Source: Dioscorea cayenensis subsp. rotundata (lineage: Eukaryota; Streptophyta; Magnoliopsida; Dioscoreales; Dioscoreaceae). From it: DNA of 64,000 nt. Under the pieces are notes generated by a model, which saw only the letters and a list, made by a program, of their open reading frames with translations, was not told where the DNA came from and did not search any database. A program made the position numbers and the translations under genes. Location: contig NC_052475.1 of the NCBI RefSeq assembly GCF_009730915.1, positions 28,457,016 through 28,521,015 of the forward strand. The letters run 5' to 3'. This document shows, one piece after another, positions 1 through 64,000 of the stretch; positions within the stretch are counted from its first letter, which is position 1, and every line of letters starts with the position of its first letter.

Positions 1-1568
1 TCTTAAAATAAATTCAATTTTATGTAAGTTCAATTTAAGAAAAGAGTACAAAAATGTTGCATTTAATAAAATATTATAGTATTCATTTAAAAATTTATAC
101 CATATCAATATCAATAAAATATTGACTTTTTCAAATAAGTACTCATAAAATCAGGTGTCAATGGAAGAAAAATCTGCCTTTCAATAGAACCTTATTGACA
201 ACTACTACAGCTAATGGAAGTAAATAAAAATAAAAATAAATAAAAATAAAAAAATAACAATAATAATAGTGGATGAGTAGTGCAAATTAAATCCATTGTA
301 CCACAATATTATGTAAATATATTATATCAATATTAGTTATTTACTATTTATGATGTCTTTTGTGAAATTTCTCACATCTCGAGATTATAAAATAGAGAGA
401 TTTAGCATTGTGGGATTATGGTCATTGAGATATTATCTTAAGCACATATGACAATGCCTAATTATTTCATGTGTTAACTTGCTTCAAATGATAAATCTCT
501 AAGGGTCATTAAATCACCGTAACAAATACACCATTATATTTATATGTTTATTTGATACTTTCTTATGAGACGGAGATTGTTACTTTCGTCAAATATATAT
601 ATATATATATATATATATAATAAAACCTTCCTTAAAATTTAGTAAAACTAAAGCACTACCGCGACAAATTAAAACATTACCGTTTTTGTTTATTTTTACC
701 CAAAAAGAAAAAATAGAAAAAAGTGTCAGACATGATACAAAATAAGAAACAAAAATATTCCAATTTACAGTAAGAAAATGTAATGGTTACCAAATTTAAA
801 TATCACGTTTTTGTTGAAAACATAGTGAACAATGAAAACTTTTTCATTAATTGTTCATCCCCTAAATAATTGAAGAATATACTTTTCTTATTCTTATTTT
901 CCAATATATTTTTTAGAAAAAAAATTCAATTTTTTTATCAGGGTCTATTTTTAATATTTGTTAATTTATAATTATTATCCAAATATTTTATTTAATTTTT
1001 GTAATTGCTTGTTTTAATAAAACAAGCCATTTAGTTTATGGAAAAAAATACATTAACTTTTTCTCAGTATATATAGACATCAAAAACTCAGTCCAATACA
1101 AATACATCAAAAGTTCTATAGATCGTACATCAAAACTTATGACTATTGTAAAAAACAAATTCTTTAAAAACTATAAACCAATATAAAATACACATATTTA
1201 AATAATCTATATACTTAGTAAACAAATGTGTACCATGACAACCACAAACCCCAAAAATATAATATATAAAATTAGCAATTAAGTGCCGACCTTACTCTTC
1301 TTTTTACTGTTCTTTTATTAACCCAGCTCGCTATCCAATTAAGCAAATCCAAGTCTATCCAGATTTCATTTCTCAGTTATTGGTCAAAGTAAACCTCTCT
1401 GAAAGCACATTAAAAAAGTAAAACAAAAAATAAAACAGCATCCTTAATTGCACCATCCTAGCCTCCTCATTCTATATTAAGGGAGCAAACTCAAGTTCTC
1501 AAGGTCATAAGCTCAATCAAAAGCCATTCACCCAAAAACTACATCAATTGAAGCATACACACATCTAG
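1..1568. other. AT-rich intergenic DNA and UGT promoter
   Basis: No coding region is visible. An (AT)n microsatellite lies at about 593-619. The last 250 bases are the likely promoter of the glycosyltransferase: a TTGGTCAAA stretch near 1379-1387 contains a W-box-like TGAC core on the other strand, and a CTATATTA TATA-like motif lies near 1472-1479, about 90 bases before the start codon. These motif assignments are inference from consensus only. Confidence 0.5.
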
Positions 1569-3114
1569 ATGGGGTCACTAGCAAAAGAGAAGAAACCTCA
1601 TGCAGTGTGTATCCCATTCCCAGCACAAGGCCATGTAACTCCCATGCTAAAGCTTGCCAAGCTTCTGCACTCCAATGGCTTCCAGATAACATTTGTGAAC
1701 ACTCACTTCAACCACAAGCGTCTTCTCAAGTCCCGGGGTGTCTCCTCCCTCTCCGGCGTCCCTGGTTTTGACTTTAAGTCTATCCCTGATGGCTTGCCGC
1801 CGTCCAATGAGGACGCGACACAAGATGTCCCTGCACTCTGTGAATCGGCCACCAATAATTTCTTGGCTCCGTTCCTTGACCTTTTGGGGAACCTCAATCA
1901 TGATCCCCCTGTTTCTTGCATAGTTTCTGATGGTGCTATGAGTTTCACTCTTGATGCTGCTAAACAACTTGGTGTTCCTGAGGTCTTGTTTTGGACTACA
2001 AGTGCTTGTGGTTTTATGGGGTACCTTCATTATCAGCACCTTATTGATCAAGGCCTTGTCCCTTTAAAAAGTAAGTACATATATATTTTGATTATCAGCT
2101 ATTTCTTTTATTTTCTTGTGTGCTTATTTTATTCATGGTTCAAATTTATAACATGCAGATGAAGAAGATCTCACTAATGGATATCTAGACATGCATATCA
2201 CCACAGTACCAGGGATGGATAACATGAGGTTGAAGGATTTCCCATCCTTTGTGAGAACCACAAATCCTAATGATATTATGCTCAACTACTGCAGGCAAGA
2301 AACCATGAGGGCGTCCATGGGATCCGCTATCATCCTTAACACCTTTGAAGAATTAGAAGGACAAGTCCTTGATGCCATGAGGTCCATACTCAAACCTCCT
2401 ATCTTCACTATTGGCCCTCTCTCCTTGCTCAATAACAATATGATCAAGGATGCTGAGTTATACTCATCACTAGGCTCAAACCTATGGAAAGAAGAGTTGG
2501 GTTGTTTTGAATGGTTAAAAGGAAGAAAGGAAGCATCAGTGGTGTATGTGAACTTTGGGAGTATCGCAGTGATGAGCAATGAGCATTTGGTTGAGTTTGC
2601 ATGGGGGTTGGCCAACAGCAAACTGGACTTTTTGTGGGTTATAAGAGGAGACCTGGTGAAGGGTGACAGTGCAGTGCTTCCTCAAGAGTTCTTGGAGGAG
2701 ATCAATGGGAGAGGGATGCTGGCAACTTGGTGTCCTCAAGAGGAGGTGCTCAACCACCCGGCCATAGGTGGCTTCTTGACACACAGTGGATGGAACTCTA
2801 CTATTGAAAGCATCGTCGCCGGAGTTCCGATGATTTCTTGGCCATTCTTTGCTGAACAACAGACAAACTGCAGGTATGTTTGTGTGGAATGGGGTTTGGG
2901 GATGGAGATTGATAGTGATGTGAAGAGAGATGAGGTTGAGAAACAAGTTAGAGAGTTGATGGAAGGGGAAAAAGGTGAAGAGATGAGAAAGAAGGCCATG
3001 GAGTTGAAGGAGAAAGCCTTTAGATCAACTGAACCAAGTGGGACTTCTACAGTTAACTTTGAGAAGTTGGTTCATGAAGTCCTTCTCTCGACCAAGTCAA
3101 AGGCTATCAAATGA
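1569..3114 (+). CDS. UDP-glycosyltransferase, UGT85 type
   Basis: Two exons, 1569-2070 and 2159-3114, joined by an 88-base GT-AG intron, encode 485 residues, normal for a plant family 1 glycosyltransferase. It transfers a sugar, most likely glucose from UDP-glucose, to a small lipophilic acceptor in the cytosol. The N-terminal half carries the catalytic His22 in PFPAQGH and a likely partner Asp121 in IVSDG. The C-terminal half has a complete 44-residue PSPG box at residues 358-401, starting WCPQ and ending in Gln, the residue associated with UDP-glucose preference. Sequence around the splice junction (LKDFPSFVRT) and the start (MGSL, KPHAVC) is typical of the UGT85A group, whose members act on cytokinins, terpenols or cyanohydrins; the acceptor here cannot be told. 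The exon 1 frame runs into the intron to a stop at 2162, so splicing is needed. Its 3' end is partly duplicated just downstream. Confidence 0.93.
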
Positions 3115-3148
3115 TGATGCTTTTTTATTGAATTTCAATGTTTGTACT

Positions 3149-3251
3149 GTTAACTTCTACAAGTTGGTTCATGGAGTTCTCCTCTCCACCAAGTGAAAGT
3201 TATCGATCGAGTGATCAATAATGATGCCTTTTTGTTGAATTTCAATGTTCT
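3149..3251 (+). pseudogene. tandem duplicate of the UGT 3' end
   Basis: Bases 3149-3251 repeat 3052-3148 with scattered differences. The repeat covers the last roughly 20 codons, the stop region and the first part of the 3'UTR (GTTAACTT, AAGTTGGTTCATG and TTGAATTTCAATG are shared). It lies after the stop codon, so it is now only 3'UTR sequence. An AATAAA polyadenylation-like signal follows at about 3278. It is a short local duplication, not a second gene. Confidence 0.8.
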
Positions 3252-4109
3252 GTCTCATGTTTTCTTGTTTGGCGCTAATAAAGTAGATAACTACAGATTT
3301 ATTAAAATAAGAAAAATATAGGAAAATACAACAGTTTAAGACAACAAGAAGAATTAAAAATAAAACGGTCTGAAATACTCACCCACCAGAGATGAGGAGA
3401 ACAGTGAACAAAATAATAAAAAAATAGAGAAGAACAACAAAAGTAAGGTAGTAAGCTGGATCGACGAAGGCTACTGTTTGGAGACATAAACCTACCCAAC
3501 AGCAAATAGAAAAGAACTACTCCGGATAAGTTGATTGTTGTTTGGCGTCTGATTGTTGTTTTGTTTATTTTAATATTTGCTTTCAATGTGAGATCACTAA
3601 GATGTATAATTAACTTGTTTCAATAATTAAGTTGTAATTTAAATAGCTAAATTTCAAACTTAAACTACACTATAATAAACTTATTGATATTTTATTTCAA
3701 TAATTGATAACTATTTAAATTCTATTACTGATTTGTCTGTATTTACCAATTAAATCAATTCCTTTCATTTCTAGTTTTTTCTTGTATTTTCTTTTTATGT
3801 ATGTTGTTCCCCTCACTTCTGGTGAGAGAATTTTATTTTTGTACTGTTGCTTCTTTTCTTTTCAATAAATATGTGGTTTATCCACATTTACTTAAAAAAT
3901 AAATAAATCAATAAATATAAAATAATGGTTGTGAGAAATATCTTTATTAAATTAATTATTTTTAAGAGGAGTTGGCAATTGCCATACGTTTCGTCAACAC
4001 AATGATCGATTTGATTAATTTATTAATATGGCTAGAGCCAATTTTTAATATTTTATATAGACGGCATCAGTATAATGATATTTAGATTTTTCAAACCAGA
4101 AAGTATAGA
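3252..4109. other. intergenic, AT-rich
   Basis: Contains the likely polyadenylation region of the UGT gene. A 94-codon minus-strand ORF at 3302-3586 has low-complexity, Phe/Leu/Ser-rich composition and no recognised motif, so it was not called. Nothing else is recognisable. Confidence 0.5.
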
Positions 4110-4192
4110 CCGACCTTAGTTGGTAGAGCGGAGGACTGTAGTTGTGAGCAATAGGCATCCTTAGGTCGCTGGTTCGAATCCGGCAGGTCGGA
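4110..4192 (+). pseudogene. tRNA-Tyr (GUA) relic with intron, D-arm deleted
   Basis: The sequence matches plant intron-containing tRNA-Tyr. The acceptor stem pairs CCGACCT (4110-4116) with AGGTCGG (4185-4191), followed by discriminator A at 4192. Anticodon GTA lies at 4138-4140, with a 15-base intron at about 4142-4156. The T arm and box B (GGTTCGAATCC, 4171-4181) are intact. In the D arm, the expected AGCTCAGTTGG is only AGTTGG: five bases are missing between two AG dinucleotides, removing the 5' half of the D stem and breaking box A. A T-rich tract (4193-4204) resembles a Pol III terminator. From memory of the plant tRNA-Tyr sequence, this copy is probably non-functional, although it could be a very diverged active gene. 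Confidence 0.85.
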
Positions 4193-4734
4193 TTTTTGTT
4201 TTTAATTCCATGTTTAGGGTTCAGTTTTGCACGTGATCCGAAACGTAAATACTAAATTAAAAATTTTACCATTATTAAAAGTAATGATATCTTTATTACT
4301 TTAGTATAAATATTTTTTTACAGTTACAAAATTGGTCTATTATCTATCGCCATTAAAATTAAAGATAATTTTCTATACCTAATTAAAATTTTTAAATTTT
4401 AGTTTTTTATTTCAAAAAGATGGAGGCTTCCTACAATATCTATTTACGTTTTATTTATTTATTTATTGATAAAACAGACAATCACATGGAGCTGTAAAAT
4501 TTAGAGGACCAAAACCGATTCAGAATTTTTATTCAGTGAAGGTAAAACTTACCATATATATTTTTTATTTTTTTATTTTAATATTTTTATTTTTTTAATT
4601 TTAATAGGGCAAATAGTATAAAATTAAAAAAAAATTAACTATATAATAATATAGATTTTATAGGCATAGTGGATATTTCAAATTTTAGGGGGGTTTTGCA
4701 GTTGCCCTCACTAGCCACTATGTTGATCTGTCCA
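4193..4734. other. AT-rich spacer
   Basis: Low-complexity AT-rich DNA with TTTAT runs near 4449-4468. No gene or ordered repeat is seen. Confidence 0.4.
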
Positions 4735-4955
4735 TAAGATTATGGTGGAGTTGCAAAACTTAAACTCTTCCACAACAATGCAATTTGAACATTAGGGAAC
4801 CCCAAAAACCATAGGGGATTATATGTGAAATTACAAAACTTAAACTTCTATACAACATTACAATTTAAATCTAAAGGAGCTGCATGAGGAATCACATGTG
4901 CAGGTGCAAAACTTAAACTTCTTCACATCAACGTAATTTGAAACTCAAAGACCGT
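4735..4955. repeat. three degenerate tandem copies of a ~75-80 bp unit
   Basis: The block GCAAAACTTAAACT, followed by a CACAACA-like and a CAATTTGAA-like block, recurs at about 4752, 4832 and 4905, giving spacings of about 80 and 73 bases. The copies differ by substitutions and small indels, so the array is old. No ORF runs through it. Function unknown. Confidence 0.65.
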
Positions 4956-5327
4956 GTTTAAAATTATAATAGTAGTAATATTGATGATAATATAAGATTA
5001 CTTACATTGAAACTAATGAATCTAGTAATTATATTATATCTATCTTAGATTGCTGTAACATTAGAATTACCATTTTTGGATAAATATAACTTTATTTTTA
5101 AATAATCTTTAATATATGCGGGTGAAATATATAAAAAAGAATTATCTTTTATCTTCTCTCTCGTCGCCTAAAGTTAGGGTTTCTATTTGCATGTAATTTC
5201 TGGTATTGAACTCAAGCAAACAACAATCTAATTTTCTGGTGGTTCTTCTAATCCATGTAAGCACTTTTAAGTCATTAATTAAGTAATTTTTTTTATTATT
5301 ATTTATGGAAAAATTATAGAGGTTCTT

Positions 5328-5752
5328 TGGTGGATTTTCAATTATTTGGTTTTTTGGTACTTAAATTTGGAAATTTTGCATTTGGTGGATTTTCAATTAT
5401 TTGTTTTTTGGTACTTTAATTTGGAAATTTTACATTCGGTGGCTTTCAATTATTGTTTTTTTGCTACTTTAATTAGGAAATTTGCATTCGGTGGATTTTC
5501 AATTATTTGTTTTAGTATTTTAATTTGGAAAATTTTCATTCGGTTGTTTTCAATTATTTGTTTTTTTTTAACTTTAATTTGAAAATTTTGCATTCGGTGG
5601 GATTTTCAATTATTTGTTTTTTGGTATTATAATTTGGAAATTTTTTATTCAGTGGATTTTCAATTATTTATTTATTTTTTAACTTGGATATTTTGCATTC
5701 GGTGGTTTTCAATTATTTATTTATTTTTTACTTTAATTTAAAATTTTGCATT
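5328..5752. repeat. minisatellite, about eight units of 50-56 bp
   Basis: A unit built on GGTGGATTTTCAATTATTTG, then a T-run, ACTTTAATTTGGAAATTTT and GCATTC is repeated about eight times head-to-tail. Units vary between roughly 50 and 56 bases, mostly through changes in T-tract length. A 78-codon ORF at 5346-5582 is simply the repeat read in one frame (FWYFNLEI-like cycles) and is not called as a gene. Confidence 0.9.
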
Positions 5753-6500
5753 CGCTTAGTTATTTGTTTTAAGTTAAAGAGTTTTTTTTTTTGAAAATTT
5801 TGACATTTTACTAAATTGATTACTATTATGACCAATCGATCGGTAATGAACTATATATTTTTAGAAATATAAGTTCTTAACTAAATATAGTTTTCAACTA
5901 AGTACAATATTCAAAGGCAAATAACAATCCTAACCTTCGTATTGCGATAATATGCCATTGCCATGAACAAAATGATTTTTTATAGTATAAAGTATTTTGG
6001 GAGACGCGGACATCACCTAAAACCCTCTCCTCTGCATGTCTCTTGAGGTGCCTAATTTTCTCAGTTATCTTTCACGTTGTTGTTCTCTTGGCCCATTTTC
6101 TCAAACTGTCCAGACAAACTCTCTTATGACTTGGAAGGTCTCACCTTCTTCGAATTCTGATGTCCATTCTTTTTAAATGGACGAGCGTTTATCAACTTTT
6201 ATCATAAGATTTAAAAAATAAAAATAAAAAAAAAATCCAAGCATCACAGAACCGGTATAAAGAAAGTGGATAGCAATGGTACACATGTTCAAGTTTAAGA
6301 CCTTAATATATTAGTTGATATTTATACGACAAGCGAAGATAACATCAAGAGCAAACCAATAAAATTTTGTACAGAAGCTCACAAACAACTGTGAAACAAT
6401 AATTACAACAATGTCACTGAAAAGAGATCAAACAACACCTTCAAGTGATATCATTTGATTGCTCTTATGGAAAAGACTCTTCAAAATCTAATCCAAGACT
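5753..6500. other. intergenic between minisatellite and LRR gene
   Basis: AT-rich DNA without a recognised gene. The right-hand part, from roughly 6300, is probably 3'UTR of the minus-strand LRR gene that stops at 6652. Confidence 0.4.
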
Positions 6501-6651
6501 AGAAATTCTAGATCGATTCATCTAATAATCAATATGATATCAATTAACAAACCGTCCAAATTCACACCATATCGATCAATATGTTGTTCAGAATAATCAT
6601 AATAACAGGACATGTATCCAAGCCCATTGGTTCGATTTCACGCATGCGAAC

Positions 6652-9352
6652 TTACTTCCTTGATGATGATCCATGTCTGCTCTTTGATCTGTGTTTGTTG
6701 CTCTTCTGCCCACTGATGCTGCTGCTTGCACCTCTGATCAAAGATGCTGAGCCTTGGCTTGCCCGTCTGGCAGACCTCCGACGAGAGTTCCAGCCGCTAT
6801 TGCCAAGGGCAGCCCTTGCGACGCTGTCAGTAGCTACCTCTCTTACTCTCTGAGGTTTTATGGGTTGCTTGTTTAGGTAAGTAAGGTTTGGGAGGAGGCC
6901 GGTGACAGCTTTCCGAAGCTGGTCATCCCCTATGTTGCTTTGTATTGGATTGCCAAGCAGGTTGAGGGCCAGAAGGGAGTTGTAGTTGGCCACAAGCTGG
7001 CCTAGGGACTTGGCTGTTGTTATTTTGTTGAAGCTCAGGTCTAGTACAGAGAGTTTCAAAAGCCGATGAAGTCCCTCCACATCACTGATCTTGTTTCCGG
7101 TGAGATACAGTTCTTTGATGAGAGTGCAATTAGATAGTCCTGGCAACAAGGATGCATTTAATGGTTATAAGTATTTTCAGAACTCATTAACACTCCTATT
7201 AAGATGTGTTTCAGACTATAATCATAAGATGATATACTGAAAGAGTATTGCCTTCATGTATAGAAATTCGTGAATCATCTTGGCTACATGTTTTTGCACT
7301 ATCAGGAGGCATTCTTAATTTCTCAGGACCTTTGGCTCGGTAGAGTCCTAAATGGTCCTGATAAGCCAGCTGATTGGAACTGATGAATTTGTGATGAAGT
7401 CTAAAGGATAGTAGACAGTGAAACACACATCTCTGATGCATTAAGAGCAGCAGCCATGTATTATAAAAATTTGTACTTAGTACATAAGTCAGTAACCGTC
7501 GCTGTTACTTAAGTATGTATAAGTTGGTTGGGTGATCCTACAACTTCTTCCTAGGTACATTTCATTGCCCTGATAATCTTTATGTTTGATATGCTAAATA
7601 ACCATTATTTTGCAGTTTGTTAACATTGACAAATTATAAAAAGATACATCAAAGAGCTTGAGAAAAGGAATTGATGATTGAATGGTAAAATCTGAATTAA
7701 AGCATGAGAAACATTTACCATGGCCAATGCGAGAAATCCGGTTATAACTGAGATTGAGAACTCGCAACCTTGTCAGCTCTCTGAGTCCCTCAATGGTTGC
7801 AATCTTGTTGCGAGACAGGTCTAGTGCATGGAGGCTCTTCGGCAGCATGCCAGGAGTAATGTGAACTACACAAATAGCACAAGTTGCTTTTAGAGATATT
7901 TTATACAAAAATAAAATGCAGGAGTTTTTGAATAAGTAGGTGAAGTATCACTACCTATAAAGTTGCCAGAAAGATTCACAGCACGAAGGCTGGAGAAGGC
8001 TGAAATAGAGGGAATAACCTTCAAGCCCATTCCAGAGATGTGAGCCACTGAAGAAAGTGGGTTCAAAGATTGGATGATGTTGTTAGCCTGCACGAATTCC
8101 TCGACGAATCGCTTCCCTGTGTAGGAGTGGTTCTTCCCTGATGACTCACCAATCTCAGAAGAGTTCAGTAATGGTACAGAGCCTGATGTTTCTCCTTCAT
8201 CGATTTCATCATCATCGATTGGGCAAAATGGGCTTGATTCAAGACTGTTCACCCAAGCATTAACTCTATCTAGAGGCGAGGATCCCGCAGAGAAAGCTAC
8301 CCACTGGTTCTGAGGCCACATATCAGCTCTGTTGTTGTTTCCCTTTTCCTCCATTGGCCTCTTGTTCTTCGTGTCGGGAGCACAATTTGGTTCGAGTGTA
8401 TCAGAAAAATAGCCACCTTTTTTATTTCCAGCATGCTTAGTAGAGAGTAGCCTCTGAGGCTTAGAATTCCGAGGCCTGTGCAAATTTCTGTGGCTCCATA
8501 GAAAGAGCTTCCACCATAGTTTCCGGCTTCTTGAAGGTAGAACCTGGCTTGAAGACCGCTTCTTTAGCATCACCCTATCTGCACTGCAGTTAGTCATAGC
8601 AGACAATGGGCTGCTTGGCATTCCATTCAGGAGATCTCCATTTGCATTCCCTGCCAAGTTCTGAAGATCATTGTAGGACTGAGACTTCAATGGAGATGCT
8701 GGTAATTGGGTATTTCGCTTAGTCTCAATGTTGGAGCACGACCGTTTCAACCTTGGAGAGCCCCAGAATGCAGTTGTTCTACCCATGCCAGGATCACTTG
8801 CATGGCCGCTTTGCATAGCTAATTCAGGAGTAATTCCTTCTTCCTCCCTCTCAGACTTGTTCTCCAATTCATAGTTATTCAAATCATGCGACTTGAGTTC
8901 ACCTTTGCCTGCATCAAGAGCTTGGAGATCCAAGTCAGAGTAATCCCTCTTCATTGACACCATATCATCGTGCTCATCACCGCCTTCATAAGCCGCCTCT
9001 GCTGGTGTCTCAGCTCGAGACAATTTCTCATCATGCACCGCTTTAACACACAAAGGAGAACTCCTTTCATCGGTTTTGAATGACATCAAGATATCCAAAG
9101 CAACCTCCTTTTCTTCCTTTCCATACGATTGATTGATCAATTCCTCTGGCTTCACAGTCGGATTTCCTCCGTGACTGCTCACATGCTTAGCACTCACAGA
9201 TTTCGGAGATTCCTACAAATTCAAAAAGAACCAAATTAGCCTGTAAAGTAAGACCACATCTAAGAAAATCAGAAAAGAGTTCAATGAATTATCACCTTTG
9301 ATTTCTTCTTCTTGCCGACCAGCAACGAAGAGAAGCAATTAAACCTTGCCAT
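6652..9352 (-). CDS. SDS22-like leucine-rich-repeat protein
   Basis: Four coding exons, 9352-9296, 9212-7955, 7865-7719 and 7139-6652, give 649 residues. Exon 1 encodes a short basic start (MARFNCFSSLLVGKKKKSK). Residues to about 390 are acidic and low-complexity, probably disordered. Residues about 400-570 hold five or more leucine-rich repeats of the SDS22 / dynein-light-chain-1 kind, for example LHALDLSRNKIATIEGL, LRVLNLSYNRIS, LYLTGNKISDVEGL and LSVLDLSFNKIT. The C-terminus is basic (KHRSKSRHGSSSRK). This arrangement resembles Arabidopsis proteins annotated as outer arm dynein light chain 1-like; since flowering plants lack axonemal dynein, it is probably a protein-binding scaffold of unknown partner. 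An ATG at 9352 was preferred to the in-frame GTG at 9197 because it gives a clean splice. Confidence 0.88.
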
Positions 9353-9742
9353 CTTGCGGTAGGATTACCACTCACAAACAATATAAGATCACTAGATAGA
9401 GTTCTATACTACACACCAATCTTCTTTGCAACACTAAAAACGTAAAGGGGAATATGGAATTGAAAATAATGGTATAAATGGTCTACTTAAAAAAGGACTT
9501 TTTCATTAGCAAATAATTAAGGGCTAGCCATTGTCAATCGGAGATCCTTTTACCATGCGGAAGAGAAGCCAGACATACAAAAGTGCAGAGATTGGAGTTG
9601 AAAAGAGAGGAACACAAGCATCCTCTTGAACCCACACCTCTCTCAAGGTGCGAGATGATGCTGCTTGAGGGTCGGCCAGAGTGATTGGAAAATAGCTAAA
9701 ATATCAGCAGAGATCTTTAATGAATCCGTCTTGATATTAAAC

Positions 9743-11053
9743 CTGGAAAGAGAAAACAAATTATACATTCAGAATAGATTCAATTCACATACTTGATCTT
9801 TAGAGGAAAAAAGAAAACCAGATCTCATAGCCTTCTTACACACATTTGCAATTCAGAAAGAAAGCTAAGATACTGAAAACAAGTTAACAGGAAGAAGATC
9901 AACATTCAGCACTCATCAAAGAAGGTGCTCTTTTATTTATTTTTTTAAAAGAACCAATGATGCTAAGCACCTACAAAAATGGTTGCACAGAATAGATGCC
10001 ACTATCTTTTCATTGTTATCTTAAACAAATTGTCAAGGAACACAATAAGTGGAAACAAGAGCAAGAGCACATTCTTTTTCAAATGCACTGGAAAGTGAAA
10101 GAAAACAATGAAGAAGGAATGGAATACTTCATAAATGATAGAAAATCAAACGGAAGGTATTTGCTCTTTGTTTTAATTCCCAACCATTTTGCATAAAGTT
10201 GGTTGAAAATGAGAAGATTGTTCATCATGAATATGGAGAACTCTATGTAATTGGGTCACAAAAACTTGCTCTCCAAATCAATCACTCTCCATATATGAAA
10301 AAAAGGAAAGGAGCAACCGCCAAGATTAGAAAATCAAAATATATAGAATAAAAAAAAGGCAATTTCCCAATTCAATTCCTTTCAAAAGCAGCAACAATAA
10401 AAGAGCCCACACTGGCAATGATTCATTCTTGTTCATCAATGGCATGATGACACAGATCAAACCGAAAGGAAGAAATAGCTTAATGTAATGATATCTCACA
10501 TGAATTTTTTTTTTTTTTTCCTCTATAAATTCAAGTCTTTGAACAAATCCATACAAAATAATGACAGTAATAATAATAATAATAAAAAACTAATTTCTCC
10601 CAAGCATCCAAATAAAACAAATGATCCTACCTAACGTACTTAAAGAAGAGACATTGAATCCTCTTCTCATCTTAAAGACCCATTGCAAACAAACAAAAGA
10701 AGTTAGATCTCCTTTCTCTACAATAAAAGGGAGAATCAAATTCCCCAAAAACCAATACTTCAATGCTTATCCAATAAAACAAGCAAAGAACTTCCATTCA
10801 AACACAACAGACATCACCCACAATACTTAAAAAAGAAGAGATTTTCACAACAAAAAGGCCCCCATTCTCTATTCCCCTCTCAAAACCATAAATGAACAGG
10901 CAGAAACCCAATTCCCAACATACCATCAATGCAAAACAACTCCCAAACCAAAAAAAGAAAAAGAAAAATCAAACCTTTTCCACACAAACTAACAGAAAAA
11001 ACACATCTTTCATCACCAAATCATACACTACACACAACACATACACAACTTAC
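9743..11053 (-). other. probable 5'UTR intron of the LRR gene
   Basis: On the minus strand a CAG|GTAAGTTG donor at 11053 and a pyrimidine-rich CTCTTTCCAG|GTTTAA acceptor ending at 9743 frame about 1.3 kb of AT-rich, non-coding DNA upstream of the start codon at 9352. A long leader intron is common in plant genes. The ORFs seen here (for example 10621-10830 and 10892-11212 on the plus strand) are low-complexity Asn/Lys/Thr reading and were left out. Needs transcript support. Confidence 0.55.
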
Positions 11054-11375
11054 CTGAAAATCAGAGAAATAAAAGACAACGCCAAGCAAACTCCACTCAA
11101 CAAAAGAGAGAGCCAAAAAAGAAAAACTCAAGCTGGCGGGAGACACAAGCACAGAACTTTATCTCTCCATCCTCTCTTAACTGACTTCTCTGACCACCAG
11201 ACCTCTTCTTAGAGAAAGAAAGAGAAAGAAGCAAGTGGTAGTAGTTGGTGACCGAGAGGAAGAGCAGGAGAAGAGAAAGAGGATTGCAGAGAACAACGTG
11301 GAAGTGCCTGGAAATAGGCGAGCCTTCAGACGCGCTTGCCACGCGGGTGGCTCTCTATCTCTCTCTCTACAATGG

Positions 11376-11410
11376 AAGACCATTCTCTCTCTCTCTCTCT
11401 CTCTCTCTCA
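11376..11410 (-). promoter_or_regulatory. (CT)n tract near the LRR gene transcription start
   Basis: A CT/AG dinucleotide tract (11384-11409) lies some 330 bases upstream of the inferred leader-intron donor. Such tracts often mark core promoters or leaders of plant housekeeping genes. No clear TATA box was seen nearby, so the transcription start is not fixed. Confidence 0.35.
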
Positions 11411-11453
11411 GAGGTTGCTTTCAGTGTTAAACTCAATTAATTTTGTTAATTGA

Positions 11454-12408
11454 GAGTAATAATAAGCATTAAAATTTGTATTTAATAGTATGATTAATTT
11501 TTTATTTAAAACCAGATGAAACTCCACCTTTTTTAGGTGTGAAGTTAGTTTATGATTTTCTGTTAATTTTATTTGAATTATAATGTCTTTTTTTTTTAAA
11601 GAAAAAAGAAAAATCAATTGCGTACCTTTGTAAAAGTGGGTGGTTGTTTATTATTATTATTTTTTTTTATTAGATTATCAAAATAAATATCTGCTCAAAG
11701 GTAGATTTTCTTTAATATTTTATCCTCTAGCATCTTGAAATATGAAGGAATATATATATATATATATATAAAATTTACCGTACTAAACAATTAAATTAAT
11801 ATAATATATACATTGCAGGATTAACCATGTTGCTGGATGTGAGTTTGCAGTGCAATACACTCCAAAATGTGACATAATAAACACATGGAATAACTTTATA
11901 AAATTTCTCTAATTTTTTATATATAACTGTCTCTATTTTTTAAATTGATATTTACGGCTTCACCATATGTAGCTTTATGATTTAATAATTATTAAGAAAA
12001 AACACATATTTTGGTTTACCACGTACGTGACACAATCTGAATATATTTTTGCACACTACTTTATTTTGTAAGACTAAAACAATCATATTTATTTATAAAT
12101 TTACAATCATATTTAAATATCCTGATAAAATAAATATTTTACTATAACTATGATTAGAATCTAATTTATCTAGTCATCATTTTAATTAATTTGTCCAAAT
12201 TGAGGGCAGATTATTTATCATTTGACTCAAATTAACTTGTAAATAATTAAATCATTATAAGGTTGTATTTATCATAATTTTAAAAAAAATTATCAATTGA
12301 TAAAATTAAATACTATGTATATCTCTCAAATTTATTTTTTTTACCCCTCAATCTTTTAGCTAAGTTAGGAACCAAATGGCAACCACTTATACAGATGGTT
12401 TTTAAAAG
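11454..12408. other. AT-rich intergenic DNA
   Basis: Start of an 8 kb stretch with no gene. It has an (AT)n run at about 11750-11770 and otherwise no recognisable structure. Confidence 0.4.
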
Positions 12409-12417
12409 GTATAATAC

Positions 12418-12704
12418 TCAAATTGGTTTCTCTACTTTTCTCTTTTTTCTTTTGGTCCCTCTACTCAGAAATACTCTCAAGTAATCCCTCTATATTTGAA
12501 AATGGTTCTATTTAGTCCATTCTATACTAAAAATAGGTCAATTATTTGCTGTATTTTCAAAAGTAGAGAGACTAGATGGAAGAAATTAAAGGTAGAGAGA
12601 CCAAATTGGGTCATTTTCAAAAGTAAATAATTAGTGAGCCGCATTTCTAAATAGATGGACCAAAAGAGAAGAAAGAGAAAAATAGGGGGATCGGATATTA
12701 TACC
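12418..12704. mobile_element. Mutator-type MITE with 9-bp target duplication
   Basis: A 287-bp foldback element. Its ends are inverted repeats of about 65 bp: both read GGTATAATA inward and share TTTTCTCTTT, CTTTTGGTCC and AGAAAT blocks. The identical 9-mer TTTTTAAAA flanks both sides (12409-12417 and 12705-12713), the target duplication size of the Mutator superfamily. There is no transposase ORF. The two arms differ at many positions, so the insertion is not recent. Confidence 0.88.
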
Positions 12705-12844
12705 TTTTTAAAATTCAGTTAATTTATATATATCTCTTGACTCTACATATATGATTGGAATGTATGTTACCTAATTTACTGTTATCGAGACAAATTTGGT
12801 AAATATCTGAAAGGGTAGTTTTGTCTTTTTGAAAAGCTTTGGAT

Positions 12845-13015
12845 TGTTATCACGTGCGTGACAGGTGGCGTACATGTGCTCCATACGGCGCCGCATGCCG
12901 AGCACTGTAATGAGCTCTTGTGGGCCCCGATTATTTGATCATCGCTGACGTGGCATTACTTTTTGGCTGTTACGCCGACCGCACGGCACAGCGTACGACC
13001 GATGGCTATCAATGC
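12845..13015. promoter_or_regulatory. GC-rich island with ACGT-core boxes
   Basis: A GC-rich patch in very AT-rich surroundings. It contains a CACGTG-like box at about 12851, TGACGTGGC at about 12947-12955, GGCGCC, GGGCCC and several CG dinucleotides. The nearest recognised genes are more than 1.4 kb to the left (LRR 5' end) and 6.5 kb to the right. It might be a distal regulatory element or the remnant of a promoter. No ORF supports a gene. Confidence 0.3.
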
Positions 13016-15617
13016 TGGATCCCATGTACTATAATTATACGCAAACGTTGCTATCAATATTGATTAAAAATAATAATAATAATAATAATTTATTTATTTA
13101 TTTAAAATAAATCAAATTTAATTTTTATTTTAAAATTTTAAAAAAATGAAAACAAAACCGCTGCCCATAGCTTGCAAATCCTGTTTAACATAGTTGGGGT
13201 AGTCTTTATCCTTTCTTCTTCCCATAAAATTTGATCTTGTGGATTGATGCATTTAGTATTCCGTTCTTTGTGATATATGGTTTGGTATTCTTATCTTTGT
13301 AATAAATGGTCTAAAAATAAATACATTTGAGGTCATATAAATTAAATTGATTTATTCTCAAATTATAGTTAGGTATAACAACAGTTGCTTGGCCTATTAG
13401 TACCGTGTCATTTTGTGTAAGATTTTCAAAACCTATGCAAGGCCAAAGTAAAGTATTATTGACCTTACGAGTGCGCTATAAGGTGTTGTTAAGCTTGTGA
13501 GTGCGCTCCACATCTGTATCTATCTCTGATTTAAATCTTAAATGGGGTGCTTGTCGTCTAATGTAAAAAAAAACTTATGATTAAATAAATTTTTAAACAC
13601 CATATAGTTGATATATCTTTTGAGCATTATGAATATCAAATAAGTTCATTAGAATGTTTAAATTAAAAAAAACTCTATTTTTTTTTAAAAAAAAATAGTT
13701 TCTAGTTCTAGACTTATTTTCAAATTTTAATAAATTTAGATATATTTATAGACATCAGATTGTTTGACATATCTGGACAAAGAAAAAGGATATATATATA
13801 TATATATATTATTTATCGAATTGTTTAGAACATCAAATGGACCACTTTCGTTTAAATGAATATTTTTTTCATAAAATGTTTGGAAAAACAAAAGTTATGA
13901 GAACATAGATTCAAAGTTACACCAACTACTCCATAAAATTCTTCTTATAAGAGTAGTTGCTAGTCACTATTAATCAAGTCTTTTTAGCTTGCATTGTGTT
14001 AAACCCACTAGTAATGATGTATCATCATCCCACATTAATTGCATCACACCAAACATCAAATAATAATACTTATGAACTCTAATTTTATTTATTAAATCCA
14101 AATCCACACTAGGAGGAAAAAAATATGAACATCATCACAATATTTTCATTTTATTTTAATAATAAAATTTGATTTTAATTTCTTTGTTATTCACTTTAAA
14201 TTTGGTATCCACAATATAAGTCAATTTTTATAGGCCAGATCACTTGAAATAGATATACACCCTCCTCATTTAATATATATATCTATACATGCACATGACT
14301 ACACAACACAAAAGGAGTCATTCAAATAAATAGCATGCAAACCTCTGCCATATGATATGATCATTCTTTATATCAGTCTCTCTCAATCAATATTTTTTGG
14401 TTTTTTTGGCATAGAATTAATTAATTAAACGGTCAAGGCATGAATGTTTGGTATCAATTAGTGGGTGGCCTTCAATTTATAGTGTGCATGAAATGTGTGT
14501 CTCTCTTCCCTTCTCACACAATATATAGTACGAAAATTTGAACAAAATAGACCGACAAATTCAAATATCATATTTTTCTTATGAGTATTGTTGTATGGCA
14601 ATAATAGAGTATTAAAAAGACATGATTCTAAATTTCTAATATGAAAAAGAAACATCAAACCAAATTCAATTTTCAACTCCTCTCAAAGAATAATATATAT
14701 TTTTTTATTAATAAAATGTTGATAGGACAAGTGTCTATTCCTCCAAATTCATTATGCATTATTAAACTATATATTCCATCATAACTTAAGGTACTAAATT
14801 AATATCTATGACATTTGGTTGAAATTAAAATATGCTTATATATGTATATATATATATATATATATCGAACACAAGAAACAAAATAATAATAGTTTGTTTG
14901 ATGATCAAACCAAGAAACGACCAACTAAAGTTTTAATTAAGGAAAATAATATGATCCTCTTACTTAGATTGGGTTAGGGGATGATTGTATATTTGTGAGC
15001 TTTCCAACAACTATAAATAACAAATATCTAATATTTAATAAATTTTGGATTATATATTTGTCTATATATATATATGTAGACAGATTTTTTTCTCAATGGA
15101 TATATATATATATATATATATCTATCCATGCAAGTGTTTAAATTTGAAATTACTTGCTTATGCCATCCAAATTTTTACTATTTGAACTAACTCCAATTGT
15201 GAGTAATAAATACTTTCAATGAACATGTAATTATTTTTGAGTTGATAATAACGTATTCATGTGCCAACTTTTTTTTTTAACAAGTTTTTAAAATCTATTG
15301 CTTAATAAAAACATTGATTTCAACCCGGCATTAGTACTAGTTTTCCATCAAATAAACCGAATCTATTTTTAATTAAATTTATGGTTTTTGATCATACTCC
15401 AATAACAATGTTTTATATGAGATAAATCACAATTTATGTCACTTCCTTCCATGTATTTATCTTTTTATTTTATATTGAAATCATGTATAATTAATTAGCC
15501 GATTTGAACTGTCACTTGATTGTTTTTAAATTACATTATTTGTGGACCCATGCGTATAATGTTACCTATAATATTAGGATATATCTCATCTCATACCCAC
15601 AAAAATGGTTCCTCAAA
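13016..15617. other. gene-free AT-rich DNA
   Basis: Contains (AAT)n near 13068-13088 and (AT)n runs near 13790-13810, 14840-14865 and 15100-15120. No protein gene, RNA gene or element with clear ends was recognised. A 72-codon minus-strand ORF at 14458-14676 has no motif and was not called. Confidence 0.45.
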
Positions 15618-15707
15618 TTGAAAGGTTCTTGTGGTGTAGTCCATCTTGTTGAAAGGTTCTTGTGGTGTAGTCCTTCTTGAAAGGTTCTTGTGGTGTAGTC
15701 CATCTTC
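15618..15707. repeat. three tandem copies of a ~30 bp unit
   Basis: GAAAGGTTCTTGTGGTGTAG occurs three times, starting at 15620, 15651 and 15679. The near-identity of the copies indicates a recent expansion. No gene overlaps it. Confidence 0.9.
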
Positions 15708-18435
15708 TTCTCAAACTCTATTATAATGCATCTTGTTGTTATCTAGTTTCATTATGATTACAAAGTTTATTTTTTGATTTTTTTTTCTCTAAACATTATA
15801 AATTATATATATACATCCATAAAAATTATATTTATTAATTTATATATCTCGACAAATCAATTTTATTTATTAATATGCTTCTATACTATAAGTGAACAAA
15901 AAAAATATAAAAAAATTACACGATTCTTTACTCTTATCTTTGGATTCATTTAAAAAAAAATAATGAAATATATATATATATATTTTTCATAAAATATGTA
16001 AGTTTATTTTCAACCACATGAATACATAAACAAATAAAAATATTTTTGTAGTGATTTAAAAGCAACCATGATTTTTGTAAAGATTTGTATTTTATAAATA
16101 TGATTTCTATAAGGAATGGATTCTAGATGAGAAAATTCCACAAATATATGTGGACATTATTTTGCTCAAAACAATAATTAAAATTTGATGCCATTTATGA
16201 TGCGCAAGTAAAGGAGACATTATATTCTCAAGCAAACATTGTGTTATTAATTATTATTCTTTGATTATGTGAAGAAGAGCTTTGTACCAATATGCTCTAA
16301 TTCTAATAAATAGAGAACCATATAACATCACTGAATTCTTTATAGTTTATTCTTAAATTTAATTTTCAAACTTCTAATCTTTATTAAGCATGTGATAAAT
16401 TAAGATGATGAGGTTCATGTTCATACACGAATATGATAATTTTTTATTTTATTAATTATCAAGTATTGTTTTTAGAGCATAAACTTGTCATTTAGGGGGG
16501 AGTTGTCATGCTTCAATAATGTTTGCCTTGATTAAAGCCACTTGGAATTAAGGCAACAAAACCTTAAGGGAGCTAGGTGATGGGGAAGGGGACATGTTTC
16601 TATGGTCATGAATTCTTTATGGATCTTGTTCTTTCTTTCATGTGAATTAGTCAATGAAGAATGGATGGCATAATATTTTTCTTTTTTAGAAATATATCTC
16701 ATAAAACCTTTCAAGATCTCATCATATTTAGCAAATTTAAAATCTATCCCCATAAATGAATATGTTCTTCTTTAAAATATGCAATTTGGCTCTAATATTG
16801 ATTTTTTTTTATTATTTTATTTTTTAGAGTTTGCAACTCAAATTTTATTAGACCCAATCTAAAAGGCTGACCGTGTGATCTATGGTGATAAGTGAGGGAT
16901 TTATATAAATCTATTTAAAGAATTTAAGTGATTAGATTTCATTTAAATAGTAACAGTGTTAAGTTATGGCTCAAGATTGAGTTGATATTGATTTGATTTG
17001 TAATCAAATTAAAGTTTATTTGAATATAATATAAAGTTTGATTATAGTGAAATAACTTTGACAAACTGAACTATCACTATTATACTCGATTTTAAACATT
17101 ATAAAATCATCGTATCCAATCTTTGTTTTGTCAATGGTTTTGTCCAATTTTAAATTTTTTACATAAAAATATATGTGAAATAATTTTATTTACCATTATG
17201 AGTTATTTCTTTTAGTGCGTGTATAAAATCAATTGATTTGTTTGGATAAATTTTTCTTATACCTTATTATTTATATAAAAAATATATTTCCCCTAACTTT
17301 ATTCAAATCAATATCAAGAAAGGAAACTATCTATATGGTTGATCTAATGTCAAGTGACACCATTAATTGTGAAAGATATGATGGCCATCATGTGAATAGG
17401 ACAAGACCCACAAGGTGACAGTGTCCTTGATCCATGAGACAATAACACATGCATGCCTTTGTTGTTACTTGTTACATACATGCCGAGATTTTAGACCCTT
17501 AATAACGGGTCAAAAAAAGGCTGTCATACCATCATTGAACAACTAACTAATAAATCAACAAGGTTGATCACTTGGTGGGTCAACCAGCACAAGCTGGTTA
17601 GGTGTAGCCATGTTTTAGATGATTTTTTTAATGAAATAATTTTGCATATATCTATCTAGTTTGATTAACTAGATTAACATAATATCATCATCACAACTCA
17701 CAATAGCAGAGTGTTTAAGCATTTAACTGTAATTTAACAAGTTGAGATTCTGACTACCTCGCAATACATGATTAAAGTTATAAATACACTGTATCATGAT
17801 TTGTCCATATCATAAAAAAAAAATAATAATTCATTTTTATTTATATTACACTAACAAATAAAATTTAAACTTAAAAAAAAAATGTGACACTTCCCTCTCA
17901 CTCTCACAAATGAAAGACCCTAATAAGTATTGGAATTGAAGATTGGTCCTTGTCATGGTCTTCAATTTATTTTTGGCTTCCTATTGCCAACATTCTTGAA
18001 TGTTCTTATGCTTATTTCTTGAGCCCATCTTTTCCTTCATGTCTACATCCAAATAATACTTTTGCTAGTTGAATATTAATTCTTTTATTTTGATTTATCA
18101 TTTATTAAAAATTTAATAATTTCTAAAAAATGGGAGATAACCATGTTAAAAATAAAATAAAATAAAATAAAAAACTTAATATGAAATGCAACATTATAAG
18201 GTACCTAAGAATTTTGACCATGAGAATGACATGAAATAATCTACTTCATTAAAAAAAAAAACTTTAATTATAAAATATGCATCCAAAGTCTATGAATTCC
18301 AACTCTTTATTAAAGATTCATAGAGTGGGTTGGGCTACAAATTTGGCACCATGGGCTTGGCCTCTTAATTAAATGGAAAAATCTCATATTACTATTTAAG
18401 ATGGTAGCTTTAGCTTTTGTTTTCTTTACTCTTTA

Positions 18436-18466
<31 letters not shown>

Positions 18467-19430
18467 ATCCAGAACTTTCACAAATTGATAATATTTTGGC
18501 CACAAGAAACTCACTTTTGCAACCACATCAAATTATTCCCTGATGCAGTGTTAGTGATGACCAAGCATTTGTCCATCACATCCTGTTCAAGTATTTCCAA
18601 ATAAAAGATTTCAAAACTGAATAAAATTTTCATTTGGGGAATCTTATTCCCCACTATTTCCTCTACCCATTGGAATAAAGTTAAAAACCAAAAGAAAAGG
18701 ATAAGAAAGAAACTTAAATAATTCTTTTTATAAAGCTTTTTTTTTTCTTTCCAACGCTTAATATATTCCCTTCCCAAGTTCATCATTATAAATTAACTTT
18801 AAATTTAAAATATGGAAGTGAACTCCTCTATAATCTTGTTTTGACAATTCTGCCTTTACATTTTGTCATCCTTAAATCATTTAGTACAAGAATATAACTT
18901 ATATCAAATAATTTAACAAATGAAACATTTTCTATTATTTTTTTATTTACATAATTACACTCCATATTGATTTAAATGGATGGATTCATCTTCTAAACTT
19001 TATTTTTTATTTTATTTTTTTAACAAATGCGACAAGCATAGTTCAGTGAGAGGCATGTGTACGGATCAAAAATTGATCATCTAACTCACTTATCTTTAGG
19101 GGGGGCAAAAAATTAGGCCAATTATATAAATTGATGAAATCTATGAACTCTCAGATATTGGGCCAATTATTTTATACAAGTAATTAAAAAAATATATAAA
19201 TACCACATTCACATTTTTAAAGAATACCAAAAATAAGATTTGACCCTTGAAATATGTCCAAGGTATATTACACAATATATATATATATATATATATAATT
19301 CTTTAAAATTGCCTTTCATTTACCATTTTAAAATCCAATGGCAAAAATGGTAATTTCCTCATCCATCAAAGCAAACTTACAATTAACAAACTCTTTCTTT
19401 GAAAAGCCATATGTAAAGTGAAAACCAGAC
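15708..19430. other. gene-free AT-rich DNA upstream of the metacaspase
   Basis: No gene recognised. (AT)n microsatellites lie at about 18439-18466 and 19275-19297. Short ORFs at 16532-16753, 17233-17418, 18401-18604 and 18511-18786 have no family features. A modestly GC-richer patch at 17340-17520 has a TGATGGCCATCA palindrome and no ORF of note. Confidence 0.45.
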
Positions 19431-19435
19431 CTCTC

Positions 19436-19464
19436 TTTATATCCCTTCTACACCATCATCACCC

Positions 19465-19503
<39 letters not shown>

Positions 19504-19522
19504 GGAGAAGAAAGAATAAAGA
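19436..19522 (+). promoter_or_regulatory. TATA box and (CAA)12 leader of the metacaspase
   Basis: TTTATAT at about 19436-19442 is in TATA position for a start near 19465-19470. From 19468 to 19503 there are twelve uninterrupted CAA triplets, then a short purine-rich stretch and the ATG at 19523. The whole leader would therefore be mostly an unstructured CAA run. (CAA)n is the active core of the tobacco mosaic virus omega translational enhancer, so an effect on translation is plausible but unproven here. Confidence 0.6.
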
Positions 19523-22500
19523 ATGTCATCAAAGGCCAGGACTCAATCATGCAGCTCATGCGGCGATAGGCTGCTTGTGCCGTACCATGCGCGAACCATC
19601 CGGTGCACGCGTTGCCGGTCACTGAGCAGCGTGCACTCCTTCTTCCCGTCGCTGGTTTTCCCCAAAGTTCTGATGAACAACAACTCATACAACAGTTACT
19701 CATCATCCCAACGATACAACTACGACAGGATCACTACTCAACAGTCCTCTATTAGAGGCATGGAGGGTGACTGGCCGGACAGCTTCCCCAAAGTCACCGG
19801 AAAGAAGAGGGCACTGCTCATCGGAATCTCCTACTCTAGTAAAAGATATGAGCTCAAGGGAACTGTTAATGATGTTAACTGCATGAAGTACTTCCTTGTC
19901 AACCATTTCAAGTTCCCTGATGACTCCTTCCTCATTCTCACAGGTATTAATTAATTCCACATGCACATATATATATATATATATATATTTGGATGCATGC
20001 ATGCATGCATGTATGCGTATATCTATTTCAATCCTCTTGTCTTTTTACATTTTTCTTGGGCTTTTAGACTTAAGTTGTAAGAAGGTGTTCACTGGCTTGA
20101 TAATTGAGTTGTAAGATATTTGATTATCATGTTGAAAATTAAAAGCTTAACTCTCTTCTAATATATGATTGAGTGTGCATGGTATTGTATAAATTAAAAA
20201 AAAAATTAATAAGGTAGTTCATATGATGTACATGAAACATCAACAAAAATCTATACTTACGATGAGACTATAAGAAAATCAGGAGTGTTTTAATTCTCTA
20301 CTCTAATTAGAGAGGTCAAGGTTCCATCTATAATTAATCCATATTCTATTCAAAATGATAAATTATTTAATAGCATATTATTGATATTTACTAATTAAAT
20401 TGAGAGTAAGATAATATTAAATTGTAACTTTATTTTAAATGTTATTAGTATCTCTTTGCCATTGATAGTTACCATAAAAATTCATCATATTTCAACCATA
20501 TATTGAAAGAGACTTAAACTTTTGATTTCCTGTATGAGAATCAAATGTTTTACTTTTGACTCATCTTTTATTTTCTAATAAAAGTTATGACATTCATCAC
20601 AAATAGTTTGTACAAAAAATCGCACGAATACTAACCCCATAGTTGGTGTTGCATATATCGGAGCTGAAAATGTTAACCCAGCTCCGGGTTAGTATTCATG
20701 TTGGATTTCGTGAAAGCTATTCGTGATGAATAGTAGCATTTCTATTCTAATAAAGCTATGATTTTATTTAATTTTATATAAAAAAATAATATTTCTTTTT
20801 CACCAAATAAGAAGGGCTAAAATAGGAATACTCTATAAAAGTAAATCAATGGAGATATTGGAGGGAAAAAGTCTTAAAATTTTTTCTTATTTACTTCTTC
20901 GCGTTTCGGTCCCGACCAAACCCTAGCTCGTCATCGTCGCGCTGCTGCCATCAATGGCGTCCTCCAATCTAACCCTTCTCCCATTTGATCTCAGAGGAGG
21001 AGAAGGATCCTCACCGGATCCCAACTCGCCGGAACATACTGAAGGCGATGCAGTGGCTCATATCCGGCGTGAGCTCCGGAAACTCCCTCTTCTTCCACTT
21101 CTCTGGCCATGGTTCCCAGCGCCCATGCCTTGGAGGCGACGAGAATGATGGCTTCGACGAGACTCTCTGCCCGCTTGATTATGAGACCGAGGGGATGATC
21201 GTAGACGACGACATCAACAACATCCTCGTACGGCCATTGCCCACCGGAGTACGGCTTCACGCCATTGTTGATTCTTGCCACAGCGGCACTGTTCTTGATC
21301 TGCCTTACCTCTGCAAGTTGAGCAGGTGATTCAATTTGTGTTTTTTATACAGTTCTTCTCTGTTTAATTGTATTTCTCTTCAAGATGAGCAGGTGATTCA
21401 ATTTGTGTTTCTTTGATCGTTCTTCTTTGTTTAGTTATATTTCTCTGCAAGGTGGTTCAATTTTATGCTTATGGGAATCTTGAAGATTTGTGTCTGGACC
21501 AATGCTTTAGTTATATATAAATGAAATTGGAAGAAGGCATTATAGTTCTGGTTCGAATTATTTCAATTTTCTTGTTCTCAATCTTATGGTTTTTTAATTA
21601 GCAGAAAAATCTCTGTGTAGTTGTGTTGGTTAACATATCGGCTGTATTATTTAGATCCCATGCAATTCTCAATTCTCATGCTTGGCTTTAGCTTAAGGTA
21701 ATTTAAAGTATATAATGGAACATTTAGGATTTTTAGCACCAACATCTCTGATGGAGAGTGTATTTTATGTATGTGCATGCTTTGTTCTGAAAAATATATG
21801 TGAGAATGATTAGCTCCTTATTGCTTTATACAGGACAGGTTCTTTCCAGTGGGAAGATCAAAGCAACAGTTCAAATACATATAAAGGCACTAGTGGTGGG
21901 TTGGCCATTTCATTTAGCGGCTGTGGTGATCATCAGACTTCTGCAGACACTGCTGTGAGTTAATGGCATTTTAAATACTAGCTTGAAGGATTGTTGGAAT
22001 AACTTCTTATTTTGTTTTCTAGTTCATGAGAATGTGGCACAGGCTTAAATTCTCATGCTTGGATTTAAAATATTTGTTGGTTAGATCTAGGTTTGGAAGA
22101 TTGTAGTTTGTGCGGGTTCTCATGTTTGTTGGAAAACTAATATTCAATTCTCTGGTCAAACTTCTGATAATGTTAGTGGGACTGTGGGAGTAATTGTTAT
22201 TGCCAGTAGCATATCAAGGCACACCCAGTAGCATATCAAGGCACACCTATTTCAACTTTCTAATGCATCAAGATTCTGCAGTTTCCATTGCATTGATATG
22301 GTAATATGAAAATAGGAGTCTGAATGCGCGTTCATATTAAGCATCTCTGTTCTTCGTATCTAGCACTCTAGATCCTAAACATTCATGTTTAGCACCTCTT
22401 TTGTCATTTTTTGGTGCATGCTGTTGATCCATAGGTACGATAAACTTTATATCTCATATTTCTGTTCCTAATGTCTTCCTTAATCATGCTTTGACATTAA

Positions 22501-23170
22501 TTATTATTTGTGTTGTGTGCTTTATGGTTGCATGATTGGATTTTGGTTTGGCCTTAATTGTTTTCCTTGAAAATGAAGATCTTACCAACAACTAAGATCA
22601 TCATTATTCTTTCAGGCCCTTTCGAATGATGTTACGACTGGTGCTATGACATTCTGTTTTATTCAAGCTGTGATAAGTGAACCTGGATTGACCTATGGTC
22701 GCATTCTCAGTGCCATGCGCACTGCAATTCGAGATGCTGGCATGGGTGCCCCTTTCTCTGGTCCTATAGCTGCTCTTTTCAAAAAAGTGTTCAAGTGTGG
22801 CATAGACCAGGTATTGCCACTACTATGATCTTATTTTTTATGATTCCATTAGATGTTAACTTTGCAGAACTTACAGATAGGCTTGATCTTTTCATTTAAG
22901 ATGCTCAAGATAGTTTGTGGTGATTACTCTTTTCTATTCTCTAATGGTTAATCTGTCAAATTTTTACAAAATATTTAGACTTTCAATATTTGCTTGACAT
23001 GTCAGAATGTCTGCCATTCTTTCTTTATTTAGCTTATCATGAACCATTATCAGAAAACATGATTGATCTATCATAGAATTGAGTCAGACTTGCTTCATAT
23101 ATGTTTGCAGGAACCTCAGCTTGCTTCTTCAGAGAAGTTTGATATACATCGGATGCCATTCATTCTGTAG
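19523..23170 (+). CDS. MC1: type I metacaspase with LSD1-type zinc finger
   Basis: Five exons, 19523-19943, 20995-21325, 21834-21954, 22616-22810 and 23111-23170, encode 375 residues, close to AtMC1. Metacaspases are Ca-dependent cysteine proteases that cut after Arg or Lys and control programmed cell death and protein-aggregate clearance. The N-terminus has a zinc-finger pattern (Cys10, Cys13, Cys28, Cys31) as in LSD1, followed by a short Ser/Asn/Tyr-rich linker. The caspase-like p20 domain has the catalytic dyad His179 (HFSGHG) and Cys235 (DSCHSG), with the adjacent DETLCPLD and GMIVDDDIN motifs. The p10 part ends FDIHRMPFIL. The lack of a long p20-p10 linker and the N-terminal finger both point to type I. 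Intron 1 holds a foldback element, and the exon 2 donor is duplicated 67 bases downstream. Confidence 0.93.
20573..20763. mobile_element. foldback (MITE-like) element in metacaspase intron 1
   Basis: Two 46-bp arms, 20592-20637 and 20686-20731, are imperfect inverted repeats sharing ATTCATCAC and GAATACTAACCC blocks. The loop contains a second, perfect 7-bp hairpin (GGAGCTG 20660-20666, CAGCTCC 20679-20685). Outside the arms, near-identical direct repeats (CTAATAAAAGTTATGA about 20575-20590, CTAATAAAGCTATGA about 20747-20761) could be remnants of a target duplication, although about 16 bp is long for a known DNA transposon. The family is not recognised. Confidence 0.5.
21320..21466 (+). repeat. 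67-bp tandem duplication over the exon 2 donor
   Basis: GAGCAGGTGATTCAATTTGT occurs at 21320 and again at 21387, and a shorter third match (CTCTGCAAGGTGGTTCAATTT) follows near 21442. The first copy spans the exon 2 / intron 2 border, so the donor AG|GTGATT exists twice, at 21326 and 21393. Using the second donor would put an in-frame TGA directly after residue 251. Confidence 0.8.
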
Positions 23171-25513
23171 TACAACTTCTGCATCATATGTGTTTGTTCT
23201 TATACTGCTTGTCTTTCAATTATCCCTTCATGTTGTCAATTGAGAATCATGTAAAAAATTTATGGCTTTACAACGTTTGCCAGCATTGAGTGACATAAAG
23301 GATCACATCTATTTATGTAATTTCTATTTGTCCTGGGTAAAATTGGAGTAAATTGTCATGAGCCTGCACTGCAGAAAGTAAATCACTGTTTATGCAATTT
23401 GCAATTTATTTGGATTGATCTATTATTATATCTTGGTCTTCTCATCTGTGAATTATGGAAATGTTTATGCTTGTTTACATCTTATTCCTCATAAAACCAT
23501 TTCCATTCTCCATCTTGCATTTTAAAAATAAAATTTATTATTATTTTTTAATCCAAATACGGTTTAATAATCTCCTATACAGACAGGATGTCACTAGTCC
23601 CATGTATTTACCTCTTTTACATAAAAACGAAAAAAGATAAAAACCTTTAAAATCCAACTACAGTCTCAATCAACAGACTAATCCAATTTCCCACTAAACA
23701 ATTCTTCTCCGAATTAACTATAACTTTTATATTTAAAATAATATATTTATATTTATAACAAATTCATCAAGTTAAGTTTTTTTTTTTTATATATATAAAA
23801 TAGTTGAGGCATGTGCACCACTGGGAATTGATTATTTTAGTTAATGTGCACTCATCCGATATATGTAGGAATTGATATGCAAACCCACATCCACAGCTGG
23901 AATTTTTTTTAGGGTCATTATGTACGATGGGTTTTAAAACCTCAACAATAAAGGTTCTAATAATTTTTTTTTTTTTTTACTGAAATCAGTATTAATAGAC
24001 CAAAACCCTATGTAAAAAAAAAAACAACCTAAAGCCTTTAGAAGTGGGGTAGAGTAGGAGCTTGAAGAGATGATAAAGAGGCAGCTTATGGTTCTTTTCA
24101 TACAGTGGAATGTCTGAGAAGGTACAAACAAATGAGTGATGACTGACGATTAAAATATTTGCCTGATGCTCCAATGAAGTTCCACTTTGTATTATTGTAC
24201 TATTTTTATTTCAAGTATTTTCTGAGGGATAGACCACCACCAGCTAATAATACTTATAGTTTTTTTATTAAAAATAATTAGTCCATGATTCTTTTTTTTT
24301 TTTCTTCTAAAAATAGTAGTGATGGGTCGTCAACCGGCTTTCGGTCCAATGGAACCACTCCACGTTGGAGTTAAAAAATTATCACCACGTGGCATGTCAG
24401 GAGTGGTTGATAAAACTAACCGGATCCGGATCTGGTAGCTGGCTAAGTTTGCATGCGGCCAATTTAGACAGCAAGACTTGCTATGCAGCTGGCTATCATT
24501 GGCTTGAGTTCAACTTAACGAAGTAAGTCGAATTAGTAAGTTAATTAGCATTTTGATCTTGCATTATACAGAGAAGCCCAAGGTTTGGAGAGATTTAATT
24601 AATTTGGATGATTATGTGACTATCCATTGCAATTTCTACTTCCAGGGTATCTTTGTTTACTGTGTTAGGTGGTAACTTTTCCTAATTGTGGATTATTTTA
24701 AAAATTCTTAACACGTTTTTTCACATTTTGACCGTTCATTTTTTTTAAATCCTATTATGTTTTCTTATTTTTGTTCTCATTATCGGAGAGTTACTTAATC
24801 GTCTCTAGTAGTTTTACAATACTTTGATTTTTTTTAGTACATGACCTTATTCTAATTTATGTACGTGTGTAAATAATAACTTTTTGTTAATACAATTGAG
24901 GTGATTTATCAATTATATATATAAGATCACGTCATTTAAGAACATCCCACAGTGACTCACAGTGATTGTTAGATTTTCATCTAACAGCCACTATCCATTC
25001 TTCTATAGTATCAAATCGTTTATAACACTCCTTAACAGTACCAAAACAGGATAACTAATAATAACTTTGCACATTATTTCTACAAATAACAACCATTAAA
25101 TTATGATTTAAAGATTATAATAAAATATTCCTGAATTTTAAAAAGCTAGCTCCATCATAAAACATATACCATATATGTGTATACATGTTACCATATCACA
25201 AATACAACAGTTTCTCCCAGTAAATAGAAATAACTCTACTTATGTCAATTCACATCATACACCAATTTTTATTACAACATCAGTTAATTTAATTAAATAA
25301 AAGCTTTATCATAAAACAAGAATTTTTAACAGAACAGACGTTTTCAGTGCCAAAAAAAAAAAAAATAATAAAACTACTGAAATTACAGTGACAAACATGC
25401 ATCTTCATCAATCAATCATTTTGCACCATAATAAGAGCCTAGAAATTAATGGAAAGAGAAAGCAATGACTTGCTAGAAGGGCAGAGTAGAGAGGTAGAGA
25501 AAGAGAAGAAGAG
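23171..25513. other. intergenic between metacaspase and 14-3-3
   Basis: The first few hundred bases are metacaspase 3'UTR. The region holds poly-T runs and, at about 24393-24400, a perfect CACGTGGC, the core of an abscisic-acid response element, 1.1 kb before the 14-3-3 start. A short hairpin (GTTAGAT...ATCTAAC) lies near 24968-24985. The 60-65-codon minus ORFs at 23934-24174 were not called. Confidence 0.4.
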
Positions 25514-27217
25514 ATGGGGTTCTTGGAAGAGAGGGAGAAGACTGTGTATCTTGCAAAGCTAGCTCAGCAGGCAGAGAGATATGATGGTATGATTTGATCC
25601 TGAGGTTTTCTTTTGGACAATATTATAAAGATGCATTACTTTGTTTTGTTATGTTGTTTTTAATTAATGTGTAATTTGTTGTTGAATGAGGTTCACTTAG
25701 TGATTTTTGTATATTTTATAAGCGTTAATATGACTGAGCAATTCTGGTACAAATGTTTATCTTCTTTTAATTTTAAGCTTGTTTTTTCATAATGTTTTTA
25801 TCATTTTGTATCTTTTTCTTGCTCTTTTCCTCTGATTTTGTTGATCCATATTGTATAGGAATTTCTGTTAAATAAACAATAAAACTGAGTATCTTCATTA
25901 ATGTAAACTATATATGTTGAAGAATTAGATGACCAATGCTAATGAGATTTGTTTATTTGATCATTTACTTCAATTTTCTATTAACATTGGTCAATTCACA
26001 GACATGGTGGAGTTCATGAAAAATGTTGCTAGGATGGACATTGAATTGACATCAGAAGAGAGAAATTTACTATCAATTGGTTGCAAGAATTTGATAGGTG
26101 CAAGACGAACATCATGGTGGTACCTCACTTCACTCATGCACAAAGAAGATGAAAAGCGAAACGAGCACAATGCCGAACATATAATGCATTACTTGAAAAG
26201 AGTTGAACATGAACTCACAAAGATCTGCGACGATATATTGTCTTTCACTGCCATCCACATCCTTCCGTCATCCATTTCCGGAGAATCCATTGTGTTCTTC
26301 CACAAGATGTGATTTGTCTTTCACTGGCTGCACACTGATATACTTCCTTCTCTTTGCATTTCATTGAATTTTGTTTGCAGTCAACAATTATGTTTTCTTT
26401 ATCATCATAGTGATGTATTCTTCAGTCACAGACATTCAACTAGTCTGCACACTTTTGTTACTGATGTTTTGTTTTACAACATACAGGAAAGGTGATTATT
26501 ATCGATATTTGGCTGAATTCAAGACTGGAGAACAGAAAAAAGAAGCTGCAGACAAGTCACTCGAGGCATATCAGGTATGCGAAATTCTTCATGTTCATTA
26601 TCTATCCTTATCGATAAATATACTGAATTTTGATTGATTGTTTTTTTTCTGTATGAAGGCTGCTACAAGTACTGCAATTACTGAATTGCCTCCAACTCAT
26701 CCGATTAGGCTCGGTCTCGCTCTTAATTTTTCTGTTTTTCATTATGAGATACAGAACGCACCTGATAGGTGAGTGACAGTTCCTCGTTTGTATTTTCTAT
26801 TCTTAAATAAATCATCGACTTATAAGTAATTCAAGATTTTTTGAACCCTTTCGCCGTCTTTCAGAGCTTGTCACCTTGCAAGGCGAGCATTGGATGAGGC
26901 GATAACACAGCTCAGTTCCCTCAGTGAAGAGTCCTACAAAGATAGCACACTTATAATGGAATTACTCAAAGACAATTTAATGTTATGGTCATCCGAGTTG
27001 CCTGAAAATGGAGGTGAAATACTTCTATGCTTTTATCATAATGCAATTGCCAACTTCTTAGACAACCCAACAACAACAACAACAACAACAACAACAAAGT
27101 TTTTAGAAGCCTAATTTTTCTAATCATACTTGAGAATTAACTCATTGAATCCGTTGCTTTTTCTTTCTTGATTTTTAAGAGGAATCCAGTGGAGATAGCA
27201 TTGACAGAGAGGCATAG
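25514..27217 (+). CDS. 14-3-3 protein, divergent
   Basis: Six exons, 25514-25586, 26002-26308, 26487-26574, 26659-26768, 26865-27013 and 27180-27217, encode 254 residues. 14-3-3 dimers bind phosphoserine or phosphothreonine motifs in client proteins and alter their activity or location. The phosphate-binding basic set is present as Lys53, Arg60 and Arg133-Tyr134 ([11 protein letters not shown]). Helix signatures such as [16 protein letters not shown] and [16 protein letters not shown] are intact. It differs from most plant 14-3-3s in the middle: [15 protein letters not shown] replaces the usual YKN...ASWR, and residues 65-90 are His-rich. The last exon gives a short acidic tail ([12 protein letters not shown]). 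Reading through the exon 5 donor instead would end at 27114 with a run of Thr. Exon 5-6 splicing is inferred from frame and tail composition. Confidence 0.87.
27072..27096. repeat. (CAA/ACA)n microsatellite in the last 14-3-3 intron
   Basis: A short run of ACA triplets. If the last intron is retained it is translated as a Thr tract. Confidence 0.8.
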
Positions 27218-27966
27218 AAATGGTATCATCTATGGCAATCCTATACAATAGCTTGGGCTTTTGAAGGATGCCTACCAAGGCATGAATCACATTGTTCTCC
27301 AGTGAACTCAAAATATTCGAGATTAATTCAAAGAAGATGAGAGACACTCTTTTTAAGTTCTGTTGAATCTTTGTAGCATTTTGTTTCAGTTATTTCTTCT
27401 GGTTCTACATGCAACTCAGTTTGTGTTTCTCGCTAAATTTAAGAGTTTTTCCATTGCTGCATTTTCTGTTGTTTGAAGCATATGTAGAAATTTCGGTCAT
27501 GAATAATATGTAGTCCATACTAGCTAAAAGATGTGTTTTGGTATTGAGAATAACATGGTATCTTTACGTCATAATATTTTGGACTGTCAGTCAAAATATT
27601 AAGTTGAACTCAAACTGCAAAATCATGCAGATATTAACTATGAAAGATTGAGATAAAAGATGATATTGATGTTAAGGAGTAATTCACTAGCAAAGATAAC
27701 TAAATGACATAATTGTGTGTGTTTGACAGATAACAATATCTCATAAATGAATACAGATGACACTGCATCCAAGCTAAAAACATCTTGGGAGCAATCACAT
27801 CTGATATTATAATGTTTAACATGCTGTTAAAATAAAAGAAAGGATTCACCCTGTAAACGTCAGGCAAACCACATGCACTCAGCATTTTATTACGGCGAAG
27901 ATGGTGTTCGGTGTTCCTCGCCATGAACTGTACACTGAAATGATCACAAATGGCATATCATTTTCT

Positions 27967-30900
27967 TCAACTTCTTGCACCAATGCTTTCGTAGAACAGA
28001 ATGTAGCCGTGATCAGTGTTACTAGTGAATTCCTGAGCAGATCCAAAGAATGTCTGGACACTGGACTCATCAATCATCTCGACATTCTCATCATCAAAGA
28101 ACAGCCAGTGATTATGGCTCTTGACCAGGCTAACATAGTGACCATGGTTTGTTCCACTTCCAACATGGACGACTACTGCAAACAGGGAGTACTCCGTTTC
28201 GGGGCCATCCACTGTGTTCAGTTTCAATTCCATGGGGAATACAACCCGATATGATAGCTTTTTGTTTCGGCCAAGTTGCTCAATATACTTGAAGCGCTTT
28301 AGATGGATAACCAGGATAGACGGCGGTCTCTTTATCTTCATCCTCTTCTGAGCTTCTTGCAGACTGCATCACCAGGAACAAAAGGATAATATAGTTGTGG
28401 AAGCTATACAAAAAGCCAAGAAAGTAGAGAGAACATTTAAAGGAACACATGGTCCTTCAAACTAAATTTTCTAATCAGAAATGTCATTAATTTTGGATCA
28501 TGACCAAATGATGCATGCAATGTACATGGAGGGTGGTGAGCATTTGCCACCAAAGAACTAAGAGGAACATGAATGGAGAAAGAAAGAACCTGCAACATTT
28601 ATCACAGAAGAACTTATCCTCTGCATTTAGAGTCTCTGTGGAACTGAAGTTTTTCAGGCAGCTTGTAATAGAACTATTTTGCTCAATGTCAAGGCTTAAA
28701 TCAAAAAATGTTTCCTCCCTGGCTGTGATAGTTTCACACCGTAAGCATCTTGTTTCATTGGTTAAAATACCCTATCAGTTAATTAATGAGAGAGTTAGTT
28801 GCAAAAAGATTATCACAAAATGGAAACATAAATCATTTGGGGAAAGGAACTCAGAAATATTACAGGTCATTGGATTACACCATATACATGTAAATGAGCA
28901 AAACATGGCTAGTCTGAGATGTTGGATTTGTTTCACCTGAAAATTTTTGTGAACCCACGTGATAAGAGGTTTCCTGTGAGTACCATTGGGTTGAGGATGA
29001 AGTCGCCCATTTGCAACATTTTCCAGGGGTGGTGGGGGTTCAAGGGAACCATTTGCAGTATTAGTCTCCTTCTCCAGGATATCAACAAGTTCATTAAGCA
29101 AGAAAATTAAGAATTCATGAGCATCCTGCAAAATAGGGAAACAATACAAACATCAACAATCAAGAGTTATTGGCTGGAAATTATTGAAATAAGTAAAAAA
29201 AAAAAAATACAAGGGATTTAAGTGAAGTGGTTAGATTTCAGTGTTTTCCCTCCTTCCTTTTTGGAGAAAAAAAATAGTGGCTTGGTGACAGAGGAGGACG
29301 AGATAAAGTTACAATTAATTTGATAGGGACCAACCAACAGCACAAGTTGGAGTCTAGAAAAGGATGACCAGAGATAGAAACAGGGCTTTATCAAGATAGC
29401 TGGACAACAACGATATTCCAGAGTACTTTGCCACAAGTACTAGTACAAATACAAATTAATAAAACTAATGCATCCAATTATGCTGTAATATAATGTGCAA
29501 TCTGTACCACAAGCCAATATTAACAACAATCAACTCTTCACAAAGAGACATACAATAGTAAGATGCAATCAGGAACTAGTTACCAACCTGGTGCATGTAA
29601 CTCCGGAAAAGCTCATTTTCTTTCTTCACTCTTTGTACAAAACGCTTTGGAGCAATAACACCAGTTTTCTTTTTCTGGGAACTGATCTGCATGACATGAA
29701 TGAAAAAGAAAAAAAAAAAAATCTTAGAAAGCATTGTACAAGAAAGTATCACCATCAGGGAAAGCAACTATTCACAAGGTAGATGCAATGTTCGAATAAT
29801 TGATCAGCAAGTAGACAATAACAATACATCGGCCAAATGAAAATAGTCTCTTAGATATATTCATCATCATTGCATCTCCAAATCAAAAAAAAGGATCAGG
29901 ATACGGAGGAAAAATGGAATTTAACAAGCTACAGAAGACATGTTATTTGTTTACATTTGCTCAAGAGGACATTTAACCATAAAGTTATTAACCACCACTG
30001 TACTGTTTGCTTGGCACAAGTCTTTATTCCTTTCTTACTAGATTGACACATGTATAAATCAACTTGAAGAACAAAAAAAATAAAATAAAGCACTCCTCCG
30101 TAACAATTTATGTTATCCATGACAATTTTTTAACATCAGTTCGAAGCTAAACCCCATGACAAGTAATGCTGAATTTCTTCAGGCCTAAGTTGCAGACTGC
30201 AAAAGGGCCATGACTGAAAAGTGAAATCAAGCACATATAGAACATACAAAGCTAATAGTTTCTAATACACACACAAATCAAGCACCAGAACTTTACCTGA
30301 CTAAATAGGTCTGCCAAACATGTCAAAAGGTTCTCCTCAATATCAGCTTGCTTCTTGTTATTTGCATAATATTCAAGTAACTGCTCCCGAAAAGGGACAC
30401 AAAAATAAAGTGCCTGCACACAAAATTTGATTAGCAAATAAAAATCAATTCAGCAAAACCACACAATAAAATTGTAATTCAACTTGTTTGTCACATCTAA
30501 TGATAATGAATCAAAGTTTTCGTTAATATCTTTAGCAATATAAACAAGGTCTACAAAAGGCTTGGTATAGGTCAATTAATTTTCTAGCAATTTATACGAG
30601 CTTATGAATGCCAAATCATTTTGCCAAACTAAAGTATGAAGAAATTTAATCTAAAAAATAGGCAGAAGAAAAAAAAAACTTGTTCATTTGCTAGTACACT
30701 AGATCAAGCATTCAAGCTATTGAATTCCAATTTCACTCTATATCCATTGTTCAAAGCATCAAATTCATCTTACTAGATTATAAAAAATTAAAAATTCCTG
30801 ATTATTCGACGAAGTTTAAATGGATCAATCAAATTACAACATGAAACAAGAATTACATCAAAGTTTTTCTCATTCTATAAGAAATCAAACTACCTGCAAG

Positions 30901-31010
30901 ACACTGTTGCAGTAGCAGGTGTTCCCAAAGTTCTCGAGGCCAAAGAACCTCTCGCCTTCGGGGAACTGATCGCCAAGGGCCTTCTCGAGCTTGGACCCCG
31001 CGGCCCCCAT
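27967..31010 (-). CDS. UBP3/UBP4: ubiquitin-specific protease, UBP3/UBP4 type
   Basis: Six exons, 31010-30894, 30413-30297, 29686-29588, 29125-28937, 28771-28590 and 28363-27967, encode 366 residues, matching the 365-371 of Arabidopsis UBP3 and UBP4. The enzyme removes ubiquitin from proteins; the Arabidopsis pair is nuclear and needed for pollen development. The start [12 protein letters not shown] is shared with that pair, including a possible N-myristoylation context (Gly2). The Cys box is [13 protein letters not shown] with catalytic Cys32. The His box is [15 protein letters not shown] with catalytic His310 and Asp325/326 in [10 protein letters not shown] four-Cys zinc-binding pair (CLRC, CDKC) sits between them. 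Each exon border preserves frame. It is read away from TRM112, with about 1.1 kb between the two starts. Confidence 0.96.
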
Positions 31011-31179
31011 TGCCGTCAACTTCTCCCACACCCACCCCAGCTCTATCACCGTGCAATACCCCCGGGAAAGAACTTCTCCACTTTCGCAGCTGCAACTGCG
31101 ATGAAGAAACCACCGGAACCGATGCCGATGGCTATCAATCAAGGCACCAAAAGGATTTAGAATGAAAAGAATTCGAATT

Positions 31180-31213
31180 CTAGGGTTTCTCTCTCTCTCT
31201 CTCTCTCTCTCTC
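31180..31213 (-). promoter_or_regulatory. (CT)n tract upstream of UBP
   Basis: An uninterrupted CT tract (about 31190-31213) lies 180-200 bases upstream of the UBP start codon, in leader or core-promoter position, much like the tract upstream of the LRR gene. Confidence 0.4.
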
Positions 31214-31975
31214 ACCCTTTCCTTTTCAATTTATTTTATTTTTTCTTCATTTTTGTTGATCAATTTGATCCGTTGCCGAGAGGACGCCGTATGACCCTCA
31301 TGTGATCTTGCTCTCGCCGGCAACTTAACATCCATCGTACATTTGCCTCGAGATCCCAAACATAAAGATATAATCGAAATTTACAGCTTGTTTCGGAAGT
31401 AGTATGGATTTCTTGATAAATTTTCAAGTTATTAAGGGACTTGTTCGCATGAATACCGATTTGTTTTTACAAAAATGCATATATATATATATATACATGT
31501 GTGTGTGTATGTATGTATGTAACTGGTTATATAAAGTAAATATGCTTTGATTGAATATCTTCTATAAAAATTTGGAGAAGACCCATCTTTACCGGTGGAT
31601 AAAGAAAAAATAAATTTTCATATATATATATATATATATGAAAATATAGAAATATGTAGCTATATATCTCAAGTACAATTAATTGTATTTTAGTACTCCA
31701 CAATAAATAAAAAAAGAAAAATATTTAAAATTTATATGTACAACTAAAGAAGGATGTTTCCCTTTGTTTTTTATTTTTAAGTTCTAATTTTTAAAATTAA
31801 ACATTTTTCAATAATTAAAAAATAAAAAGAACAAAATTTATTTAACATGGCATATCAAATATTTTCTAAATTAATTTAATGATTTAATATAATAAGCAAA
31901 ATACAAGCCTAATTCCGGGTCCTGTAAAGGGTATATATATATATATATATGTAGCACATGCTGATCACGCGCTAT

Positions 31976-32040
31976 AGCCCATATTGGGTCTGGATCAGTA
32001 GACCGGCCCATTTCCCCCTTAATCACGTGAGAGACACGTG
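31976..32040 (+). promoter_or_regulatory. TRM112 promoter: site II elements and two G-boxes
   Basis: Upstream of TRM112 there are two site II-type motifs (AGCCCA at 31976-31981 and GGCCCA at 32005-32010; TGGGCY on the other strand) and two CACGTG G-boxes at 32024-32029 and 32035-32040, eleven bases apart. Site II elements are typical of plant ribosome-biogenesis and proliferation genes, which suits TRM112. Whether they also act on the divergent UBP gene about 1 kb away is unknown. Confidence 0.6.
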
Positions 32041-32138
32041 ATAAATGAAAATATCGCCACCCTAAAAAGCCATCGTCTCCTTCCTCGCCGCACATCGCCG
32101 CCCTTTCTTATAGATTTCTAGAGAGTGAGAGAGAAAGG

Positions 32139-32507
32139 ATGAGGCTTTTAACGCACAACATGCTATCCAGCAACGTGAAGGGGGTCGTCAATGGCTTCCC
32201 GCTACGCCTCGAAGCTTCAACCTGGGTCGAGAAGGAGGTCGACTTCAACGCCGACTTCCTCCGCTCCGTATTCCCCAAGATCGACTGGCCAGCACTCTTC
32301 GGCGCTTCCCAGACGGTTGGCTACGTCGCTTTGCCCGAGTCCGCTGACGCCTCCATGCTCGAATCGGAGGATTTCTTGAAGAAATTCCACCACGCTTTGT
32401 TAGAGATCCATGTGGAAGAGGGGGCGCTCGTGTGCCCGGAGACTGGGCGGAGGTTTCCTATCAATAAGGGGATTCCTAATATGCTGCTTAACGAGGATGA
32501 GGTTTAG
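32139..32507 (+). CDS. TRM112: TRM112-like methyltransferase activator subunit
   Basis: A single-exon gene of 122 residues. TRM112 is a small zinc-ribbon-like protein that binds and stabilises several methyltransferases acting on tRNA, rRNA and release factor. The protein begins MRLLTHNMLSSNVKG and ends CPETGRRFPINKGIPNMLL, both nearly identical in spirit to human TRMT112 (MKLLTHNLLSS... CPESGRMFPISRGIPNMLL). Like the human protein, it lacks the N-terminal zinc cysteines of yeast Trm112 and keeps one Cys near the C-terminus. The Arabidopsis homologue SMO2 affects cell-cycle progress and organ size. Codons are GC-rich compared with the flanks. Confidence 0.95.
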   Translation: MRLLTHNMLSSNVKGVVNGFPLRLEASTWVEKEVDFNADFLRSVFPKIDWPALFGASQTVGYVALPESADASMLESEDFLKKFHHALLEIHVEEGALVCPETGRRFPINKGIPNMLLNEDEV

Positions 32508-33195
32508 GGTTAGGGTTTTGGAATGTAATTTGTGATAATAGGATTGAATTATTGGGCTTTTGTTTATGATTTTGCTACTGCCTTAAAAATCTGATTTTTA
32601 TCTACATATGTATCATCGTTTCCCTTATACTTTGTGTTTTCAATATTCCAAGATCTTTGGTTTTCTTGGATTGAGGAAAGGGTTTGATCAAACCTGGCAA
32701 TTACTTTGATTAACATATTTTTCCAGTTCAGTTTTCTATTTTTATTTATTTTCTGGCAAGATTTATACTCATCAGCCGCACAAGCATTTGGGATTTTCAA
32801 TAAATTTTAAAATTCACTTAAAATAAAGAAAATGCTAATTAGCAATAATATTATTATTGGTAAAGACAACAACATCATTAAATAACATAATTCAAATGGA
32901 AAATTTTCATTAATGTGTATAACATCATCAGAGGCTTTATTGCTACCTTAACACAACAAAACCCCCCCAAAAAAAATCAACACTGTAATTCATTTTCAGA
33001 CACTACATTCTTGTAAAAACATTTTGAAGGTGGTCCTAACAACATGAGTATATAACCTGATTTTGTAGTTTGCATCTGACGCTAGAAAATGAATAATGAA
33101 CCTAAAAAATCATTAATTCAATGTGCTGAATAATAAACCTATCCAAACAAAAGCAACGGAGAAAACCTGGAAAGCAGTACTCTTCAAAATTGCTG
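32508..33195. other. convergent 3' ends of TRM112 and the TMEM135-like gene
   Basis: Holds the 3'UTRs of the two convergent genes. No further gene is recognised. Confidence 0.5.
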
Positions 33196-36100
33196 TTAAC
33201 ATTGACATTTCTCGAGTTCATTGCTGTCGCATGGTGGCGGAATGCCAAACACCCAGTCAAGCACATTTAGGTATTTCGAGCGGAAAACATCCCTTTCCTG
33301 TGCATAGCAGTGCATGATTATGGATGTAGCTAAGCTAAACACGAGAACATCGGATCGCTTCAATTTAGAAGCCTGAGGACAAAGGCCAGCATCGGCCATG
33401 CAAGTAAAGAAACTCTCTATAGCTCGCGCTAGACAGTATAAAGATATCTCTATTCTTCGGCTTTTCTTTTCAATCAACAGTGCCAGGCCAGTCAGGAACT
33501 GTCATCAGGAGCAACAATTGGTAACCACAATGCCTGATTGAGAAATTGTTGATAACTAATCTAGGGGATCCTTTTGAAACTCTAAACAAGGTTTTGAATG
33601 ATTAAAAGCACTTTGATTAGATAGAAAACAGCTTTCAGAACACTAAAAACTAAAAAATGAACAAAAATGGAGCTTTTACATAAAACACCAAATTATAGCT
33701 TTCGGTGAGGGCTTTTGACAAAAAGTTCTAATTTTAAAATGAACTCCAGCCACAAAACCAAGCATGCCTATGGCTAAAATGGTTCAATAACAATAACTTA
33801 CCGTCCCCATTGCAACCATGGGTATGTTGCATCTCTCAAGAAGCCTAAAAAGTAAGCATGTCCAGGCCCTGTAATGAAAAATCAAGGATCAATAACCAAG
33901 TAGATTTCCCCATAAAACAGGATTTACAAGAGGCATTAGGATATTCATCATGGCTAAGTCATTAAAGTAACCTGGCAAAGTTACTGCAGCTAGGTGGCAA
34001 AGTTGAGAAGAAAAATGTTTTCTGCATTAGTTGTTAGAGTTGGAAAGACCAAAGAGAGATGAAAACTAACCATGCTGACGCACAGTATGCAGAGAGAAAC
34101 AAGCTAGATCTTGCAGTTCCAAGAAGACTCTTTCCAAGTATAGTGTATGGCCTGCATGACGTTGGTTGAACAAACACAGTGTCAAGCATATGTTATTTCA
34201 GCAAACAAAATATCATATATTCATATGAGGGTGTCAAGCATATGTTATTTCAGCAAACAAAATATCAGATATTCATATGAGGGTGAGGAACAGAAGAAAT
34301 ACAAGAGATGCACAAAAGAGATCAAAGTAAAAGAAAATTGCATTTTAACAAATGATTGTGAAGATAAAAAGGAAATGAAAGCTGAAGACTTCATTTGAGT
34401 TTAGAATTCCTTATACATGTGCAAATTTAGTGCTTTTCAGCCTACAAAACCTTTACGATGCCACCTAATTTGCCCAACAGCAAAAAGACAAGACATCTAA
34501 CAGATTCAAAAGGAAACTGAGGACAGTAACAATCTATATAGATCTATTTCATCAGTGATTAAAAATTTTCCCTGATTTTACAGACCTTGTTTGGACTGGA
34601 GAATACCAAATATCTGCCAAAATCTAAGTTAAAAAAATTAAAAAAAACAAAAAAACAAAATGTGATGAAGATACCACAATGCTTTGGTTTCATTATACAC
34701 ATTCTTGAATCAGCTAAAGATCAAACTCTAAGGAGACCCACAATAAACTCCATGTGCTCCCTGTGGAAGTCACCACACATGACCTTGGTCAATCATTCAA
34801 AATATAATCTAGTCAAGTCACCTTGGTGAGCAATATAGAAAACTCAAATACTTAAGGTTAGCTCCCAGTCAATAATTTGCATTGTTTTCAGAAATTTTAA
34901 AACATTTATTTAAGAAAAATATTTTCATATATGTTTCAAATTAAAATTGTGAAAGTCTTTAACTAAGCGAATTTATTATATATATATATATATATAAAGA
35001 ACGTTACCTTTTCAAGAGGCCCTGACGATGAACAATCAGTGCAGGAATTAAGTACACTGGAACATATACGGGCAATGCTCTTCCATATGCTTGAAAAAGA
35101 AAAGAAAGAACATGGCCAGTACAGGATTGATTGCCGTGTACAATCTGCATGAATAAACATGCCAAAACTTAAACACCAACTAACATATAAGAATACTAAG
35201 AAATGGAGCATGAAAAACTAAAGATGTCATATACTTGGAACAAACCAGTGAAATACAATAGAACTGGTCATAGAAGAATTGAAGTGACTAAATGTGGTAA
35301 AAGATGCTAATGCACATCATTTACTTTTCTTCCTTCATGCGGAAGCAGCAGGCAGACTATTCCACTTCCAAATATTATTTCAAACTTCTCTCATCCCAAA
35401 TCTGTTTTACATTTGAGGCCAATGCTCTTCTTTGGAACTTATTACATGTAATTTCAACTTAGTTCTCTCCTTTGAAACGTTCAAAAGATATAATCTGTAT
35501 TCTCCCAATAGGGTCTTATATATGAGTGTAGGTTGTGTACCTCACAAAAGTCTCGCAATTACATGCATTTGGGACAAAAGTCTCACTAAAAAGGCTTTAA
35601 ATATGACCTTAGGCAAGACTTGACAATGTCTTTTCTGTATGAAAACAGAAAACTATTAAAATAACAATTATGTAGTCCATGAAGATTCTGACAACAGCAT
35701 TGTAATCAGAAATAAACATGAAAACAAAGGATGGCTATATCACCGAAGGTCTAACAAGGATTATTGGCACACGCCTTGATTTAGTGACCAAGACCAATCT
35801 GAAATGTTTATAAACGTCCTCTTTTACCCAAAAGTGATTTATCAAGGAGTACCTTTCTACCAAATTGGTTTGACAGCTTTATGATGAAATGATTTTAGAA
35901 AGACAACATATTTGAGAAGTGATATGTGAGTGGGACTACACACCGAACAGGGCACCTTCATGTTCGGGTCTAGTTTTATGTCAACACCAACAGACTTATA
36001 ATACTTCTCCACCTCCAGCAAATTGGTGAAAGGCATGCCGCTTGCTATATCTTTGATGCCCTGCAGAATAACAAGATCCTTTCCTCCATGCTTGTTGAGA

Positions 36101-38465
36101 AATGACTTATAGGATGATGGTAAGCTGTCCTGCTTCAAAATATAAGCAGACCTGAAAGCATCAAAGTTCCAATTTATAATTTATCAATGTTGATTGATAT
36201 GTTCGACAGTAAATTTCAATGTGAGTTCTTCCCAAGTAAGAACTTAAACCATACACATTACTCAGAAAAACTTTAAGGATCTAAGAATAAATGGATCCAC
36301 CCTCCATAGTAATATTATCCAAATTCAGAGACATTGATGGCAGTCATAAACTGATGACATTTCTAAGGTCACCAGCAGACAAATACAACACGGGCCCTCA
36401 AGCAAGTAATGTTAAACAAATAACTACTGATACAATAACATAAAATTAAGACATTGCTTATATCATGCTAACAAGCTACTGTTAAAAGTGTCTTCCAATG
36501 TAATTTATATTGAATAATTCTTAGTTAATTCTTTTGGCCGACATTTCATCAGCTTTCCATACTATTACTTTTTTTCACATGCAATGTATATGCATTGTTA
36601 ATGAGAGATTTGTGGTTTTCTGAATGGTGGCAATTAATAGAAGAAAGGACTAATAACAAGCTAATTGCCAATATCTGAAGAAAGAGAACATACAAAATTT
36701 GTGATGATGAGAGACACATAAGGAATGTATCACCATGCTTCCAAGTTAAAGGTTTACAAATTTTTCCAAGTCTCTTGCTCTTTATACCACAACGTGCTGC
36801 TAGTACAGCAGCCCGCATGAAGATGTAGATAGCCAAACTAGTGTGCTGAGTTTTTGGTCCAGTCAAAAGCATAGACGGACCAGCTATTGCTCCAGCTAGC
36901 ATTGACCTCCAGCCAGCAGTCCTGCACCAAAATGAAGGTAAACAATTGATTTGCTAATTAAAACTTATGATAACCACAATCTGGTAACACAAAATTATGC
37001 AGGAGAAAATCATGATAAAGATTATGTGCAAGCGCAAAACAATGCCTGTTTAACTGAAATCTTAACTTGAAATCAATCAGCACATAACTCATTGCCAAGG
37101 GAATAACAGCCTTGTGCTAGAGCCATAGAGTGTAACAGTGTTTATCTACCAAAATATATAACTCAAATAGTTACATGTTTAAGACAATAGAATCCAGAAA
37201 TGTTCAAGATTGAAATCCTAAAATTTACAATACTTGTAGTATCATACAAGCAATATGCTCCACCATGCCACACTTTTAAAATAATGCATGCAGCTCACTT
37301 CAATGGTGTGATGATGCCTATGCAGCATAACTGCAAGGAATCTCCAGGTGCACACTATATGCTGCTTTCAACTCCCACAAAAAGTAAGCACATTCAAGAA
37401 AATCTCGATTATATACGCACAGAAACATAGTATTCCCAAATAAAAATTTCTCTGTCAGCACAACATGGGAATATATATATATATATATAAAGACTAAAGC
37501 ATGATTGACAACACAATATCACCAAAATAGGGAACAAAACTTTTACTTCACTCATTAACAACAGCATCTAGAATTTGGAGAGACAAAATCAAATGAACAG
37601 ACATAGATGGAAAGAAACTCAACAAAATTCACGCACAGGAACTTTCCGCTAATTGAATTAAATCTTTACCACCTCAAACAAAATTGTTATGATAGGTAGC
37701 ACTAATTCACCCTGTTAAAGTCCTAACACAGCTATAAATCACTATACCAAAAACCGCAAGAAGTATAATGATCGGCCATCAAATAAGCAAGCCAGAGCCC
37801 AAAGGACTTAAATTCTACAACAACAAAGTCTCCTACGCTTAGAATTTATCTGAATCAAAACAGATTTCCACCTCAATTAATATTGCTACGACACTAAGCA
37901 ACACCCCCAATATGTTAAAGTCTACACCATCAAAAATAACATATTCTTTAAATAACCAAAAATGGCAAGAAATGGAGTCAATGATAATCACCTCTTGCGC
38001 CCTCCAATGGTGCCAATAAGCTCATCCACTGAAGCAAACGTCCCCGCAAAAACCCCCAAAAACAACCCATATCTCAACGTCTCTTTCACTGCAATCACAA
38101 TCGCCTCTGAGTTCGTGAGCGATCCAACCTTCCTAACCATCAAAACCAAAAAAACAAATGACTACAAAACCTAAACAAAAAACTCCCAAAAGAAAATAAT
38201 CTAACAAACCCTAAAAATCCCACCTTGTCACAGATCCAGAGGTCCTACGGCTTTTCAACCGAGCGAGAATCGAAAAGAGGGCAAGGCCACCCTTAAGTCC
38301 AGCCCCAATCGCAAACCCCTTCCCGGCCGCCTCCGTGCACCGCCGGATCGCCCTCCTCAATTCCTCCTCCGACCTTCGATCAGAAGGCTCAGAATAAGAG
38401 ACAGCCGCACGGCACTTGGGGCAGCGCGAGAAGCTGTCCTCCGGCGTTGGATCGCCGTAATCCAT
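33196..38465 (-). CDS. TMEM135 / Tim17-22-23-like membrane protein
   Basis: Eight exons, 38465-38224, 38132-37992, 36921-36694, 36151-35944, 35144-35008, 34151-34071, 33868-33802 and 33498-33196, encode 468 residues. The N-terminus has a CxxC pair (Cys15, Cys18) after MDYGDPTPEDSF. The body has several hydrophobic Gly/Ala-rich segments, for example GFAIGAGLKGGLALFSIL, LRYGLFLGVFAGTFASV and MLAGAIAGPSMLL, as in Tim17/22/23-type proteins, and a conserved loop (LPVYVPVYLIPALIVHR). This matches plant proteins related to animal TMEM135, which is linked to mitochondria, peroxisomes and lipid droplets; the plant role is not established. The GCPVS-like border between exons 4 and 5 was chosen because only TCG|ATT keeps frame. 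A 52-bp tandem duplication lies in intron 5. Confidence 0.88.
34179..34282. repeat. 52-bp perfect-like tandem duplication in an intron
   Basis: GTGTCAAGCATATGTTATTT begins at 34179 and again at 34231; the two 52-base copies differ at about one base. They lie in intron 5 of the TMEM135-like gene, just upstream of the exon 6 acceptor. A recent event. Confidence 0.95.
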
Positions 38466-38747
38466 TGGATAGCCGGCGAAAGAACTCCGACAAAGAAGAG
38501 GAGGGGAGAGCGGTCCGGCGAGATATAGGGAATATCGAGAAATTGGACGGCAAGAGAAAGCGGGTTGTAACTCGTCCACCTTGGCAAGCTTATGGCGGGA
38601 TGGAACACCTGTTTGGGAATGAACAGTGAAAAGTACGGTTGATGATTAGAACAGCGACACGTGTATGTTCCTTTAAGGACACTTTTATGCATGCCCCCTT
38701 GCTAAATCGGAAATTTACATTATCAGTTGTTGTTATTGATATTGTTG

Positions 38748-39019
38748 TACTCCTCTGTTGCTATTTATCTGTAATAAATTCATATTTTTTTAATTTATTA
38801 TTTTTAAAAATTAAAAAATATTTATTATTTTTTTAAAAATTATCCTAACATTTTATTATTATTTTTTTCTTTAAATTTAATATAATAGAGAAATATGAAA
38901 ATATAAATTAGGGGTAATTTTGAAAAGATAACTAATTTTTTATTAAATTATATAAAATAATAACTTTTTTGATATGTCAGATTCGGTTATTCACAATAGA
39001 TAAAAAAAACGGAAAGAAT
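38748..39019. mobile_element. possible degenerate Stowaway-type MITE
   Basis: The left end reads TACTCCTCTGTTGC and the right end, on the other strand, TATTCTTTCCGTTT, both resembling the Stowaway terminus CTCCCTCCGTTCC next to TA. The interior is AT-rich without ORFs. The ends are weakly conserved, so this is tentative. Confidence 0.35.
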
Positions 39020-39799
39020 ATAAAACACAAGACTTGTTACCATCCCGATGCCGTGTTTTAATGAAGTTATAGTCAAATTAAATATAAGTCTTTGGTGATA
39101 TAATATTTTGAATTATGACCTCAACCACCATGGTACGCATACAAATGCATGTTCGAAACTTTTTAATGTCATCTTTTTATGTATCAAGGGTTTTTTTTTA
39201 ACATATAAATTACAAACACCTAGTATAGAAAAAATTAAAAACATGCACTTGTGAAATGTAATTACAAACTCAATAAACATTTACATCCATATTTTATATT
39301 TTATGTGATTATTAGGATTTGATTTCAAATTCTTCTTAAAATAAATATTTTATTTAAGAGACCCGGTACTATTGGTATAATTTGTATAAAATGATTTTTA
39401 ATTTTTTTCTTATAAAACATTTTATTGTTTTTAAAAAAATTGAAACTTTACAACATAAATTACAATTGCATGAAATAATGATAATGACACCAGTAGCAGT
39501 ACTAATAATACAGACAATGAATGCATAGGGCAATTTGCCATTTTAAATATGGAAAATAAAGTTTATAAGGAGAAAAAAAAAAGTTAAAAATCCATAATGT
39601 AGAATAATCAAGGGCGGGGAATCCAATGACATTGACTCTTGAGGGTGGGGCTGCTGGGCTTGACATGGTTGTTGATCAACCAGCTTAATTTTGTAGGCCA
39701 ATGCATTAAAGCATAGAAAGCAACGCATAACTCCTGGTGCCTGGCAGAAAACGAAGGTTGGAAGTTGGAACGGCAGCGTTATATGTTCCAAAAGTATTA
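39020..39799. other. intergenic, AT-rich
   Basis: No gene recognised. An 82-codon minus-strand ORF at 39543-39791 shows no family motif and was not called. A somewhat GC-richer patch lies at 39610-39790. Confidence 0.4.
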
Positions 39800-40104
39800 C
39801 TCCCTCCGCTACTTACGTTTTGGAGTTATTTTTTTATTTTTTTTTATTTTTATTTATCACATCAAAAAATTTGTGCAATATTAAATATTTTTTTTTTAAA
39901 ATTTATCTATTTAATTTAATATAATTTAATAAATCAAAATTAACTAAACAATAAATTATATTTTTACTAGTAAAGTTTTTAAATAGAGGTAGTTTTAAAA
40001 AGTAATAATTTTTTTATAAAATATAAATAATTAACTAATTATAACTAATTTTTTTAATTGATGTGAATTAGTTAAATATGACAACTAAAAAGAAACAGAG
40101 AGGG
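39800..40104. mobile_element. Stowaway (Tc1/mariner-type) MITE
   Basis: A 305-bp element starting CTCCCTCCGCTAC and ending CAGAGAGGG, so that both ends read CYCYCTCYG inward. TA dinucleotides flank it (39798-39799 and 40105-40106), the Stowaway target. The right subterminal sequence (TTAGTTGTCATATTT read inward) is also typical. The interior is AT-rich with no transposase. Confidence 0.8.
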
Positions 40105-40714
40105 TATTATTTATTCATGTTTAGTGGATTTGTGTTATATATATATATAGTAATAAAATAAATAATTAATGATTTCAAAATATACTCAATGTTGTCAGGC
40201 AAATCCGATAATAAAATATAAAAAAAATAAATTATAACGATTAATAATGATACAATGTAACATAAATATAGCTATAATAATAAAAAAAGTTAAATTTGAT
40301 ATTTAAATCCATACTATGCCCAAACAGATACACCCGAATTAAAAATAACATAATAGAAAATTATATAGAACTAATCTTTATGCTTAAAATGAAATTTATG
40401 TGGATATTTTCATATATATAATTAAAAACAAACTAAATTTTTTTAGGATTATAATAAATAAGGATAATTTTAGTTTTCTTTTAAAAAATAAAGTTAAATT
40501 TTTTTATATAATTCTGTTATAAAAAATAAAATAAAATTTTGTAAAGTTATTCAGATAAAAATAAAATATAATGAGATTTTTTTTATGCGTAATATTACCG
40601 TGCTTTTTTTTTTTTTGGGTAGGGATGCAAATAAAATATTTAAATATAAAATTTAGATTTTATATGAATATGAAAGCAAACGGAAAAAAAACACCACATC
40701 CTTCTTAACCCTCA

Positions 40715-41281
40715 GGGGCCGTTTGGTTCGTGGTAATGTGAAAACATTACCGCCTGTTACGTGGTAATCTGACAAGATTACCATGTTTGGATTGGTGGTG
40801 ATGGTAATATTGATGGTAATCTGTGATTAGTAACCTTGGAAGATTATCAAGAAACTTGGTAATCCCATTACCACCAAAATAGGTGGCTATGTTGGATTAC
40901 CAAGTGGGTGGTAATCTGAAATATTTTTTGGACAACTATGCCCTTTATTTAAAAATAATATTTTTTATACTTTATTTGTTGGATAAAAAAAATAAATTTA
41001 AATAACATTATTTTAGGAATATGTTGATCTTCGAAAATTTATTTTTTTTTATCCAAGAATTTATTTTATTTTAAATTTAAACTTGCATAAAATGGTAGAC
41101 ACAAGGGTAATATAGGAAATTTAAAACATTACCAAGTTGATTACTATGTAATATGAGTTTCTAACCAAACATGGTTATCATGAATTACCACAACATTCCT
41201 GGGCATATAACATTCCCGATTTTATTACCACGGTAATCTCGTTACGTGGTAATATATGATTACTACGAACCAAACGGCCTC
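40715..41281. mobile_element. Tourist / PIF-Harbinger-type MITE
   Basis: A 567-bp element. The termini are inverted repeats: GGGGCCGTTTGGTTCGTGGT at the left and, on the other strand, GAGGCCGTTTGGTTCGTAGT at the right, continuing with GGTAAT-rich sequence. The 3-bp repeat TCA flanks it (40712-40714, 41282-41284), the target size of PIF/Harbinger elements. Many GGTAAT/ATTACC motifs in both orientations fill the interior. No transposase ORF, so it is non-autonomous. Confidence 0.82.
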
Positions 41282-41284
41282 TCA

Positions 41285-42370
41285 ATTCTTTGATCACTGT
41301 GTTTTTCTCTCTTTACTTTGATGAAAGACCAAATCCCTACTGCGGCTGGCATTGCCACAAGGCCACGGCAAGCCACCATCAATAGAGGACAAGGCAATAT
41401 ATAGCTTCGAGAGGGTGGAGATGGCGAAGACAGTTGGAGGGTTGGATAAGATTGGCACCTCTTCTTTAAGTTAATTATAAGTCTCAAGATTTATGGCCAT
41501 CTCATCTAGTGTAGGGATTACACAGAGTGATATATAAAAAAACTTGAGTTGATTTTTGATCATTTATACCTAGTCAGTTCATCTGATTCCCAGTCTAACA
41601 GACCAGCCACATCACTAGATTTTGAGAGGTTTTTACTTCTTACTAAACCCGAATCAACCTCATGGCGGACTGGTCGGACCAAGTTTGTCTACATTGGATA
41701 TACCTCCACTAATTCATATGTTTGACTTGACAAAGATTTAAAAACTTTTGATGAAATAAACACGTCTTGCATGCCACCGTGTATGCGCCCATGGGCTCGT
41801 GTTTAACGCATGAGTTGGATATAAAAGGGTGAAACTGAAAAGAGGCATTGATTTTAATTTGCTTTTCATTTGCAAACACTACAGACAAAGATCCTCCTCT
41901 TAACATAATAAAAAATGCTTACTTGAAATAAGGTCGCAGTGCAATGTCACGTTACTACTCGAAACATTTTCTTTGGTTGGTATCCTAATGTCAACATCGC
42001 CGGACACTAACAGCCAATCGACACCAGCGTTTTTTTACTTTGAAAGATATATAAATCACATGAGCCGGTAACTAAACAAGGGTGAAGAACATAAACCTGC
42101 TCACCAATACCTGTTGAAAAATATCTTTACATATAGCTTCATTCCACAAAATTATTTAAGTACGAATACTAAACAAAGCATGCTGAGCGGCGTTACCATT
42201 AACTTTCAAAAAATGAGCTATGGTCAACATGCAAGTATCAGCTTGGTATTCAGAAAAAGCACAGCAAAGTGCAATAACCACAGCATATCAAATCGCGGAA
42301 GAGTAGCATACCAAAGCACAACAATGAGCAATGGTCACGGTGCATTTCAACCCAAGCTTTATCTCATGCA
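41285..42370. other. intergenic, no gene recognised
   Basis: Mixed composition DNA with short ORFs (41263-41487, 41709-41906) lacking family features. The right end may be 3'UTR of SC35. Confidence 0.4.
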
Positions 42371-42611
42371 CTTAACAGCTGCTGCTACTTTCTGAGGTCT
42401 CAAATATCAACCGCAGCAGCAACCGAGACACAAATGGGAGGATGAAGCTATATCTACGCAGAAAAAACCATTCAAGATAATAAAGTGAAAACACATAGGC
42501 CTTAGCAAAGGATGAGAAGGCATCATGTAACGACTTAGAAATGGTACTGACATTGGAATCGGCCTCACTTGTGGTTGGGTGTTGTAACATGACAAATGTC
42601 ACGACCATCCA

Positions 42612-42669
42612 ACAAACAACATCAACATCAACATCATCATCATGACCACCACCATCATCATCATCATCA
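42612..42669. repeat. (ATC/ATG)n trinucleotide microsatellite
   Basis: Imperfect CATCAT/CAACAT/CCACCA triplets. On the minus strand they read as an Asp-rich run inside an unassigned ORF (42372-42707) that is probably SC35 3'UTR, not a protein gene. Confidence 0.7.
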
Positions 42670-43191
42670 AATGAAATTGAAAACAGGGTCAGCCACAGCA
42701 GCTTCATCAGGATGAAAACCGATATACATTCATCTTGTCAGTAATCAGCAACTCACTCCCTCTCGAACAAAACTAGGAAGGTTAATATAGTTCATATTAA
42801 TTAGAATCAAAATAAACCTTCTTCGAATTGTTCAAGAGCAACATAGAGCTAACAAGAGTTTCAAGTAAAATACAACAAAGCAGCCATCTAAAGCAATTCT
42901 AGATTTCCATGTAAGAACCATGGCTACAAAACACAAGGATAGAACTATAGTAGGCACATGAAAGAGGCATTGGCTGACCTTAACGAAGTAAAATTAAACC
43001 TAGGAAACAAGATCACTGCCAGCAAGAACCATATGCCTCTACCTTCATGAGAATCCTTCTCAATCTTTATATGCTGAAGATAGCTGACAGTTTAATTCTG
43101 CTGAATGATGAGAACTGATCAGACAGATGAGGATTATTAAACTAACAACCAAAGATTTTAAAGAGAACTGTAGCATACGTAAGATAATTAC

Positions 43192-46100
43192 CTAGCCAGA
43201 ACTGCAGGGAGATGTACTTCTGGAGTCATCTTGACGACCTTCGGGAGAAACACTACGGGAAGGTGAAGATTTCCCCCGACTGCCATGTTCATCCAGGCTC
43301 GCATCACGAGATAGGGGTGTCCTGCGGGGGGAGGAACTCCTTGAGCTATAGCTACGTCGAGCAGGTGATGCACTGCCAAAGGATTTCATTCTAAAAGGGC
43401 AGGAAGAAACAAAAAAAGATGCACAATAATAGGAGATACTGTACCTGGCAAAGGAGCGGCTCCTGCTCCTTCGGGCATCATCTAACCTGCTTCGACCATA
43501 ATCTCTGTCATAGTCAGGGCTGAAACTGTAACTTTTACTACGATGGTAGTATCTCTCTCGGTCATAGTGCCTGTTACGCTCATATCTTCCTCTGCTTCTA
43601 CTGCGACTATGCCTTCTATAATTTCGATCTCTGTAATCATCCCTATACCTGAAAGCATTGAACAATCATTTAAAAAACAGCGCAAACAAAGATGAATGCC
43701 AGGAAAGAATGTGGCACGCATACTTGACTTCTTCCCTTCGCTTCTTGACAGGTCTTCTATGGAAATTAAATGATATACATGTACTTAGATGCAGCCTCTG
43801 GTTTAATCAACTTAAACGCTTAGCACAAGAAATTTCCTACATTATTCTTTAACACTAATTCATCATGATATACATTTTGTCATGCCAAGATCACCAAAAT
43901 GTGGAGGTTATAATGCAGTGAACATTAGCAGCCACTGCTTTCATGAACCTAACATGCTTTGTACAATGATGTTGTCTTAAACATATCATCTGACATTAAT
44001 GCGCCGGAGCACCAGCAAAGTTGCTTTTGTCAAAACTGGGGCTTTCTTATATATTTAAGAAACCAAAACATAGTCAGTATCATGGATATTCCTGTAACAT
44101 GATTAAGAGCCAAGACTAAAACCATACATGACGCAACTCTTGATAAACACATACAAATATCGAGATTATGGAGTGCCATGTAAGCAATATCGCAGATCTT
44201 AATCTACAAGTTTAAGAAACAAGACTAAGACCCTAGTATGCAACTCCATTCATAAGCACATGCATACATTGAGATTATGGGAGAGTTACATATACAATAT
44301 CGCAGATCTTAATGTAACATGTATAAGATTAATATTAAAACCAAATATGATGCAACTTTCTTCATAAACACATACAACAGAGATTACAGAGAACCACATG
44401 AGTACCTTTCCGATTAGCATAAGCATAAGCAAGAACAAAACAGTGTGATTGAATAGATGTTCTAAGAAGGCAAATCTAACCTTGCTAGAAACTCATAGGA
44501 CCAATAAACATAATTTACTTTCATATTAGTAATTTGCTTTACAGATGTAAAATCAGGTGTGTAAAGGAAATAATATAATGGCAAAATAAAATGCAATTTA
44601 CTCTAGTGCATTTTGCAGCCAAATTTGGTACTGACTCTTTGAGTTCCAAGTCACTTGGTATCAACTTGAAGCTTGAGAAGAAAAGGAAAGTCACAAGAAA
44701 GCTTACCTTGGCCTAGGGCTTCGGCTCCTTGATCTACCCCTTGACCTTGGAACTGCTTCCATGATTCTTCCCTTGTGACTGCAACCAGCAAAAGCTAGTA
44801 CTTTAAAAAATAAATAACTAAATAAATAAATAAGACACAAATAAGGAAAAACATAAACAAGTTCATTCAAGTTTGTTCAACTCCATTCCTATGTACCATG
44901 CTATAATTTAAGGACTCTGGGGTAAGAAGACGATCAGTCTGTTACAAAGTCAATCATGGTGAACATAATTCATTAATAAGAATGGATCAAGTTTATGGCC
45001 ATAGACTACTTTCTTTTCTTTTTTTATAATGTGGACAAGCCACTACGGACACACCCTATTTATGCCTCAACCAAGGCATTGACTTCTGGTAAAGAGCAAT
45101 AATTACTAAAATTAAGCTTCATCCAAGAACAGTTTGTCAGTGACTAACATACCAGCAACACAAGACTTATACATGAAATTGATGTTCTGTGTTGTGGGCA
45201 ACAATTGTAATGTCAAGGAACATCCTGACACGCTCCCCAACCAACCAGCAATTATCTGGAGGCTGTGTTTTAGTGTTGGAGGATGATATGGTCTAGAGGT
45301 TTCAAAATATTCCAAAATGTATTGAGGCAGTTGAAGCCGTTAAGGCTGAACTAAGGCTGAACTGAGAATGGATTGTTGGAGGCCACCAATATTGTGTAGA
45401 AAACTGGTTGTCATATGTTATTTACCTCCAAAGGGCGCCCATTGGCATATTAAAACAATGAACATAGTCACAGACACAATACTGCATTATTTTCAAGCTT
45501 TATACTTTTCCCTGTACACAAACTACAACAACCAAGCACGATGCATAAAAACATAAAAGCACAAGCAAAGCAAACAAAACACAATTAAATCCATCTCAAT
45601 GTCAATTAAACCAAACTTGTGATGGAAGGAGTAAAAAGAACAGACTTAAACTTCTAATTAAAGCCAAAGAAAAATTAATGACATACGTCCGCTCTGCGTT
45701 GGGCCCATACTTTGCAAACTGCACCATAATATTCCGACCATCAACATTCCTTCCTGTAAATCCAAGATTACAAAAAATTCAATTCAAATAACCAAAATAA
45801 CAAAGATGTTCTAAATTTCTAATCAGGTTCAAAACCCTAATAAACAGACACAAAACCGAAAAGAAGCTCACCATCAAGCCTATCAACAGCCTTCTGCGCT
45901 TCATCCGCATATTTGTACCTCACAAACGCGAATCCCCGGGAATCTCCCGTCCTACACATCCAAAACCCCATCAAGGAAAAGAATTTCAACACGAAAAATC
46001 CAAGAGAACACAAAATAAGAAGAAGAAGAAGCAGAGGCTAGTTTCCACTCTCACCTGCGATCCCTTGGAATGAAGACATCAACTACCTTGCCATACCTGT

Positions 46101-46297
46101 CAAAGAGAGGGTAAAGATCGTCCGCCTTTGTCCCTGCCCCCAAATTAATATAGATCACGTCGGAATCAAGAAAAACCAAAATCAAAGGAAGCACGGCGTG
46201 AGAAGAAACGTATGCACTTACGAAAAGTGATGTTGAGAACGAGAAGCGAGTATGTGTCCCTGATGTCAGGCGGCCCTGATCTCCCGAAGTGCGACAT
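43192..46297 (-). CDS. SC35: SR splicing factor SC35 (SRSF2 orthologue)
   Basis: Eight exons, 46297-46222, 46133-46055, 45951-45872, 45753-45687, 44778-44707, 43756-43724, 43648-43445 and 43390-43192, encode 269 residues. SC35 is a nuclear SR protein that binds exonic enhancers and recruits U1 and U2AF. The N-terminal RRM (about 15-95) has RNP2 LLVLNITF and RNP1 RGFAFVRY. It is followed by the SC35-typical VQFAKYGPNAER and then an Arg/Ser-rich tail with RSRSRG, RRSRSRSF and SSSPRRTP runs, ending SPCSSG. The start MSHFGRSGPPDI is nearly identical to Arabidopsis SC35. Exon 6 is only 33 bases and can be skipped in frame; intron 7 is only 54 bases, a multiple of three and without stop. The stop TAG is followed at once by GTAATT, a possible 3'UTR intron donor. 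Confidence 0.94.
44104..44405. repeat. three tandem copies of a ~115 bp unit in SC35 intron 5
   Basis: AATATCGCAGATCTTAAT, AAGACTAA/ATATTAAAACC and GATTACAGAG / GAGATTATGG blocks recur with spacing of about 110-120 bases; the third copy is shorter. The array lies between exons 5 and 6, about 350 bases upstream of the 33-base exon 6. Confidence 0.75.
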
Positions 46298-46299
46298 CT

Positions 46300-46832
46300 C
46301 CGACGCCGGTGCCGGAAAGGAGTGAACTTTAGCGTAGATGCTAGATATGAGGATAGCACTAGGGTTAAGGCCCGGGCTTGGTGCTCAAGGGAAAGAAGCC
46401 TCTGGAAGACGGAAGACGGAAGAGGATCTCACGCAATCCGTCTTTGAATCTATATATATATATATATATTATAAGAAAATTTAAATTTATGAGAATATTA
46501 ATATATAATATACTGATTTTTTTTGAAAAAAAGTGGATAAACGCGTACGTTAAGCGAAAATAAGTCCCGAAAACAACATCCACTGAAGTGGAGCAAAAAC
46601 AAAGTACAAGATAACAAGGTCGAAACAAAATAACATAACAAGACCCCTAACCCACCCAAAGGTTAGGGTCAAAAAATCACTCACTATTTTTACTCGAACT
46701 TTTCTAATTTTCCATTTTTACTTATTTACCTAAAAAAGCCTCAAATTGAAACTAGTAGGTTAATTTGAGTTTATTTTTAAGCCATCTGGTAATTTTTTTT
46801 CGTGACACATGTAAAAAAATTGAAGTTTATAA
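46300..46832. other. SC35 upstream region
   Basis: The first 100 or so bases are GC-richer and probably SC35 leader and core promoter. An (AT)n run lies at about 46451-46470. Further right, no gene is recognised. Confidence 0.4.
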
Positions 46833-47241
46833 TTTTTTTAAGGGAAAATTACTGTTTACCCCTCGATAATTTCAAAACTTCCCAAACAGCCCCTGTGAGT
46901 TTTGCATACCTCAGACAACCCTTCCTTTATTGTTTCACTTCCTTTTTACCCCCTGCATTATGAAATTCCATCATTGCTCTTAAACCTTTTGCATACATTT
47001 TTTCATTCTTTTTCGATTCTTTTTGACGTATCTCGTTTCTTAAGCAGAGCTTTCATTTTTTTTAAACATAGAACTCATTTCTTAAGCAGAGAATTCATTT
47101 CTTAAACGAAAAACTCGGAAACCTCATTTTTTTAAACATAAAACTCATTTTTTTAAACAAAAAAACATTAATATTTAAAGCAGAAAAAACAAATATTTAC
47201 ATGGCAAATTAATCCTGCATATAAAACCAATTAATCTTGGC

Positions 47242-48590
47242 CACTCATACATATTTAAATAGAAACAACGATATTTAAGCACTTTTTTAAACGTTAACTC
47301 AATATATTAAAGCGTAAACATCGATAGTTAAACAAAGACAAACAAGCATATAAACAGAGAACTAATTTCTTAAAGCAGAGCTTATTTTTTTTAAACAAAG
47401 ACCTCATTTTTTTAAAAGCGAAACCCTCATTGAGTAGGGGACATTGAGTATCTCATCGTCGCGATCTCGCGTGAACGCTTGAGTCTTTCGAGCTCCGGAT
47501 CCGGGCGAGCGATCTCGAAGGTGGCGTGCTCGTGTGGGATCTTAAAGGAGAAATCTTTATTAGGCGTTGGCGATCCGGTTGGCGACGTTCCTCGGCGGTC
47601 GGAGTGGTGAGGTCTTCGGTGGCGACGTCCGGATAAGACGGGTCGAACTTGAAACGGAACCATTCTCGATCGCGGAGACCGCAACATGGATAGCAATAGG
47701 GTTAGGGTTAGGGATCATTCCGGGGTTTGGATCCATGGTGCCTAAGTCGGTGACGGGAGCGGAGGGAGGAAGCGGTGCTGAGTGAGGGTTCGATCTCGCC
47801 GTCTTCGTCTTCATCTTCATCGCTCTTCCACTGCCGTCGACCTCATCTCTTTTCATCTTCTTCGTCGTCGACCTCGGGGAAGACCGCATGCTCCTCGTCG
47901 TCGGCGAAGGCATCGAAAGGTTGCACTCGTACATATTTAAATAGAAAACAACGATATTTAAGCACTTTTTTAAACGTAAACGCAATATATTAAACGAAAC
48001 ATCGATAGTTAAACAAAGACAAACAAGCATATAAACAGAGAACTCATTTCTTAAACGGAGAACTCATTTCTTAAACAAAGAGCTTATTTTTTTTAAACAG
48101 AGACCCTCATTGAGTAGGGACATCGAGTATCTCATCGTCGCCGATCTCGCGAACGCTGAGGCCGAGCTCCGGATCCGGCGAGCGATCTCGAGCGGCTCGC
48201 TCTCGTGGGGTCTTAAAGGAGAAATCTTTATCGGCGTTGGCGATCCGGTTGGCGACGTTCCTCGGCGGTCGGAGTGGTGAGGTCTTCGATGGCGACGTCG
48301 GATAAGACGAGTCGAACTCGAACGGAACCATTCTCGATCGCGGAGACCGCAACATGGATAGCAATAGGGTTAGGGTTAGGGATCATTCCGGGGTTTGGAT
48401 CCATGGTGCCTAAGTTGGTGAGCGAGAGCGGAGGGAGGAAGCGGCGCCGATGAGGGTTCGATCTCGCCGTCTTCGTCTTCGTCTTCATCGCCTTCCCCGC
48501 CGTCGACCTCATCTCTTTCATCTTCTTCGCCGTTGACCTCGGGAAGACCGCATGCTCTTCGTCGTCGAGCGAAGGCATCGAAAGGTCTGA
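47242..48590. repeat. two tandem ~682-bp units inside the Mutator-like element
   Basis: The unit beginning CACTCATACATATTTAAATA at 47242 recurs, as CACTCGTACATATTTAAATA, at 47924. Each unit has an AT-rich left half and a GC-rich right half ending near CATCGAAAGG (47911-47920; second copy about 48577-48586). The copies differ by many small indels and substitutions. Confidence 0.88.
47430..47920 (-). pseudogene. captured gene fragment, copy 1
   Basis: On the minus strand the GC-rich half of the first unit looks like former coding DNA: an acidic Asp/Glu-coding zone, then a Pro/Asn-rich zone (MDPNPGMIPNPNPIAIHVAV), then Ser/Pro-rich sequence (SYPTSP-like) and a basic tail. The reading frame is broken by indels relative to copy 2, so only partial ORFs remain (47427-47696, 47560-48030). 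The apparent telomere-like GTTAGGGTTAGGG on the plus strand is merely the Pro-Asn codons. Source gene not recognised. Confidence 0.5.
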
Positions 48591-48618
48591 CCTTTTTCTC
48601 TCGAACATGAAATCCCAT
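48107..48618 (-). pseudogene. captured gene fragment, copy 2
   Basis: Same content as copy 1. One frame (48376-48618) reads an acidic stretch (VNGEEDERDEVDGGEGDEDE), another (48107-48364) a Ser/Pro-rich piece followed by SFKTPRERAARDRSPDPELG and a stop. The two frames are offset, so a single product is unlikely. It could still be transcribed from outside. Family not recognised. Confidence 0.5.
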
Positions 48619-49603
48619 TTTTCATGCAGCGTGATCGTGATTGTGAGCCGCATGCTTTGTCTCACCTGGCCCGATCCAACGCTAGATAAAGAGATTTTTG
48701 GGGGTGATAAATACACGGAAAAAAACTCATTTCTTAAACAGAGACCTCATTTTTTTAAACAAAACCCTCATTTCTTAAACAGAGACCTCATTTTTTTAAA
48801 CAGAAACCTCTTTTCTTAAACAGAAAACTCATTTCTTAAACAGAAAAACTCAATTTTTTTAAACAAAAAAACTAATTTTTTTAAATAGAAAACTCATTTT
48901 TTTAAACAGGGAAACTCATTTTTTTTAAAGCAGTAACCTCATACCTCATATTTTTAAATAGAGCTTTCATTTTTCAAATAGAAACTCATCTGATCTCAAT
49001 GGCATTATAGTCAAACCCCGTCACACTTGCCATAACTTCCCACGCAGGGACAATTTTCAGTCCAAAAAAATTCCAAATTAACTCTATCAATCACTATTAG
49101 ATGTTTGGGGGTTTAAAAAAATCATCGTATTCAAAAGGAAGGGGTTTTTGAGGAGTGCAAAACTAACGGGGTGTTTTTGGCAATATTGCAAACTTACAAG
49201 GTGTTTTTGGCAATTTCCACTTTTTTTAATTGCACAAATTAAAATTGAACAACCTAATATCGATTGACCAAAGACTAGCTTTAAAAAAAAAAATAATATT
49301 AACTCCATTATAATAGATTTTGAATTTACTTAATAAGAAAATGTTTCATTTTCTGAATAATTTTTTTTTAGCTTATGTCCTTCCATTATATGGAATGTTA
49401 TTCATTGGAAATATTTTTATTTTATTTTTTTTGAAAAATATAAGAATTAAAAAATACAAGTTTTTTAATTTCAGATTAATTTAAATTCAAAAAGTAATTA
49501 TTAATTTTCTTTTTTTTAATCGATTTTTTTTTTCCCATTTACGGAGTTCCATCACTTGGTTCGCTTTCAAAGCAGCGGCAACAACGAAGAGGAGAGGGGA
49601 TCG

Positions 49604-51922
49604 ATGGCGGGAGGGAAGCGAAGCGAGTATATGCCGTCCGAGGACGATCGGGCGTCGAGCTTCGCGCAGATCCCCACGAGCTTCGGCCACGAGCTCCGCG
49701 CCTGCCTCCGCTGCCGGCTCGTCAAGACCTACGATCAGGTCCTTCTCCTCATCTTGTGCTAGGTTTAGGGTTTCGTCATGGTTTCTTATTTTCCCATGAG
49801 TTTGCTTTCTCTCCCGTTGACCCCTTGTCTATTTTTCTGGCATTGATTTCGGTTCTAGGGTTTGAAAATCTCTCCATTTGCCCCCATAAATTTATGGATG
49901 GTTAACAAATTTAGGGTTCGTTTGAATCTTCATCATCTGACAAAATGTATGTTAAACAACTCTTTGAAGTTCAGATTAAGCATTGAATATCTCTCGTACT
50001 GGTTTTGATTATGTGAAGTAATACTGTATATATCCTGTCAACAAGAAGCTGCCTTGATTCGAAATCTCTTACTGAAATATCAGATCGAAAAGAAATTTCC
50101 ACATTTGTATGAATTAATCTTTACTAAAGGTGAAGGTTTCAATGTATTTCTATGATGAAATCACACCACAGACGTTGAGCTGAATTTGTTTGGTGAAGCT
50201 AGCAAGACTAGAATTTTATTCAGGCAATGAACAAGTGATACCCAAATGTATGCTTTGAAGTGATTTTCAAAGTATTTCTATTCATAGTTTCATTCATTTA
50301 CAATAAAGTTCATCTGCATATCCTTCTATGACTAATTTGAGGAAATTTGCACATAGGATGCAACCTTGACATGCCCGCAAAACATGGGACACTTTTTTTT
50401 TTTTTTTATGTTTCCACTCTGCTAGAATTGTTTATTGTAGCATCTATAATCTGTTAGTAGGTGAAATTTGATATAAATTTTAAGTTGTATTTATCCATTT
50501 GTTAATTGGTTTACTATAAATTGCATTATATGTTGCATAAACTTCATGTTGTGGTTTAGAATAATTTAATCGGAGGCTGAGGGATGTTTTGAGCTTAACC
50601 TTCATTTAGCCTTGCATTTGGTATATGTTATGTGCATACCATAACAGCTGGTACTTTTCACATTAACGTATGTTCATACATATGTTGTCTGTGGGTCAAC
50701 ATCTTAATTTTATTCAGACCATCAGTTTCCTGCATTCTGTTCGCATTCCTTGTAGTTGTGTTTCTGCTGCAAAAGTTTTTTGTTTACATGAATGGCTTAT
50801 GTAATTTGGATAAGTATTAGATGTATTTGAGATTGCTTTTTTGGAAGAAAATGTTCCTATGTTAAATATACTTTTGTCAATATCTTTTTCTTCCTCTTTT
50901 TATTTTATTTTATTTTATTTATGTGCTTTCTTGTCTTGATTATGCAGTTTAGGGAGTCTGGCTGTGAAAATTGCCCCTTCTTGGATATGGATAAAGAACA
51001 CGACAATGTGGTAAATTGCACCACTCCCAATTTTACTGGGTAAGTATTACATTTTTGTCTAGCATTTCATTTGTCATGGGGTGATTTTGTAACATGGGAG
51101 TCCTTTGAACTGAGTAAAAGTTCCAGACCATTGGAAGGCCACTGAACCTGCATCATTGGTGAACTTTTAATACCTAAAAGTGTGAGGAATTATTAGAGTT
51201 AAATATTGGTGTAACATTTATATGAGTTCTTATGTTTATGCCAATTATTTGCAACTTTGACTTACTGGCTGAACTTCTTAATGTTTCCTCTGAAATTTGT
51301 CATTGCTATTCTCTTTTAGTGATTTCCACTCAAACTAACAAACCATGTCCATCTGGCAGGACTTCTTATATCTGCTAGTAGCATCTACAAATATATATGC
51401 CAAACTTAAGTGATATCTGGCTTCTCTTTCTGCAGGATTATTTCAGTCATGGATCCAACTCGAAGTTGGGCTGCTCGCTGGCTAAGAATTGGTAAATCAA
51501 ACAATGAAACCATCTGAGTGCATTTATTAGCTCAATTAATAGTGATGGGTGCGAAGAAATTCACATGCCTTGTTTAATATGGGGCTATATAGTTTGTCTG
51601 ATTGTCATCTATCCCATCTCATTATGTTGCATTGAGAGAATTACTAAAACACATTTGTCGATGACCTGAAATTTGTTAACCCTTTGTAGGAAGGTTTATT
51701 CCAGGATGCTACACACTTGCAGTCTCTGAGGAACTTCCGGAGGAATACCAGGTATATAAAAACCTGCAAGTTAGAATATCTTGGAGTTAGAATTTATTTC
51801 ATTCCATGCCTAATCTAAATCCATATGTGGTTGTATTTTGTCTTGTGTTTAACATATTTCTCCATATGCAGGCTCTCTGTGCTGACAACAATGTTCACTA
51901 TGTTCCCCCAAAACGCACATGA
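49604..51922 (+). CDS. SPT4: transcription elongation factor SPT4
   Basis: Five exons, 49604-49738, 50948-51039, 51436-51491, 51690-51751 and 51872-51922, encode 131 residues. SPT4 pairs with SPT5 (DSIF complex) to keep RNA polymerase II elongating. The zinc finger is Cys34-Cys37 (CLRC) and Cys51-Cys54 (CENC), and the downstream core has NFTGIISVMDPTRSWAARWL and the C-terminal YVPPKR. Plant SPT4 is usually about 116 residues and starts near AQIPTSFGHELRACLRC; here an extra N-terminal 15-20 residues (MAGGKRSEYMPSEDDRASSF) precede it. The first ATG was kept because it is open and in frame; the ATG at codon 10 would bring the length closer to the family. Confidence 0.94.
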
Positions 51923-52132
51923 ATAGTTGTATTAGCTAATAGCCGCACTCAGCGATCAATGCATTGATCGTGAACAAGGATCTAGTCATGCTCTCATTCT
52001 ACATTTATTCATACATGGAATGATCTATTTTGACGTTTGGTTGGTCTTATGCACCATGAATGATACAAACATTTATCGGACTGCCTGACTAACCTAGGTT
52101 TAGTTCTCACCCACGCTTGTCTTGTCCCCAGG
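51923..52132. other. SPT4 3'UTR and spacer
   Basis: Downstream of SPT4, no further gene. A short minus ORF (52009-52233) is not supported. Confidence 0.4.
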
Positions 52133-52433
52133 GATGGCAATGGGGCAGGACGGGGCAAGCCATCCAAGGTTCGCCCTATTCTATTTTTTTTCACATTAAC
52201 CGATCGTCTCGCCCCGCTCATAGTTACAAACAAATAACTAAAATTGTTAAAAATATTTTTTAAATAATTTTTTTTAATAAAATAATTACTTATAAAAACA
52301 AGCTCATAAGAAATTTATTGAATTTTTTTTTAAAAAAATTATTTACTCTTTACACTATATAATGTATAATAAGTTAGATTATTAGTGGGGCGGGGCATGG
52401 GAAAACTAAACCCGGAGTTCAATTTTTGCCATA
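52133..52433. mobile_element. possible GC-ended MITE (hAT-like)
   Basis: The left end AGGGATGGCAATGGGGCAGG and the right end, read inward, AGGTATGGCAAAAATTGAAC, are partly inverted, and both ends are rich in GGGGC/GCCCC while the interior is AT-rich. This resembles a widespread plant repeat that begins GGGATGGCAATGGG. No clear 8-bp target duplication was seen, so the class is uncertain. Confidence 0.4.
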
Positions 52434-52660
52434 CCTACTTGGCCCAAAAAAAAAAAAAAAATTCTCATATAATTTTGTTTTAATGCAATGAAAAATAAAA
52501 ATCATATAATTTTATGGAGGTTTTCTTCAAATATCCACATTTTAAAAGGGTCATGCACGGAAAAAGAATTTAATAATATTAGTTAGTGGGGCTTAATTGG
52601 TAATTTCAAGCGCCTTCACAGATCATTCCAAAAACTCGTTCAGTTCTCCGCGTAAGGTTT

Positions 52661-52733
52661 GCCACGTGTGTCCACTGTACGCGCACCTTAAAAACAAACT
52701 CCAAAAATGGACCCCACTTCTCTAGTATTTATA
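52661..52733 (+). promoter_or_regulatory. annexin promoter: ABRE/G-box and TATA box
   Basis: GCCACGTGTGTCC with a CACGTG core at 52663-52668 is an ABRE-like G-box. A TATTTATA box lies at 52726-52733, 70 bases before the ATG at 52806. Plant annexin 1-type genes are commonly induced by abscisic acid and water stress, which fits, but the link here is inference. Confidence 0.6.
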
Positions 52734-52805
52734 CCCCTTGTCCCTTTCCAACCGACCCCTTCAAAACAATCAAAACCTCCTTTCCTTTCTCGCGAAGCTT
52801 CGACA

Positions 52806-55406
52806 ATGGCGACCATCTCTGTGCCGGCCACCGTCCCGTCCCCGGCCGAGGACTGCGAGCAGCTCCACAAAGCCTTCTCAGGTGGGTCTTCACAACTCTC
52901 TCACTCACGGTTCTAGATCTCTCACCATTTCTGTTTTCATTCCTTGATTTGGTTTTGATCCTAGGTTGGGGAACAAACGAGGGATTGATTATCTCTATCC
53001 TAGCCCACCGCACAGCAGCCCAGCGCCGCGTCATCCGGGACGTCTATTCTAAGACTCACGGGGAGGATCTCCTCAAGTCCCTCGACAAGGAGCTCACTCG
53101 AGACTTCGAGGTTCATCTCCTCCTTCTCCCCTCCGATCATCAATTTCCGGCTTGATCTATGTTTACATATGATAAAAAGGGTTGATCCAAGGTTTTGGAC
53201 ATCAGATCGGCCGATCCGTACTTCGAGATCAGCACAGTGCTTATCCCGATGATTTTTTTTTTTTTTTCCAATTGCCCATCGTACCTTATGGTCACTGCGA
53301 CCAGTGTGATGACGCTGATCCCGAAGATGGGGCTTTTTCTTCCCTCCTTTTTATTATTATTATTATTAATTTTTTCCCCTTATCACGCATAGATCCGATC
53401 TTCAACTTCAAGTTTTCTTCTTTTTTTTTTTTTTTAAAGTTTTTAATTTTGCTTTGGTTTATTGAATTATTTGTTTGAGATTTTTCATTGGTTTTTTTTG
53501 CTTTTGTTCACGGGTTTCTGTTTTCTACTCGCTACCATCGCTAGCGGGTGCTGATATCATCTGTTTCAATCCAAAAATAATTTCTGTAATTTATCAAAAA
53601 TATACATAAATTATTTTAATTTTTTTTTTTAAAGTATTAGAAATGTGAACAATGAAACCGTAGCAGTGAAGGGGTACTTATTTTGATTTTTGAAATAAGC
53701 TATTCCGTTGGTCCTTGCTAATTCTAGTCCTTAAAATTTACAAAATTCTTATTGTGATTGGAAAATATCTCTCTCTATATATAGGACCAAATTATTTTTA
53801 GCATATTAAAGGTTTGATTTTTTTCATTTTAGAGTTAAAATTATGTTGAGTGAGAAGTAGTGATAATTTGAAATGAGACTTTATTTGTGTTTCACGTTTG
53901 GTTTTCTAATCCAGTAACAAGAGATTTTATTTTGTGAAAGAATGAAACAGCATTCTATCTTACTTGTTGTTTTAATATGTTAAATTTATTATTATTATTA
54001 TTATTTTTTGTTCTTGGGGCTGGTGAGCAGAAGGCTGTGCTGACATGGACGCTGGGGCCGGCGGAGAGGGATGCATTGTTGGCGGGGGAGGTGATAAAGA
54101 GATGGAGCCCTGCGAACCGAGTGCTCATAGAGATCGCATGCACCCGTAGCCCGGAGGAGCTACTCACCGCCAGGCGTGCGTACCATGACCGCTTCAAGCG
54201 CTCCTTGGAGGAGGATGTTGCGGCGCACACCTCCGATCATTTCAGAAAGGTCAGTGCTTCCATGCTTTGTGCTTTCTTTCTTTTTGGGAAAAAAAAAGGT
54301 TTGTTTTGCAACCTGGCAAAAGGTCATACCAAAATTTGTGATTGTTCCGTGACTGCAAGCCTCATGAAGCCCAGTGTTTTATGTTAAAAAAAAAGTGATT
54401 ATTTGGGTTTTTAAATGATAAGGCATTACACACTCTATTTTATGTCTTAACTATGTCTTGAGGGGAGTCAAATCCTCGCCCTGTTGCATTAGAGTCAAAT
54501 GCTAAAGATCTTAGTTTTAGCCAGGTTTGTGGGTAATTACAAACTCTTAATAAAAATAGTGTAATTAGATGATGAGCTTGTGTGTGTGTATATACATAAA
54601 TGAAGTCTTGTTAAAATATCAAGCTCTGTTGACTCTGCTTTCCGCATTGCAACATAAAAGATCATCCGATGTAATTATCCATTTCCATATTGTTGGCAAT
54701 GGCAGATTCCATTTGGTCTTGTTGTATTGTTATTTCACCCTTCAGAAGAAGCTAATAGGTACCACAGTCTAAATTAATACCAATTTGATTCTGATCGTAC
54801 TTGCTTTTGGTTTGTGTGTAGCTTCTTGTACCGTTGGTAAGTTCGTTCCGCTACGATGGGCCTGAAGTGAACATTTCATTGGCAAAATCGGAGGCTAAGA
54901 TACTCCATGGAAAGATCTCAGAAAAGGATTACAGCAATGATGAAATTATCAGGATTCTCGCTAGCCGGAGCAAGGCGCAACTCTTTGCAACACTAAACCA
55001 TTACCACAATGAGTTTGGTAATCCAATCAATAAGGTATCAGCGTTGAACACAAATTAATTTAGATAGTACTATGTTTTCATCAGCTAAACCTTTGCTTGG
55101 CCTTCCTAGGATTTGAAGTCTGATCCTAAAGATGAGTTCCTCTCTGCCTTGAGGGCTGTAGTGAAGTGCATCACTGCCCCAGAAAGATATTTCGAGAAGG
55201 TTATTCGGCTAGCGATAAACAAGATGGGAACCGATGAAGGTGCTCTGACCAGGGTAATAACAACTCGAGCTGAAGTTGATCTGAAAATCATAAAGGAAGA
55301 GTACTACAAAAGAAACAGTGTGCCATTAGACCGTGCCATTGCTAAGGACACTCGTGGAGATTATGAGGATTTCCTTCTTGCCTTGATAGGAGAAAGTAAT
55401 GCTTGA
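52806..55406 (+). CDS. ANN1: annexin, plant D1/D2 type
   Basis: Five exons, 52806-52881, 52965-53110, 54031-54249, 54822-55034 and 55110-55406, encode 316 residues, the standard plant annexin size. It binds acidic phospholipids in a Ca-dependent way at membranes and takes part in Ca transport and stress signalling. Four annexin repeats are present. Type II Ca sites remain in repeat I (GWGTNEGLI, residues 26-34) and repeat IV (KMGTDEGAL), while repeats II and III lack the GxGT loop, as in plants. His40 (ILAHRTAAQ), linked to peroxidase-like activity, is conserved. So are two cysteines, Cys111 and Cys238, of the proposed S3 cluster. The C-terminus [16 protein letters not shown] is typical. Over its length it resembles Arabidopsis ANN1; the exact paralogue name is inferred. 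Confidence 0.95.
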
Positions 55407-55953
55407 GCTCTGCCTCTTTATAGATATAAAATAAAGCATCTGTTTGTTCTTGCTGCATATGATATATCCACCGTATTCAGTGCTCTGTTTTGCTTGCCCT
55501 GTAAAACTTCAGAGTCTACTGTGGTTTGTTTCAACTTTTATAAATAATCTACTTATGTTTGTTTATTTTTCTGCCTTTTATTTATGTTGCTTATATAATG
55601 AATGTTTTATGCTCCTGTAAATCATAGTCAAAAACATTAACTCAAAAGTATAATAATATATGAAAACATTAAAGACTAACATATAAAAAAAGAGTTACGA
55701 AGAGAAAGTCGATAAGTTGATAGTCTGAATATGAAAGACAGCAGAATACTACAGATGATGCACAAGAAATTCACATCAAATACATAGCAATAAGCAGCAG
55801 GACGCAAAATTGCTTATTTTTACAAACCCTAAAGCTGAAAGCCAAACAATGGGCTTCAGCAGACTCTTAGAGTTGGGATTCTAAACCATGACACAGCACT
55901 ACTAGTGAACATGGAAGACAACAACACAGCTCTACAGAACTCACAGTTTTACA

Positions 55954-58531
55954 TCACTTCTTCAGCAGAGCTCGAGAAAATATCCTTTTACAATAAGGGC
56001 TTGTTCGAAGCACCGATGCATGTGGTTGGATAGCTTCAACCAATGCAGCACGGAGAGAGCCCTGCAATTTGCAGTAAAAAGTGAGAAGAAAGATAAGGAT
56101 TTAATGCTTCACTGCCTAAAAAATGGAAAAGCAATGGATAGGATGAAGAAGACCTTAGAATTTACAAGAGCCGATTGAATGACATAATTTGCATATGGGT
56201 CTTGCACTAGCTGTTCAAATCGAGGTACTGTAAGCAGTTCTGATATAATCTTTGCACGGGCTTCTTCACCGAAGTACTTGAGGCATTTTTCCACCACATT
56301 GCTGCTGAACTTCTGAGTTGAGAGTTGCACATAATTTCCTTCGAATTGAGAAGCCAGGATCATAAGAATTGATTGGTTCTTCAACTCCAGAATAAATTGA
56401 ACAACATAATTTCTGCAACATAAATAAATAATAAAGACAATAAACATTGTTATTGGTGGAATATATATATATATTCTGGAGCATCAAGAGAAGGAAACCC
56501 TGGTTTTTAGTTTAAAAGATCAGAATATATGGAGGGAGGTCATGGAAAATATTACATTGGTTTGTAATCAGTTAAATATTGCAAACCCAAAGTAAAAATT
56601 CCAAGAACGGCCAAATTCTGACTGCCATCCTAGCAAGAGAAAAATTAAACATTAACAGGAGTGATCCTACCTTCATTACACCTAATAAGCTCGTCTCGAG
56701 CATCCTATTGCCATGAGTTAAATAAAAAATTATAATAAAAAAATATTCAGAATTGAGTTAAACATTGACAATAAACTCCACAAGAAAATATCTTTCATAA
56801 AACAAAAGGAAGTCAGAGCTAAATTTCCAGATTGTTACCCAAAAGGATCCTGAGCTAGAAGGAGCCCATTAAGAGAAACTTCAGAAACCAGTCTCACACG
56901 ATGCTCTCCAACTGAATGAGCAATACAGCGTTGCAGGACACAGCACCCATGTCGATGTGTTGCAATATCAACACAATGTTTTGCAGCAGCATCAAATATT
57001 AACTATCATATCAAAGGGAACATGAAGAGATTAAGCATAAGAAAATGAATCAATGCAATTCACAAAATTATTTATTATCTTCTAAGTTTTAGCATACCTT
57101 ATTATCCTCATTGGTAAGAGATTGCAGGCAACGCTGTATCACATGATTACCATTTAGATCCTTGATGAGTTCAAGAAACCCTGGTTGAAGAGCGGACATA
57201 ACCAGAGCTTTCTGTTGCCTGGTTTTAATAGTCTCTATCAGCTTTTGGACAGCCCTTGTCCTGAACCAGTATAGTATAGCGCAATCAGATAAAACAGGTA
57301 AGTTATCACATCTAACAACAACTGTGAAGCAAACATAGATGAATCTCAAATGCAATGATCAATACCCATGAATGTTCAGAGATATTCTGACAAGCTCATC
57401 AGGATATTTTGTGAGTACAAGGATGACACTCATCCTCTGCTCTTCACTACACACGTCAAACAACTTCTGCATGAGATAATTCCCAAAAGGATCAATCATG
57501 AGCTCAGCGACATTATTAATAATCCCATTAAATATCTTATCGACTTGATCTTTCCCATCATCAAACTTCCGCTGCAAGAACCGACACCCATGTTGGTCTT
57601 TGGCAAGGTAGGAGATGTACCCTTCAACATCCACCCACCGCTCATATAACAAAGGATGAATTGGAGAACGATTATGGCGAGGACTGCTCCCATAATTCAC
57701 TACTCCACCAAGGCCACCTAAAGGAAGCTGGTCATTGGCCTGTGGTGCCTTCCGCCCATTTGACGGACCATACAACCCTTTGTCCTGCATAATCAAACTG
57801 CTTTCAATATCAAAATCCTCCACATTACACAAGTTCTTAATAGATGACAACCAGGAGATTGGATTCCCATTTCCATTGCCATGGAATGTTCTTGCCTCTT
57901 CATTCACAAGAGGTAAGCTATAATTCACCTTAGGATGCACATCATAAGGGGATCTTGGACTCGAAGAATTCAAAGCATCCACATCACAATCAAGATTACA
58001 CAAATTCTTCTGTGACTGTAAGGCTCCTTTGGCAGTACGAGGCTGATATGGAGGTGAGAAAACACTCACATTGTGATTACCACTGAACCCCTCCATTCCC
58101 CACAAAGGGCATTGAGATGGCCCAAGATCCATTTCAGGAGAGCTTCTCCTTGCAGAGTTGTTATAATTAGACCTGACCATCGATGCAGCCATTGCTTGTC
58201 GGCCAATGCTTATGTTTCGAATGCCATCAAGCAATCTTTGTTCATCCAGCATCCGGTCTTCGCCTGAGCTTGAAGAGCAATCAGAGAATATGGGCGATGA
58301 CCAGCATGCATTGCCATTGCCATTGCCATTGCCATCACCATGAACATAACCATTGTTGTGGGATTGAAGCCAACCATGGAAAATCGGTGACGATGAGTCA
58401 TCAGAGACACTTGTCCTGCCAAACAAGGCATCCATAGGCAGTCCATGACGAGAATCATTGATGTTAATGGCGTGAGGGATCTCATCTAATAGACTCTCCA
58501 TCTCCCCTTCCTCCTGTTTCCCAAGTCTCAT
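55954..58531 (-). CDS. Pumilio-family RNA-binding protein (APUM9-12 group)
   Basis: Five coding exons, 58531-57366, 57260-57098, 57002-56839, 56412-56154 and 56061-55954, encode 619 residues. PUF proteins bind 3'UTR UGUA motifs and repress or destabilise mRNA in the cytoplasm. The N-terminal 300 residues are low-complexity (a HGDGNGNGNGNA run, Ser-rich parts) and start with a short conserved MESLLDEIP helix. The C-terminal domain has eight Puf repeats, recognisable from GCRFLQ, GNYLMQ, GTRAVQ, GNHVIQ, GCCVLQ, GNYVVQ, SSNVVE and ANYVIQ. Read with the established code, these favour UGUA followed by UAUA. ATG 58531 was chosen because the open frame upstream begins with GTG directly after an intron-like TTTTTTTTAG. 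Expected AtPUM12-like length is near 600. Confidence 0.92.
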
Positions 58532-58553
58532 AGTCTTCCTCTCAGAATTCACT

Positions 58554-59128
58554 AAAAAAAAGCCACCAAAAATTAAAAAACAAATAAGTCCAAAAATCCA
58601 GAAAAATAGCTCAGGGTTTCAGATTTGAGATTGCAGAGGGAATTCTCGCCCAGATTTCCTTCTTTTCTGTATCAAAATGGATCAGATAAAACCCCAGAAA
58701 AAGAGGGGAAAAAAAGCATAAAAAGATTGAAACCGTCTCTTGAGTTTAGATTCAGAAAACACAAATAATGAATTCAAATAACTAGAAAAATCTATGGCAT
58801 TTGGGTTTTCAGCTAGATTTCCTTCATTTCCACCTAAAAATCACCCAAAAACCTGAAAAAATAAATCAAAAACTAAGACTAGTAAACCTATCAACATCCA
58901 GAAAGCAATCAAAACAAGGTAAACACCACAGAATTCAGATTGCATTGGGGGTTCCATCCCCCCACACCCTTCCCCAGTCCCCACCCCCCAAAATCCCACC
59001 AAATTACCTCAAAAAAACCCAGTAACAAAATGAACAAATAAAAAAAATTTCAAAATCCACATTACAACAGATCAACAACATGAAATCAAACATCAAAAAA
59101 CAACAACAATCCAGAGAAAAAAACTCAC
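58554..59128 (-). other. probable 5'UTR intron of the Pumilio gene
   Basis: On the minus strand GATT|GTGAGTTTTT at about 59128 could be a donor and TTTTTTTTAG at about 58554 an acceptor, only about 20 bases before the chosen ATG. The exon upstream (about 59129-59340) contains a short upstream ATG frame (at about 59229) that stops after 16 codons. Not confirmed. Confidence 0.45.
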
Positions 59129-59344
59129 AATCCGACCAGCATTGAGGGTTTCTTGTGGGACAAGCAACACTCACAACTTCACAAACAGATTGATAACCAG
59201 GCAAAGATTGAGATTGCAGCAGCCTCCATTAGAATCAAAAACATACATCAAAAGGGCTACTAGGGTTCCAATCATCCGCTTAAAGAGAAGAGAAGAGATG
59301 AGGAGAGATTGAGGAGAAGAGGAGGAGAAGAGAGGTGTGTATAT

Positions 59345-61930
59345 ATATGGGTTGGGGTTTATGGGTTTTGTTTTTTTTATTTTATTTATATTATTTATTT
59401 ATTTATCTGAATTATTTAATTATATATAAAAAATAAAGATTTGGACGATATCTTGGATCCGGTACGGTTACCGGAAATATCTCGAGCTGATATTTGGGAT
59501 GGGTTTACGTGGTTTAGTTAGACCGGGTTCTTTTTCAAAATTAACCTTGAAAAATTAATAAATTATATATACTAATAATTGGAGTGTGTATTTTTAAAAA
59601 AAATATATATATTTGTGAGATCCAGATGAGAAACTTTCTTTTTTTTTTAATAAATTGTTAAATTTTAACTTTGAATTTTCCCCTGATATTTAGGCATGTG
59701 GTAAAAATTTTAGGAACATGTTTAACTTAAATTTAGCTATAGCAGATGTAAAACATGACTTTGACTTTTTTTTTAATAAAAACTAAATTTTTATAAGTTT
59801 AATTTTATGAAAGTGTCTCAATTTTTTTTTAAAAAAATAAATATTACAAGTAAAACTATATCTCAACTTCTTGACATTTTATGAAAATAATAAAATATTT
59901 ATATATATATAGAAGAAGGTTTACATAGGAAACCAAGTTGGCAAGAGAGTTGGCCTTTGAATAGGAAGGTGCTTTGGATCCGGAATCAAGATTTATTGAG
60001 TCATCAAACCGCATCCAAACTTAAATAAACTCGCAGTACATGTATGTTCTTTTCTCATAATTTTATGATTGGAGGGACTGTTTAATAATTTTTGGAATAA
60101 AATATGAGACTATGCCCCCCAAAGATACCATCGGACCGTCAGGATTCAGCCACGTCGCTGCTAAAAGATGCCTCCATTCATTTGTTTGCATGTTTTTTAA
60201 TTTAACAGAAATTATATACATTTATATTTCTATATATAACCCCCCAAGAATTAATATTTACATGTATATTTTTTTTTTGTGATCAAAAGTCAATCAAGTT
60301 TATATATTGGAATACAAAAAATAATGGTAAAGTTGTATTTTTACAAAAATTAGTTATTGACTTTTGCCACAAAGATTTCTTTTTTTTTTTTTATACGTGC
60401 ACTAAATTATAGTAAATTTGTTTTGTTTGTTAAAAAATATGGAAAATCTTAACAACATGGATTTATATACGCCACCAAATATGGTAATTTTTTTTAAAAA
60501 AAAATTATGGTAAATCTTAACAAATGGAAAATCAGTTGCTCTAAGTTTCGTAAATTCTGGGATTTTTAATGCTTTTATACCGAATTCCACCGTTCAGCCA
60601 TTGATCTTATTTGATGATTTTCAAATTTAAAATTTTTGTTTTAAAACAAATCTTATCATTCATCACTGAATAACCGACCTTGATCTTATTTTTAATTATC
60701 ATTTGATATAATTATTTGGTCAAAAAAATAATATTATTCACCTGGTTAGGCTCAATTTCTAATATATTGAAATGTAAAAAGTCTTTTTTTTTTTTTCTCT
60801 TCCACCCCAGCAAGAAGACAGTGATGTAATCTGTTAGCCTCTAATGTCCTTTTTTTTTTAAATTTCTAAATTGTACTATAAAACAAAGTCTGTTAATTTT
60901 TATCTTGACAAAAATTGTTTTGTCTAGTGAGATATTTGAAAAAAGAAAACTTTTTTTTTAATTCTTTCTAGATATTTGATAAATATTTGTAATAGTGTCT
61001 GCCTTTTTTTTTTATAATCATAATCCTAACATCTTTGATTTTTCCATAAAAGCATGGGTGAGAATAAGTTTTTAATGACTTAAAAAATTTATAATTTTTT
61101 TCAGTTTTATCATTTTAAAAGATTTTTAATTGAGATTAGTTCAGTATAAAATTGAGAGAAATAAGGAAAGGTGAAACTACAATTGGTTGATCTTAATTCC
61201 CTTATAATAATATCCACAATAAATCTTTGTCTTAAATACCAATTTTAATATAAAATAATTAATTAAAGATTTTACAAAATACTCAAGACTTAAAAGTGTC
61301 TAGATTTCAAACATTATTCCAAGTCCCAATGGTGATAGTGTTTTAACCATTATATATCTACTTAGGTGTTAAATGTTATTAAACCAGTTTTAGTACATCA
61401 AATTTAAAAATTAAACAAACCTATAAGTAATTAAAAGAATATATTCAAATGATCACTTATATTCAACTACACTCATGTTACAAATTTTCACTTCTCATGT
61501 ACTAACGCATAAGAAAACACAACCCTCAGAAGATTAAGAAAAAAATACAAAAAAAAAAAAGGGTGCAATATAAATTCAATGAAGCATGGGAAGACATCAA
61601 TCATATGATATGTTCATAGTCACGTAAAAGATACCCGTTGAAGCAATGCATGCATGCATATATGCATGCTCTGTTTATTGTGCATTATTATATTTGTCCT
61701 CTCAAAATAAGTTATTGAGTCTTGAGAGACTTTGAACCCAGTCAATTATGTATGCGGACCCAACCACACAAATGACAAGTGCACTCATGCACTTCCAAAT
61801 GGATCAAATAATTATCACCCACATGCTACATTGCCCTTTAATAGTGATTTGATTTTTATGTGTTTTTTTAAGCTTGAAAGAAAATTTTAATATCAAGGCC
61901 TTGTGAAGAATTATATCATAATAAACAGTT
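59345..61930. other. AT-rich gene-free spacer
   Basis: About 2.6 kb of AT-rich DNA with many T-runs and (AT)n stretches. Short ORFs (for example 60402-60590) have no family features. A small GC-neutral patch at 59920-60040 and 60115-60180 was inspected and gave nothing recognisable. Confidence 0.45.
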
Positions 61931-62090
61931 CAACCACTTTCATAACCTCAAAATCCAGAACACAATCCAAATGATCAAATAGCCAGCAGCAAAATTCCAA
62001 TGTTCACAAAAGTTAGATATATAAATCAGTTCAGCAGACCAAATATATGGTCCATTTGAAAACATTAAAACAAATAATTGGTTAGAAAAA

Positions 62091-63649
62091 TCAAACAAGT
62101 GCAATGCTGCTCTCACCACCAGGAGGCTTGCGCACACCGCCGAAGTAATCTTTAGACTCAACTTTGCCATCGGCGAAGATATTACTACCAGTCATCTCCT
62201 TCAATTTTGCCATACTAAGTAGTGATTTTTCAGCTGAGCCTGGTGGTGTGTCTTCTTTGAAAATATTATTGCCTGTTAGTTCTGCAAACTTCTGGTTGTG
62301 AATCTTCTTTGCTGTCTTGACTGGAGTTTCCTCGCTAAAGATCATACTGCTAGGACCTCCAGCAGGCTACAAGAAGTTTGAAATATCATAAACTACTTGG
62401 AAATCAATAATGTAGATGTGTTGGGCTTACAAGTCGTACAATTATCGCATTAATAAATGAACTGTTCTAGATAATGTCAAGATATCGCAGCCTTTCGAAC
62501 AATGGCACAGGACAAAGAATTTGGTGTAGGCATAAATGCACGATCACCGACCATGGATTTTGGATTATATAATTATATAATCATAATACAGATAAAATAA
62601 CATGCCAGGTAAGGATTCTGTAGAAACTAATAAAATCAGATAACTAAGATTTTCATGATTTACAGTGAAGAACATGAGTTTTGGTTAGTAGAAACCCTCA
62701 GATTAACTAAGAGCCAAGAAGAATTTTTACGTGAAGTATCATGCCTTCCCAATTGAGGGGTCCTGTAGATCTTTATTTACTAGCCCAAAGTAAGATTTTC
62801 GGTAAGCCCATAAAAAAATAGTCACCAAAGATCAATTAAAAGGATAGGGGCGTCAAACAGTGGAAGTCCATTTAGCAGGAATAAAAAACAAGCATCTCAC
62901 ATAGTATAGATGGTCATTGCAGAATTCAAATGTATACACAAAATGACACATCAGAAGATATATAACCAGCTTGTGAATATGGAATGGTACCAAAAATGGG
63001 TATAAGCATCACTTGCACTATAGAAATGTAGAAATTGTAGATATGCTTGTCATGGCAGGATGTTTTTGTAAGTTATCTAACAACAGCATCAAGGAACTGA
63101 GACCATCTGGTTTCCTAAGCATGATGCCACTCAAATATAGAAACCCTGAAACTTTTATTTAATTTCTCGCATAAAAATCTATAACTTAAAGAATAGTTTG
63201 CAAAAAGAAATGCACAAAATGTTCAGAAACTATTACTTAGGAATAGTTTGCATAAAAATAAAATATAAAATACTTGCATGAAAAAAAGCAGAAGAATTCA
63301 GAAACTATAACTTCAGGAATTACTTTGAATGAGACTTACATTTGAGACTTTTACAGATGTATGAATGTTTCTTGGAGCTGGTTCTTCAACATCTTTCTCC
63401 TTTCCCAAATTCTGAGCTGCTAGTGGTCTGGGTAGAATCTCAGGAGGAGGGCCAAAAATGTCATGCCCACTGAGCTCTTTACACTTGGCATCAGAGATCT
63501 GCTTCCTTAAAATGGAATCTGATTCACTATCCAGAGTTCCACTTAGCTCTCTCTGCTTTGCTACCTCTGCCACGGAAGTAGGCTTCTTAGGAGAAACACT
63601 CTCATCAGCACTGAAAGAGATCTGACTCATTGCACCAATTGCTTGCTGG
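62091..63649 (-). CDS. DUF4057 protein (JUPITER/HN1-like motifs), 3' part only
   Basis: The last two exons, 63649-63340 and 62366-62091, are visible; the 5' exons lie beyond the right edge. The protein matches plant DUF4057 proteins (for example from Arabidopsis At4g39860), with QISFSADESVSPKKPTSVAE, KELSGHDIFGPPPE, VKTAKKIHNQKFAELTGNNI and the end DYFGGVRKPPGGESSIA. A motif of the form (E)(L/M)(S/T)G.(D/N)IF occurs three times (HDIF, NNIF, SNIF), like the repeated motif of animal JUPITER/HN1 microtubule-associated proteins. Function in plants is not established; a cytoskeletal role is inference from that motif. The exon acceptor at 63650 (TTGAG|C) is a best guess. Confidence 0.88.
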
Positions 63650-63957
63650 CTCAACATAAGATTTCTTCAGCGCCATATCAAAGAACTATGGCCATCTCAG
63701 GCATTTCTGAAGTTATCTCAAGAATTTGTGGTATTCCTCATGCAGTAAAATTATTATCAAGTCTAATTGGGTAGAGTCATACAAAACGAAATATTGCAGG
63801 AACAACAAAGATTGCAGTAGTCGTCTATAACACTTTAAATGTGTTGTCTGCTACATGTAGATGCATGAAAATAAACTTCTCCAAGCAAAATCAGGCAACT
63901 ACACAGATGGTTACCCTCTGAGCATAATTTTATGTATGGGACAATATTAAACCATAG

Positions 63958-63981
63958 ATATATATATATATATATATATAT
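63958..63981. repeat. (AT)n microsatellite
   Basis: A pure AT dinucleotide run near the window edge, inside an intron or upstream region of the DUF4057 gene. Confidence 0.85.
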
Positions 63982-64000
63982 TCTTTCCCAACTATTGGTT

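Follow-up and report, generated by a model that had tools for sequence, protein, structure and literature searches.

A Pack-MULE family with tandemly duplicated cargo from a GeBP-like gene in Dioscorea cayenensis subsp. rotundata

Background

The window analysed here, a stretch of 64,000 nucleotides from Dioscorea cayenensis subsp. rotundata, holds a Mutator-like element (MULE) whose GC-rich, gene-like interior is present twice in tandem, and the locus thus raises the question of where this cargo came from and how it came to be duplicated. MULEs have terminal inverted repeats, often of about 100 bp or more, and target-site duplications of 8–11 bp, mostly 9 bp, while their non-autonomous members are moved in trans by a MULE transposase. 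The capture and reshaping of genes by Pack-MULEs is an unsettled topic. Here we describe the element, its relatives in the window's own genome (584 Mb), the gene from which its cargo was taken, and the order of events that the copies record.

Results

Structure of the element and its neighbourhood

Delimited by its ends and its relatives, the element is a non-autonomous Mutator-like (Pack-MULE) element of 2379 bp with two cargo units at 46842..49220, exactly where the initial annotation had placed it. It is bounded by the 9-bp target-site duplication TTTTTTTAA at 46833..46841 and 49221..49229, as that annotation had also claimed. As TTTTTTTAA is of low complexity, it would be weak alone, and it is convincing because relatives of the element carry perfect duplications (9/9) too. 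The inverted termini, previously put at about 100 bp, aligned over about 110 bp (5′ repeat at 46842..46951, + strand, and 3′ repeat at 49111..49220, − strand) with a score of 107, which is above all 300 shuffles (55 ± 6, maximum 74).

AT-rich motif arrays were found in both arms. The left subterminal region (47032..47431) consists of copies of a motif of about 20 bp (CTCATTTYTTAAACAGA-like), and its last ~190 bp are part of unit 1; the right array (48722..48942) has a period of ~21 and 10.4 copies by tandem-repeat analysis. Self-comparison recovered the two tandem units with a GC-rich core that had been described at ~682 bp, namely unit 1 at 47242..47921 and unit 2 at 47924..48586 (both − strand), of ~670 bp each and 91% identical over 685 columns. 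Each is made up of ~190 bp of the AT-rich motif region and a GC-rich core of ~480 bp, so that the cargo was indeed duplicated inside the element together with part of the array. Cargo copy 1 occupies 47432..47923, antisense to the + strand of the window, and cargo copy 2 occupies 48112..48586 (− strand); the units meet at the junction GTTG|CAC (47920..47926).

No Pfam match was obtained in the six frames scanned, the longest stop-to-stop frame being 172 aa, and there is thus no transposase inside. A second, internal copy of the family's own terminus was found in none of the elements examined, and the internal repeats are cargo and array.

The element is flanked by two divergent genes and therefore lies within the upstream region common to both. 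The first (49604 onwards, + strand) opens with what is probably the first exon of an Spt4-like gene (PF06093, E = 0.024, below the cut-off), and its probable start codon is ~380 bp from the element end; the other (46051-46428, − strand) would encode an RRM-containing, possibly SR-type protein (PF00076, E = 0.0071, also below the cut-off). Separate from the element, a tandem array was observed at 5329-5754 of the window, with a 54-bp unit repeated in 8 copies at 81% matches.

The family in the genome

The outermost 32 nt of the 5′ terminus are present in 378 genome copies at ≤3 mismatches, and a 32-nt cargo word in 236, with no copies of the backwards control in either case. With the 5′ 199 bp as query, the best 40 of 1306 candidates were scored, and these 40 matches, including the window, showed 94–100% identity. 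We fetched the 20 best-ranked relatives, those nearest to the window in their 5′ end, and proportions of unit numbers among them are biased for this reason: two units were present in 14, one in 5, and one longer unit in L028. A perfect 9/9 target duplication stood at the predicted edge in 17 of the 20, or 18/21 with the window, so that the expectation set beforehand, other copies of the ends with 9-bp duplications, was borne out. The exceptions were L028 (8/9), L018 (none at its true 3′ end) and L023, which is without a 3′ end. At shifted positions, 86 of 5780 control comparisons reached 9/9, in part since numerous flanks consist of TAA runs. Another three elements were picked because each held three cargo words; all of them consist of three units and are bounded by perfect duplications.

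Being multi-copy and at distinct target sites, the element was mobile after the capture. A satellite or an assembly artefact is ruled out by the distinct loci, the target duplications and the occurrence of one-, two- and three-unit forms. The search for empty sites of two other insertions, at which the best 40 of 83 candidates were scored, gave no spanning match.

Several observations on single copies are added here. Insertions into TAA/TTA runs in L011, L012, L013, L016, L026, L027, L077 and L079 suggest a preference for AT-rich microsatellites. Over its last 180 bp, L027 shows only 83% identity to the window copy, and a stretch of differences close to the terminus gives the impression that its 3′ end had been swapped with another MULE terminus. 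In L024, a second copy of the 5′ end (3455-3559, 77% identical) lies 745 bp past the element, which places a related MULE terminus close by. In L078, 58 bp (116-173) match the 5′ end perfectly and are followed by unrelated sequence and, ~1.8 kb further on, by exons labelled by eye as kinase-like; L078 may be either a deletion derivative or another element sharing the end. Two exact cargo words 1344 bp apart at G000:C6:21652684-21654059 are possibly another three-unit copy.

The transposase domain PF10551 is abundant in the genome (at least 150 loci listed of 3312 candidates). No autonomous partner with the family ends was found in 30 of these 150 loci (3.3 kb each, one extended), where all matches were short and weak, the best being 76 bp at 71%. 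The transposase locus L064 was rejected as a partner since its long inverted repeats are its own. The possibility that the cargo is part of a transposase gene was rejected as well, as it had no Pfam match and the 30 loci gave only short, weak matches to the ends and cargo.

The parent gene and the captured stretch

The cargo of L028 has 255 bp extra inside. With this extra stretch as query, 10 loci were obtained, which comprise L028, eight other elements and, on C7, L070, the sole locus of the 10 without either element end (L073 shows the 5′ end only). In L070 a single exon holds an intact frame of 394 aa (1177-2358), whose protein contains a GeBP-like DNA-binding domain in Pfam (PF04504, aa 126-224, E = 1.1e-26). 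Named by this domain, L070 is a predicted GeBP-like transcription-factor gene. The search of its protein against PDB was uninformative, and the cargo frames gave no informative match in Pfam or PDB.

Identity to L070 is 85–91% for the cargo pieces of the window and 93–94% for the short-cargo consensus. Cargo copy 1 corresponds to L070:1171-1504 joined to 1753-1913, and the 248 bp in between, which encode most of the DNA-binding domain, are absent; copy 2 is a GeBP-like fragment of the same kind. Beside the last unit, 48587..48680 (− strand) is a remnant of the parent 5′UTR and upstream flank, at which 48587-48600 matches parent 1155-1168 and 48637-48680 matches parent 965-1007; parent 1115-1154 (40 bp) is missing from it and is retained in some relatives. 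The acidic stretch and the PNPNP motif that had been noticed in the cargo are the N-terminal part of the L070 protein. The initial annotation had called the source of the cargo unrecognised and had proposed a search for a parent gene with introns; the parent was found, but the expected intron was not, there being none in the 394-codon frame. Its reading of the locus as a Pack-MULE now stands on an identified parent along with the element ends and the 9-bp duplications.

Collinearity with the parent extends over 942-1913 in L072 and L077 and over 962-1905 in L076. The captured stretch is therefore ~970 bp and comprises upstream flank, 5′UTR and codons 1–245. At the 3′ capture edge, the parental sequence passes into the element's own CTCATT motif.

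Deletions preceded the duplication

Between these full captures and the short cargo, intermediate states were present. Upstream, L069 and L075 are without parent ~1008-1114 and L068 without ~1020-1114, and in L074 and L071 no alignment was obtained upstream of parent 1115 and 1134, respectively. The short core is without parent 1505-1752 (248 bp), with the break at an imperfect 9-bp repeat; this loss takes out aa ~110-192, which amounts to some two thirds of the domain, and causes a frameshift. Parent 1115-1154 is additionally gone in part of the short elements, including the window. In each of the nine long-cargo elements one unit was shown, and in the 22 multi-unit elements every unit is short, which places the deletion before the duplication. 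Perfect target duplications remain in 2/8 of the long elements (the eight with the 3′ end located or extrapolated), and their decay is consistent with a greater age.

One duplication breakpoint and later turnover of the units

The initial annotation had implied that the duplication inside the element was special to the window copy, which is not the case: all 25 unit-unit junctions in the 22 multi-unit elements share one breakpoint, from GGTTG to CA(G)CTC..TACATATTTAAATA, allowing point changes. L079, the 23rd multi-unit element, fits this junction with more changes, and it was included only in this check and in the 30-element comparison of flank states below. In single-unit elements GGTTG|CACC is found at the right flank and, in most cases, GGC|CACTC at the left, and CAC is thus common to both parental breakpoints. 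The single breakpoint fits one origin of the duplication.

In the unit tree, where just 9 of 51 inner branches had good support, first and last units nevertheless did not form two clades, with 16 and 18 changes against 17.3 each in shuffles. Units of the same element were 93.79% identical versus 92.04% when re-paired, a difference reached in 0/5000 permutations of the 19 two-unit elements; L028, with its split cargo, was excluded from this comparison. Among 30 elements (L028 among the singles), the short and long right flanks numbered 4/3, 18/2 and 1/2 for one, two and three units, respectively, and so elements with and without the 40-bp right-flank deletion are found at each unit number. Taken together, the similarity, clade and flank data indicate that units exchanged sequence and that the unit number changed after the first duplication, for which unequal exchange or conversion between direct repeats would be the simplest reading.

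In the three-unit element L065, cores A and B are 99.2% identical to each other and 94.4–95.4% to C, while whole units show 95.1–95.4% in all three pairs (the start of A being approximated), a pattern that resembles local conversion more than the recent gain of a unit. The comparison of units in L066 and L067 gave no clear recent pair, and recent unit gain is therefore evident in no single copy of the three.

The same data bear on a different course, in which independent duplications arose repeatedly at a CAC site prone to breakage, instead of a single duplication followed by gain and loss of units. Sister units more alike than units across elements, and first and last units without separate clades, are what such a course would also give. 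We consider it unlikely, however, since an identical breakpoint in 25/25 junctions from a microhomology of 3 bp needs a strong site preference, and exchange among existing tandem units accounts for the same observations.

Cargo function and selection

Among the short units, with L028 again excluded, 188 of 670 changes are synonymous versus 193.4 expected from the mutation spectrum, and selection on the short cargo was rejected accordingly. The short cargo evolves neutrally: of 53 short units, 39 carry a frameshift, 32 contain a stop, and 13 remain intact across the first 108 codons.

Three of the nine long elements (L069, L072 and L076) keep the frame open through the whole GeBP-like domain (255–260 aa) and are potential truncated transcription factors on a transposon. 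Their pairwise dN/dS of 0.25–0.41 is suggestive, but the synonymous excess of the three together (33/73 versus 27.2 expected) was not significant (p = 0.09) once the null was matched for base change and CpG, and selection on the intact long copies is not significantly supported. Singly, the matched-null tests gave p = 0.022 for L076 (one of ten rows tested), 0.125 for L072 and 0.975 for L069, which with 3/15 synonymous versus 5.5 expected goes in the opposite direction.

That the captured piece is functional, as a truncated GeBP-like protein made by long-cargo elements or a regulatory RNA made by the units, and was retained with the aid of selection, would agree with the three open frames, their dN/dS and the single result of L076; we regard it as improbable in view of the joint test, the opposite direction of L069 and the neutrality of the short units. 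A regulatory RNA effect on the parent gene is possible. The best reading is that the cargo would be a passive passenger.

Discussion

Proposed history of the family

We propose a joint history of capture, deletions, tandem duplication, spread and unit turnover with a passive cargo, to which we give a probability of about 0.85. A non-autonomous Mutator-like element took ~970 bp of a single-exon GeBP-like-domain gene, with ~235 bp of upstream sequence and 5′UTR followed by codons 1 to ~245. Once in the element, this cargo lost sequence upstream of the start codon and the 248 bp that encode most of the DNA-binding domain, and a segment of AT-rich subterminal array and shortened cargo was then tandemly duplicated at the CAC microhomology, most likely by break or gap repair or by replication slippage tied to transposition. 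The element spread widely, which would have taken mobilisation in trans by a MULE transposase, and later unequal exchange or conversion between the direct repeats may have given one, two or three units and partial homogenisation.

Short shared sequences of 3 to 9 bp were found at the edges of the domain deletion, the duplication and the 3′ capture. The available part of PMC8277862 describes gap-filling or template-switching models in which such sequences are expected, and those at our edges lend these models slight support; the 3-bp microhomology hints only faintly at any one repair route.

It is very improbable that the tandem structure came from insertion of one element into another, or from tandem insertions re-mobilised together, a route which PMC8903248, in the part available, proposes for Pack-TYPE capture in rice and maize. 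At the unit-unit junctions the cargo joins the AT-array directly, with no terminal inverted repeat or target duplication, and nested insertion was rejected as no element ends are present there. The reverse direction, with the C7 gene built from the element, is hardly credible: similarity by itself gives no direction, but the gene has a complete frame (394 aa) that runs ~450 bp past the shared part and has no element ends, the elements carry only a truncated, mostly decaying part, and the PF04504-type domain is present at 19 places, namely the C7 gene, 8/9 long-cargo elements and 10 other loci.

A single genome holds the intact donor gene side by side with captures of full length, intermediates of the deletions and forms with one, two or three units, so that the order of events is readable and testable. 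As cargo and subterminal motifs were copied as one unit, the effect of motif number on amplification is directly testable. Perhaps, although we hold it doubtful, the captured piece is now an expandable, minisatellite-like internal repeat whose number of units goes up and down from copy to copy, and the multi-unit state aids spread, for instance through additional subterminal transposase-binding motifs or through small RNAs that silence the parent. If so, the window would show a single moment in the conversion of a host regulator into a mobile tandem repeat by a transposon.

Comparison with known systems

The features expected of a MULE, inverted repeats and 9-bp duplications (18/21), are present, and so are those of a Pack-MULE, a host-gene interior with its parent, no transposase and multi-copy mobility. 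With the Pack-MULEs of rice, maize and other plants the family shares the inverted ends, 9-bp duplications, lack of a transposase, GC-rich captured 5′ gene part, unlinked intact parent and multiple copies. It differs from them in that the cargo is present in one to three tandem units with one breakpoint, the array is included in each unit, and the unit number varies among copies. MULEs are known to capture GC-rich sequence and to insert close to the 5′ ends of genes (PMC4858842, in the part available). Among the literature matches listed, at which subscription papers were mostly outside the scope, we found no Pack-MULE with a GeBP gene, in Dioscorea, or with a tandemly duplicated cargo and subterminal array.

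Several copies of the family lie in TAA/TTA runs, as do the microsatellite-targeting SaTar MULEs, many of whose insertions are without a target duplication in the accessible portion of PMC5907723, in contrast to the perfect 9 bp in 18/21 here. Animal Pack-TIR elements, with their gap-filling/FoSTeST models, share breakpoint microhomology, multi-copy spread and high-GC cargo, but they belong to animal TIR families, and variable tandem cargo units are not seen in the part of PMC8277862 at hand, where tandem duplications are mentioned for FB4 elements. The nearest structural precedent found is the MULEs with tandem terminal repeats, including tomato PM-ZIBP (Ferguson and Jiang 2012, PMC3310237, from the sections available), which share an internal duplication in a gene-carrying, then amplified MULE and for whose origin slippage between repeats is discussed. 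There the terminal repeats are duplicated; here duplicated terminal inverted repeats are absent, these being single, and it is the cargo and subterminal array that are duplicated. The element is thus ordinary in kind, with good support, and its record of capture, truncation, duplication and turnover is unusually complete; what is new here is a Pack-MULE with expandable cargo.
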